Shown here: positions 1 through 64,000 of the stretch, in pieces
Numbering within the stretch: position 1 is the stretch's first letter
Layout: every line of letters begins with the position of its first letter
Assembly: GCF_032854445.1 (NCBI RefSeq)
Contig: NC_088301.1
Location: 14,258,281-14,322,280 of the forward strand
DNA from: Liolophura sinensis
Lineage: Eukaryota; Mollusca; Polyplacophora; Chitonida; Chitonidae
Direction of reading: 5' to 3'
DNA length: 64,000 nt
The notes under the pieces: model-generated
What the model saw: the letters and a program-made list of their open reading frames with translations, nothing else
What the model was told of the DNA's origin: nothing
The model's database searches: none
Translations under genes and position numbers: made by a program

Positions 1-206
1 AAAATTCATCTTCATTCTGCTCGATTGAGAATTTATCTTGAAGAAATGTTTTGAGGTTTTTTGGAAGGTACAATAATATCCTACTGGGGAAAAAAATATA
101 AGTTGAAATGCCATCTTTATATTTCATGAAATTTAGTTGCCTCAGAAAAGGCAAAAGTTTAGGTGGTTGTCTGTATGTAATAGTTTGCTGTTTGTTGTCC
201 TTACAG

Positions 207-333
207 AGGGTAGCCGCCTGCTTCCGTCCACACCAACCTACACCACCTCTCCCTCCATGGTGGTCACAGGCCCCTCCCCTACTGACCTGTACAGAGCCAT
301 GGGCCTGAATCACCATGTCTCACAGAAAATTGG
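207..333 (+). CDS. Penultimate coding exon of the left-edge gene
   Basis: The exon follows a pyrimidine-rich acceptor (TTGTCCTTACAG) and ends at GTAAGG, a good donor. It starts with two bases completing a split codon and ends with two bases (GG) of a codon finished by G in the next exon, so the phases agree. It encodes about 41 residues including PTYTTSPSMVVTGPSPTDLY. A second frame is also open here, but only this frame joins the next exon without a stop. Confidence 0.75.
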
Positions 334-2260
334 GTAAGGCACATGTATGACATCTACACATGGAGCTTATTCATGTACTTCCCATACCTGGATCTAATAA
401 TCCTGCCAGGGCCGTATGTAGAAAAAACCCCTGTATAAACAGTTTTAATTTTTGGTGAATACATAGATACACAGTTGAGGATGTCTCGCAAATCACATCT
501 GTCCAGTTTTTGCGGTAACCAGATAGCCATTTTCCTTATATATACTATATAAAAAGATATGGTTTTGTGTCCGGGCTATAACTCCAACTGTTTTCTGCGT
601 AGAGTTTTAATTTTTTGATGGATACATACACAGATGACGTTGTGCTGCGACTAACATTTGTTCATTTTGCCAGTTGCCAGTTTCATTATATATATTATAT
701 AGATAAATATGATTTCGTGTCTGGGCTATAACTCCAGCTGTTTTTCGGGTACAGTTTTCATTTTTGGTGGATGATGATGATGATGTGTCACGAATCACAT
801 CTGTCCAGTTTTTGCGGTTGTCATGGTAACCAGATTGCCATTTTCCTTATATGTACTATATAGATAGATATGATTTCATGTCTGGGCTATATAACTTCAA
901 CTGTTTTCTGCATAAAGTTTAATTTTTTGGTGGATACATATATACACAGATGACGATGTGTCTCACATTGGTTCATTTCCATGGTTGTCATGGTTACCAG
1001 ATCACCAGTTTCTGTATATATACTATATAGATAGACTTGAATTTGTGTCCGGGCTATAACTCCAACTGTTTTCCGTGTACAGTTTTCATTTTTGGTGGAT
1101 AGATACATAAAATAATGATGTGTAGTGACTCGCATTTGTCCATCTGCATGGTTGTCGTGGTTACCAGACTGCCATTTTCCCTATTTATGCAATATAAGTA
1201 GATAAGATTTCATGTGCAGGCCATAACTCTAATTGTTTTTATGTACAGTTTTAAGTTTTGGTAGACATATACATACATACACCGATGACGACGTGTTGCG
1301 ACTCACATTTGTCCATTTCTGTGGTTGTCATTTTTACCAGATGACCAATTTCCATATATGTATTATATAGATAGATATGATTTCATGCCAGGGCTATAGG
1401 TCCAACCCTCAGGGGTTGTACTCACCACAATGCTGCTGGTATTCAATTGTACATTTCAAACAAATGCATTTGTTGGGGCATATGCTCTGTTCTCTCGAAC
1501 TCTTGTTTATCATTATGGTTATTTACTTGGGTTCTTTTGACATTATAAGGTCATGGCCAATTGAGAATTTTAGCTTATGGAATATTTTCTGGTAAGGTAT
1601 AATGGTCTTACAACTTATTACACCGTCCTTCCCAACTATAATTGAGAGGCAGCGTCGCATAAGTGAAATATTCTTGACTACGACATAAAACACCAATCAA
1701 ATATAATTGAGTGGTATTAAATGTTAGAATTGTTTACAAATACTTCATATGTTTTAATGATACTGTTGAGTAAAGTACTATATGCTCAAAGCACCATCTG
1801 TACATATTGAAACAATGACCAGATCCTGTTTTAAATGTTGTATACTTGTCTGTATTAGTATCTTCAGTGAAACTCACGGCCATCACAGTGACAGATCCTG
1901 CAGTATGGTGTTCAACCCCAATCACATGAAATAAATAAATGTCAGCATCTTAAATACAGTGTTGAACACATATCCTGTAAAAATGTCCATAATATTTCAA
2001 TTGTTGTTGGTTGTATTTTCAGGAACGTGAACAGTAAACCCCCGATGAGCCCCCAGATTAGCAAAGCTCCGTCCTCTGGAAGCGTGACGACAACTGAGGC
2101 TCCCATGGGAGCCAGCCCGTGTAAGAGGAACAGCTCGGGGAGTATCAAACTTTCCCCCATGCCCTCTGTGGAGAACATGTCTCATAGCCTGGACAGTCTC
2201 AAGAAAACCCTGTTCAATGGAAAGCCCAAAAGGTCCAGTAGTAGACAAAGCTTGAATTGA
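207..2260 (+). CDS. 3' end of an unidentified plus-strand gene (two terminal coding exons, partial)
   Basis: Two exons join in frame: 207-333 and 2023-2260, the second ending at TGA 2258-2260. The visible tail is about 121 residues and is rich in Ser, Pro, Thr and Lys, with stretches such as LPSTPTYTTSPS, DLYRAMGLNHH and SLDSLKKTLFNG before a basic RSSSRQSLN end. No catalytic motif, membrane segment or coiled coil is obvious. It looks like a disordered, phosphorylatable C-terminus of a cytoplasmic protein (inference). I do not recognise the family. The upstream part lies before base 1. The gene runs toward, and tail to tail with, the minus-strand receptor phosphatase. Confidence 0.75.
430..1400. 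repeat. Diverged tandem repeat, unit about 150-171 bp, roughly six copies
   Basis: A recurring block reads approximately 'tggatacatacacagatgac', then 'catggttgtcatggttacca', then 'tatatactatatagatagat' and then 'gggctataactccaactgtt'. The last phrase recurs near 573, 723, 882, 1051, 1218 and 1389, giving spacings of about 150-171 bp. Copies differ by substitutions and short indels. It lies inside an intron. Confidence 0.85.
1650..1705 (+). mobile_element. SINE family A, 3' fragment
   Basis: The stretch 'gcataagtgaaatattcttg' followed by 'acaccaatcaaat' matches the 3' end of the SINE seen complete at 9980-10247. Only the tail remains. Confidence 0.7.
2023..2260 (+). CDS. Terminal coding exon of the left-edge gene
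   Basis: The exon opens after TTGTATTTTCAG. Its first base completes the glycine codon split from the previous exon and the frame then runs NVNSKPPMSPQ to the TGA at 2258-2260. It is rich in SP/SxxS sites (SPQISKAPSSGS, KLSPMPSVE), ends with a basic serine cluster, and has higher GC content than the surrounding AT-rich DNA, as expected for coding sequence. Confidence 0.8.
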
Positions 2261-5200
2261 GTAGGTTATTTCAAAAAGAGACTATACCAGACATTTTTGG
2301 CTTATAATACATTTTTGCTAATCAAATGTTCTCTGTTTGCCAAGTATAGCTGAAGTTATTGCCTTGCAGGAAACATCAGAACTTGTACCTGTTCTATTTA
2401 CAGTGGTAAAATTCTAAAGTTTGAAAAAGTTATAAAGCAATCTCACATGATAGATTTATCAAACTTTATTACCAATTTTCAACTGTATCACTTGCACAGA
2501 TATTTTGTGAAAGGTAGTTATGTATTTGGGCTATTCTAAAATAATAGCAAACATTGGATTAGATCTTTGTAGATAAATGTTTTTGCCCCAAAAATCTCCA
2601 GTATAGTCTCTTTTAATTCTTGTTGGATTGAAAGTGCAGGAAGATTATGAAAGGTTTGAAACAGTTCCTGTATATGCAAAAGCTGTTGAGAATAATGATG
2701 GAGAACTGACATGATAAATGTTTGCGATGTTCATCGTTGATAGTTGAGGAAAAATTGTTGGGTGTTTGTGTTCTGGTTGAATGCCTTAAGTGTCTGATTT
2801 TGCTACTGTTAAGAAATTGAAAGATTTGTGATAATGATAAAGATATTACGATGATTTGGGCAGTCACATTCCATGAATGTCGGACGATGGCTTATGTTAC
2901 CAACTGAGATATATTTTTGTTGAGTTGCCAAAAGAAAAACTCTGATATTAAATGAAACATTGCCAGAATTAATATTGACTCTTAAAATTGAAGATTTTTG
3001 ATACACCATGGTGAAAATATTTTGTATTTCTACAAAGAAAAACTGAGTACGGTCAAACTGGTACACTTGAATTTGATAATGCTTATATCATTGCAGTATG
3101 CATTTCCATAAACTGCTGTAAAGTCATCATATCATTAAGGAGTATTTATATTTTTGTTCATTAGCATCTGGAGAGCACATGTGTGTACATGTCGAATAAT
3201 AGCCTGAGTTAGCTTGTAAAGGGTGCCTCTGAGGTTGACCTCTCTTTCAAGTTGCCGATTTTCATCCACTTTTATAACTGATTAAACGTCAGACGTCTGA
3301 TTTGCCGATATTGAGTAAATTTCTAATTCATAAGGCGAAAAAAGATAAGTATTTATTCGGATGGTAAAAGGTGTTTATAATTTCTTTATGCAAATGTGAC
3401 TATGTAATGCCCAGAATATATTTTGTGATAGGTTTCTTCCAGGTACATATCCATTTTGAGCTGTATTTGCTTTGCACAGTGATGTTTATATTGTTTGATA
3501 CCTGAATATTTGCAATTATGAATTCATATCTCATGTTTATATTGAACTACGAGGACATTTTCTTCTTATTTGGCACTGATAATCTACTTTTTTTATTATG
3601 CATTGGGTTGTGATTACGTTTGTAGTTATTTACTTTAGTTTGTATATTTGATCTCATTCACAAATATTATGTATACTTGTTTGACTGTTAGTTTAAATTA
3701 TGTGTGCTGGCTGAAGGCCTCGGAGCTTACCACGTGATGTTGTTGCAAAGCCCCATGACACTGCACGAAACCACTTGGCGACAGAATAACGTCCCTTTGT
3801 GGCACAGCTTTGTCACAGAACCATAATCAGATGGGAAAGCTTTACATGGGCCATTATATAAGTTAAAATTTTATCCATGAAGATCATGGGGATAATCTTT
3901 TCAAATATTCCTTATAGTGGCTTTGATTTTTCTTTAAGTGATTCTGTCCACTTTCTCCTGAGGGGGATAGACAGCCTGCCTTAATCTGACTGATGAGCGC
4001 CTTAATCTGTCTTTTGCATCCTCTTAAGCAGCTCTCAAACCTTTGGCCAGCAGGGCAAGGTAATAGGCTGTTGCAAAATCCATCTAACTTCCATGCTATT
4101 TCCAGTAAGTTGATTTGTGCAGATTTTCCAGGCGGTCTCAGTCAGTGGTTAATTGAAAAGGTCAGATCATCAAATCAAAAGCATTACAAAGGGACTCTGT
4201 TGCAAAGTTACGTCCGGGATATTTTGTTATGATTCTGAGGTTCAGTGAAAGGTGTGCAAGCTTGGTCTATAAAATGTACACATGTTCTTTAGTGAAGTAC
4301 ATTCCAGCTGTGGTTGAAATGTACAGTTCGCTTTTTATTGACTCCTTATTTTTGAAGGGGTTGTCACAAAAATGCATTTAGCTTTTTAGTTGTCATTTTC
4401 TTACATTGAACTCATTATATTTGTTAAGAACTTTTCCTGTTTGTCAAACAAAAACCAATCGGCACATTTCTTTTTTCCAAAATTGTCAACCATGGGAGAT
4501 TCACCAAAAATCAAAAGCTAATAATTTGCAGACTCCGTATTTTTTTATTTTAGCTGCTGATGAAAGGAGCCTGTTTTGCACATGAAGCAAGTGCCACACT
4601 TTTTATGTGCTGCTTAAACATTACTTTAACATAGCATAGGGCATGCTGTACAGCTTGATGTTTTTTTTATCTCCGTATTAGATTTTATTATGAAGGGCCC
4701 TGTAACTCTGAACTATCATAGATTAAGTTTATGGTACATGTAATTACCATGGCAACATACCTGTGTTCAACCTGTGTTCTTATAATGGCTATAATCAGCT
4801 TAGCCTTATATTGCTATAGTGGAACATGGCCCTGTTACAGTTGTTATGTTGTTATCACCTTTAACAGCCTTATGGAATTCTCAAAAGCCCCCAAGAGACC
4901 TCAGCCACTTCCACAAATCTTCAAAACGTTGTGTTTCTCGTAACTTCTTTTTCACAAATGATGCCTTGGTTATATCGCCATGACGTGATGTTTGAGGAAT
5001 GTTGCAAAAATGATTTATGTCATTTTTTGAAAATGTGTCCTAACTGTTGCCTATGGGAGCCACACACTTACACAAGAGCTGGTTTGACAGTTACAGAAAT
5101 ACGCAAGGAGCTTAAGTACAGGTATAACGTTGTAGTTACTTCGTGTTTTGATTTGTTATTGTGCTAGGTGATCTGATAGGACAGATGACTTATTCTCTAA

Positions 5201-6241
5201 GGATTTGTTCATTTTGTGCCCATGTGGTCATGTATCGCTTGTGTGTCTCTCTATCAAGACAGATTCTCTGACTCAGGTTACATGTATGAGTACATACTTT
5301 TTGTACACGTCTTCAGTGTTCTGAGAAAACACATGGGCTATCAGTCATTATTATAATAATATGAACATATTTATCTTTGTGATAATGTTAGGCAACATCT
5401 CGAATTTTGTATTATGCCAATATTTTGTTTTACATTCCCTGTTTGGAGTGGCCAATGTTTTGTATCAAGGACATTGTTTGTATCTTTCTATCTTGTGGCA
5501 TTTTGTCATTGTAATGTACTTGTATTCTATTTTAGTTGCGGTTGTGCTTTGTCTTTCACTGTTTCTTTCGGTTTTCTTTTCTTTTTTTTTTTCTTATTTC
5601 TTTTTTTTTTCTTAGTTTCAAGTAGATTTGCTCTCCCATTTTGACAGGGGTTTGGTAATGCCATGCTATATTGTTGCCACTGTCCATAGCTATTTATGTG
5701 TACTAGTTTATGCCATGGTATTGTGTTGCTATTGTTGCCACTGTCCATAAATGTCTGTGGTACATGTCTTAGTTTGACTGTTCCATGGTATCTTGTTGCT
5801 ATCATTGCCTCTCTCCATATGTGTTCATTCCATACCTGTACTACTTTGATTATTCCATGGTGTCCTGTTGCTATCCTTGCCACTGTCCATAAATTCCGGT
5901 CTGTTTCAGTTGCTGCTGTATGATATGCCTCATTATAAGCTGTTACTTTAGTAACATAACAGAAGTTGTCATCGTCGTGTAGGACCAGACAATTATTCTT
6001 ACTGGATAAAGCAGAAATTAGACTGTAAAGAATGCTCATCTATATTGCAACAACTGATATCATTATTTACTTTGCTGCATTGGCAAGGTTTGTCTACATA
6101 TGGTTTGTCCTATGATCCTTAATGTCCTTAATCAGGACAATTTGGGAATTATTATTTTTTGTCACACCTGTTCGTGTGATCTTGAAACAAAAAAAAAATG
6201 AAAATTATTGTTAGCCGTATTTGTCCTCGTATTTTGTTTTC
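2261..6241 (+). other. 3' UTR and intergenic DNA downstream of the left-edge gene
   Basis: This stretch is AT-rich with no convincing ORF. The 3' UTR must start here, but the cleavage site is unclear: I see ATTAAA at 2947-2952 and 3291-3296 and no clean AATAAA. Pyrimidine tracts (5575-5615) and the repeat at 5640-5900 are the only other structures. Confidence 0.5.
5640..5900. repeat. Degenerate tandem repeat containing 'ttgccactgtccata'
   Basis: The phrase 'ccatggtattgtgttgctat' followed by 'tgttgccactgtccata' recurs with changes about four times at 60-85 bp spacing. This produces a long minus-strand open frame that I do not regard as a gene. Confidence 0.65.
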
Positions 6242-6300
6242 TTATTTATTTACCTGATTGGGGATTTAGGCTGTACTCAAGAATTTTTCACTTATGCGAC
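6242..6300 (-). mobile_element. SINE family A, 3' fragment
   Basis: The stretch reads 'ttatttatttacctgattgg', then 'ggctgtactcaagaattttt' and 'cacttatgcgac', the reverse complement of the family A tail. The head is missing. Confidence 0.65.
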
Positions 6301-6352
6301 GTGCTTTGTTCTGTAATTGTATAGTGCCAGACTGGCAACATGTCCTATTATT

Positions 6353-6895
6353 GTGCAGGTGTCATACTGTCCCGAAATTGACACCAACTGGCCATACGAA
6401 TGAAGAATTTTAAATTTCGCGGGAAGATGGCTCCGAACTTGGTCAACACCGAATCGACAGCCAAAGCAAGTACTATGCTTACAGGAGGGTTACTGAAGTT
6501 CGTCTGTATTCGCATGTCGATGTCATCATACTAAAATACGAGAGCATTGCGTGGGCTTCACGTAGTAGTGTTTGCCTTAACACAATCGGAATCGGTAAAA
6601 TGTCCGACGACACCGATGATTACACGAAGTAAAGACGAAGATGACACGATCTGACAAGATTCCCTAACGATGGCCTTACGAAGGGCAAAATGAACACACG
6701 AAAATAAACCTTCGCAAGGTCTTTCGACAATTTTTGTCACCGCTGACAAAGTTGCCCCCGGAGCCTCAGCGACTCCACGATGGCTTAAGATACCCTCACG
6801 AATGGCCCGATGTTTTTACTATAAGAGCCGAATTTGAACATTTCCTTTATCGTGTGTCCATCTGGTGTCAATTTCGGAGCAGTTTGACGCTTGCA
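6353..6895. mobile_element. Foldback / MITE-like element with imperfect ~60-bp terminal inverted repeats
   Basis: The left end ('tcccgaaattgacaccaact', with flanks back to 'gtgcaggtgtcatactg') is repeated in inverted orientation at the right end ('ccatctggtgtcaatttcgg', with flanks out to 'ttgacgcttgcatg'). Each arm is about 60-65 bp. The interior (about 420 bp) has no transposase ORF but repeats short 'acgaatggc'-like words. This fits a non-autonomous DNA transposon. I could not identify a target-site duplication. Confidence 0.55.
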
Positions 6896-7589
6896 TGAAA
6901 GAAGGGTGGAATACGATGATTTTCGGTAAACATCTATCATAAATAAACGATATACCCGTGATGTTTCAGTCATGGTCACTTTACTCAAAAAAAATAATCA
7001 GTTAATTTTAAGAGAAAGTCTGTTATTGCAGCAGATTATGTTAAATATAACACAGATATTTATTAATTCTTCATGAAGATTCTTTTAGACTAGCGGGGTA
7101 TGTTAAATATGACAGGAATATTGTGTTATAATAATAGAATACATTCTAACATCACTTTTCAGTTAAAATTTACAGATTAATTTTTTGAGCGTTGTTATAG
7201 CCGTTTACAGCTCAAATCACAAGTCTGATCTATGTCTTTGCTCGGGTAGTGGACAATATATTTACACCCTATCAGTCTGCCGGACTTTTTTTTCTCAAAA
7301 CTTTTTGAATATTCTGAATCGAGACTTGATACGTGGTTCACAAAGAAATGTTGTTAATAAAGTTCCAGTTTCAGTAATTTTTGCGATAAAATTATGGCTG
7401 GTTTTGTTCTGTTTATACAGGCTGACATTTTTAAACCACAAGAAGAAAGTTGAAACGGTTCTACGTGCCTTTATATATTAGTACACATCTTAATCTGCAA
7501 ATTTTGAAAATGCATCCTTTAAACCGTTGCAATTGTAGATAAAGATGTGGATTTAAGTCACGATGAATGTGTGAGTGAATTTATATTAA
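6896..7589. other. Intergenic AT-rich DNA
   Basis: Two direct copies of 'tatgttaaatat' followed by 'aca'-like sequence lie near 7038 and 7100. Nothing else is recognisable. Confidence 0.5.
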
Positions 7590-7838
7590 ATAAATATTTA
7601 TTTGATTGGTGTTTCACACCATACTCAAGAATATTTCACTTACACGACGGCAGTCAGCATTATGGTGGGAAGAAACCTGGCACAGGCCGGAGAAAACCCA
7701 CAACCATCCGCAGGTTACTGTCAGATCTTCCAGCGTACGGCCGGAGAGGAAGCCAGCATGAGCTGGACTTGAACTTACATTGATGAGAGACTCCTAGGTC
7801 ATTACGCTGCGCTAGCGCGCTAACAATCTGGGCCGCGG
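7590..7838 (-). mobile_element. tRNA-derived SINE family A, near full length
   Basis: Read on the minus strand it has a tRNA-like head (remnant of 'cggttggttagcgcgctagc', then a B-box-like 'gttcaagtccagctcatgct'), a conserved body ('ggccgtacgctggaagatct' region, 'gcggatggttgtgggttttc') and the family 3' end ending in 'accaatcaaataaata'. Confidence 0.85.
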
Positions 7839-7944
7839 TTAAACAAATAAATAAATGCCGAGGCAGACGAAAACGAATGTTACATTAAACCCGATTTCAG
7901 CTTGCAACGATTCCATTTAAGATGGACTGGTTTACTCCCAAAAC

Positions 7945-7977
7945 ATAGGTCTTTTGGTTTACTCCTAAAAGACCTAT
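7945..7977. repeat. Short perfect hairpin
   Basis: The arm ATAGGTCTTTT and its exact reverse complement AAAAGACCTAT are separated by 11 bases. The stem is 11 bp. No function is evident. Confidence 0.6.
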
Positions 7978-8402
7978 AACATCTTCAAGTGACACGCTCG
8001 CAATTGTGACAAAATGAAAACAAATGACAAATAGATTCATATATTTACATGTTTTATTATCATATATATGAACAGACTAGAATGCAATATACAAATACCT
8101 TAGTGCATAGCCACTTGGGGATAAAAAGACGTATACGAAGGCCATGCAACAAGTAGATGCATCCAAAAACGATACCCCCAACAGATCTCAGCATGCTTCG
8201 ATCCCCAACCAACTTTGATAGGTGATAATCGGTTGGTTAGTTGAAGTGGTTGGCGTCGATCATAATTAGTACTCTCCATGCACATTCAGATCAGGAATCT
8301 GAATCGCATCATCTTCAAATACATGTATCCTCACGTTAACGACTTACACAGTAAAACATGCCACTACGTTTGATTTTGGGATTATGTGTCCACGGTATAG
8401 CT

Positions 8403-8662
8403 GCATGTTCATATTTCATTACTGTTCATTCCATGTTTTTGCCATGTTCATTCCATGTCTTTGCCATGTTCATTCGGTGTTTTTACCATGTTCATATTTC
8501 ATTACTGTTCATTCCATGTTTTTGCCATGTTCATTCCATGTTTTTGCCATGTTCATTCCGTGTTTTGCCATGTTAAAATCTCATTACTGTTCATTCCGTG
8601 TTTTTGCCATGTTCATTCCATGTTTTTGCCATGTTCATTCCGTGTTTTTACCATGTCACCTG
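8403..8662. repeat. Higher-order minisatellite, 21-bp subunit in about 84-bp units
   Basis: The subunit 'ttcattccatgtttttgcca' plus tg repeats about ten times. Every fourth block carries 'ttcatatttcattactg', so three higher-order units of about 84 bp can be drawn. Because 21 is divisible by 3, several frames are open here without being genes. Confidence 0.85.
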
Positions 8663-9599
8663 GCAGCCATCCAATTGTCTTGTGCATAACCCGAGCCAAC
8701 AGGCTCAGCCAAGGTAGGATCTGCATGAACGAGAAACAGACAAAAGATGAAGAAGGAAAGTAATTATATATAGATAATTAGCAACAGTTATGGAAATCTG
8801 CAACGAATTAGCAAGCTTCAAATGGCTCCTGACAATAACATCTGGCGATCTTTATTATTCAAGCCGCTGACACACCAAATACATAACGGTATTTTTTTCA
8901 ACTTTCAACTTGCACCGATGCGGATCGACGTGGATTCAAGTGCAATGCTGTTCCGAAAGCGCTGTTTGGTGGAAATTCTTTCCTATTGACGGGAATAAGG
9001 CTTAATGACCGGGTAGTAAATCCGGATGAAAAGGTTTGGAGGCAGTTGTATAAACGCCGGTTGCATGAAAACTACTCAATAAAGTGAGGCAAACTCGACT
9101 GATTCGGAAAAAGATTCTTAGCTATCAATGCATGTTAAATTTGTAACATCAACGATTAATTTTAGTACATTTATCTTGACCGGACGGGAGTACCCTCTTA
9201 TCGACTGCAATCTTAGACTCGAGTTCTCTTCGATGAGCTCCCGTTCTTTCAAGGTAAATATGCTGAAATCAATGCTTGGACACAAATTTAGCTTGTATCG
9301 ATAGCTGAAAAACCCTTCCTCTAAATCCTTTGAGTTTGGATCTATTTATTCCTACAATCGGCATTTATAGCTACTTTGGTGCCCTCTCATTCGGTTTTTC
9401 TCCCCATCCGGGTTTTTTTAAACCGGTCATTAGAACGTGCCCTATCCGAAAAGAATTGAATCGATAGATGGAAACCAGTGCTCTGTTCGAAGCGAATGTG
9501 TTGCCGAACCTGGTGTGTACACAACCATATGAGCATACTGTTTTGATGTGTTAAAGGTGTTAGTGTCAAAAAGGCTAATGTAGAGCACAAGTGGTTTTA
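8663..9599. other. Intergenic DNA
   Basis: I find no convincing ORF, repeat array or RNA gene in this stretch. Confidence 0.5.
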
Positions 9600-9867
9600 C
9601 TTATTTATTTATTTGATTGGTCTCTTACGCCGTACTCAAGAATATTTCACTAATACAACGGCGGCCAGCATTATGGTGTTAGGAAATCGTTTAGAGCCAG
9701 TGTGGAAACTCGCGGCCATCTTCAGGTTGCTGGAAGACTTTCCCACGTACGGCCGAAAAGGAAACCAGCATGAGTTAGACTTGAACTCACAGCGACCGCA
9801 ATGGTGACAGGCTCCTGGGTTATTGGGCCGCGATGGTGTCCTAACCCCCTCAGCCACGGAGACGCCC
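9600..9867 (-). mobile_element. tRNA-derived SINE family A, near full length
   Basis: The 3' tail is at the low-coordinate end ('ttatttatttatttgattgg', 'ccgtactcaagaatatttca') and the tRNA-like head at the high end ('ctcagccacggagacgcccc'). It lies about 110 bp from, and inverted to, the copy at 9980. Confidence 0.85.
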
Positions 9868-9979
9868 CACCCCCTTGGGTGTTTTATGGTATGGCCCAGA
9901 TACGGCTTAGGTTTATACGGTCTTATTAACGGTCTACAGATACAAAGTTGTATGTTCACATTTAGATTTCTTATTTCGT

Positions 9980-10247
9980 GGGGCCTCCGTGGCTCAGTCG
10001 GTTAAAGCGCTAGCGCAGCGTAATGACCCAGGAGTCTCTCACCAATGCGGTCGCCGTGAGTTCAAGTCCAGCTCATGCTGGCGGCCGTACGTGAGAAGGT
10101 CTGCCAGCAACCTGCGGATGGTCGTGGGTTTCCCCCGGGCTCTGCCCGGTTTCCACCCACCATAATGCTGGCCGCCGTCGTATAAGTGAAATATTCTTGA
10201 GTACGGCGTAAAAACACCAATCAAAAAAAAAAAAAAAAAAAAAAATC
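9980..10247 (+). mobile_element. tRNA-derived SINE family A, best complete copy
   Basis: The head 'cctccgtggctcagtcggtt' carries a clear Pol III A-box (TGGCTCAGTCGG), and 'gtgagttcaagtccagc' matches the B-box. The body follows, then the end 'acaccaatc' and a run of about 22 A at 10223-10245. This copy sets the orientation and limits for the others. Confidence 0.92.
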
Positions 10248-10995
10248 AATCTTATTTCGTATTTAATACATATAGATAAATCTCTGAACCAACGAGTACG
10301 TATGAGACATAGACCAATCGTTACACAGGGAACTGTAGGCCATATTTCAAGAACAAATATCTCCAGACACGCCAACTGAGTGAAGCGTATCCTATCCATA
10401 TACAGTATACGCAAATCATTAATTCAGATTGTATGACCTTGTGGGTACGTCCCACGTGACGTGTGGAAGTCCCCGGGGGCCGGGCAGGTGTATCCCCGTG
10501 ACAGAAGCTCGGTTCGGGCTGGGGGCTGTAGCATGTTTCCCCAGGGGACTTCATCTAGTCTGTCGTTATCTTCAGTACGCATTTGACCTGTCCAGAAACA
10601 GACAAAAGTAGCCCAAATTCAACAGGCTGTTTAATTATACATCCATGAAAGTCAACAAAAACTCAATTTATATACACTGTAGATCGACGAGGAAGGGCGA
10701 GATTGTAAAATTAAGGCCAGTTAAATTTAAGTTTAAATGTTCAACTTAAGTTCATACAATCTCATGAATGAAAAGCCACAACTGATAATTGCAAACTTAT
10801 GACCAAAGTTGTGATATGCTTGATAAAAAGCAGTTAAAGAAATATTTTCCGATTTTAGTTACATATATGTGAACGCCTGTATCCGGCATATATCCAGATG
10901 ACCGGTCAATAATTCGCCATACAGCTGAAGACAGTATCCGGAGAACTGAATGACTTAGTTTCTTAATTCGCGTGTATAAGAGAAATTACCATGAG
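10248..10995. other. Intergenic DNA
   Basis: A GC-richer patch lies at 10440-10560. No gene is supported. Confidence 0.45.
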
Positions 10996-11251
10996 TTTAT
11001 TTGATTTATTTTATTTGTTTGGAGTTTTACGCGTTACTCAAGAATATTTCACATACACGACGGCGGTCAGCATTATGATGAGAGGAAACCGGGTAGAGTC
11101 CAGAGGAAATCCACGACAATTCGCAGATTGCTGCGAGACCTTCCCACGTACGTCTGGAGAGGGAGCCAGCATGAGCTGCGACCGCGTTGGTGAGGGGCTG
11201 CTGGGTAGTTGCGCAGCGTTGGCAGTCTTACCACCTCGGCCATGGAGGTAA
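10996..11251 (-). mobile_element. tRNA-derived SINE family A, diverged
   Basis: The tail ('tttggagttttacgcgttac', 'tcaagaatatttcacataca'), body and a degraded head ('cctcggccatggaggt') are present in minus orientation. Confidence 0.8.
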
Positions 11252-11869
11252 CCAGTTTACCATTGGCGGAGCAATGCAGATCTCTAGGACGGGCGATCAC
11301 ACTATTATGCCAAAATGAAACTAAGAGATGCTAGATGTTCCTGAACGCCTACCGTCAACAAAGAGCGCCCTTTTCCCACGAGCCTGCATCACCTCCTTAA
11401 CGTGTCTCCAGCTGCCACCAGCCCGTCCATAACGTAACCTGTCGGGTACAAGTAACAAATAACAGTCAGTATACGAGGTGATCAGGGGAGACCCCACCAG
11501 CGGTCATGATGGAGGTCGATCTCACTTTGTAGTCCGAGATTGCCAAAGGTTTGGCAAAAATTGCATCTATCCTTCGTAGAATAAAATTTATCTAATTTAT
11601 CATCATCAATAGTTGCTTTAGACTTTGATCATTCGAAAAGAAGCGTATATATGCATCACATATAGTTAGACTTGTTTCCAATTGGGCAATATACAAGTTC
11701 GAATCTCACCTTGGTGGACCGAGTACTGGGAATGTTACAGGCTGAGCATGACTGTCAAAATGTCGGTAAGCCTTGTGGAAGTCATCGTATCCTGCCTGAT
11801 GACTGTACTGGAGGTGGACTGGCTCCTGAAGTAACAGGCCATACACGTTATACAATGGAGATAGAGCAA
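11252..11869. other. Intergenic DNA
   Basis: Nothing recognisable beyond short open frames. Confidence 0.45.
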
Positions 11870-12215
11870 GAGTAAAACAGTAATAAAGTAACAACTCTTC
11901 GTGGTTATACCGGGTACGAGAGGACAGAGAGATTGGTAAACCAGAAATGAAGTAACAAGTCACCGTGGTTATACCGTGTATGAGAGGACAGAGAGAACGG
12001 TGAAATAGTAATGAAGTAACAAGTCATTGTGGTTACACGTTGTATGAGCGGACAGAGAGAACAGTTAAATAGTAATAAAGTAACAAGTCATTGTGGTGAC
12101 ACGGTGTATGACAGGACAGAGAGAACGGTAAAATAGTAATGAAGTAACCAGTCATTGCGGTTACACGGTGTACGAGTGGACAGAGAGAACGGTAAAATAG
12201 TAATGAAGTAACAAT
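11870..12215. repeat. Minisatellite block 1, unit about 62 bp, five to six copies
   Basis: Units run 'agtaatgaagtaacaagtca', then 'ttgtggttacacggtgtatg', then 'agcggacagagagaacggta'. Copies are about 80-90% alike by eye. The block ends at 'caatataattaaagaggtag'. Confidence 0.85.
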
Positions 12216-12600
12216 ATAATTAAAGAGGTAGAGCATAGAGACTAAAACCAGAGCAACGACGACAGTGTGATAGCTAGCAAATGGTCACACGTAACCGGTG
12301 ATATACAGCCTCTTGTCAGTTTACCTCAGTCAGTTCTAACTCTTCATGTAAATGCATAAATACTAGCAATTTACACGCCCTTAGCACCATCGGCTTAAGC
12401 AGAATTAGGTGAAAAGAATGCAGTGATGTTAATTGCAATTTATTAGACGTCACTGGTCTAGAAATACTCAGATACTGTGTTATCATCTCACTGAACATAC
12501 AATCACATTAAAGCAGCGCAAAAGGACCAGACCTCGGGGATACTTAGTCCACCAGTAGAACCTTGGTTTATACAGGAATACAATATAATTAAAGACGCAG
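12216..12600. other. Unique spacer between the two minisatellite blocks
   Basis: The stretch is bounded by near-identical phrases 'caatataattaaagaggtag' (12212) and 'caatataattaaagacgcag' (12581), both followed by 'agcata'. This suggests a segment duplication or an insertion that split one array. Confidence 0.6.
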
Positions 12601-12870
12601 AGCATATAGAGGAAAATCAGTCATGAGCGAACAGAGAGAACGCTAAAAACTGTAATAAAGTCATCGTTGTTATAGCATGTAGGAGAGGACAGGGGGATCG
12701 GTAAAACAGTAATAAAGTCAGAAGTCGTCGTGGTATTCGGTGTATTATCGGACAGAGAAAGCGGTAAACAGTAATGAAGTAACAAGTTTTCGTGGTTATA
12801 CCGTGTATTAGCGGACAGAGAAAGTGGTAAACAGTAAATGAAGTGGTTATACCATGTATGAGCGTAGATA
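12601..12870. repeat. Minisatellite block 2, same unit as block 1
   Basis: About four shorter, more diverged units carry 'gtaataaagtcagaagtcgt' and 'cggacagagaaagcggtaaa'. Confidence 0.8.
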
Positions 12871-14759
12871 GAGCATTGTAGTAATAAATCTGTAATAACC
12901 CAGGGCTAACGAAACAGATAACATTATCGAATTAGATTGTGTAAAGCAATGCTGAGCACTTATATTTTGTATGTCGCTCAACTTAATGATATACTGAAAG
13001 ATAAATGTTACCAAAATTGCCCCCCCCCCCCCAAAAAAAAAAACACAAAAAGAAAAACAAACAAACAAACAAAAAAACACACACACTTGCGCGCAGTAAG
13101 ATCATAGGGTGATTGCTACAGGGTGAAATGGGAGTGAAAGCAAACATACTAACAAGGCTGTGATATGCAAGGGCTTAAAGAATACATGGCCATACATACA
13201 AACAGTCACACAAACATATCTATTGGTTTCTTTCGTTGATTGTATCGCGGGGCTTATCGTCAGTGGAATTTCATTTGGCATGCAAGTGCTTCAGTTGTAA
13301 CTTGGTCCAGAAGAAGTGAATTGTGACATTTTCAAAGTGCAGTTTGAAACACGAGGTGAAACAGCAAACTAGAATCCAGAACACGCGTGGAGTTGTGAGG
13401 TGAGTGCACTCATTGTAAGAATCCCAAAGGGAGTGTAGATGATATATGGACGAAGGACCTTTTCTGCCATAGGTAGCTGTGGTAATGTTAATGGCACGTC
13501 TAGTCTTCCATACTCTGCTGCTTGTCGCTGTCTTCTTTTCTCGTGGTGTCTCGTAGCTTCGGGAACAGAAATGGTGGTTCTCGCTGCTCGTGCTCCTGTT
13601 GTGCATTTAAATTACCCAGGTAATTGGTTTGTCAATCTAAGCAATAATTTTAGTTGTATTGTCAAATATATAGTTTCATATCTAAGGGTATTCTTCTTAC
13701 AACAGAAGAGAGGCATTGTCTGCACAGCTTGAGCAGGGAATCATTCTGGGAAAGTGAAGAAAAGTAATTGATGTCAATCTTAACTGCTATATAACGACTT
13801 TGTTGCCATGGTGATTACAATCGTTTTAGCTTAGAGTTGCACAAAGCAGTTGGCTTCAGGCAATGATCCAGTGTTAGAAGACCTGACACTGGCGATATTT
13901 CTAAACCGAGTTTTATGTTGGCGGGAGTCTTGAAAACTTCTTGCTTTATATGTTTCTTTAGAAATTGCCACAGTCATATGGTTTTCCACCTTACTCCTTT
14001 GGTTTGAATATAACCTCGCTATACTTGTGTTCATGCCACGTTTCTATCTTTCCAATCCGCAAGTGCTCCATGCTTGGTTTGTACAGACACACAGACGTCT
14101 CTAGCACTGAATAAATATCGACACTCAGTACGTTCCTACTGGGCATGCGCATAATTTTATTAGACATTGATCCCTAGCGTTTCGTTCAGGAAATGTCTGT
14201 GATGGTGCACGGTTAACTATGTATCTGTGTATTACCAATGACCCGGCATATACTAACACGTTTCAAAACTGACCATAGACATTGACGTAGACTTTACACT
14301 GGCTATATGATAGCGTACGGTCTATTCAGTGGGCACCGCTCTTATAGCCACATATTTATAGTTTCGAGCACCCGAATTCCTCGCAAGGACCATGCAGGAG
14401 GTGTTAAATAACATGGAGCTAAATGGGGTGAAATTCTGATTTGTACCGATTCCTGAAGTTTAAAGTACATGTACTACAGGACATTGGTACTACATATATC
14501 ATATCTGAGAGCTAAGGACATTCTGATTACTTTTCCAGAAAGAATTTCTTAACTAAAAGCTCTATTTTTAATCATTTATGCAAAAATTGTCTTCGATGCC
14601 TATCCCTCCAGAGTTAAATTCACTTTGTTATTTACCTCCAGTGCTTTGGTCACTTGACCAGTGAATGTGCTGATGATTGGATCAGAGCAGTTATGACGTC
14701 ACTACAAAACTATGTACTTGTATTTAAACCATATTGATAATTTTCGGTTATGAAAAGGT
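12871..14759. other. Intergenic DNA with a C/A homopolymer tract
   Basis: A C-run followed by an A-rich tract lies at 13020-13080. The stretch 13270-13610 is open on the minus strand for about 110 codons, but I recognise no domain in it. Confidence 0.45.
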
Positions 14760-14968
14760 TTGACAGAAACCAATAAACACAGGACGAGTTTTATACCAAT
14801 TCGAGATCGACTGCTCCCATCATCAGATACATGTTCAAAATACATTTTTCATACGTATAATAATGTGTCTTATATCTGGTGATGGGAGCAGTTGCACTTG
14901 AAAAATCATATCAATAATACCATATATAGATTGGTACAACTCGTCCTGCTTTCATTGCTTTTGTTGGT
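14760..14968. mobile_element. Palindromic foldback element (MITE-like), about 205 bp
   Basis: Two nested pairs of inverted arms are visible. The outer pair is 14782-14800 ('ggacgagttttataccaat') with 14930-14946. The inner pair is 14811-14829 ('ctgctcccatcatcagata') with 14873-14891. The arms probably extend to about 14765 and 14965. There is no ORF. It overlaps no exon but lies just beside the candidate exon at 14984. Confidence 0.65.
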
Positions 14969-14983
14969 AATTATTCGTTACAC

Positions 14984-15535
14984 CTTTAAAGGAGATGTAG
15001 GTCATTTGTGTCTGAGTTGTATTAACATCAATGCATCGCTGCAAATGACTTCTGACATCGCAACCACCGGTTTTACTTTTGTCTGGACCGTTCGCGATTG
15101 TCTGTTGTGATTTCATGGACTTATTTTCCCACAAATGCACGAGCTTTATTGCTCTTACAACAACGATAGACAGCCAAATGAGATTAAAAATGCTGGGCCA
15201 TTTTTCGCAAAACTGACTGTAATTATGCGATGACATTGCCTGTTAAAGACACGCGTATATTACACGTCGTCATGGTAGTGATGACCAACCTGCGATCCCT
15301 TCGCTAAAAGAAAGAGTTCCTAAATCAGCTTTATCACAGCGATCACCAAGTCAGTATACACAAGCAAACATTACAGCAACGTTACCAATAACTAGCTCTG
15401 TGTAAGCTTCTGGAGAGAAACTTACTTGTATATATAATGATGTCGGCACGTCGGGTCTTTTCACCAGGTTTTGTACCTTCGCTAAGCGCCATCCATTTGG
15501 ACATAACTCCATAACTCGTCCTGAGGACAAACAAC
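14984..15535 (-). CDS. Weak candidate two-exon gene fragment, unidentified
   Basis: Candidate exons 15426-15535 and 14984-15101 on the minus strand have matching phases. The first follows ACCTCAG and ends ATACAA before GTAAGT. The second follows TCACAACAG, continues in phase 0, and ends before GTGTAA. They read SSGRVMELCPNGWRLAKVQN and then TIANGPDKSKTGGCDVRSHL, with spaced cysteines that suggest a secreted or extracellular protein. I cannot name a family, and no start or stop exon is identified. It could be a chance arrangement or a pseudogene. Confidence 0.3.
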
Positions 15536-15682
15536 CTGAGGTATAGTTTCCATTTTTTTTAGCATCATTTGTGAATATAATCACAATGAATTGGAGAAAC
15601 TTGCCCAAAAACCATTTCAGTTTCAGGTGTTCTTAGTTCACGCAATTTTCAGTTATCCATCAGGTCATAGAGCTTGCAAGAT

Positions 15683-15816
15683 TTGATTTGATTTGATTGG
15701 TGCTTTTACGCCGTACTCAAGAATATTTATACGACGGGAGCCAGCATTATGGTGGGAGGAAACCAGGCAAGAAACCCACGATCATCCGCAGCTGCTGGCA
15801 GACCTTCCGACATGCT
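15683..15816 (-). mobile_element. SINE family A, truncated with internal deletions
   Basis: The tail and part of the body are present ('acgccgtactcaagaatatt', 'cagcattatggtgggaggaa'). The tRNA-like head is absent. Confidence 0.75.
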
Positions 15817-16060
15817 TGCAAGAGGCCAATAGATGTAATTTAAGCTGAAAATTCGATGAAATGTGCACATTGCGAGTTAACTTTCCCACAAGGTCTACAT
15901 TTGATAAAACTGTTGCCGGAGGATAATATTTTTAACATAGAACCTTTGACCTGATTTAACGATGTAGCTTAGTAGGCCTATGCATTATTATGATTGTGTA
16001 CATTGGTGGGGGTTAACACTCTGCTTCATATCGTCTTAGTTGAAATATAAGTTATAAGCC

Positions 16061-16215
16061 GAGGACTTCCGTGGCTGAGGTGGTCAGCGTGCCAGAGCTG
16101 AGCAATGACCCAAGAGCTCTGCCCGGTTTCCTCCCACCATAACGTGGCTGCCGTCGTATAAGTGAAAAATATTCTTGAGTACGGGGTAAAACAACAATCA
16201 AACAAATAAATAAAA
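16061..16215 (+). mobile_element. SINE family A with large internal deletion
   Basis: The head 'cttccgtggctgaggtggtc' joins directly to 'gagctctgcccggtttcctc' and the tail 'aacaaataaataaaa'. The B-box region is deleted. Confidence 0.75.
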
Positions 16216-17905
16216 TATACGATAAACTCACCTTAGTCTTGTATGGGGTCTGTTAGGACGGTAGGTAGTTTTCCTAAAGTCCATTGACATTCTGGACAGG
16301 CCTGGGGACAACCGTGTTGAGCCAAGTCTAGACACTCACAAACAGGGGGTTATGCTTGTCCGTGAAAGAAGTGATAACAAAGCCAGGTGTGACAATCAAC
16401 GCCTACCGGTACACCTTTTCTGCACGAACCCAAGTCATGCAGAGCTCGAGGTAGGTTTGGGACGTATAGTCACGGACTAGGGAGCCAATGGTACGGGACA
16501 AAATTTTGCGGCCTATAGCAACACAATCAAGTCTTACGATATTTTTTGAACGCTTCTTTCTCCTCTTGGTTTGCTCTCGGCTTCCTTCATTAGCTATAAG
16601 CACCCAGTCGATCTATTCGTGGATTAATCTGGAGTAGCACACTAAACTGCTTTCTACCAAGTGTTCTGTCAGTTTGGAATAATTAACTTTGGGTTTTGTG
16701 GCCAGGGTAGGGATCACAGGTTAAGGCTGATCCCCGGGGTTGTTCTGTACAGGCTTTAGGCCTGTCTGTACGCTTAGAGTTCACCCCCCTAGCAACAGGG
16801 TGTCAACGGTGGCCAGGTCGAATTTAACTGTATTTAGGATTTGTCAAGGTTTGTATGTCACACTTCAGACAGTATATAAAGATTATTGCGTAATGTAAGA
16901 ACATAATAACGATCAGATTTATAGACTTGTCCCATGAGCTAAGCTGAGCCTTTTTGTCGCGGCTCCTTCTTAGCTATTACATATAGTACTATAAATCTTC
17001 AACATTTTGGACCTCTACAGCGCCTTTAAAATCAGTGGAATTTATGCATACAGTTATTATGAATATGATGCTAAAATGATTAATGTTTATCGCTAAAAAT
17101 ACAAGCTTCACAAAACTGTGCATGTATTTCTTTTCATCCCATACTTCCCTCAGAATATTTAAAATATTAGTTTGCAGAGGCGGTTGAAAAGGTTGAAGAA
17201 TTAGGGCAGGCTTATATATGTCAGGTAATGCTGGCATTACATAGGACTGAAAATACAACACATGTATTAATATGCTTGGTATCCATCATCTCGATATTAG
17301 GCCTGCACATACGTTATTCCAGATTCAATTATCAAATTCATTTCAGAAAGCATCCAGTTGGCTATAGGCAAACCCTACTAATCACACACTTCTGAAACAC
17401 GTAACTTTATACGAGATCCAGTTCTGCACTACACATGACACCTACCTGTATATAGGAAATCTATAAAAACAGGCTGAAAGTTAATTAACCGGCTACTTCG
17501 CGGGTTTATTGCTCTCCCTTGACGTCCAGACGCCCAATGTCCTTATATAGGGCAAACAACCTTGATTTATCTAAAACATTTCCTAATACAAGCCTAGTCT
17601 ATAGTACACTCGGTATATAACCCGTTAATCTCTTAGGCTGGCCCAACGCCTTATACTGTGCGGCATTATCTGCCTTTCAAACAGTTAAATGTATATGCTC
17701 CGTTGTCGCTCTGTAGGTCATAATATTACCTGCCTGTTATTACTGGCGAATACAGTGTACTTTTTTTGCATCTCCTCTTCATGGTCGCTCTATACACTGC
17801 ACAGAACTATCTGCCCATTTTTAATCCAAAATACCTTTTTTTTCATCTCCCGTGATTGTTCTATATACTGTACGGAATTATCTGTCAATTCCATATCCAT
17901 ACATG

Positions 17906-17906
<1 letters not shown>
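16216..17906. other. Intergenic DNA
   Basis: I see no gene. Several short open frames have no recognisable domain. Confidence 0.45.

Positions 17907-17961
<55 letters not shown>
17907..17961. repeat. (TA)n microsatellite, about 27 repeats
   Basis: An uninterrupted alternating TA tract. It causes long YI-repeat open frames on both strands that are not genes. Confidence 0.97.
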
Positions 17962-17963
<2 letters not shown>

Positions 17964-18238
17964 CACAGAACGATCAGGCCCTAAATACAGAAAAATGCTT
18001 ATGTATCTTTGTTCCATTATTGTTATATACTATATACAACTACCAGTGCGCATTCCTTTACAGCTAAAATGTATCAATCTATCCCTCTGTAAATCTTTAG
18101 ATTTTATTCACACACATGTAGAGCTGGATGCCCGATGGAGTCCACTTGCATGCAGGACAACCGCATCGTGCCCAACACAGGTTACAAGGGGTACATGTTA
18201 GCCCCTTAATCTTAATCCCGCGTTTATAAGCCTGCGGA
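17962..18238. other. Intergenic DNA
   Basis: No feature seen apart from the flank of the microsatellite. Confidence 0.4.
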
Positions 18239-18590
18239 TATATTTATTTATTTGATTGTTGTTTACCACAGCAAACCAGAATACCCAAGTAAACCACCCA
18301 TCTGTGTGAATTTCCTGGCAGTCTTTCTCCACGCGGGACACAAGGAGATGCACACTATATTGTTGGGAGATAAGCGATCATCAACGAAAGTTGAACTCTC
18401 CAAAATGGCCAAATGAGCGTTCGACAACCGCTTATTGTCTCTATCTGGCAATCAGACTGGGGGAATCTACAAATATCCTGTCCCAGGTCGGGTTTGAACC
18501 CGCGCCTCGTGCAAATTGAAAGGCAAACATCTTTAACACTAGACACTGTTTTGTCAAGGCGTTGCACTATTCAATAAAAGACTCCTTAAT
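18239..18590 (-). mobile_element. tRNA-derived SINE family B
   Basis: The 3' end at low coordinates is 'tatttatttatttgattgtt'. On the minus strand the head carries 'gcgcgggttcaaacccgacc', a B-box-like motif, preceded by tRNA-like sequence. The body differs from family A although both end in a similar 'caatcaaataaata' tail, as if they used the same retrotransposition partner (inference). Confidence 0.7.
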
Positions 18591-18902
18591 CACCCCTGGT
18601 AAGTACTTCCAGCAGCAAAAAAACTAAGCATTCTGAAGACGTTTTAAATTTTTAATAAAATCAGAAATGGCTTCGTAACTCGGTCTCATGACGGATTCAT
18701 GCGTGCAGTAAGCAGTTTTCAATTATGACGAAAAGGCACAAGGAATGTTCGTCAAATGAAGTAAATCAGTATCCAAATCCTGTATATACCAAGCTTGTTC
18801 AGGAGATGTCCTTATTTAAAATATGTATATCAGTTGCCCTTTGATATAACCCACCCAGTCCAAAGTATCAAGTGTTCATATGTACGCTACAGGAAATATG
18901 GT

Positions 18903-19245
18903 TTGATCTGATCATTGTTTATTGCCATACACAACGAGTTATTCACTTATACGATGGCGGTCGGTTTTATGGTCAGGCCTACATCGAGGACAGCGCGGAG
19001 TGGACCGGGGAAACCATGCAGCGACCTTTGGAAGACCTTTCCCATATCTGACGTACACATGTAGACATACTGGTGGAACACAAGTGGTCCTTAACAAACG
19101 TCAGAATGTGCAACTGGTCGTCACACGAGTGTCGTCTCTAGCTTACTGTCACCAAGGCGAAACAAGTAGTGAACGCCGCGGAATATAAATTCCCTGTCCC
19201 AGGCCGGATATGATACCGCGTCGTACTTCACGGCGTTTAGAAAAG
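18903..19245 (-). mobile_element. SINE family B-like, diverged copy
   Basis: It shares 'ttcacttatacgatggcggt' near its tail and 'ccctgtcccaggccggatat' near its head with other copies. The B-box is degraded. Confidence 0.55.
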
Positions 19246-19490
19246 GTCGATTCAAGCTATAAGTCCCCATGTTATCCCGCTCATCGGATCGGTGATTGAT
19301 ATGCTATCTGCTTTCGGGCAGTCAAGGGTTGTATGTGAACGGATGTGGCATGCAAACTGTAACATGTGCTGTAAAGATGAAAGGCAATATGCCTACGTAT
19401 CACTGGCCACTGTTATAGATCAGAGCTAAACGCGACTTTGGCATACGAGGGTCTAGCACCAGACCTAGGGAGTGGTCAGAATCATATAGA
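19246..19490. other. Intergenic DNA between SINEs and the phosphatase 3' end
   Basis: No feature seen. The true end of the receptor transcript may fall here. Confidence 0.4.
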
Positions 19491-19507
19491 CAACGGGTTG
19501 GTTTGAC

Positions 19508-19513
19508 TTTATT
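19508..19513 (-). terminator. Candidate distal poly(A) signal AATAAA
   Basis: TTTATT on the plus strand reads AATAAA on the minus strand, about 4.3 kb past the receptor stop codon. It is a candidate only. Confidence 0.3.
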
Positions 19514-19711
19514 GCTATTTAATATTGTCCACATACCTCCACATAAAAAAACAAACAAAACAAAAACGGCCTATAATTTTCACTTCTGCTTTGCTGGCGG
19601 GGGTTTGCAGTACTTGATGATTTATCGTTGAAAATATTTACCAATCTGACGCATAATTCTAGCTGTATATATACAGGAGAAAGAATGTAAACACAATGTA
19701 GATATATATCA

Positions 19712-19717
19712 TTTATT
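19712..19717 (-). terminator. Candidate poly(A) signal AATAAA
   Basis: A second minus-strand AATAAA lies about 4.1 kb past the stop codon. Which site is used, if either, cannot be told from sequence. Confidence 0.3.
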
Positions 19718-20808
19718 GATTCATTTACAACAGCCATAAAGTGCGGCAATCATAACTCAAGGGGAAGTTACAAGAACATTTCATACGGATTCTCTTTCGC
19801 ACAATAACTATACATAAAGGTAGAACACATATTAAAGTAAAAGCCACAAAAATGACATCAGCCAAAGTTTCTTGTGACTTGTGTAGTCTCCTGATCACAC
19901 AGAAAACATCTGCTAAAAAAAAAAATGACGATTTTTCCACGTTCACCAAGGCAACAATAAATCTAGCTAAGAGCTGTGTCGCCCAGTGAGACACTACCGC
20001 GTTCAGATACCACAAGGTCATGTCTTACAGCCTTTTAAATATATTGTCATTGCATTGCAGATTGTGTCCACATTTAAGTGAAGCAGATTTGAATGAATAA
20101 AATTACAGACTAGGACTACATTACTGTATACAAGGGTCACATATCCCATTAACCCATGTTTGATATAAACCTCTAACTACCGGTCAGGCCTAACCAACTT
20201 AGAAGGGCAGAGATGTGTCTGCTCTTTGTCAGAGTACAGGCGATTCTACGCGCCAGCTACAACTATATTGATATACAATACATACAACTAATACCGCAAC
20301 GGTCTCATAAAAAAACAGCAGCAAAAGAAAAAAACAAATTTCGATAAAAACCTCAATATGCAAAAAAAAAATAAATATTAAAAAGTAAAACAGCCCCATT
20401 TCCTTGAAAAGAAAAAAATCGTATGACATGACAGTGTGACATCTGAGTTCGATACCTCCCTGGTGACACCAGTTTTCACAATATGTTCAAGGTGTTTTTC
20501 CTGGTTACAGAACTATGCGAAGATCATTTCACGTACTAACTACAAAGATAAATATTATCTTTGGTTGATATTGCCTCTTCTGTTTTGAGCGGATGTCACA
20601 TAAAAGACGCAGTAAATATTGGCCATGGTATTAAACCGAAACAACGAGAAATGGGTGACCCAAAATGCTCAATGATTTTGTGAACACATGCCACGTGCAC
20701 CAAGCACAACCAATGAAAAAAATGTTACCATGGTGATGGAGGTGGGATGAAACATGATTACCGAAGCACAATTGCATTGAGTGATGAGGCGCAGTGCATC
20801 CCGATGAA

Positions 20809-21066
20809 CCGACAGCCAAGCGCTGTCCTGTAATGATGGCCAGCCAGCCAAGTGCTGTCCTGTAACGATGGCCAGCCAGTCAAGCGCTGTCCTGTAACGA
20901 TGGCCAGCCAGTCAAGTGCTGTCCTGTAACGATGGCCAGCCAGCCAGCCAGCAAAACGCTGTTCTTTAAAGATGGGCAGCCAGCCAATTGCTGTCCTGTA
21001 ATGATGGACAGGCAGCCAGTCGCTGTTTTGTAATGATGGACCCACAGCCAACCGCTGGCCTGAAAC
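20809..21066. repeat. Minisatellite, unit about 32 bp, eight copies
   Basis: The unit is 'ccagccagtcaagcgctgtc' followed by 'ctgtaacgatgg'. One unit is expanded by extra 'cagc' repeats. Confidence 0.88.
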
Positions 21067-21350
21067 TGGGTGGTAGGGCACAAAGTTTGGTCAGGTGGTC
21101 AACAGGTGGGTGTTAGAATGTGAGGAGGTGCGATCAGGCCATGATCTCTTCGGTGGGATGGCTTGGTCTTGGCAGCATGATACTGGGGTCACGGATAACC
21201 TCTCTCACATTCGCAGATAGGCTTGTATTCGTGGAGGTACATCACTAAGAGCTATTAACTTTAGGGCTAATTACAGCATTGGGTGAAAACCATACTCCCA
21301 TAGCAGATACTATGGTTTCACACAACAGTACAGTAATGATTAACACTTCT

Positions 21351-21620
21351 GTCAACTGTACCATTACTGGAGCTACAGGGGTCAACTGTAGCATGATTGG
21401 TAATACAGAGGTCAACTGTACCACAATTGGCAATACAGATATTAACAGTACCATGATTGGGAACACAGAAGTTAATTGTACCACAACTGGTAATACAGAG
21501 GTCAACTGTACCATAATTGGTAATACAGAGGTCAACTGTACCATGATTGGTAATACAGAGATCAACTGTACTATGAGTAGGAATACAGAGGTCAACTGTA
21601 CCACAACTGGGACAACAGTA
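21351..21620. repeat. 30-bp minisatellite, nine copies, open as decapeptides
   Basis: Nine exact-length 30-bp units start 'gtcaactgtaccat'. Because 30 is divisible by 3, the array is open in the plus frame 21279-21746 and in two minus frames. The plus frame gives repeats such as VNCTTIGNTE, each with an N-x-T/S sequon. I class it as a minisatellite, not a gene. Confidence 0.9.
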
Positions 21621-22156
21621 CAAGGTCAACTGGGTCGGTGTATAGTACTTGCGAATCATTCTGGAAACTGGTTGCACCTTACTGTCCAAATCCTTGAAGG
21701 AGAGAGAGCAAGCTTGGCTGCTATGTGGTTTGATACAGAGTACTGAGGTTCCTGTGGATGTTAATCAATGACGGTGATCACAACCCAGGTTGTTGTGCTC
21801 CTGTAGGTCAAGGCCTCTGTAAACCAAAGATCAATGTCTCAACCACATGATACTCTCAACTGTAAACATCATGCTTAAAAAAATTCCCTTTTCACAGCTG
21901 GATTAGAGCTATGTTAAAATACCTTTCCCCTGATGCTGGACAATCATGGGAAAACCTGACATGGATCCTCATATTCACAATTTTTCCCGTTCTGAACCAC
22001 CCTCGTGTACTGCTTGGCCTGAGCTAGGCGCAGACCTCAGTCATGTATGACTGCATTAACCACATTTCTAACAGGCTTGTGTAGAACATATTCCCTCATG
22101 AAGTGTTCCTGTAAACATACATATCAAGTTTTCCTGGCGTGCTTTTGATCTGATGA

Positions 22157-22435
22157 CATATCAACCCTAGCAACTGTAACATCTGACAGAACGATATCAA
22201 CCACAGCAACTGGGCCATCTTGCAGTATGATATCAGCAACAGCAAATGGGGCATCTGACAATATCATCAGCCTTGGCCATTCACCTATCTGGCAGTATGA
22301 TATCAGTTGAATCAACTAAGCCATCAGACAGTATGGTATCATAGCAACTGGGATATCTGACAGCATATCAGCTGTAGCAAGTGAACAATCTGGCAGTATG
22401 ATATCAGCTGTAGCAACTGAGCCACCTGTCTGCTC
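22157..22435. repeat. Minisatellite, unit about 36 bp, about eight copies
   Basis: The unit resembles 'gatatcagctgtagcaactg' followed by 'agccatctgacagtat', with substantial divergence between copies. Confidence 0.8.
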
Positions 22436-23838
22436 CAGCAAAAACACATTGCCATGATATTAAGCTGCAGGAGCCTTGTGTAATAAAAGGCCTGTACATT
22501 ATAACTGTCTGGGTGTTGCCACCATACACATGATCTCTCTCACAGAATTAACATATCATCCCATATCGCCTTACATTGGCCCCTGCTCTAGCAATCCTTC
22601 AACACCAGCAACAATCCACATGATGTAATACTGTGTATACGCACATGCAGTGGTACAATAAAAGACTTCCATAAGGGTAGATAACTCTGGCTACCTAGAT
22701 GGAACAGGGCATACAAAATAACACTCAGATACAATTCAGCTGTCAGCGCATGCAATCCACACAACTGTCACATAATCGATGGTGGAAAAAAAAAGAGAAA
22801 AAGTCAATGTAAAATAACAGGACAGTTTGTATAAAAATATTCCAACTGAACTCATCGCCTGTCCCCTGGTAAGATGTTCACACCGTGGGGCGCAGAAGAC
22901 ACTTTGTACAATACCCAGAGTCTGACGGACAACAGGACGCGCGTTGTCATGGACGCAGGCGCGCATGCTCTGCCGCCACTGTCAGAATCGTCAGGATTTC
23001 TACAACAGTCTAACAAGATTCCTCAATCGATGGAACTCCTACAGAATCAAATGTACACTGCCACATCGGCAATAGTAACAGGTGGACAATAACTAATAGT
23101 CCCGTAAAGATTTGCTAAGACATGCGCAACGGGAGGACTGGTCGATCTATCTGTACACGTAACATGAGCAGCTGAGAGCAGCCAAAGGGGAACAACTATG
23201 TCAGGTCATGGCCAATGTCACAAGTATTCACAGCTTTTTAAAGATCCTCTATAGGATTCTAGTCTTCACATTTGTTGATTTCAAATTCATTAAATATCGT
23301 AAAGTCTCTATGTACACATATCAACGGAGAAAACAACACTGAAGAAAGGGCCAGTCCTCCCTTCCACTGTACATGCCTACTTCCCGATGACCTGGGTCAA
23401 ACTGCTCCTAGAGATAGCACTGAATCACACTTGTAACACACCACTGCCCATCCTCCAAGGACAGGCCTTTTGCAGTCATCGTAACACATCTCCAGGTCTT
23501 CTTTTATCACACATGCACACACAGTCTTCCTATGGCCAACAAACAGAAGTAACATTACAGGCAGAGTTGTCTCCTCTTTATGGAGGCGTCAAACTTCACA
23601 GGGTCCGGCATTTATCTTCCCAGCAATCACTTAGTGAAGATAACCTCTGCCAAATGTCGCACAGTTTCTCACAGTGTCTGTTTGGCAGTGGGTCAATCAC
23701 CAGCCCCCAGCACGAGCTTCGATGGACATGGAGGACAGATGGAAGTCTGGCTGCTCTGCCTGTATGGTGTGTCAGGTGACCACAATAATACACAGCAGTA
23801 GAGAGAAGTAGCTAGATGGCCACACGGCTCAACTGGTC

Positions 23839-23907
23839 TCAGTTTGCATAGTGGTCAAAGGATCCCAGGTATTCCAGGGCTGCTCTGTAGCAGAACTGAT
23901 ACTGGTC
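23839..23907 (-). CDS. LAR: Exon: C-terminus of D2 and stop codon
   Basis: It follows TTCTCTTCCAG and encodes [20 protein letters not shown] plus AN, then TGA (23839-23841). This is the usual end of LAR-family D2. Phase 0 in. Confidence 0.96.
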
Positions 23908-26900
23908 CTGGAAGAGAAATGAGAAAACACAGGTTTACACAATGGGAAGATATACTCATCCAGAGAGCTGCAGAATTCTGGCATACTGTATTTCACCTGA
24001 AGTTTGCCCTGGACTTTCAGAAGCACACAAAGGCCGTACAATGATACTTTGATGCCAACTTACAAATTTTCCACATAAGAAAATAATCAAACTTCACAAA
24101 AAACTTTAAGCGGCACAATAAGGTGAATAAATCAATCAAAATGTCACTTACTAAATTTCAGGTGAAATACACTACACTGACTTTATATAAATTTTTTCAT
24201 CAATACAATCAATTTTAATTCTGATGTGGGCTTCATGAACTGTAATGCTATGTGTTTGGCATCCATGACAACACAAACCTTTTTGACTGAGTGTAGAAAT
24301 CCACACACAATCTAGGTATAGTTGACCCAAGGGAGATAACAGCTTACCTCTGTTTGCACCATGGCTGGTCTTTGTGTCCGCAACATTTTGACAGTCTGGA
24401 AGAGGTCTACTACCCCCTCATACCTCATCCTCTCCAGCACTATACTCAATGTGATGAATACACCTGTCCGTCCCACCCCGGCACTGAAACACAAATCACA
24501 CCCATTTTACGCCATCCTCAATATTTCAAAACCTTATTTAAAGCAGAGGAAGAAGGAAATAAGCCAATTATGAGGTACTTCACAAACCCTCTAACCAGAT
24601 GATTTTGCCATCAAAAGCCTCACATATCATGCACATTATTAGTAGTCAAGTGTTTAGATTTCTTGACAAGTTTAAGATCTACAAAGCTTTTTTCTTTAAT
24701 TTATAGGTGTTTGGGTAATGGTGTACCAATTGTTAAGATTTTAAATTGTTCAAGATGTACAAAGTATTTGTTTATTAAAATAATAAACGGACTCTAAAGC
24801 CTGATATTAATTGACTACTGTTCTCTAGTAATGCATGAGTGCTATGTTACCAGTCTGCTCACAACATGTTATCACAAAAGCAAAAACAAACAGCTTAAGC
24901 ATGAAAAAATTTCCACGGGAACGCTCCCCCCATTCAAAGGTCAATACACTTCAGTTTATTGTCTTGGACAACCAGTTATAGAATAGGAACAGATCATTTT
25001 ACTACAAAGATATTAGATAAAATTCTGATTTTCAGTAAGGTACAATAAATATGAACTTCAATTTTTAATTAATTACCTGCAATGGACAGAGATTGGTCCA
25101 TCTTGGCCAAACTGTTCCTTTGTTTTGTGAACTTGACCAATGAAATCAATGAAACCTTCTCCTGACTTGGGTACACCTTGTTCTGGCCAATCAGTGAACT
25201 GGAATTGTCTCACTGTACGTGATTGGCCATCCTAGAAACAAACAATTTTGTTGCTTAAAAGACAATTTTAGAGCACATCACCTCGACCCCATCAAAATAA
25301 AGTAAGCAGGAGGATTTACTGACTTCTGGAGTAAATATATATGTACATATAGATATTCATGTGAAAAAGATTGATAAGGAAATCATTTCTGAACAGAACT
25401 TATATTCTGAGGGAAAAACGACCCAAAGATTGAACAATTCTGATAAGACTGTGAACTCACTCTGGCATCCGTGACCTTGAACTCTCGAAGGATGTACTGA
25501 GGCATGTTATACTCGGCCATGGGATCCACCACGAAATACTGGTAGCGCGCCGAGCGCTCACTGGGCCAGTACTGGTGACATTTCTCCTGTAACACAAATG
25601 GCAAAGCTTATCAACACCTGTACAACAGGTGAGAATCACACCACAAAGTTTGCTACTGGCTTAATAACAACAGTTTCATAATAGACCAACATTTTAGCTT
25701 CCTGCATGAATTTTACTATGACTGGGATTTAATGTCGGTCTTTTATAACTATATTTAGCAGTGTGTTTTCTCTTTTGGGGGGTGACAATCAGACAAAAAA
25801 CTGTACAATCTTTGGCACCTATTTGTGTACACAGTGAATCAGTTGTCTAACTTTTTTTTTCAGGGTATATAACACCAGTAGAGGTTATGACAGAGTTTTG
25901 GAGATCAACATGGGAAAACAATTCATTTAATAAAATATCAACCAAAATACATGTTTGAACACATTTTTGTCCGGGGTGTGGCAATCAAACTACTACAAGA
26001 GTTAACTATTTGTATCAGGTACTGTTTCACACAACGATGACTACAATGAGATAACTTATCGCAAATAACTCACTCTGCCCATTTCCCTCAGTTTTGTGAG
26101 CATCACGATGATTGTGGAGTTGTGCTCCCAGAGCATTCGCCAGAAATCTTCTGTTGTCTCCACTAGTGGCCCCTGAGTGGCAACGTATGCCTTTTTGTAC
26201 CGATAACCCTGTGGTGATGGAAAAATGAAAGTCATTGTGAACCATATGGAGAGACTGTGTATAGCAAAGGAACAAGTACTGCAGTGCCAGCCTTTTTAAC
26301 ATGACCTAGGCTGTTCTGGAGGTGCGTCAGGGTACATGTTCTTGTTACTCTGCTGGCTTTGTTATGTCGTCACAACTATGACCCCGCATACTGGACAGAG
26401 GTCACCACAAGAGACAACACTAACAAGGGACAAGCAACTCAACAGAGTGCAAAAACTTAAAACAAGAGGGGAGAAAAATGTAAAATCAACAAAATGTAAC
26501 ATATCAAAAACAAATTGCTTTTATATGAAATTACAGAAAAATCACATGCAGGTATATTCATAAAATATATACATGTATGTATTTTTAAGTCAAGCTTTCT
26601 CTTTTTCTATTTTTTAATTTTTTATTTCATGCTACCTTTAAGCAGTTTAGTGAAACATTTTAGTTCAGGAGTTGTCAAAGAACTAGCAATAGCAGATATC
26701 TCTTCTTTTCTTGCTTCCTGTGTTAGTATTGTTGCAACCAGCTGCAGTTTGTAGGGAAGCAGAGTTTGTAGACAGAGTGAAAGGTATTCAATAAATAAGG
26801 TATATTTAGGCTCACACAAATAACACCCGGTTCTCAGGCAAACAAGGGTCTGGTGTGGGAAATTACAACCTATAAATGCGCTAGCTCTAGGTTAGCCCGA

Positions 26901-29900
26901 GTCACTGACTACAGCACTCGTTACACGCACAGTTCTCAAAGGCTACACACTACAACCCAATAAAACAGCCATGCAGAGAAACTGGGCAAACCAAATAAGT
27001 GTCAAAATCATGCAGACAGGCAGGACGAACTGGCACGAACCACGGGACAACACGGACAGAAATCCTGCAGGGGTGAGTGGAGGGGAGGGGGGAGGGGCAG
27101 GGGCGTCTGGGAGAGAGGCTCCCTAAAGTCGCTGCCTTAACATGCCAGCCCAGGCGGGTCAGAGAACCAGGGGCGTATTTATGTGGCCTTCCTTACCCAG
27201 ACTACTTACATGGAGGCAGTTACTTACATCAATAAAACTGGCATTGATGTAATCTGACCCGTCCACGCCTCGTATCGGCTGTAAACAGACTCGCGTGGAT
27301 TCATCTGCCAACACAAACATCACAGTCACAATTTAAACTGACCTAAGCGTGTTTATCCTTCGTTCTCATGGTGAACTTTGGCACGACATGGCTGTCAGTC
27401 ATTTGATTAACTACAGTGAATCACTCATAACTGTATTTATATCATTCAGCAGCTTTAAAAACTTTATTAGGTAAAAAAACGGTTCTGATAATTGTGTCGA
27501 AATATGAGCAAGTCAGAAATCTGCAGTAAACTATCTATCATCTGACACAAATTAGTCATGATCAGAGATTATCATGATGATAAAACTGGCATTTCTGTTT
27601 TAAGATTTGTATTTAAACAGAACATGTACATGTACACTAGTAAACTTACATGGTAAAATGTTGACCAGTCTATTTTTAAACTTGTTTACAGGCAGGTTTG
27701 CACTGACAAAACGAGAAGGATTGGCTTTCATATTGGCTAATCTCTGAAATAGAAAACAAGACAGAAATCAGCATGTCGTCAAATGTTTCTCAGGCTTTCA
27801 AAAGTGACATAACTATCCCACATTTTGTTTTTAGTCACCTGCATCGTATAGGCTATACTACAAGAAAACACTACTTCAGCATTTCCATGTACATTCTGTC
27901 CTTTTTAATTCAAAAAAGCAACCACTAATCTGGTGACACATTTGATGCCAATTGATAAACAGTAACATTTTTGGTGAAATCTTTACAACTAGGTTTTGAG
28001 ATTCTGATAAACAAAACAAATAGTTGTGCAACACAAACATGAACTTTGGGTTTTTTTTTTTTTGTCCTCATTCTTAATCCCATGTAGATATAAGCAGTAA
28101 AATGCACAACATTTTTTTACACACTTATGTGATCTCAAGAGATTATTGGAAAAGCTGATTCATAAACTGTGTGTGATCTCAAGTGACCAAACAGGGAAAA
28201 GATGATTTGTATACTGTATGACCTCAAGTGATCAATGTGGGTGGTGAAGGTTACCTTAAATTCTAGTTCCATTCCTGTGACTGTTTCCCCGGGGTCAGGC
28301 TGTAATAACTTTTGTATGTGAGCACCCAGATTTCTGGCCGGCACTTCCGTGTGGCCCGTTTGCACCGCCTCCAAAAGAGCGTCGTGGATGAATATATACT
28401 GGTCCTCTGTTTGTACCATGTAGTTCCTCTGCGCTCGTAGGCAGGTCACATGGCCATATATGTCCACAGTTCGTTCATGCTTAATCCGTTCTAACATGGA
28501 GTCTATCACAATGAAAGCACCAGTCCGCCCTACTCCAGCACTGAAATGTAACAGGAGTATATCATGAGTTCTTTGCATGACAAGATACATGTATGTAATG
28601 TAGTCATACTACAACGGTTTTATCTATCGGCGTTTCAATACAAAAAGCAAGTAAACAGCTTAATCAAATGGCACAGGAGTCTTTCAGATGTTTTCTATGG
28701 AGAACTGTAAATTCTGCTTGCAAGAAATGCAAAAGTGAATGGATTCTTTCTTGTTTCTGTGATTAAAGAAAGTATAAAAGCAGTACAGCTGTTAATAAAC
28801 TGTAAGCAAGGATTACGTATATTTGGGTACAACTGTGGCTCTTCATCAATATAAGACACTGAAATTCTGTAAATAACAATACACTTGTTTGAACTATACT
28901 GCTGTGGGCCCTCTACTTTGTATCTCCGAACAGTAATGGTGTTTTTTTTCATCAGTTTGACATCAGAACTAGATAATTTTTTAAACGACATATAAGCAGC
29001 AAAGTGAAGCACTTTGTTCTTACCATAAGGGGAGCTGATGGCTTGGAAAGAGTGTACCCACAACAACTAATTATCTCCCCTTACCTCTAGGTGGCTCACA
29101 TGCATATTATACTCACCTACAGTGTACGACCATGGGGCCTGCGTCTGGAGGATTACTGGCCTTCACCCTCCTCATGAACATCAGCAGAGGGGTGGGGTGG
29201 TCAGGGACGCCATGGTCCGGCCATGCTGTGAACTGGAACTGACGTACCTCCCTCTTCTCGGGGTAACCATGCTGTGACAGAGCAGGTAAGGCAGACCATG
29301 TACAGATTAACTCTAGCTGCATTCACTGCCATATTTAATGTTCCATGTTAAAAAGATGAAGAAATGATTCTGTTTGGCTGGTGTGAGAGATGAACGTGCT
29401 TAGCCTAGGCTGAAATTTTGGTATAGCAGATTTATTCCAGCTTCACCAAGGCTGTCATTTAACCTATGAAACCCTATCTCCACTGTCAGCCAATCAGCTT
29501 CGATTCTATATCCCTATAATTTCAAAAATAATCTTAAGAATGAAATGTTTTAAACATTGGGCATGAAGAAGCTAGATCAGGATATTTTGAAGAAAAAGTT
29601 TAGCCTATATTAACCTATATAATTTTTGTTACATGGATGTTGTACCTGTATGCATTTCATGGGACAGGTATAACCAGGTGACATCAAAGTGGCCATGCTC
29701 GTTAACAGTGAAGTACTTACCCTGGCCACCTGGAAGGTTCTGATGGTATAGGTAGCCAGCTCCATAACATCCACCAGGGTCACGTGCATCACAGAGTAGG
29801 CCTCCGTTCCTCGACTAGGCCAATACTGGTCACATTTGATCTGTAAACAGAGTCATACACACACACCATAAACACACACTGTCTGGTCTGTCAACAAGCA

Positions 29901-32900
29901 TATGTACATAAACACTCACAGGTACTGATGCAATAGGAAGCTAAATCAATACCTGAATCCTACATGTAGTATTGCATCCAAAGAAATCTCTATATTTATT
30001 TACTGATTTATTTGATTGGTGTTTTACGCCATACTCAAGAATATTTCACTTATACGACGGTGGCCAGCATTATGGTGGGAGGAAACCAGGCAGAGCCCAG
30101 TGGAAACCCACAACCATCCGCAGGTTGCTGACAGACCTTCCCGCTTACGGCCCGAGAGGAAGCCAGCAAGAGCTGGACTTGAACTCACAGCGACCACATT
30201 GGTGAGAGGCTTCTGGGTCATTACGCTGTGCTAGCGCACTAACCAACTGAGCCACGGAGGCCCCAAGATCTCTCTATAGCCTATGATGTATAAATTATTC
30301 ATTTGATTGTTGTTAGATGTCTTACTCAGAAAGTTTTCCCAACACGACTACAGTCAGGTGGAACGTTCTTTGTTTAAGCAGGGACTATGCTTCATAGAGT
30401 TACCCAATCCTCTGACCCCCTGAACAGCTAACACACACTGCTTACCCGACTCCTCTCCTCTAACTTGGTCATCATCACTACAGTGGCTGATCTCTGCTCC
30501 CACACCATCCTCCAGAAGTCACCAAACGTCTCAGGCAGAGGGCCCTACAAGTACATACACACGCTTTCAACTATTAACTCAGCTAAACTTCAGTGCACTT
30601 CACACAGGTCAAGTATGGAATCTACCATCAAACAGTTTACAAATGCAATGTAAGTTTTAGTTTTTCTTTCTGGACAAAAAACAGATAATCAGACATTTTT
30701 TCTGGACGCTTTAAATTTTTTTTAACAGTCTAGTGAATCAAATTATCAAATCAGGCCCAAACTCCGATAAACAAATCATAAAGATTATTCAACTGCTTTC
30801 AGTGTTGCAAAAAAAATGTTCACAAATTCTGCAAAGACTGAGGAAATTTGCATTACCAAAGGAGAACATGGTGAAAAGATGTTACACTGGTTCAGGTGAG
30901 AGAACAAAAACAATAGATGGTTGTCTGCAGCACATAGATTGTAGTTCTGTCTCCTGGCTTAAACACGCTGTCCTCACAGTGTGGCTGCAATACTGCCCAA
31001 GTGGCAGTATTAAGCAATAACCATTCACTCATTCATTCATTCAAATCGCCTACCAAGCACTATTCAGTCATGTGTGTGTCACTACACAATAGCTGAGTGG
31101 ATGTTGACATACCTGTGTAGCTATGTAAGCGTTCTGCTTCCTGTAGCCATCCATGTAGTTAGCGTTGATGTAGTCCCCGCCCGCCAGGCTCTCGATGGGC
31201 AGGAGAATAACCCGCGAGTGGTCGTAGGCGATCACGTTGGCGTACCTGTTCTTGGGTTTATTCACCTCCAGGCTGGAGTTGTCCCAGGTAAACTGCTGAC
31301 CGGGTTCTATGGACTCGTACTCTTGGGAAAACTTGTAGTTGTCGTTAGCCTTGAGAGCGTCGATGTGGTCGTTTAGCTGAGCTATGGGGATGGGTGGGTG
31401 ATTCATCATGGCTGAAAATATGCAATGGGCATGACAATGTACATGTAGGTGTACAGGATTGGCATGAAAAGTCAGGTGTACAGAACCGGCATGAAAAGTC
31501 AGGTGTACAGGATTAGCATGAATAGTCAGGTATACAGGGTTGGCATGGAAAGCCAGGTGTGTAGGATTGGCATGAAAGATTAGGTGTACAGAACTGGCAT
31601 GAAAAGTCAGGTGTACAGGATTAGCATGAATAGTCAGGTGTACAGGGTTGGCATGGAAAGCCAGGTGTATAGGATTGGCATGAAAGGTTAGGTGTACAGA
31701 ACTGGCAAGGAAAATAAAGTGTACAGGACTGGCATGGAAAGTCAGGTGTATAGGATTGGCATGAAAAGTCAGGTGTATAGCATAGTCAGGTGCACAGAAC
31801 TGGCATGGAAAGTCAGGTGTATAGGATTGGCACGAAAAGTCAGATGTACAGAACTGGCATGGAAAGTCAGATGTACAGGACTGGCATGGAATGTCAGTGT
31901 TTAGGATTGGTATGCAAAATCAGACGTACAGGGTTGGCATGGAATGCCAGGTGTACAGGACTGGCATGATAATACAGGTATAATGGGTTGGCATGAAGAT
32001 ATTTGTTATCTTGATTAGGGCGAACATTAAAAACACAGTTAATCTCATCATGAAACTGAGGTAAAAATTCTAGCCCAGATGATGCAGGTGAGAGGTTTGA
32101 GTCGCATAATGCTAAGCATATAACTGTCTACAGCAGTCTTGATTTCCATGTTCTAAACAAGTGTCCTGTTGTATTTATCTTTCTTCTTTTATTTATTTTT
32201 CTATTTATTCTTGGTCACCACACACATGCAAAACGAACTCTCAGATTAGACTGGTATCTAGCCTGCTAGTATTTGCAGTGTCTGTCCTCAACCTTTCGCA
32301 TATGAAAGGGAAACTTTGTGCACATTTTTAGTTTGATTATGGGGACAAAACTACATTGGTTGGATTGACCAATTTCAGGACTTCACAAAAAGTATAATTT
32401 TATCAGTCAACAAAGAATATTGCCTTCAGAATATGCTTTAATAAACACTTTGCAAACATCCGGGAAAGGTTGAAGAAATACACTACACCTGTACGTGGCT
32501 TACCTGGAGTCTGATAATTCTGCCTCCTCATCTCTACTGGATCGCAAGGATGAGCTGGAACCTCCACACGTATCTGAGTGGGTTCTGGACTCTTCTCTTT
32601 TCTGTTGGACTTTTTCCTGTAACATTCCAACGTGATGAAAATGATGCCCTATTGTGGCTCAACACAATTCTAAGATATAAACACTGATGCAAGTTCATGG
32701 GCTTATGCTGGCTTCCTCTCTGGCTGCATGTGGGAAGGTTTGTCAACAACTTGCCGATCATCGTGGGTTTTCTTCAACCATAATGTGGCCACCATCGTAC
32801 AAGTGCAATGCCTTTGAGTATGGTGTGAAACACCAATCAAGTAAATAAATAAGATATAAACAACTACATATAGTTAAAATACTAGTATTTTACTTTAAAT

Positions 32901-35900
32901 CATCTTTCACGATGTCTTTGTCAGCTTAATGAATGGAGAAAAAGCAACTGGGGCTTGGAAGAAACTATGTCAAGCTCAGAGGGCAAAAAGCCAAGTTTAG
33001 GAGATGCAGCCAAACTGAGAGGAGACAAGGAAATGCTGCTTATTGTACTGATCAATTATGACATCCATACACGCTGTACTGGTCGAGAACTCACACAATA
33101 TTCTATTTATTTATTACCTGATTGATGTTTTACACTATACTCAAGAATATTTCACTTATACGATGATGGCCAACATTATGGCGGGAGGAAACCCACGACC
33201 TTGTGCAGGATGCTTACAGACCCACAATATTCTAAAATCAGTGAAACTGATCAATGATTGAGACGTGCTTATCACAAGGAAACAATCTGTGCATGAGCTT
33301 TGTCCTCTCTAATCCTATGATTAGTTCATCCTGGAACAAAATGTAACTAACCAACTAACTAATGAAACACAGTTATCCCAAGGAAACAATTCAAGACTTA
33401 ATACAGATGATTTTTAACACTGACCTCCTGTACATGATGACACAGAGAGCCACGATGATCAAGACAACAACGACGCCACATACAGGCCCCACGATGGTCA
33501 GCAGCTTCTTTGTGTCCTTCCCATCAGCCCGACTCTGGCCTGCGTTATTACGAGGGTTGTTCCTGGGGTCTATGGGTTCGTCGACTGGGTCATACGGATC
33601 ACGGTCAACAGGCACTCGCACCTCCGGGTTTTTACCTGGGCCAATACTGTATCGGCTGTCCAACAGTGACAATGGGTTCGAATAGGAGCTGGACTTGTAT
33701 AATTTCTACAGGTGGAAAAAAACACACAGTGGAAAGTCATTCGCAAACCCAAAATATGGGGGTTAATTCAGAAACTACGGAAGTCCGTTTAAAAATTATC
33801 CCCTGGGACATATGATTTACACAGCACTTCTGATTCAGGTTTGCAAAATAAATAGGACATACTTGGAACTTTTCAATCAGATTCCTGCATGTTTTTGCAC
33901 AATAAATAGATATACTCTGAAGTTTTGATTCAGATTCAAGTATCGGACCTTGGCTTTAAGTCTCTGGTGTGATATTTTGCTGAAAAGAGTTTAACACAAT
34001 TTGTTATACAAGGTTTTAACCAACAAACAGCTTTTAAACCACTTAATATTGAGCTCAATACAGTACAAAGGGGTGTTCACAACGTTTTTAACTTAAACAA
34101 CCACGAAAATGCTGAATGTATTATCAGAACACGACTACCTGGATTAGAACTAGATATTGCATAACAGAAATATATTCTTTCTTTATCAGCAAAGAAACAC
34201 TTCAGGATAAGTCTAGCCTGATGGACGTACTGGATCGACAGAGTAGGCCCTGAGGAAGACTTTGTAACGCTGATCTCTGTCCAGAGGACGATTGACATAC
34301 GACCCGTAAGCTTGACCATTGCCCAGCTCAAACTCGGACTGCAGGTACCGTGCCTCAAATCGGGCTGCGATGTACGGCTCTGAGGCAGGAAACTGTACGT
34401 CCATCACGTCCTGGGTCAGCTGTAAAGGGAAGCAACTCTGTGTCAATTAGGATAAAGTGCTTGCCCAGGATATCCCCAGTCCAGGATATCCCCAGCCCAG
34501 CATACTATGTTATCACGGCCCATACTTTTTACAGCACGTGCCCCCTTCTATGCTCGCTTTACCTCACTGCCACCACTTGATAAACTTGACCTTTGGAGTC
34601 TGGGCGGGGCACGTAGGCTTGTTTAGGTTTAGCCTCATTCGTAACTACTTAATCAGCATTCCTCTATAAGGTGAATGTTAAAATCATATTGTGCATACTT
34701 AAGATAAATGGAATGCGTGTGTTTAATGTGTCATTACAGAGTAACATATCCATCTGCATTTTGTAAGAATGAAATATTTCTGCCTTATTTTTCACAAAAG
34801 AAAGGAAGCACCTTACATCTGTCAAAAGAAATCTTGCATTACACATAACCTGCTTTAGTGTGTTCACAACAATGGTTACACCCAGTTTTGTTAGAGTAAC
34901 ACTTACATCATTGATAGTGAAGTCATTGGGCGGTTTAGTGGCTTTAGACTCCTGTACGACACACAGCAGGTAGTGGCTGAGGGGACCATTCCTCTCTGAG
35001 GCTCGTGACAGCTTCAGCTTTATCACCCCAGACTCCACCCCTACCATCACAGGCCGCTCCACGACAGGGGGTGCTGCAGAACAGGCGTGAGAAAGCTGAC
35101 TTCAAACTGCCAACACTACTCTCCATGAGGTAGGACTCTCCATGACGTAGGTTCAAGTGAACAGGTTTCAAGTATAACTACTACATGGATATGTACGAGA
35201 CCATAAATTTGGTCCATGACAAAATTTATAATTTTCACACGCGTGAAGGTTTGTAACAGGTCATTAAGTTGAAGAAATTAATAATACTGCATCTGACAAC
35301 AGTGATGATGCACACAGATGTACACACAGATAGACATTTAAACAACAGACACACAAAAACAAGCACTATCCCAAGTGAATTTTCTGCTTTTCTTGTGGTT
35401 AATTGTTCTTGCTCTACAGTACGAGATGTATATTGATGGGCAGATAAAATTCACACTTACATGTGTCCGTTGAAATATCTCTCAACGTGCAAAAACGCGC
35501 GAAGGACAATGGGCATATCAAATTACGCGTTCTGAGCTGTGATATATGAATATTTGGTAAACGATTAGATGGTTTTAGGAAAGTCACAGGGTAACCAAGG
35601 CAAATATACAATGTTTGTTTCAGAAATACATTCTGACTAAATTATTACGACATATTGTGATGGTGGTTGGAAACAGTGACACAGAAAGCGGGAGAGGTTA
35701 CTTTACAGCGTAGTTGGAAAATGAGTAGATGTCCTGCTGGAAAACACATTTGACAAAACCGACTTCAAACTGTCAACACTACTGTCCAAAAGGTAGGCTC
35801 AAGTAAACAGGCCTGACAAAACCGACTTCAAACTGTCAACACTACTGTCCAAAAGGTAGGCTCAAGAAAACAGGCCTGACAAAACCCACTTCAAACTGTC

Positions 35901-38900
35901 AACACTACTGTCCAAAAGGTAGGCTCAAGTAAACAGGCTTGACAAAACCCACTTCAAGCTGTTAACACTACTGTCCAAAAGGTAGGCTCAAGTAAGCAGA
36001 CTTGACAAAACCCACTTCAAACTGTTAACACTACCGTTCACAAGGTAGGCTCAAGTAAGCAGACTTGACAAAACCCACTTCAAGCTGTTAACACTACCGT
36101 TCACAAGGTACGCTCAAGTAAGCAGACTTGACAAAACCCACTTCAAGCTGTTAACACTACCCTCCACAAGGTAGGCTCAAGTAAACAGGCTTGACAAAAG
36201 TGACTTCAAACTGTTAACACTACTGTCCACAAGGTAGGCTCAAGTAAGCAGACTTGACAAAACCCACTTCAAACTGTTAACACTACCGTTCACAAGGTAG
36301 GCTCAAGTAAGCAGACTTGACAAAATCCACTTCAAACTGTTAACACTACCCTCCACAAGGTAGGCTCAAGTAAACAGGCTTGACAAAAGTGACTTCAAAC
36401 TGTTAACACTGCTGTCCACAAGGTAGGCTAAAGTAAACAGGCTTGACAAAACTGACTTCAAGCTGTTAACACTACTGTCCCCTAGGTAGTCTCAAGTAAA
36501 CAGGCGTTTAGATGAATTGGCCTTAAACTTTGTCCAAGACAAAGTTACTCATTTAGCCGAACTGTGAGAGCTGTATTGATCTTAGAAAGGTATTGAGGTT
36601 TGCTTAGAAGGTAGGATGACACCCTCCTGGAAAAAAATTACTGCCTCAAAAACTGCCCCTTTATTAGGCGTCTTTTAGGGCAAATGTGGTCATTCCTCAT
36701 GGGGAAAACACATGATCATACTGTTTAGTAAATTACATAGATATGGTGTCATTTTTAAATTTATAAAAAGAAAAAAAACATTCCAAAAACAGATGATTCT
36801 ATGCTGCGCAAAAGTAATGACTGTCCTTCCTGGTCCATGTTAACAGACAACACAAACAACATTAATATAAGAAAAATACATCTGTGTTTTTGGTTCGAAA
36901 TTATGCTTTGCGTTCATGATTACACTGTAATTCATTATGTAAAATGAGTAAAATATTCTGCATGAAAACATCTGTCTTTTAATCCCGGATTTCACTAGTG
37001 GCAGCATGTTTTCACCACCTACCACAGTATTGTTGACACATCTACTGACACGCTGTTGCAACAGATATGAGAGCTCTGATCAAGGCCCAAAATGGGAGTC
37101 AAAATCACTGCCATACCTTCAATGAGCGTCTCAGCAGCAAGGAAAGCCTCTGGTCCCGAAGTGGCATCCTGGAAGATGGCGCTGAGGTTGAAGGAGAAGA
37201 GAACTTTGGGCGGGAGGTTCCTGACCACATACTCCTTATAACTGCCAGGAATGGGTATAATTTGTAGGGGGTGAGTCACCGTCTGCATCGACCCGTACTT
37301 GTCCCGGTAACGCTTCCTACCCTGTAGGCGCAGCTAGACAGGGCAGAGAACAGTGCTGATTACAAATCTGACATGGATGACAAATTACCACACTAATTTC
37401 TGTCGAACATATTAGTGAAAGCAACACATGAGGACTTTTATCATAATACAGAACTGACTGGATATTCAAATACAACAGTTCACAATTTATTTATTTATTT
37501 GACTGGTGTTCTGCGTTCAACTCAAGAATATTTCTCTGATACAACGGCAGACAGCATTATAGTGGGAGGAAACCAAGCCCAGCCTGGGGGAAACGCATGT
37601 CCGTCCGCAGGTGCGACCGTGGCAGAACCTTCCACATATGGCTGGGGAGGAAGCCAGCATGAGCTGGATTTGAACACACGGCAACCTCTATGGTGAGAGG
37701 CTCCTGGGTCACTGTGGCCAACTTCCTGACAAAGTGGTGGATACCTGACAAATCGAGTCACTCCTCCAATCCTGCAAGAGGGAGGTTAGGATTCAAGCCA
37801 ACCATCTCACTGGCCACTGAAGTTTGAATTCACTCCACTGGCAAGAAATAGAAAAATAACAAAAATATGTGAAGATATCACATACCCTGTAAGAGTTGAC
37901 GCCCGCTTTGCTGGGGGGGTCCCACTTAAGACTGATACTGCGTGAAGTTTGTGAAGAAGCATGGAAGTGTTCCACAACATCTGACCGAGTTTTCTCTGTG
38001 AAATGAAAAAGTCCATCATGACACATGACTAAGGCTAATTTATTTGTATCTGTAATTTATATTAATATGTAATGTACATGTAGGATCTCTCAGAATAAAC
38101 AGTACTCTCCCTTTATCTGAGCTCTTCACAGTGTACTGGTCTGGTTCCCTAATGTATTCTGCATACCTTGAATGTAATGTCAGATTACATTACAAAGCTA
38201 TCTGCCCTATGATTAGTCACTTATATAAAGTAACACGTTTGCAGCGGGGGAAGCCTATCAACAAAGTATAGTGTATGAAAAAGTTGTTGTGATGTGTTAA
38301 AGCTGGAATCTGACGTGACAATGTACCAAAACACTGTTGCGTCACAAAGATATGTACAAATAGAACAGGAACGGTTACATATTGGAAACAAATCTCACAT
38401 GAATTTTTCACTTTTTTTTCTTCTGGTCATGCACTTGACAAAACTTCCTTATTATATGCTATGAGATGTATATTGATGGTCAGATAAAATTTATTCCTCA
38501 ACGGGGAAATATTCGGAACGTGAAAAGCTGAAGTATAGAAGAATTTTCCATGAACATCCTTTTCTGCTGTGTTGTTTAAGAGAAGTGTGCATTACCGTTT
38601 GTTGAGTAGGTACTCTGAGTAATGTTGGACAGATTGCCATAGCGTCCATCCACTGATCTTGCCTGCACACAAACTGCGTATATGGTGTGCCCCCGGAGGC
38701 CTGTGATCTCCGTCACAGTATACGGGCCTATTTCTATACTCTGCCACATGTCCATGTTAGGCAGGGCAAACATATTGTAATAGACCTTATACCCAGCCAC
38801 GGGGAAGGATGGCTCATCCCAAAACACCAGGAGAGACGTGGGCGTTGCACGCTGAACTTTGACGTTCTTTGGAGCAGGAGGCACTGAAATGAAAAAAATA

Positions 38901-41900
38901 CCACTGAATGCCAGTATTAGTGAGAAAATGGTGCATGTCTTTCATAATTATTAATAAGAACGATACTATCACTATAACTTTGTCCATGACTAAGTTGCCT
39001 AGTTTGCTTGATACTGAGAGTTCTCTTAACCCGAGGTTTGTTTGCAGAGTATCATTGTACTCTATTGGACAAAATAACAGCTTCTGCATTAAGAAATGCT
39101 TTATGACATTTATTTGCCTCTCAAATGTTTGTTTTGGGGGCGAAGTTTTAGGTAATTTTCTCTTAACACTGAATTGCATTGCAACTTAGGAATCTGTTAC
39201 AGATCAGAATGGATTTGACATTTTTTTCAAGAATAAAAATGGAATTTGATGCATCTCCATCAAATATTCAGTTTTTGTAATTACTGACTTATTAACCTTA
39301 CTTATCTATCAGTGTGAGTCTACAGGATTAACTAAAAAAAACCTTTTCGCAGTAATTTACTTCTTGTACCAAACTTGAGTAATCGTGTATGAAAAAAAAA
39401 AATCAAAGCATTAGCCCAGTCAAATCAAGTGGGAACCCTTACTCTGGCCAAAGGTACGGAAATGTAGCTTGTTGCTCCAGGGCCCTGCCCCACGACTTGT
39501 GAACGCCTTAATCTGGAACACATAGTCTGTGTTCATTTCAAGGCCACTGATCTCCACAGATGTTTCTGTGATGTTCAAGTCTTCAACATTAATGGGCTCT
39601 GCTAACTTGTTGTAGGTAATCTGGTACATGATTATCTCCCCATTGCGCAGTTTTTTGGCGGGTAAATCCCAAGACAGCTTGACACTAGTCTCACTGAGGC
39701 CTACAGCGGAGAAATTCTGTGGGGCACCCCGTGGCACTGTGAAACACAAGAAAACACAATTTTATTTTGTATCGCAAAGAAAAAAAATCTGCAACAGGGA
39801 CGATTTGTAGACAACTACCAACTGAAAAAGAATCTTAATGAAAATGTCCGACACATGATTACAAAAAAATTAAATGCAACTGGGGTGACTTGTACTTAAC
39901 TACCAACAATGTCATAATAATAAAAAAAAACAAACTAAACATGAAATAATTAAAACATAATACCTGACACAACATAGTGAACAGGTAAACTACAACTGAG
40001 GTAATTTTTATGTTATTTCTGGAAATGAACTAAACTGGATCAATTTCATTCACAGACAATAGCAGACACAAATATGATGTTGTCTGACGAAAAAAACGAA
40101 ACAAAAAAACTTCAAACTGAAGACCATGTGATGCAAGAAGAGTGTACATGGTGGTTTATTACCTCCATCTGGTGTTGACACAGTCTTCACAGCACGCTGA
40201 CCAAAGTCCACTGCGTTTTTGGCAGAAACACGGAATTCATAAATGGAGCCTTTTTCTACAAGACAGAAAGAGAAGCCAAGTGATGAAAAAATTCTCTTCT
40301 GGTAAATTTCAACTCAGTACCGATACCTCTAACCCTCAAAACAGCTATTTCAATTATAACATAAAAATTATTATTTTTTTTTTTTCTACCTGTGAAGTGT
40401 TGCATCTGTTCGTTAAGCAAATTAACCAGTGTTTTTTTTAAGGACTGTATGATTAAAACAAACATCAGGTTTCCTCATCAGGTGGAAAGTCATTAAGGTA
40501 TCATTTAACAGATTGCACATTACATGCACATCTGGTACACAAGCCTGGCCTAACCAGAATTCATCCCTGACTGGCAAGCACGCATACACTTGGAGAAAGA
40601 TGCTTGATGAACAATGAGCTCATAAATTCCTTCTCAATCTCTCAACAACAATTTATCACAAACATGCATACTTGGATATCTGTTGTCATCATGCAAAAGA
40701 AAGGACTAAGCTTTACAGTTTTAAATTCAACCTTTCACATATCCTAAAGAGTAAAATTTTGAAAAATGGAGGAGTGAGTGCTCGGGGTTTAACATCAAAT
40801 GACGATGAGGGAGTCCTTAGAGTGTATGCAATGTGCCTCCTTGTTGCAGGACGTGTTTCCACCGCTCTCTTATCTAGTGCTGCTTCAGTGAGACGGCTTA
40901 TGGAAGACAAGTAAGCCGCCCTGCCCGAGCCATTACACTGATATGGGTCAACCTGTCGTCGCACTATCCCCTTCATGCTGAGTGCCAAGCGAGGAAGTTA
41001 CAACTTCTTCTTTTAAGGTCTTAAGAGTTACCCGACTCAGAACTGACCCTGGATCTACAGCCTCCTGAAGCTGATGCTCTACCAACTGTGCTTTTGGGGC
41101 CGGTATTGATAAATGGACATACAATGGAGTCAGTTATGGTTTGACAGTGACATTGAAATCTTGCATAGTCAGTTTGTGGCACATTACTTATTTGCATCAG
41201 GGTTTTAGACACACAGTGTCACTTACCTAAGATGTCTGTCACATAGGTATACTTCTGTCCAGGCCAGACTTCCTCCTCGTAACTCTCTCCCTTTTTGCCC
41301 CAGATGACCTTGTAGCCATCGATTACCCCATAGGTCTCTTTGGGCCTCTGCCATGTTAGCCTCACCCTGGGAGGGTCCCCTTCCAGCAATTCTACGTTCA
41401 GATTACGTGGGGGTGTCGGCACTACAAAAACAATACAGAAAAGCATACAAATGTATTATACATACATATATACAGATATATATTCATTTTGATTGAAATT
41501 GAAAGGATACTGCATCAAAACTGATTGGTTGAGAGTGGAGATAGAGTTTCCTGGGTTAAAGCCTGTAGCTTTGGTCATGCTTGAATAAATCCGCCCCACC
41601 TAAAATTCAGTTTGGCTGAACACACAAATTAGCTGAACCAGAACAAGGTCTCGTGCATTCAAAGATCATGCATTACCAATGATACATGACCAGGTGTCAT
41701 AATCTACCTTAGCTGCTACAGGTGTTTATTCCCACAAAACACCATTCCACATGTATCTTGTCTCACCTGGGTTTCAGTGGACAGACCAAAACACTTAATT
41801 GATTGATAACAAAAGTCATTCTGCTAAAGAACCTCCCACCCCCCCCCCCAAAAAAAAAAAAAACATGCCTTATTACTTCGCATGATTTTTATTTCTGTCT

Positions 41901-44900
41901 TGTTTTGGACGAAAAAGACAAGTTCCACATTTATCAGGATGATTCTCAGGCTACGCGGCTGTCAGCTGAATGCAACGCAGGTAATGAAAGACAGATGAGG
42001 TACTACCTGACAACCTGGAAACCACTGTGCTTACCTGCTCCCTTAGTGGTCACCACTCTGGCCTTACTCCTGATTCCATCTCCCTTCCTGGTGTAGGCCA
42101 CCACGTGGAACTTGTACCGAGTGTCTGCCTCAAGCCCCGTTACCACGGCATCTGTCCTGTCTCCATCCACCACATTGTGATAGTCCGGCTCACCGATAGG
42201 GGTCTCATTTTCATCCACGGGTACATAATGTACCTGATAACCCCGGATGAGGCCATTCCGCTCATTTCGAGCTGGAGGTTGCCACTCCACAAAAGCAGCA
42301 GTTGAATTGATAGCCTCAAGACGGACCTTTTTTGGCTCTCCAGGTACTACGGTAACAGATCAATGAACAGGCTTTAATATTTTCATGGGGATCTGGTTGG
42401 CAGTTAATCCACACTACAGAATCGGACAGCTGAACACGGTATGTAAAAGTTTACACCACATTTGTTTCCTTGGAGACTTATAATGTCACAATCTAATGTC
42501 ATGCAGCACTGAGAAGGGAGGTGGAAGGAGAAACTCAAGGGCTCTAACAGTCCTGAAATTTCGACTATTTACCAGTACATGTCCATCTTAAAAAACAAAA
42601 ACAAAAGAGGACCAAAATTCCAATTAAAAATTTCAGAATTTGAACTACATGTACTATGAGCTCATGATCTTTTGCAGCATATGGATATATATGCTCACAC
42701 GAATGTTTTATTCTCCCCCACCCCTAAAGTTTTAATATTATACACATGCACCAAACGGAAACCCAAATATTGCATTTCTGCAACAATGACTATATCTTAT
42801 AGTACCAAGTTCATGGATTTCAGACAACTTATATTTTATTTAACAGTATGTTCACATTTCAATGTGTTAATGCATAATATTAAAAGCCAGTGCTAAGGCT
42901 GCCACATGCTGGCAATTCAACAGTGAAATGGCTGAAGTGGGAAACAAGGGAGATAACTAATACATAGCTTGCAAGGTATGTGACAATACAGCAACAACAT
43001 CCAAAGCAGAAATTTAATATATATATGTATATGGTGGCTGGTCATGATTAAGCATGTACATGTAGGCCAATGTGTTAATATTACAAAACATTTCACTCAG
43101 GTTAAACATATAAAACTTCATGTTACTTGACATGAAAAAGCTGTTTAACACAGAACAGAGGTGATATTCAGTAGTTCTCCTCTATGCTGAGGTTAGATCC
43201 TGTACTCTCTAACACCGCTGATGACATCACCAATCACAGAACATGATACATGTAGGAGCTAGAGATGTCAAGTTGTTAAAACTGTTTCCACTGGTTAATG
43301 AGTTGAAAGAGGGAGCCGGTTAGTCGTGTGCTAGCTTACACATAGCTACCACTTATTAATGATGAGGAGGTAAGGAACATCAAAAATGGCTACATGTTAA
43401 ACAATTCACAAAGAAGAAACATTAAATGTTAATAGCAACATAAATCAAATTATAACAAAAAAAAACCTAGTTGGCCTACATACCATCCTCGTCGGTTCGG
43501 ACTAAGATGGGAGGGGACTTAGGGCCGTCACCAACGTTGGTGGAGGCGAGGAGCCAGATCTTATACTCAGTCCACTTTGATAGCTGACTCAGGACGTACG
43601 AACGTTCCTCAGGCCCCACACGTACAATCCTAGCATCAGCGTTTTCATTGGCGCCTTCGCCATTTTCCAAATAAAATATCTTATAGTCTGTGATGGCGCC
43701 ATTTTGTTTTTCTGCAGGTGGAGGTTTCCATGTGACTTGGATACTGCGTGAATCTATAGGACTGCCACTAACTGCTTGTGGAGGGGCACCTGGGACTGAA
43801 CGGGGTCAGAACGGAAAGAAAAAAAATAAAGTCAAAAAAAAAAAAAAAAGAAGGAATAAGGAATCAACATGCTATTATGCTATTTTCTATTTGGGCATGC
43901 TGTAGAGTTACTCAAGTGTTGAAGATCACACCGTGACCATTCAACACCTGAGCTGCTATTATGTTGTGGTTATTTAAAATTAAAATGCATAAAACTTAAA
44001 TATTCAGACTGAAAATCATAAAATAATCTTTGCATTAGACAAATTAGAATTCAAGTTCTAATCCAGGGAGGTGAGCTGCTTGCAGACGTGTAAGATTTAA
44101 TAATTTAAAGAGAAATTAAAAAAAAAAAAATGTTTTAAACTGACAAAAACTGATGATTAAGATACATGCCCTGTGGTCTACGCAGTGCAAGGGTTTGCTG
44201 AGTTGTCATGCTATATGGGAGTCAAACTACATGAAAAGATGGAAGAAATCTGGATTATGAATGTAAACATTGCTGTCAAGTAACTCCCCTATACCTCCCC
44301 CCCCACCCAACACACTAAATTTGGATATAATAACTAAAGTTTTTGAGCTTCTACACTTACCAGAATGAAACAGAATCCGATTATTACACAAAGAAACAGA
44401 TGGAAGGCAAATAACTGGAAACATTTATGACTTCGACGTAAGTCAACAAACTGCCAACATTTAACAGTAAAGATGGTAATGCACAACTTCCCAAATAAAC
44501 CCCAAAACACTATGCAATCCGCAAACTGCCAATAAAACCCCAAAACACTATGCAATCCACAAACTGCCAATAAAACCCCCAAACAATATGTAAATCCACA
44601 AACTGCCAAGAAAATCTCAAAACACTACATAATCCACGAATTGCTAATAAAACCTCAAAACACTATGTAATCCACAAATGGATAATAAAACCTCAAAACA
44701 CTATGTAGTCCACAAATTGATAATAAAACCTCCGAACACTATGCAGTAAATCCACAAATCAGCAATGTGACCTCAGGACCCCAATGCACTAAATCCTCAT
44801 ACTGCACACAGAAGCCCACCATCACCCAACGAGGCTTCAAACCAGAACTGCCGCCAATCCACATCAGTCCACAATCAGCCAATGGAAGATGAAAACAATA

Positions 44901-47900
44901 ATGCAGTTTACCAACACAAGTCCACAAACAATGAGACTTCAAATGCCAAAAGAAGTACCCTGTAGTCATCACTGACACGCCACATCTACTGAACCTTGGG
45001 TTATTTTCTCAGAGGACAAATAGGATTTAACGCCTGGATTTTACCTATTGTTTTTCACCGTCTCATGTCCAATAAACCATCTGAAAGAGACCAAGTGCTG
45101 GAAACATTAAATTCTGGGAACAAGAAATATATATAACGCACAAGAAAATATCTCAGACAGTTGACTTGCACAACCTCAACCCTATATATAGATTTGTCTG
45201 AAAACACTATCCTTGTACATTGGCTTAGAATCTGTGGGCTATGCTCAAAAAGCTCAAATTAAAGCCATCTCATTTCATCTTCAATAGCGTACATAACAGT
45301 TGATTCTATACTGGAAATTATTAAAGCTGATGAATGTAATCACTACGAAAGCAGAAAATTTATGGATAAAGAAGTAAATGCCTAGATCATAGGCCACCCT
45401 TTTCACAGAGCCACTTCAATGGCATCAAAAGAGAACAATAAAAAGTGACCGCTGGCTCAAACAATCAACCTAATTAGAGATAACATAAAATGTGGCTGAT
45501 TGGCATGTGATATTGATGTTTTCCCTGTATCAATTCGGATACAAATGTGTTCCATGCATCTCACACCAGTGTCCATCCTTGTGGTTTCTCTCTGTGTGAG
45601 TGTGTAGGCGTGCGTAAGCTTTGATGTGGCTCACTGGTGAGGTAATGATGCGTGATCACAGATCACTCTTACTGTGCAGGATGACAATTGTGTTGGTCAG
45701 CTCTAAAAGAGGCACGCAGACTGATAAAGAGCACTTCTATGAACTGGGTCATGACACAAAAACATGGTTAATTTTACGCCCACTTTCACTGAAATCATTC
45801 TATAGGTAGGCCTATGAAACTAAGAGCTCAGTGTCTTCTGAGGCGAGGTGAAAAATGCCCTCCAAGCTGTTGATGATAATTTTACCTGAGCTTGTTTACG
45901 AAGAAATATTTGTTTAAGGTTTCCATGCAAACGAGATGCGATGGTAGAGTCTCCAAACAGAACATTAGCATGTCTGTTTTGGTCCAGTTAAGAGTTCTTT
46001 AGAGGCAGTTATTTCTTGGTGTTCTCCCTCGCACCAGAGAACAGAGTATGTCTCTGTCGTGGCAGAAGGATAGATGGTTTGGAGTAGTCCAACTCTGTGA
46101 AGTCTGGTGCTTTAAGGCACAGCAGTTCCCTGCTGGTACTGCTGATGTACTGGTATTTACATACAACAGCCAGCCTGGGTCAGGAAGTCATATTTATCCC
46201 ACGACGCTTCTTGTTAAGGCTGGGGATGTGGAGAGTATGCCGAAACATCTGCCGCCTTTCCTGGCAAGGATGCGTTACATGTGTAGCCGAGAGGGAAAGT
46301 TCTTTGTGGCGGAGCATCACGCAAGCTTGATCTGTCTACAGGACTACTACATACACTATTTGCTCAGCAGAAAAACTCAGTGAAACACACGACCACAACA
46401 CAAGGGAAAGATAACACAACAAACTTTGCAGGCTATAAGGCCTCCATACTCATCTGCCTCATCTCAGTGAATAGAAACACATTCAAAGTAGTGTAACTGA
46501 CAAACACATCTTACACAGTGGACAGAGACAAAGAAATCAGTGATCAGAAACAAAGCCTGGACTGAAAAGCTACTGGAACACTATAAAGATAAATCACTTT
46601 GAAGAAAAGCACTATGAAGATAAACACTATGAAGACAAATACTAGAATGATAAACCATATCTGACCACAAGGAATCACTAGACAGCGTGGACAAAACACT
46701 TGGAATCACTTTGGGAAATAAATAACATAGTCTGGGAGCAAGAAAAAACAAAAGAGAAAGTGGACTTACCAAACGGCAAAGTTCGGACTTGGATGGTAGG
46801 GGTTTTCGCCCCCTCCCCGCGCTTTGATTTGGCAGACACCTGGATATGGTAGACAGTGTCAGGGGTGAGGTCGTTAAGAGTGAATCCTGCCACTGATGGA
46901 TCGATACTTATTCGGACATTTTGACGGAAATAGGAATCGTTGTAGTAGAGTTGGTAGCTCTCGATGGTGTCACTTTCATCGGGTGGTGTCCATGTTAGGC
47001 TGATAGAGTTGGGCGTTATTGCTTCTCCGTGGAGGTTACGCGGCTGAAGAGGAACTGAAAATAAAGTCGAACTTTGTCTAAAAAGTTTGTCTAAATCTAT
47101 GCCTCATTCCAGATTTATTTAAAATGAAAGGGTGAAGTGAATTTTGATAAATTATTAATCAAAAAGGGGTTTTAAGACTTTTTGCTTCATTAAATAAGAA
47201 TGCAATATTTAATCATGTACAATTTAGACAAGTCTATAAAAAATATGACACAATGATTCCAAAAAAAAAAAAGAAGATGGAATGAGTATTCAAGAAGACA
47301 GAAAATCTTATTGATTGAATGTAGATGCTGCTGTGTCTGTACAGCAGCTTTATCGCCGATGGATCTTTGCATTGCCAAATGTCAGCCACCATAACAGCTG
47401 ATGATAGGCAGAGCATTTCAGTCCTATGCTTCCCGCACAAGAAGCTTGCAGTCGCTTTGACTGAATGAGCCAGAGGGGCCAAATCAGGCACGAAACAGCA
47501 GCAAAGGAACTTTTCGCTTGGTTCTGAATCATAGTTCCTTGCGCACGCCAAGAGATCAATTTCCAAATGCATTTGGAGAACTGCTCGATGTCCGCTTTTT
47601 TAAGTTTTAGCGCTAGCTGCTGGACAAACATAATAGGTAACACACAATAAACACTCCTCAATCCTCATGACATTTTGCTTTTTATAAAAGAATTTCTTTG
47701 AAATATTACTTCTGATTGGTCTTTCATTGCTTCCTACAGGTGACAGGACAATGAAGTATTAAAGGCGTTTACGCAAACTGTCATTTCACTCCGTTTAAGG
47801 AGATGCATCAGGATTGAGAAATATTTCACACAGAAATCATATTTAAACATGCTGTAAAAAAACACGAGGCGTAAATAAGGGGCTGAGGAGTAAAAATGAT

Positions 47901-50900
47901 TTAAAGTTTTTTTTGCTGCTTTGCATACATGTACATGCAGTCTCATTTCTATGATACTACTCACTCAATAAATTTATTTATCTATATATTAAAGTTAAGA
48001 CACTATTAAACTCAAGAAATTAAAATCTTGGCAACTTGAATGAATGGCAACTTATTGTAACAGGACTTGTATGGTAAGGTGGGTGTGTGATCGCAATAAT
48101 TCACATGACAGTTAACTGTATCCTTATCATTCACTGGTGTCAGGTTGAAATCTTACATGGGCATGCAAAAGGACTTCTGGTTAATTGAACCACACAAATT
48201 GTACTTAAATGTTGTTAGTCAGACTTTCAGATTATAATATAATAGGGCATGCCGTGTAATAGACTGGTTACCTGGATAGAGTCTTGACATACCTACAGCA
48301 TAGGAGATATAGTTCGGTAAGTCAATCATAGAAGGAGCAGAATTACTGTATAATACAGGTATACTAAATTGTCATTTTATAACACAGGACATGCTGTGCA
48401 ACACATTAATTACCTTCTGGGTAGCCTCCAAATGGATAGCTATAACCAGGTCTCCAAATACCTACAGCATATGAGATGTAGTCTCATCATCTTCGTACAC
48501 TTTCCCTATCTGGAATTCAAGGACTGTTTTTTTGGCTAATTAAGTGAGTATTGAAGGACAGTTCAAGGCCTTCAAAGATCTTACTCTCTGAAAATACAAC
48601 CAGCTAAAACCTCAGTCATACATATCGGCCAGTGTAAAAATTTGACAACACCTTAATCGTCCATCAGTTACCAAACAAGTCTGGTATTACTTGCACAACT
48701 CCAGTTGAAGTGTAAATGCAATATCGGAATTCTTCATTTTTCAAGGACCTGTTTAATTTTTCTAGGTTTCCAGGGCCCGGAATTTTGTACTTTCATTTTC
48801 AATGACATTCAAAGCTTTTGAGGCTCCATGAAGTACAAACCCTAAGAAGGATTTTCAGTTCAAACATGTGAACCAAAATTACCCTAGTGTAGGCTCAATC
48901 AGTAACAGGGCATTTAACTGGTGTGGTCACGTTGAATTCCTGGCAGCAAATCAAGAGACAGGACAAGTAACATATTGTGTGAGCTGTGTTATTGTTGTTG
49001 TGATGGCATGTTGCACGTGTCTTCTTGATGACAACTGTTGACCTGGATGATTGCATTCAATTCTGTGTTCTCAAGGTAATGGAGATGTGCACATGTACTG
49101 TAATCCTTCTGATTTTGGGTAATATACATGTAATGTTAACAAGAACACAAAGTTTCTCTTTTCTCACATGGTTAGTACATCTAATGAACAATGGTGTTAA
49201 GCCATAATCATTCATTCTAATGAACAACACCTATCTTTACTTTTCTGAAAAACTAAGAGAATTGTAATTTTTCTTTTAAAGCACTGCTAATATCTGTCCC
49301 CATAATGTATTTATTCATTTATTTGTCTGATGTTTTTTACGTTGTACTCATGACTACTTCACTTATACAAGTGAGGCCAGCATTATGGTGTAAGGAAACC
49401 GGATAGAGACCGTGGGGAAACCCACGACCACACACAGGCTGCTCCTCACAACTAGAAGAACAATGAGCAGAAGAAGCACACTGGTTATAGGTACATGTAC
49501 ATACTAACTAACACAAAGCCTCAGATTTATTTAATGGATTGTTGCTCCACGCCATACTCAAGACCTGTTCACTTAACTGATGGGGGTCAGTTTTATGGGT
49601 GGAGGTACAAGGCGTTAAAGTTTGGTCTTTCAAAAACTTTCACCCAGATGAAGACTAAAAGTACACTGTATGCAGAGCAGCAAAGTTAACTTTGTAATTT
49701 GATCATTCAAAATACACATATACACACACACAAACATACAAACATGGAGAAAATAAATTATTCACAGCGCAAAAATAACGCTTTAGCAGAGTCCATACTT
49801 GTAGATGTCCACAAGATGGAGAAAAAAAAAAAAAGAAAAAAAAAAAATACTCAGGAGTTTGATGTGTTGTTAAAAGTACGGAGAAACAAAACTGAAAGAA
49901 AGATCACAAAATAAATTAATTCTGTTCATTCCGAAGACTGAACAATGAAGAAATCCACACAAATACGAAGAAAGATACATAAAATATAGATTACAGTTGA
50001 AACAGTGGCAGATCCTTATATAGATATATAAATAATACATGTATATACAGGTGCTGGAAGGCTTATAAATCTGCAAAAGAAAGATCGTTAGTGAAATTCT
50101 CACCTGCCTTAGCGGAGTCGTCTCCAAGGGGGGAAGAGAAAAACAGCCAGGTTAGTATGAAAGTGAGTGATATATACATAGGTATTGCAAGCTACCCATT
50201 CCAGTGTTCACAACAGTACAGCAGTGCCAGTAAGTTCTTGTGCCTTGCCGCTGCGCAAGCGCAACTTTCGCAGAAATTTGCTTGCCGACTGACTGTAGAG
50301 AATTTAGTCAAAGTAGCCTGTTATTGTTATTAGCTGGCTGTAAGAAACTTACATGAATCTTTGGTTAAAAACAGAAAGCGAAAAAGCAATACAAAACACA
50401 GGGACAATTTCACTGAAATGGCCGAAAAAAGCACAAGAAAATTTTTGATTACAGAAAAGAGAGTAATTATGTCAGAAAATTACATGGCACGCTTCAGAAA
50501 AATTTTCCGTAGGAATAAGAATTGTTATGAAAAAAACTTAAAAAACATTGGCATTGTTAATTTTTTGTCAAATAGAGAAGTAAAATGTTGATGGAAGTAA
50601 GCACACAGAGAGGTCCAGGTAAGAAAAAGTGAACAAGTAGACAAAATAGTTCAAAACTTGAGAAAGCTGTTCAAGCCAGGTTTAGAGGGTAAACAATATC
50701 AGGTCTAGTATGGGAAACAGTAGATCATGAGAAAAAACCGCGCAGCAAATACTTTAATCTAGTATCGACAGTCAGCGCCTTTATAATCATGCTGTGTGCT
50801 GCGGACCACATTATAGTTGTCATTTTCGTGACGTCTAACAGGACATAGGGGTAAAAAACATGACAATGGGACGAACAGTCAAATTCAAGTGGATTTTACA

Positions 50901-53900
50901 CCAATACAAGCGGAGTTGAACTAGTGACAATATAAGGCAGCTTGTACAAGACAGGCGAACAAGCAGGAAGATTGGCTGAATGCAAGACAACGGGCGAGAG
51001 ACCGTGTTAAGACAAGCACGATGCACACCGATGACCACGACACTCACATGAGCTTCAGAAGATCGGTCAAAAGGCATGCCCATACAAGTAGCTATAGCAT
51101 GTTGATATAAAGTACATTTAGATCGAGAAAAAACATTTAAGGTTTGAACCGGACGATCAAACTGGCCTGACCGATGATGACCTACTTACGCTCATAAACG
51201 GGGGCTCGACGAACTAGAAAACAAAATAGACTGTTCTTTTTTTTCTGCGATCAGACTATATTTAAAGTTAGCCCAAAGAGCTTGATAATGGTTCTGTCAA
51301 GAAGGCTGGCAGCCCCACTGGTGTAGGGCGATGTGTTGGGCACAACCTGGGCTCAGTCCTACACACATGACTTAAACCGTGCCATGGGTAGAATAGAGCT
51401 CAGCAGGTTTCTCCATGTTCTATGACTATGTGTTAACTACATGTACACTGCTTAGCTCATTCGGAACATTCCATATGATGTAACAGCTGAATAACACATG
51501 CCAACCTTCTTCAACAAAAAAAAAAAATATAAAAACCAAAAAAATGTCAAAAGTAAACCCTAACTTAGTCTTCCACATGGCTTGGTAAAAAGGTATAATC
51601 TTTGTCCCATGACAAACAATCTTTTTTCAAGAACTTTAACAAACAATCCCTAATGTTTTGTGTTTTCAAAATAGAACTTGTTTCTTTTTCCATTTCATAT
51701 TTACAAACTGACTAAAAAGGTGCCTACAGAATTGAGCACATGGATTAAGGGGACTGAATCAAGAATCCACGTACACCCTTGAAGCAATCACCATCAGTCA
51801 CTTGAAAATGTTAAATACTGATACTATATTTTTGTTTCCCCAAGAGATGTGGAAGATCTAATCTAACCTACAACACCAAAGCACGACACAACACAGACAA
51901 TATCAACAGTATTAAATATTCAAAATGTGTTAAATCTGGTAAATGATGGTGCTAATATAAGATGCAATTTACAGTATTTTTCATTCGGCATCTCAAATCA
52001 TGCTCAAGACCAACAGTAAATTGTGAATTCCTCCCCAAAATAGCCATATAAAAATGTGAAATCTTACTCCGTTACAATCAAGCCTGGCTTTGGAAAGACA
52101 TATTATTATTTCCAGTACAGCTTACTTTCATTACTTAATACCACGGAGAATTTAAAATTGTAAGCATCTTGATTTACAATAATTATTACAAAAAGGTTTG
52201 ACAGTTCTTTTTCCCCTTAAAGTCTGACAAGAACATCTGAACAGGACAAATAAAGACTGGTGACAGTACATTATCAACAGACACGATACTGACATGAACA
52301 TGTAAGGTTTTTTTTTGTACATGAAACCTATGGTGTTTTGTTGTGAATGTGTGTAACATGAAGAATGGCAGACCAGTATCACTTTTCACTATTAATATTA
52401 TCTTCAATGGATTTCTTTTCTATGGTTCTATGATCTAACCTCAGGCAGATGAGGCCTTTTCGAGTCAGTGTGTGTTCTAACACATGGTATATCTTCAAGT
52501 ATCACCGATCGTGGTAAAAATGATGGCCTGTAGCCTATATTTGTGTAGGAGAATAGTACAAATGGCCCCTCCATCTTTAATCTTTATAATTAGACCAACA
52601 ACAAAGCTGATTTCAGGGTACAGTCCAACAACTACGGAGCAATACAGCACTTTGAACGCACGTGTGATAATGGTCTGTGTTTCAAGTTCAAAGGCCTTGG
52701 GTGGTTCAGTGTTAGGGTAACAACATATCCTTATTTAACATTTCCCATCAGAATTTTTTGAAATCGGAGCCATAACTTCAAAGGTCTTGTGGCGTCAATG
52801 TGTTTGGCTACTACACATTTTGATGACACAGTAAAGACTTGTGAAGCAACTTACAAATTCTCCCATGATTTTTTCCTCAGTTCTTGAGTTTCAATGCGGG
52901 TGGAGACCACCAAAGAGGCCAGCTGTGTGTGCAGTTAAGCTGCTTGCACAACTCAAAATTAACTGTCACTCGTACTCCTAACAACAGCAGGTGCCAAGGT
53001 TAACTCTCAACAACCAAGCACTGAAGTTTATATGTTCTGAAAACTTCAAACTTTAAATTATGCCACTGAAGTGATCATCTATAGCATATCAAAGGTCAGA
53101 GAATTAATGATGTTGACAAACTGAGTGCATGCGTACCTGGATAAGGCATAATGAGGTCAGTATTAGTGCAAGCTTCTGAAGTAAGAGTAGCAGGGACACG
53201 GCTTTAAGGTGAAAACTACAAGTCTGTGGGTGTCCACTGGTTCTGCATTAGTGACAGAGGTTCTGTGTGATCTAGGACAACTGTGGGGGGGTAGGGGTGG
53301 TGCCCATGCTGCAAACAGGACATGCTGGGGACAGTTAATAACATAGGTAGTGGCATAACAAATATACATGGTCAATAGGGGTATATGCATATATATATAC
53401 ATATATACACATATATATATATATAGGCAAACATACAACTAAAATTGACAAGACGGTAACAAGTACGTACAGGGATGGTTGAAGAGGTCCAGGCAGTATC
53501 ACCATACCTGACACCCTGAAACAGAATCAGGCTACGCACGCACCGCACGCACATCCAATGGCTACAAGAACACTTGCTGTACTAAAACATTTCATATCTA
53601 AGATCTCCGCCAGTCGGCATGGTCAGCTTACCTCCTTGAGTGGTCATCACTTGAATGGGTTCGGACAACGGGCCCTGGCCGATGTTGGAGAAGGCTAGGA
53701 CGCTGATGGTGTAGGTATGGTTTGTCTTGAGGTTGCTGATTGATGTCAGTTTGTTGTTGGCAACCTCTCGGTGCTCCCAAAACACAATTGGAATGTCTGG
53801 ACTCAGTGTGTAAAACACCTTATAACCCTGTAATGTACACAAACATAAAACTTTGATTTCACCCCCATGTAATGAATACCTAAAACGTACAATGAATACA

Positions 53901-56601
53901 TCAAATCCATGATGAATACAGCAAACTGAGACTGGGCATCTTAAATGTGAAACGAGTACCTGAAATATATATACTGTAAATCTTTAACCTTTTTGACTTA
54001 CAAAGCACTTTTTTCAGTTGAATATACGCATACATGTTCAACTGTGATCAAAATAATGCTAAAATGATTAATTTGTGTCACTGAAGGTGTAAGCTTCATA
54101 AACCTGTGCAAAATGTCTCTCTCTACACCCAATAGTTTTCCAATATTGATTGCCAAGATAGTTGAATAGGTTCAGGAATTAGACTGAAACATGATGAATG
54201 CATCAAATGGAGAATGGACGCCTAAAATACAATTTGTTTTTAGGGACTAAGTATAATGTAAACACAGACAGGGAATGGAAGCCATTTGTTCATGTACAAA
54301 GCTCTATTTTGATGATTGCCTTCACAGTTTTTTTTTTAATCATTTCTTCACATCCTCCACAAGTCCTAAGACTGAAATATTGTCCAGTTGCATTCTAACA
54401 GCCCTTCAAAAAAAGATAACAACAGACTGACTGGATAGTCAATGAGCAAAAACCTAGTATGACAAAGTTATCAAACTAGTACAATTTTTTTTATTCCTGA
54501 ACCCCAATAGATGACAAGCAATTTGTGCACAGACAGTATTACTTTTTTTTGTAATTTTGTTCCTATCTTCAGAGTAATGTAGTTACGGGTTGAGGACAGG
54601 TTTGTTGTTACCAGTGATAAACTCATCCAAATCCATATTGCTATCAACACAAGTATAAAATAGCTTAATGGTCACTTCAGTCATTTTTTGTAATGACTCT
54701 TCTGATCTTTCCCTGACAGACCAACAGGATAACATTACATGACATGGTAATTGTCCTAGGATATCAAATGTGCAGAGCAGTAAAGAACTTTTCCCCTGCC
54801 AGTACATCATTTTTCTTCCCCTTCCTGTCAAGATCCTTGGAGACATGAAGACAAATGGCCTTGTTATTTCTGGACTATAGGCCAATCAGATGATGACCTC
54901 GACTTCTTAGTCTTTTTGAATATTCGTGGACGAGCCACAGGAAATAAATAACCATCTTTAAGAATGCACAAACATCCTGGTTAGCACCTTTCTTGTGTGG
55001 TTCACTCAGATGACAAGACTCTCCCTTCCCACCCATTACAATGGAAGTAGAATAGCTACCATCTGTCACATGTGATTAGCATGCTACCCAAGTGGTATGA
55101 GCTAAGGGTTGGTTGTCTGAGGGAATGGTTCCGCCTTCTAAGAGGGAATAACTGTAGCTCTTATATACTTCTAGTACAGGCGTTCAAGAGGAGCCATTAA
55201 AACAAATGAGGTAGGACAGCCACAAATAAAGCTCTTTGGTAAGCTTGCCGGACAAGGGAAGTAGATTTCAAAACGTGTGGAATTTTTAACTTGTTCCGAA
55301 TCTTTATGGTCCACTTCTCGTATCCTTCATTTTCTGCAAGAAGTTTCAGACAAAAATGTTCATGCATGCTTACTGATATAACACTAAGGCAAAACGAAAG
55401 GCAGCAAAGGGTTATCTCCTGCTGCCGTAAGTATGGCAAGTTTTAATGAGAAGTTTTGAGTGTTCTGAATAATGGGTCATTTGTGTTTTACTGCTTCGCA
55501 GAATACCAGATGCCTTTATAATGCCTCAAGAGAAATGTCCACAAAGAAAACAGTTTGGCCGCAGCCTTGAGGAAATTAAATTTCTGCCTTTGATGACGAC
55601 AGCAAGAGAATGTGTCACATCCGCTGAGCACACAACAGGATTTCTGTACATGATCTGCTCCATATAGTGTAGGCAACCTGATCGGCGTGGATTGAAGACT
55701 TGGTGAAAGGAAACACTGGAAAAGTTCACAGCCTTTATTAGCTTGTCTCCTATGACATGGTTTATACCGTAGCAGCCACGTAAAGCTGATACTTCCTGAT
55801 CTGGTTCAATGGACTGGTTCAAAGGAAGAATATATGGCTGCTCTAAGACCAGTGTATTGTCTGTCATGATAGGAATGGAAACCTTATTAACCACTGTGAC
55901 TAATAGTGCCTGCTTTGCTGGGTGATTCTTGGTTCATCATAACTGTCCCCAGCTTCATGTGATTGATGTACATGTAACAGTGTAGCTACAGAACACATGC
56001 TGCAAGCCTAGACAATAAAATGGAATATGTTAAAATGTGCCAATGTAAATGTAAGGCAAGCCGTTGTTATGGACAAGTGGGAGGATGCTTGAAATATCCA
56101 CAGAGGGTGATAAAAAGAGGTCAGAAAAATAAACAACATCAGATCTCTGAAAAAGATCTGATGCTAAAAAAACATAAAAAATATATATAATAATAGAAAA
56201 TAATAATATATGTCAAAGGAAAGCAATTATCTGAATTTTAATTACACTATTACAGGAATATTTTTAGAGGCCAACAAATATATTACTTTTTACACAGAAA
56301 CTTACATCTGCCCAGTCAGACATCATACCACCTCGAAATACCATTCAAAAATCTACTCAAACCTTGAAACACCTTTCTAAGATCTACACCGCTCTCAGAG
56401 TCGGGCAAAACAGGCACCTCGGCAAAAGACAAAATTTTAGGCCATTAATTTTGCAGAGATCTCACTTTTTTTGATTTTTATACATTTATATACAGCTTAC
56501 CTTAATAACTCCATTTGGAATCTCTGGCTCCTCCCACGAGACCATTACAGTGGTTGAACTGACTGGTCGGGCCATGACGTTCCGTGGCGGGCTCCCTGGG
56601 G
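23839..56601 (-). CDS. LAR: LAR-type (type IIa) receptor protein tyrosine phosphatase, 5' end missing
   Basis: Twenty-seven exons join in phase to about 1633 residues ending at TGA. The order is FN3-2 to FN3-9 (residues 1-800), membrane-proximal module (800-919), transmembrane helix (about 987-1010), juxtamembrane segment, catalytic D1 (about 1065-1370) and D2 (about 1375-1630). D1 has KNRY, WPD and CSAGVGRTG (Cys about 1274), the elements of an active tyrosine phosphatase. D2 keeps the Cys loop (about 1565) but has KNRL and WPE. The family dephosphorylates phosphotyrosine at the plasma membrane of neurons and epithelia and acts in axon guidance and synapse adhesion (family knowledge). Nine FN3 domains, as in Drosophila Lar, rather than eight as in vertebrates. 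The Ig domains, FN3-1 and the start lie upstream of base 64000. Confidence 0.96.
24348..24483 (-). CDS. LAR: Exon: D2 P-loop and following helix
   Basis: The Cys and the first bases of Ser come from the previous exon, giving [11 protein letters not shown]. The exon ends RPAMVQTE before GTAAGC. Length 136, with one base completing Ser. Confidence 0.96.
25077..25231 (-). CDS. LAR: Exon: D2 WPE loop to catalytic-site Cys
   Basis: It encodes [13 protein letters not shown] and ends ISVHC plus AG. Glu replaces the catalytic Asp of the WPD loop, as in other LAR D2 domains. Its 155 nt and phases equal the D1 exon at 29117-29271. Confidence 0.96.
25461..25586 (-). CDS. LAR: Exon: D2 middle segment
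   Basis: It encodes [20 protein letters not shown] through REFKVTDAR, 42 residues, phase 0 on both sides. Confidence 0.96.
26074..26208 (-). CDS. LAR: Exon: D2 segment
   Basis: It encodes [20 protein letters not shown] through LTKLREMGR, 45 residues, phase 0 on both sides. Confidence 0.96.
27228..27304 (-). CDS. LAR: Exon: D2 phosphotyrosine-loop region
   Basis: It encodes [20 protein letters not shown] through ASFID. The first two bases complete a Tyr codon and the donor is GTAAGT. Confidence 0.95.
27650..27743 (-). CDS. LAR: Exon: D1-D2 linker and start of D2
   Basis: It encodes [20 protein letters not shown] then [15 protein letters not shown], in place of KNRY of active domains, marks D2. 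The exon ends with one base of Tyr. Confidence 0.95.
28255..28540 (-). CDS. LAR: Exon: D1 P-loop and C-terminal half of D1
   Basis: It completes [11 protein letters not shown] and continues through [20 protein letters not shown] (Q-loop Gln) to TGMELEFK before GTAACC. Length 286. Confidence 0.96.
29117..29271 (-). CDS. LAR: Exon: D1 WPD loop to catalytic Cys
   Basis: It encodes [20 protein letters not shown] and ends PMVVHC plus AG. It supplies the general-acid Asp and nucleophilic Cys of the active domain. Confidence 0.96.
29721..29840 (-). CDS. LAR: Exon: D1 segment
   Basis: It encodes [20 protein letters not shown] through RTFQVAR, 40 residues, phase 0. The C run near 29820 should be counted carefully. 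120 nt is the length that keeps the frame. Confidence 0.92.
29994..30264 (-). mobile_element. tRNA-derived SINE family A, full length, intronic
   Basis: The complete element runs from tail 'tttgattggtgttttacgcc' to head 'gccacggaggcccc'. It lies in the 29841-30445 intron in the same orientation as the host gene. Confidence 0.92.
30290..30362 (-). mobile_element. SINE tail fragment
   Basis: The stretch 'attcatttgattgttgttag', then 'tcttactcagaaag' and 'cagtcaggtgg', is a diverged SINE tail next to the full copy. Confidence 0.45.
30446..30544 (-). CDS. LAR: Exon: D1 segment
   Basis: It encodes [20 protein letters not shown] through TKLEERSR, 33 residues, phase 0, between ACTTGTAG and GTAAGC. 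Confidence 0.95.
30545..31112 (-). other. Intron within D1
   Basis: AT-rich with a short (ATTC)n tract near 31030. No other feature is seen. Confidence 0.6.
31113..31411 (-). CDS. LAR: Exon: wedge and N-terminal D1 with KNRY motif
   Basis: It encodes [20 protein letters not shown] and [20 protein letters not shown] through QNAYIATQ, 99 residues, entered with two bases of Ala. KNRY is the phosphotyrosine recognition loop of active domains. Confidence 0.96.
31436..31995. repeat. Minisatellite, unit about 27 bp, about 20 copies
   Basis: The unit is 'gtcaggtgtacaggattggc' followed by 'atgaaaa'. Variants alternate ('acagaactggcatg', 'acagggttggcatg'), giving higher-order patterns. It fills half of the juxtamembrane intron 31412-32503. 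Confidence 0.92.
32504..32616 (-). CDS. LAR: Exon: juxtamembrane segment
   Basis: It encodes [20 protein letters not shown] then [13 protein letters not shown], the conserved PVEMRR block. Basic residues follow the membrane. The intron after it is where vertebrate family members carry a cassette exon. Confidence 0.94.
32690..32855 (+). mobile_element. SINE family A, 5'-truncated
   Basis: It runs from the degraded B-box ('caagttcatgggcttatgct') to the tail 'acaccaatcaagtaaataaa', in the intron 32617-33424. Confidence 0.75.
33102..33222 (-). mobile_element. SINE family A, 3' part
   Basis: The tail and part of the body ('tactcaagaatatttcactt', 'aacattatggcgggaggaaa') are present, inverted relative to the copy at 32690. 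Confidence 0.75.
33425..33705 (-). CDS. LAR: Exon: membrane-proximal stalk and transmembrane helix
   Basis: A polar, Pro/Asp/Asn-rich stalk ([14 protein letters not shown]) leads to the helix [20 protein letters not shown] plus CVIMYRR as stop-transfer. 93 residues, in phase 0, ending with AG of an Arg codon. Confidence 0.95.
33706..34906 (-). other. Introns around the membrane-proximal exon
   Basis: Two introns of about 0.5 kb. A short direct repeat of 'ccaggatatcccca' lies at 34465-34500. Confidence 0.6.
34231..34419 (-). CDS. LAR: Exon: membrane-proximal module, second half
   Basis: It encodes [20 protein letters not shown] through FLRAYSVDP, 63 residues. EPYIAARF aligns with KPYVAAQL/KPYIAAHF of vertebrate relatives, but the preceding basic run is missing. 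Confidence 0.92.
34907..35073 (-). CDS. LAR: Exon: membrane-proximal module, first half
   Basis: It encodes [20 protein letters not shown] through PNDFTIND. It is an FN3-like strand pattern ending at a GTAAGT donor. 55 residues, entered with two bases of Ala. Confidence 0.9.
35095..35165. repeat. Single diverged copy of the 62-bp minisatellite unit
   Basis: The stretch 'gacttcaaactgccaacact', then 'ctccatgaggtagg' and 'gttcaagtgaacagg', matches the array unit at 35752-36505 but stands alone beside the acceptor of the exon ending at 35073. Confidence 0.7.
35166..35751 (-). other. Intron between founder-like repeat copy and array
   Basis: AT-rich. No feature seen. Confidence 0.5.
35752..36505. 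repeat. Minisatellite, unit about 62 bp, about 12 copies
   Basis: The unit is 'ttgacaaaacccacttcaaa', then 'ctgttaacactactgtccac' and 'aaggtaggctcaagtaaaca' plus gg. Copies are highly alike, with phased variants (accgac/acccac/agtgac) suggesting expansion of multi-unit blocks. Confidence 0.95.
36506..37116 (-). other. Remainder of the intron after the 62-bp array
   Basis: AT-rich. No feature seen. Confidence 0.5.
37117..37333 (-). CDS. LAR: Exon: FN3-9, second half
   Basis: It encodes [20 protein letters not shown] through AAETLIE plus one base. 72 residues after acceptor CCTGTCTAG. Confidence 0.9.
37486..37715 (-). mobile_element. SINE family A, near full length
   Basis: The tail 'ttatttatttatttgactgg' and the body to 'gagaggctcctgggtcac' are present. 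The outer head is lost. It lies in the 37334-37885 intron. Confidence 0.85.
37886..37995 (-). CDS. LAR: Exon: FN3-9, first half
   Basis: It encodes [20 protein letters not shown] then [16 protein letters not shown]. The W and PP are at the usual FN3 positions. 36 residues. Confidence 0.9.
37996..38595 (-). other. Intron between FN3-8 and FN3-9
   Basis: It contains 'gagatgtatattgatggtca' followed by 'gataaaatt', also seen near 35424-35450 in another intron, a dispersed repeat of unknown type. Confidence 0.5.
38596..38883 (-). CDS. LAR: Exon: FN3-8, whole domain
   Basis: A single-exon FN3 with [36 protein letters not shown] and the [16 protein letters not shown] core. A sequon NIT is present. 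Phase 1 on both sides, so the domain is a removable cassette. Confidence 0.93.
38884..40162 (-). other. Introns flanking the FN3-7 exon (38884-39442 and 39737-40162)
   Basis: AT-rich introns with A/T homopolymers. No nested feature is seen. Confidence 0.5.
39443..39736 (-). CDS. LAR: Exon: FN3-7, whole domain
   Basis: A single-exon FN3, [20 protein letters not shown] to [12 protein letters not shown], with LSWDLP and [16 protein letters not shown] cores. Phase 1-1. Confidence 0.94.
40163..40255 (-). CDS. LAR: Exon: FN3-6, second half
   Basis: It encodes [20 protein letters not shown] through STPDG, the F-G strands. 93 nt, phase 1-1. Confidence 0.92.
40768..41103 (-). mobile_element. tRNA-derived SINE family C, intronic
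   Basis: The minus strand starts with tRNA-like 'cagttggtagagcatcagct', an A-box, followed by a degraded B-box. The body has 'gtgatgacgc'-free unique sequence, and the plus strand reads 'agtgctcggggtttaacatc' and 'gagtccttagagtgtatgca'. It is unrelated to families A and B and sits in the intron splitting FN3-6. Its family name is not known to me. Confidence 0.65.
41227..41421 (-). CDS. LAR: Exon: FN3-6, first half
   Basis: It encodes [26 protein letters not shown] and [11 protein letters not shown] through VTDIL. 195 nt, phase 1-1. Confidence 0.93.
41422..43483 (-). other. Introns flanking FN3-5 (41422-42034 and 42347-43483)
   Basis: A C/A homopolymer junction lies near 41838-41865. The rest is AT-rich without recognisable features. 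Confidence 0.5.
42035..42346 (-). CDS. LAR: Exon: FN3-5, whole domain
   Basis: It encodes [36 protein letters not shown] and [28 protein letters not shown] and KGDGARSK-like blocks are conserved in LAR FN3-5. 312 nt, phase 1-1. Confidence 0.95.
43484..43795 (-). CDS. LAR: Exon: FN3-4, whole domain
   Basis: It encodes [38 protein letters not shown] and [20 protein letters not shown], ending [11 protein letters not shown], the typical FN3-4 end. 312 nt, phase 1-1. Confidence 0.95.
43796..46769 (-). other. Intron between FN3-3 and FN3-4
   Basis: About 3 kb. It holds the 37-bp minisatellite at 44455-44790. A plus-strand open frame at 46048-46383 has no recognised domain. Confidence 0.55.
44455..44790. 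repeat. Minisatellite, unit about 37 bp, about eight copies
   Basis: The unit is 'ccaaaacactatgcaatcca' followed by 'caaactgccaataaaac'. Later copies carry 'atggataataaaacct'. Confidence 0.88.
46770..47054 (-). CDS. LAR: Exon: FN3-3, whole domain
   Basis: It encodes [38 protein letters not shown] and [20 protein letters not shown]. 285 nt, phase 1-1. It follows the intron with candidate microexons. Confidence 0.94.
47234..47661 (-). pseudogene. Degenerate coding-like remnant, unidentified
   Basis: Two overlapping minus-strand frames, each open for about 100 codons, contain protein-like stretches such as [20 protein letters not shown] followed by [17 protein letters not shown]. No family is recognised. 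It may be a decayed transposon or retrocopy (inference). Confidence 0.25.
48272..48292 (-). CDS. LAR: Candidate 21-nt cassette microexon (me5)
   Basis: It lies between TATGCTGTAG and GTAACC, phase 1-1, and would insert GMSRLYP in the FN3-2/FN3-3 linker. It shares its acceptor region with the candidate 169 bp away (48414-48461), so the two look like a local duplication. Prediction only. Confidence 0.35.
48414..48461 (-). CDS. LAR: Candidate 48-nt cassette microexon (me4)
   Basis: Acceptor TATGCTGTAG and donor GAAG|GTAATT. Phase 1-1 and open, it inserts [16 protein letters not shown], a Gly/Tyr/Pro-rich linker peptide. The acceptor has a weak pyrimidine tract. Prediction only. Confidence 0.42.
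49307..49441 (-). mobile_element. SINE family A, 3' part, diverged
   Basis: The stretch 'tatttattcatttatttgtc', then 'cagcattatggtgtaaggaa' and 'acccacgaccacacacagg', matches the tail and body. The head is missing. Confidence 0.7.
49526..49602 (-). mobile_element. SINE tail fragment
   Basis: The stretch 'tttatttaatggattgttgc', then 'cgccatactcaagacctgtt' and 'gggggtcagttttatgg', is a diverged tail. Confidence 0.55.
50104..50121 (-). CDS. LAR: Candidate 18-nt cassette microexon (me3)
   Basis: A strong pyrimidine tract (TTTTTCTCTTCCCCCCTT) precedes GGAG, and the donor is GCAG|GTGAG. Phase 1-1, it inserts DDSAKA. GAG is a poor acceptor trinucleotide. Prediction only. Confidence 0.38.
51190..51213 (-). 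CDS. LAR: Candidate 24-nt cassette microexon (me2)
   Basis: Acceptor TATTTTGTTTTCTAG and donor GTAAGTAG are both good. Phase 1-1, it inserts VRRAPVYE and then changes the junction residue (Leu or His depending on the next exon). Prediction only. Confidence 0.45.
53137..53175 (-). CDS. LAR: Candidate 39-nt cassette microexon (me1)
   Basis: Pyrimidine-rich acceptor TACTCTTACTTCAG and donor CCAG|GTACGC. Phase 1-1 and open, it inserts [13 protein letters not shown]. It ends TATCCAG like me5. Prediction only. Confidence 0.45.
53385..53425. repeat. TA/CA-rich microsatellite
   Basis: Runs of atatatac/atatatat. They create YI-rich open frames on the minus strand. Confidence 0.85.
53632..53827 (-). 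CDS. LAR: Exon: FN3-2, second half
   Basis: It encodes [40 protein letters not shown] and [14 protein letters not shown] and LAFTSVGDGPLS-like blocks identify LAR FN3-2. 196 nt, phase 0 in and 1 out. Confidence 0.95.
53828..56500 (-). other. Intron splitting FN3-2
   Basis: 2.7 kb. It holds the degenerate coding remnant at 54583-55894. The rest is AT-rich. Confidence 0.6.
54583..55894 (-). pseudogene. Degenerate coding remnant, possibly transposon-derived
   Basis: Successive minus-strand frames at 55894-55526, 55676-55488, 55439-55197, 55069-54875 and 54885-54583 are open, and their peptides look like coding sequence broken by frameshifts. One contains [20 protein letters not shown], similar to a GCDT motif I recall from an uncharacterised repetitive protein family of invertebrates and fish. 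The assignment is tentative. Confidence 0.3.
56501..56601 (-). CDS. LAR: Exon: FN3-2, first half (most upstream exon found)
   Basis: It encodes [20 protein letters not shown] then [13 protein letters not shown], joined to GYKVFY. It follows TTTGGTACAG and is entered with two bases of Ala. No upstream exon is recognised in the remaining 7.4 kb. Confidence 0.93.
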
Positions 56602-59600
56602 CTGTACCAAACACAAACACTCCAGTAAATACAGGCTCTGTTTACAATACCATTTACATCATCAGGACAAGCAGCATGAACAGCCTGAGAGGCATAGCCA
56701 AGAAAATCGGAATATCTTCTTTTTCAATTATCATTACTTAACCATGATACCATTTCAATTATTTGATGGAGCAAGACTCAGGTAGACAGTCAACAAGATG
56801 CAAGAAATAAAAACAATAAGGTGGGTCTTGTCAGTAGAGAATGGTAATGCATGAATACAAACAAGGTTATAAGGTTAAATGAAAGAGTGATGATGACATG
56901 ATGTTGAGGTTAAGATGATGGTCTATAAAGCAAGACACATTCCGACATTCCAATGGAACAAAACTAGTAACATGGTATACTGGACACAGTGTGCACGGGT
57001 TTGGGTGATAACTAAATGCTGTATGCACAAGGTAAAAAAGCTACAAGTGGTCACCACTCACGAGTTAGTACAATTACAGGGGGTGTTATCGGCGCAAGGC
57101 TGACTCATTTACTGTGATTGTACCAATGTGGGCAAGGTGCAGCAGGGGAGTTAGATGTGATGAGAATGCAGTGGGAACAGCAGGCAGGTCATGGGTGAGA
57201 GCAACTGTAAATACATGAGGCAATTTCTTTCCCACATATACTGGAAAGCAGTACTGATAGGTAACTTGTATGTGAAAGATTGTGTGTTTGGAATATTGTC
57301 AACAAAATGAATGTTGAAAGTATTAAATTAGTTGTGTGTTGGTAAATATTGGATGTAACTGCATGATGAGTACATTTCCTTTCCACTAAACCATATTACT
57401 GCAAAATGTTCAACCTATTCAACCACTAACACCCTTTTTTTTCAGTGGAATTTGTGTACTATTAAATTATTTCACTACGCTCCATAGTTAACTCAGAATG
57501 TTTCAAAATATTGGTTGCAGAGGTGGTAGAAAAGCTTGAATAATTACGGTAACCAACTTTAACTATTAGACTAGTTCTACAAATGAAAGCCTTCCAATCT
57601 TCATAAAATATCCTAAACTCAAAGCTTGTATCAACTGTGATTTAGCACTTTGCTTTTTGTTCCATTAGTCCACCTATATTTAAGGTACAGGAGTTTTGTC
57701 CTAAAAGCTAGGAGAAAACAGCTATTTGTCAAGCTAACATGAAAACATGTCATCCTTATGCATAATAAAAGGTGTCAAAAGGTCACAAATACTACGGTTT
57801 GAACGTTTTCTTACTGCCTAATCCATCATTTAGATGTCGCACCTAAGGTTTTCACTGCTAAGCCCCGAGGGATGCCTTTGTACACATGCTAATGACAGTT
57901 GATGTAGGTTTATGGAAAGTCAAAAAGTGGACTGAATGATTCATCATTTTTTTATCTCTTGACACCAGGAGCAGTCTATATGATTCCCAATAAACCAATT
58001 GCTAATGAATTTGACACAAGAGATTGAAGCCATCAAAAACTGAATGCTTTGCGGGCGATTCCCTTGGGGTTACAGCTAGCACATGTAGAGTGGTCATGGC
58101 TTGGCCATACAGATTATATCATCAGTTAACTGCTTCTGGAAATTGTCAGTGTTTACCAGTCCGCTGGAGATAAACCATTCCCTCCTCTGCAGCAGGCCAT
58201 TGCTGGAAGGTTGTCCCTTATCGGCATTAAGCCCTTGAAGTTGATAGGTTGGAGATGAGGGTGAACAGTGCACAAAGAGTGTAGGTGTTGGTTTACAAAT
58301 GTTCTCATGCTGACAGAGATGCATCTCTGTGCGCCTACCTTTCAACATCTACCCCCAAAAACTGACAACCTACAAAAACCAGAAGCATCTACTCTACCTT
58401 CCAAACTTACTAACATCAACAACTTCTTCAAGACTCTAAAGAAAAATCTGTTCTCTGCTTGGACACTCAGTTGCAGTGAGCATTTCCTGATGGACAACAT
58501 CAATCAGAAATATGATAAAAAAAAAGAGTACAGTTGTATTGTCCTTCTGACAAATTAACAAACCTAAGACCAGATTAGAGATAGTCTGTCTCTAGAGCTT
58601 GCAAATATGAAGGGTTGTAGTTCAGAAACTACATAAACATCAAACTGCAGTTTGATAGTCTGTTGCTACATGGATGTTCACCGCAGGCTTGACAGAATTC
58701 CAGAAAGATACACAGAAAGATAATCCTTTCATTGCTGAAATATTGTATAAATATTGAATGTCCACCAAACCGAGCTGAACACCGAGTGACTGAACGCCAA
58801 AGTGAAGGCTCGTTCCGGTACAAGATCACAGAAGTGCATGAAGATGATTACAGGGTTACACATGGATTCTGCATTGATTGTAGGGACTGCCAGGTGTAGT
58901 CGAAAAGGTCAGAAGTCTAGAAAAGTTTAGCATGACATTTCCACCAATGTGCATAAGAAACCAGCCTTTTCTGGTTAAAAAAAAAAGACCCCCCCAAAAA
59001 ACAAACAAACAACAAAAAACCAAAAATACCCTAACACTACTCTAAGTCGTCTTATCCAGATGGGAAACTCTAAAGAAAACATTCCATGTCCCTAATATGT
59101 TGTATGTTTTTATTTCTGCAAAACCATGGAAGAATGTTTATTGGTTTCCTCAGAGTACATTTTCATTTTGAGAATCTGCAAGATAATGGACAACAACAAA
59201 AAATTTCAAAGTGCTAGGAGCGATAAAAAAAAATTAATACTGGTATGAGAAAATAACTTTAAATTTAAATTGTATTAAGGGAGAAAAAATTTATAAAAAT
59301 AATCAAATATTATAACTGGCATGCAAGTCCTTTCAGTGAAAATCAGTGCTTCTGTTACAGACAAAATGAGTTCGTTCGAACCTGCGCCAATCAAATGGAA
59401 AAGGTACATATAAATAACAAAGAAGAAAAACTAGTCTCTTGGTTATATTGGACAACAAAATGGCCATTATCCTGTGAGGACAGAAGTGCAACCCTGCTTG
59501 TCACTTTTGTGCGGTTTCCAGATGGTCAAGGTTGTGCGTCATCTGTACCCCAGAAAAGAAAATTAATGCTTTCAGAGTCATCACTGTCTTACACAACCAC

Positions 59601-62600
59601 AGGTTATACAAATAATGGCCTAAAAGATCTTACTTTAGATCATCACTAATATGTACCACATGGGCATCATTTCGTCTGTATCAGTTGACTCCTAACCTTA
59701 AGCATCATCTTACCACTTACATGTAGTAGATAAGTAACTGACTAGTAAATTATCATTTTAAAGAAGTGTTTTATAATGAAATGCACCATTAATTAAAAAA
59801 AAGATTATCAAGAAATAAAAGCAAAAAAACCCCCCAAAAAACCTTGCTGTATTCCACAAGGGCTGATACAACAGAACTCCATTACTCCAGATTACTTGTC
59901 TTAAAAAAAAAAAATGCTCAAGAAAAAAAAAAGTAACATGGGAGACTAGTAAAATAAACAGAGCAGGTATCTCATCAAGCATATTATGTAACACTCAGGA
60001 TAATAGTAGTTCGCATGGAGTGAAATAAGCAAGGTAAAAACACTGTCTGTCTGTCCATCAAGCCTGAACAACTGCTCTGGCCAGGAATAACCCAGCTAAG
60101 AAGCTTTCCTGACCCCTGAGGCAAGTCAGTGTAACATGTGTTTTCTCTTCACTTTCTGTTTGTTTTTGTTACATCAGCTTCAGTGAAACAGATCCCAGTT
60201 TCTCCCCAGCCAAGCGAGACCAGTTATGTATGACAACAAGTAACATGCCACATACAAGGCCACATGACCATGTAGCACACCACAGCCGTTCATCTGTCCA
60301 AAGCTGAAGGGGTAAATGTTTTGGAGATGCCCTTGTACATTTGTCATGCAAACACCACAGAGAAGACCGGTCACCTGGGATATATGTGGGAGGTTATCTA
60401 TGGATTTGCTCTGGTAACATGAACACACCCTCTAGGGATGAATTTGCAAATTGCTAAAACTCACTTTCTGCTGAACAAGAATCAGCTAAAAACAACAATG
60501 ACAAACAATAAGAAAAAATGATAATATTATACTGGCCATGCCCCAAAAATGACTGATGTCTCTTTATCTCTTGCAATCAACTGCTCCTTAGGTGTCTGTA
60601 TTTTCAATACCCCTTCCTTTTCTGTGTTTACACCCGTGGAGTTGAGTTACCACCGTAGTAGCATATCACAAGTCTACAACAATCATTATCTTTTTTACTC
60701 CAGCAATATAATGGGTGGAAAACTATTTGTTTGGACGCTGCCAGGGAACCTATATAACCCCTTCATGTGGGCTGTATATGCTTCGTCTTCTCCCATGGAA
60801 TTGATTAGCATTGCACAAACCTTGGAAAAACACTAGTTCTGGCACCTATACAACTACGTCAAACAACAAGGAGAGTGGATTTTACTACAGTTCCCAGTCA
60901 CAAAGCTCTGTCTCCCACCCATCCTGTGAATCAAGACATACACTATACCCAGCTACCCTTATTCTTCAACCTCTTCAACTGCCTCTGTGACCATTATTTT
61001 GAAACATTCTGAGCAGAATTACAGGGTGTAGAGAAATAATTTGCATAGTTAATGGAACTTCCATTTTGCATGATCCAAGCAAATAAATTTTTTTTTGTGT
61101 ATTATTTTCATAATAATTGTATGCATAAATTCCATAGGAGAAAAGCTGAAGATTTACAGAAACATGAAAAATTGAGCATGGTTTTCAGCTGATACTGTTC
61201 TATGCCAGATTGTATGTAATATACTGGCTTTTTGCAAAATTCTAATTTTCAATGTCCAGAATAAACTTCCGTGTGTCTTAGGAAAAAAAAAAAACAAAAG
61301 AGATATTAAGATGTAAATCTCATGGTCTGTTCTGACCCATCAAGTTAGCAAATGGCTTTTGTAGCATGCAAATCGTAAACGATAACATTTACTGGATCAT
61401 GACAGAAATAATATTATAACATTATTCAGGCCAAGTGCCGAAAATGCACTAGTTGTTATCCATTTATGAGATGCAAGGTAACAATGTTGAGAGAAGAAAA
61501 TGTCACCTCCCAGGGAGAATAGGTCTACTGATACAGCTTCTGACGCAAACATTGTACAGTGGTTTCAGGTTGTGGAAGGTTTGATTAGCCCTGACACCGG
61601 CAATATGCGTAATGGAGGAGCTGTTTGCAAATTACTGGGTTGCTCAAACTCCAGCAAAACACAAGGGTTATAACATCCTTTCACAGCAGCTGCTGTAATT
61701 ATAACACAGTACCTCTGTGAGTTTTAGGAGTTATTTCTATCAGTTACTTTGAGCTATTTTCGTCCGATAAACACACAGAAGGTTTGTTATCTCACTGTGC
61801 TTTGGTTATGAAAGGATATTTGATAGCATGGCTGTAAATATGTATCCTGGCTATTGGAATTATGGCTGTAGGTATAAAACCTGGTGATTGTAACAACAAA
61901 CTGTGCCTTGGAAAAAGCTTCCTGTCAAAGGAGCCTATTTATCATAGCCTTTGGGTGAAGGGCTTCAGCTGCTGGCAAGCAAATGTCAAACACTCGCCAG
62001 ATATTATTAGACACAGGACTATTGTCATACTCTTACGGAATGTCCAGATGAAAAATACAGGCACTGGAAAGGAAACGTTTTTTGTGCACATCATGACCAA
62101 AGAAACCAAACACATGGTCATTCAAATCCTACATATACTGTTTTTCTTTGAGTAAGATTCATGTCCAGAAGGGTAAGCCAGGACAAGTTTTAGTTATTGA
62201 CTGGATTCAAGAAACTGGAGACATTCCAAAACTAGTACAATGTAGTTAGTGACGGCATTAATGCTGTGAGAGGGTTTCTTTGTGTCTGCTTTCAATATTA
62301 CAGGCTTTCAAGTTTCCATGATGGTGGTACTTCTGTGTCGAATATACGACTGCATGTATGGGCAAAACAAGTCAAGTCCAAAAATTATTCTACATTCTTA
62401 AATCCCAATCCAAACATTTTTGGCATTGACACCTACAAACTTTTTTCTTTAGAATTTTTGTCCTTTAAAATGTATCTGAGCCCACAGAATAAACAAATAC
62501 TTTTGTGAAGTTGTGTTTACATCGGTAGATGCTTTGGCACAAAAAGACACAAATTCAACACAGATCGAGTGCCAGTTGCTTTCATACGCCTGAGAAAATG

Positions 62601-64000
62601 GCAAGAAAGTCCCAATAAATCCCCTAAGGAAATATCGGACTGCCTGAAACAATAGTAGGACGGACCCAGGCCAGCTGAAGGGGCACCCAATATGTTGATG
62701 TTTATCCTAAGTACATGTGCTACAGCTAGTCTTAAGACTTGATACAGAAGTCAGAAGAGTTCTTAAAGTAAAAGACCACCTTTAAATAAAGTAAGTATCA
62801 TCTGAAAGGTTGTTCAATATGGTCCAAAAATTCCAGCAAAGAACTTCAATCTTTGTCTTTAATTCACATAAAAGACCATAAGTGGAATCTGCAGGAAATG
62901 GCCTTTCTGGCAATGGTATTTAAAGGTGGTCTGTTATTTTTATGCTGGGAATTTCCTGTTTGATTTCGGCACTCAGATCACATAGACATGTAAATATAAG
63001 TGACCATATTGACATATTTTAGGGAGCTATTCAGGGTGTGGGAACAGAAGGTGGGTTTATATGGTCAGATTGATCCATAGCCGGCGGATAGCCAGTGGTC
63101 AGTTTAAGTGTTTCATAAAGCTCTGTCTACAGGAGAGTCATGTTTACCCACACCTGATTTTTCACTTCACCTACAGGTACATAGTGAAGCATCCCCTTGT
63201 GTTTGAGTCAGCATGTCATTGGCATCTGGTAACCATCATAAATCTGGAGATGCAGGCTATGTATCCTACACTATACCAGGTCAGACAGATTTCACGGCAC
63301 CCACTTAAGGAGTTCACAAAACCATGGCAACCATCGCATTCTGTGGATGTCTCATACCCTGGGTATCTGACAGCACCTTGCTTATCCCGGAAGAAATAAA
63401 GAGCAGAAGATGGGGACTTAATATTCCCCTTCCAACCTCAAACACATTATCCGCTTGGCATGAGACAAGAGAGAGAGAGAGAAATATATTTAGCCTTAGA
63501 AATTTTACATTTCAAACCAATATGGGAACAATTTCTTGCCTCAGGGGAGGTTTCAGAACACACCTGTAATGTGCCTGGTGGTAACATGGACAGTAATGCT
63601 GATGTTTATCATCCAGGTAATACTTCTGTTCCACGGTTTGATGAGCTGATTTATATGTATATTGCCTAACAGTAATATTTCTTACCAATGTTGATTAACA
63701 CTCCAATGCTTCCAAAAACTAAAGGTTGCTTTAATGCACATACAGGAAACAATAACCATTAGCTTAACAGCATTCACTGGTTCAAATTTAGCAATATATT
63801 GAGAGATGCATGCCCTAAAAACATTACTCCACAGACTACACCCCCAAAATCCAATGACCAGACACACATTTGCAAAACACAGCTAGCAGCTGGAGTTAAC
63901 CAGGCTTATATATGTACATACGAATCTGAGTTCAACAGATCCTTGGTCATGATTTTTTGCTTTGCGATAATCAACGCAGACAGCAGGCATGTAGTTTCAG
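56602..64000 (-). other. Start of a long upstream intron of the receptor gene
   Basis: 7.4 kb with no exon I can defend. FN3-1 and the Ig domains are not seen. A minus-strand frame at 58094-58348 (containing SSNGLLQRREWFISSGLVNT) and one at 62449-62652 are open but unrecognised. A/C homopolymer tracts lie near 58978-59030 and 59818-59840. Confidence 0.6.

What the first reader, a model, noticed from the sequence alone, without database searches (positions are those of the whole stretch)
48272..53175. Cluster of five candidate cassette microexons in one ectodomain linker of a LAR receptor
The intron between FN3-2 and FN3-3 contains five AG...GT bounded segments of 39, 24, 18, 48 and 21 nt. Every one is a multiple of three, every one is open in phase 1, and the host intron is phase 1. 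Junction codons are also all sense, so all 32 inclusion combinations keep the frame and could add 0-50 residues. LAR-family receptors use microexons to tune ligand binding (established for Ig-region inserts), so a combinatorial set at an FN3 linker would be a new regulatory layer. I do not know of such a cluster at this position.
Basis: partly seen in the sequence, partly recalled or inferred. Interest (0 to 1): 0.78.

Follow-up and report, generated by a model that had tools for sequence, protein, structure and literature searches.

The report
Candidate microexon array in chiton LAR
In a chiton (a mollusc) gene for a nerve-cell adhesion receptor, one intron holds five tiny exon-like pieces that could each be added to the protein without breaking its reading frame; some look real, but no RNA or related genome was available to prove it.

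Summary
The five segments exist exactly as described: 39, 24, 18, 48 and 21 nt, AG-...-GT bounded, minus strand of a LAR-type receptor phosphatase gene, in the phase-1 intron between FN3-2 and FN3-3. All 32 combinations stay open. The assembly is the chiton Liolophura sinensis (published as L. japonica). Statistical support is moderate: shuffled introns give so many strong in-frame pairs in 0 of 100 cases, but real chiton DNA has as many AG/GT pairs, and 8% of random windows hold five or more. The frame bias (6 of 6 multiples of three) gives p about 0.005 at 5 bits and fades at looser thresholds. Independent support differs by segment: m18 and m24 have exon-like codons; m18 is bracketed by ACTAAC; m48 and m21 are a tandem duplicate similar only around the splice sites; m39 scores best; three of five have GCATG just downstream. 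A candidate eMIC (microexon-enhancer) domain is encoded, weakly supported. Best reading: two or more are true cassette microexons lengthening this linker; five independent ones are not established, and m48/m21 may exclude each other. Known LAR microexons lie elsewhere. New variant of a known kind, if real.

The parts
53632..53827 (-). Upstream host exon: second half of FN3-2, ends ...IQVMTTQ-G in phase 1
   Evidence: 5'ss score 6.8
53137..53175 (-). m39, candidate microexon, [13 protein letters not shown]
   Evidence: top-scoring of 234 candidates; GCATG at position 5 of the downstream intron; codons neutral
51190..51213 (-). m24, candidate microexon, VRRAPVYE
   Evidence: 3'ss 3.7, 5'ss 1.7; codon score in the top 1% of same-length intronic draws; GC 0.58 against 0.38 in flanks
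50104..50121 (-). m18, candidate microexon, DDSAKA
   Evidence: 5'ss 7.1, weak GAG acceptor 0.6; ACTAAC at -35 and +12, 0 of 280 decoys have ACTAAY on both sides; codon score in the top 2%
48414..48461 (-). m48, candidate microexon, [16 protein letters not shown]; larger copy of a tandem duplicate
   Evidence: GCATG at +20 and TGC at -8; codons neutral
48272..48292 (-). m21, candidate microexon, GMSRLYP; smaller copy of the duplicate
   Evidence: GCATG at +20 and TGC at -8; codons neutral
48293..48413 (-). 121-nt spacer between m48 and m21, shorter than any of the 22 LAR introns listed
   Evidence: coordinates; intron list
46770..47054 (-). Downstream host exon: FN3-3, begins (G)[11 protein letters not shown]
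   Evidence: aligns best to the third FN3 domain of 6tpw and 4yh7
50353..50412 (-). 60-nt mechanical candidate, in phase, judged not an exon ([20 protein letters not shown])
   Evidence: rank 2; codon score -16.5 bits over 20 codons

Best explanation
The intron carries a set of very short in-frame cassette exons at the FN3-2/FN3-3 linker of the chiton LAR receptor, of which at least two are real (m18, m24, the m48/m21 pair and m39 are the candidates, in no firm order). Default splicing joins the two FN3 exons directly (...TTQ-G-VPLQP...). In some cells, most likely neurons, microexon-promoting factors (an eMIC-type SRRM protein, helped by an RBFOX-like factor at the downstream GCATG sites) bring in one or more of them. 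Each adds 6 to 16 residues to a short linker and so changes spacing and bend between FN3-2 and FN3-3. m48 and m21 arose by tandem duplication and are probably used one at a time. Shown here: the sequence, the frame, the duplicate footprint, the motifs. Weakly shown: an eMIC domain in the genome. Inferred: that the segments are spliced in, where, by what, and the effect on the receptor.
For: All five in frame and open in the host phase, 32 of 32 combinations open. Five of the six best of 234 candidates. Splice scores lie in the range of the LAR sites I took as constitutive (3'ss 1.2-6.2; 5'ss 0.9-7.7) except the m18 acceptor (0.6). 6 of 6 pairs are multiples of three against 14 of 47 elsewhere in the gene. 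Summed codon score above 98.9% of same-length open draws from other LAR introns and 99.25% from the host intron, carried by m24 and m18, which beat all 153 in-frame decoys per codon. m48/m21: 18 of 20 identical at -20..-1, 9 of the first 12 exon bases, 25 of 37 after the donor (last two counted by me), chance level beyond -21. GCATG within 30 nt downstream in 3 of 5 against 20 of 280 decoys; ACTAAY on both sides of m18 against 0 of 280. The m18/m24 and m48/m21 stretches match only themselves in the assembly; other matches of the m39 stretch, in the rows listed, lie in a neighbouring TA-rich run, so repeat insertion is unlikely. Two SRRM_C pieces in order on one strand of C10.
Against: No transcript and no second species. 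Pair density is no higher than elsewhere, and 8.3% of 588 overlapping random windows hold five or more open pairs in a given phase. The 12-kb Ig2b-Ig3 intron also has in-phase candidates scoring as high as m39 (6, 45 and 9 nt at 10.6, 9.7 and 9.0 bits). m39, m48 and m21 have intron-like codons. The m18 acceptor is GAG, rare at real sites (general knowledge), and its own donor is strong, unlike fly eMIC exons. GCATG also follows 3 of 24 constitutive LAR donors, motifs were chosen after looking, and m48/m21 are one event, not two. TGC within 10 nt of the acceptor is not clearly enriched (2 of 5 against 53 of 280). SRRM_C was not found at E 0.001; at E 10 the pieces have E 0.6 and 1.8, and two bacterial control genomes also ring below the cut-off.
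Confidence: 0.58

Rival explanations
1. Chance: ordinary intron sequence in which AG..GT pairs of the right length and frame happen to lie; none, or at most one, is spliced.
Against: Frame bias at 5-6 bits, codon content of m24 and m18, the duplicated splice-region footprint, ACTAAC on both sides of m18.
Confidence: 0.29
2. Mutually exclusive choice rather than free combination (a variant of the best explanation, so the two overlap): at least m48 and m21 are alternatives, so one short insert of variable sequence is chosen.
For: m48 and m21 are tandem duplicates separated by only 121 nt, against a shortest listed LAR intron of 426 nt. Mutually exclusive use of tandem duplicated exons is a known pattern (start of the abstract of PMC9741552 seen in a listing).
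Against: m39, m24 and m18 lie 1.1 to 1.9 kb from their neighbours and no repeat family ties them to the pair (by eye m39 and m21 share the ending TATCCAG). All lengths are multiples of three, so exclusion is not forced by frame. Introns near 120 nt may exist in other genes; I did not look.
Confidence: 0.3
3. Recursive splicing sites: the AG|GT at the start of m48 and m21 serve to remove the intron in steps, the short exon being a by-product.
For: Both begin with GT right after the acceptor AG; joining FN3-2 to m21 would rebuild a good donor (AAGGAG|gtatgt, 5.0 bits).
Against: The rebuilt donor at m48 is weak (0.9 bits); 6 of 36 acceptors of 2 bits or more in this intron are followed by GT; the intron is only 6.6 kb; does not explain m39, m24, m18.
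Confidence: 0.06

Closest known systems
LAR-RPTP meA (meA3/meA6; PTPRD)
   Same: Two neighbouring in-frame microexons used singly or together at one ectodomain site
   Different: Lies inside Ig2, 3 and 6 residues; experimentally shown. The chiton intron that I take as equivalent (Ig2a-Ig2b, 537 nt) gave no candidate
LAR-RPTP meB
   Same: Short insert in a linker between two ectodomain modules, described as a flexible linker that alters ligand choice
   Different: Between Ig2 and Ig3, four residues, one exon
LAR-RPTP meC
   Same: Microexon in the FN3 part of the ectodomain
   Different: Sits inside FN5, not in the FN3-2/FN3-3 linker
Ptprd/Ptprf microexon between FN8 and the membrane
   Same: 4-5 residue insert outside a folded FN3 domain
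   Different: Different linker, single exon
eMIC-dependent neuronal microexons of flies
   Same: Fly features in the passage read (PMC8797185): strong upstream donor (host donor 6.8 bits), UGC near the acceptor (m48, m21), long AG-free zone (m18 68 nt, m21 51 nt), CUAAY branch point (m18)
   Different: No splicing data here; fly eMIC exons have weak own donors, m18 has a strong one; m24 and m39 fit poorly; AG-free zones of 24 LAR acceptors span 10-180 nt, so the zone alone says little

Membership tests
LAR-type (type IIa) receptor protein tyrosine phosphatase gene | Three Ig, several FN3, TM, tandem PTP domains of LAR type | tested here: met
   First-PTP exon best matches 1lar (LAR) and 6kr4 (PTPRF), both 3.8e-62; FN3-3 exon best matches the third FN3 of 6tpw and 4yh7; Ig3 65%, FN1 55%, Ig1 41% and two Ig2 pieces 45% and 60% identical to a recalled vertebrate LAR-family query, same strand, upstream; further FN3 matches in the window. 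TM and D2 exons read from ORFs only
Cassette microexon | Length at most about 51 nt, usually a multiple of three, open in the host phase | tested here: met
Cassette microexon | Usable 3' and 5' splice sites | tested here: inconclusive
   Within the range of constitutive LAR sites except the m18 acceptor; equally scored pairs are common in other introns and random sequence
Cassette microexon | Spliced into some mRNAs and skipped in others | not testable with these tools
   No reads held; [quoted passage not shown]
Cassette microexon | Conserved exon and flanks in relatives | not testable with these tools
   No other mollusc genome is held; only the m48/m21 duplicate gives an internal comparison
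eMIC-regulated neuronal microexon | UGC close to the acceptor, strong branch point, long AG-free zone | tested here: inconclusive
   TGC at -8 in m48 and m21 (2 of 5; decoys 53 of 280 within 10 nt); CTAAC and 68-nt AG-free zone in m18; 51-nt zone in m21
eMIC-regulated neuronal microexon | eMIC domain protein in the genome | tested here: inconclusive
   No SRRM_C match at E 0.001. At E 10 two pieces in order on C10: model 3-55 (20 bits, E 0.6; 27.5 bits with its neighbours in the same frame, cut-off 27) and 56-67 (18.5 bits, E 1.8); the second reads ARKRPVPYYRPTPPSPSS
Known LAR-RPTP microexon sites meA-meD | Same position in the protein | tested here: not met
   FN3-2/FN3-3 linker; described sites are Ig2, Ig2-Ig3, FN5, before D1, and FN8-TM

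The most novel reading that the evidence does not exclude
A combinatorial length code in one FN3 linker of LAR: up to five microexons, regulated by RBFOX-like and eMIC-type factors, tune the reach and bend of the receptor ectodomain over 0 to 50 residues in chiton neurons, a form of isoform diversity not described for any LAR-type receptor in what I read.
Probability: 0.17. Interest if true: 0.72.

Novelty: new variant of a known kind. Interest (0 to 1): 0.46.

Why it matters
In mammals, microexons of LAR receptors choose synaptic partners. An array at a new site in a mollusc would suggest that lineages evolve this code separately and at other joints of the same receptor, and would make FN3-linker length a testable variable. 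If it fails, it is a useful warning: real introns are full of AG..GT pairs, and shuffled controls overstate the case.

Tried and rejected
Considered and set aside: (1) Repeat-derived exons: DNA searches of three stretches covering all five segments found m18, m24, m48 and m21 only at their own place; the m39 stretch had 173 matches, and in the rows listed those other than itself lie in its TA-rich part (that search skips simple repeats and very common words). (2) A sixth exon at 50412 (60 nt): in phase and well scored, but its codons are strongly non-coding. (3) meA and meB equivalents in the chiton gene: no candidate in the 537-nt Ig2a-Ig2b intron; nine in the 12-kb Ig2b-Ig3 intron, three of them at 9.0-10.6 bits, none of which I could tie to the known meB peptides. 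(4) A strong acceptor-like site just downstream of m18 (50070, 5.7 bits): read in phase 1 it meets a TAA at once, so not counted. (5) Papers: nine text searches, of which 9, 42, 44, 51 and 52 asked about LAR microexons or LAR isoforms, showed in the rows listed no report of a LAR microexon at the FN3-2/FN3-3 linker or in molluscs; the library is open-access only and the lists are capped. A paper on fly microexons has no 'Lar' in its main text. Read: section 6 and passages of PMC10883964; the whole of PMC12441733; passages of PMC11068029, PMC8797185, PMC12287369, PMC8711739, PMC12598525; of PMC9140312 only reference-list passages; a term search without hits in PMC8042270; all others as listings.

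Limits of the statistics: splice scores use a generic metazoan matrix written from memory, not one trained on this genome. The decoy set and the random set leave out the minus strand of L017 (98 pairs, far above the other strands; presumably a tandem repeat, not checked); one search keeps it. The LAR part of the decoys runs through exons as well as introns. Exon ends are partly approximate: one search treats FN1 to FN2b as one intron although it holds the FN2a exon found (split), and some listed PTP introns may hold exons that I did not place; hence 47 pairs and 46. Motifs were picked after seeing the sequence.
Full report
Where it is. The assembly has 609,464,459 bases in 632 contigs, with the window at C7:14258281-14322280. 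Its contigs C1 and C9 measure 96,433,062 and 37,343,639, equal to the longest scaffold and the N50 printed for the chiton genome published as Liolophura japonica, which has 632 scaffolds and 609,495,693 bases, 31 kb more than held here (passages of PMC11068029). The authors later corrected the species to L. sinensis (whole text of PMC12441733). The gene runs on the minus strand. Its first-PTP exon best matches LAR/PTPRF chains, its FN3-3 exon aligns best to the third FN3 domain of 6tpw and 4yh7, and Ig1, Ig2, Ig3 and FN1 exons lie upstream on the same strand.

The observation. All five segments are present exactly as reported. The joint without inserts reads TTQ-G-VPLQP. The inserts read [13 protein letters not shown] (m39), VRRAPVYE (m24), DDSAKA (m18), [16 protein letters not shown] (m48) and GMSRLYP (m21). 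All 32 combinations are open. The residue at a joint can change with the combination: m24 followed by FN3-3 gives L instead of V, and m24 followed by m18 gives H instead of D.

Is it more than chance? A scan for AG..GT segments of 9-60 nt, multiple of three, open in phase 1, gave 234; the five are ranks 1, 3, 4, 5 and 6 by summed splice score. Six reach 5 bits, against 1.01 +/- 1.03 in 100 dinucleotide shuffles, none reaching six. In 36 overlapping tiles of the window the largest count away from the host intron is 4. Shuffles are too kind a control. Real chiton DNA has as many AG..GT pairs of that strength: 6 in this intron, 47 in the other 21 listed LAR introns, which is 5.9 per 6577 nt (my sum), and a mean of 7.2 in 280 kb of random strands; 8.3% of 588 overlapping random windows, repeat-rich strands included, hold five or more that are open in a given phase. 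The 12-kb Ig2b-Ig3 intron too has three in-phase candidates at 9.0-10.6 bits, two of them only 6 and 9 nt long. The unusual thing here is the frame. Taking every length from 9 to 51 nt, 6 of 6 pairs are multiples of three and 5 are open in phase 1; in the other LAR introns 14 of 47 are multiples of three and 5 are open in phase 1. Against LAR introns and random sequence pooled (46 + 209 pairs) p is 0.0039 and 0.0055. At 6 bits it is 0.02 and 0.0027, at 4 bits 0.10 and 0.064, at 3 bits 0.18 and 0.19. I call it moderate.

Independent evidence, segment by segment. Codon content, scored with 1249 codons of LAR exons against introns, sums to +2.9 bits over 50 codons, where same-length open draws average -14.7 (sd 8.2) in other LAR introns, 1.1% as high, and -16.7 (sd 8.1) in the host intron, 0.75% as high. 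The signal lies in m24 and m18, which exceed all 153 in-frame decoys per codon; m39, m48 and m21 sit in the middle of those decoys. GC is 0.58 and 0.61 in m24 and m18, with 0.38 in their flanks. m18 has ACTAAC 35 nt before and 12 nt after it; none of 280 decoy pairs has ACTAAY on both sides. Its AG-free zone is 68 nt and its pyrimidine tract 91%, but its acceptor is GAG. m48 and m21 are copies: 18 of 20 bases before the acceptor agree, 9 of the first 12 exon bases, 25 of 37 after the donor (the last two counted by me), and nothing beyond chance further up. The net length difference is 27 nt, placed as one gap and as gaps of 9 and 18 nt; m48 contains ATTTGGAG twice, 26 nt apart, so an internal duplication may explain the extra length. 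I cannot tell a short duplication from a longer one worn down to its functional part. GCATG, the core of the RBFOX site (general knowledge), lies within 30 nt after the donor in m39 (+5), m48 (+20) and m21 (+20), against 20 of 280 decoys and 3 of 24 constitutive LAR donors. The copies count once, and the motif was chosen after looking.

Machinery. The SRRM_C profile finds nothing at E 0.001. At E 10 it matches two pieces on C10, model positions 3-55 and 56-67, in the right order on one strand, 4.5 kb apart; the first has 20 bits (27.5 with its neighbours in the same frame, cut-off 27), the second 18.5, and two bacterial controls ring below the cut-off. The first is Arg/Ser-rich; the second reads ARKRPVPYYRPTPPSPSS, which I recall as typical of the eMIC end of SRRM3/4. 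So an eMIC domain is likely but not proved. In non-vertebrates this programme is restricted to neurons by processing of the eMIC domain in Srrm234 (passages of PMC8797185). Fly eMIC exons have weak own donors, a strong upstream donor, UGC near the acceptor, long AG-free zones and strong CUAAY branch points; m18 and m21 fit in part, the others poorly.

Mechanism, most likely. Direct joining is the default; in neurons one or more microexons enter and lengthen the linker. FN3-1 and FN3-2 carry the NGL-3 site in vertebrate PTPRD (table passage of PMC12598525), so an insert just after FN3-2 could change how that face is presented. All of this is inference. Because m48 and m21 are 121 nt apart and the shortest LAR intron listed is 426 nt, I expect them to be alternatives rather than partners.

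Against what is known. LAR-RPTP microexons are described in Ig2 (meA, itself two neighbouring microexons), between Ig2 and Ig3 (meB), in FN5 (meC), before D1 (meD) and between FN8 and the membrane (section 6 of PMC10883964; passages of PMC8711739 and PMC12598525). None of these is at FN3-2/FN3-3. So position and number are new if the exons are real, and the kind is known.

Verdict. Observation confirmed; interpretation partly supported. I put 0.58 on two or more real microexons and 0.17 on the full combinatorial reading. No transcript and no second species were available, so this rests on sequence alone.

Noticed in passing
window 50070 (minus strand): A strong acceptor-like site (ACTAAC, pyrimidine tract, TGCAG; 5.7 bits) whose AG ends 33 nt after m18, with no open exon behind it in phase 1; possible decoy or competing acceptor.
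   Followed up: partly
L001 and L002 (G000 C10:18200556-18205208): Candidate eMIC domain of an SRRM2/3/4-type gene, split over two pieces 4.5 kb apart.
   Followed up: partly
L005 and L003-L004 region, window coordinates 80953 and 81942, 84110 (beyond the window's end): In the 12-kb Ig2b-Ig3 intron, where vertebrates have meB, three in-phase candidates of 45, 9 and 6 nt score 9.0-10.6 bits.
   Followed up: no
window about 31420-31919: Tandem-repeat-like stretch just in front of a PTP exon, open in one frame with repeats such as [10 protein letters not shown]; probably intronic.
   Followed up: no
window 49330-49620 and ORFs in many places: By eye, SINE-like pieces of a repeat seen often in molluscs (recalled, not searched), some in LAR introns.
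   Followed up: no
L017 minus strand (G000 C10:25000001-25010000): 98 AG..GT pairs of 5 bits or more in 10 kb, far above other control strands, presumably a tandem repeat.
   Followed up: no
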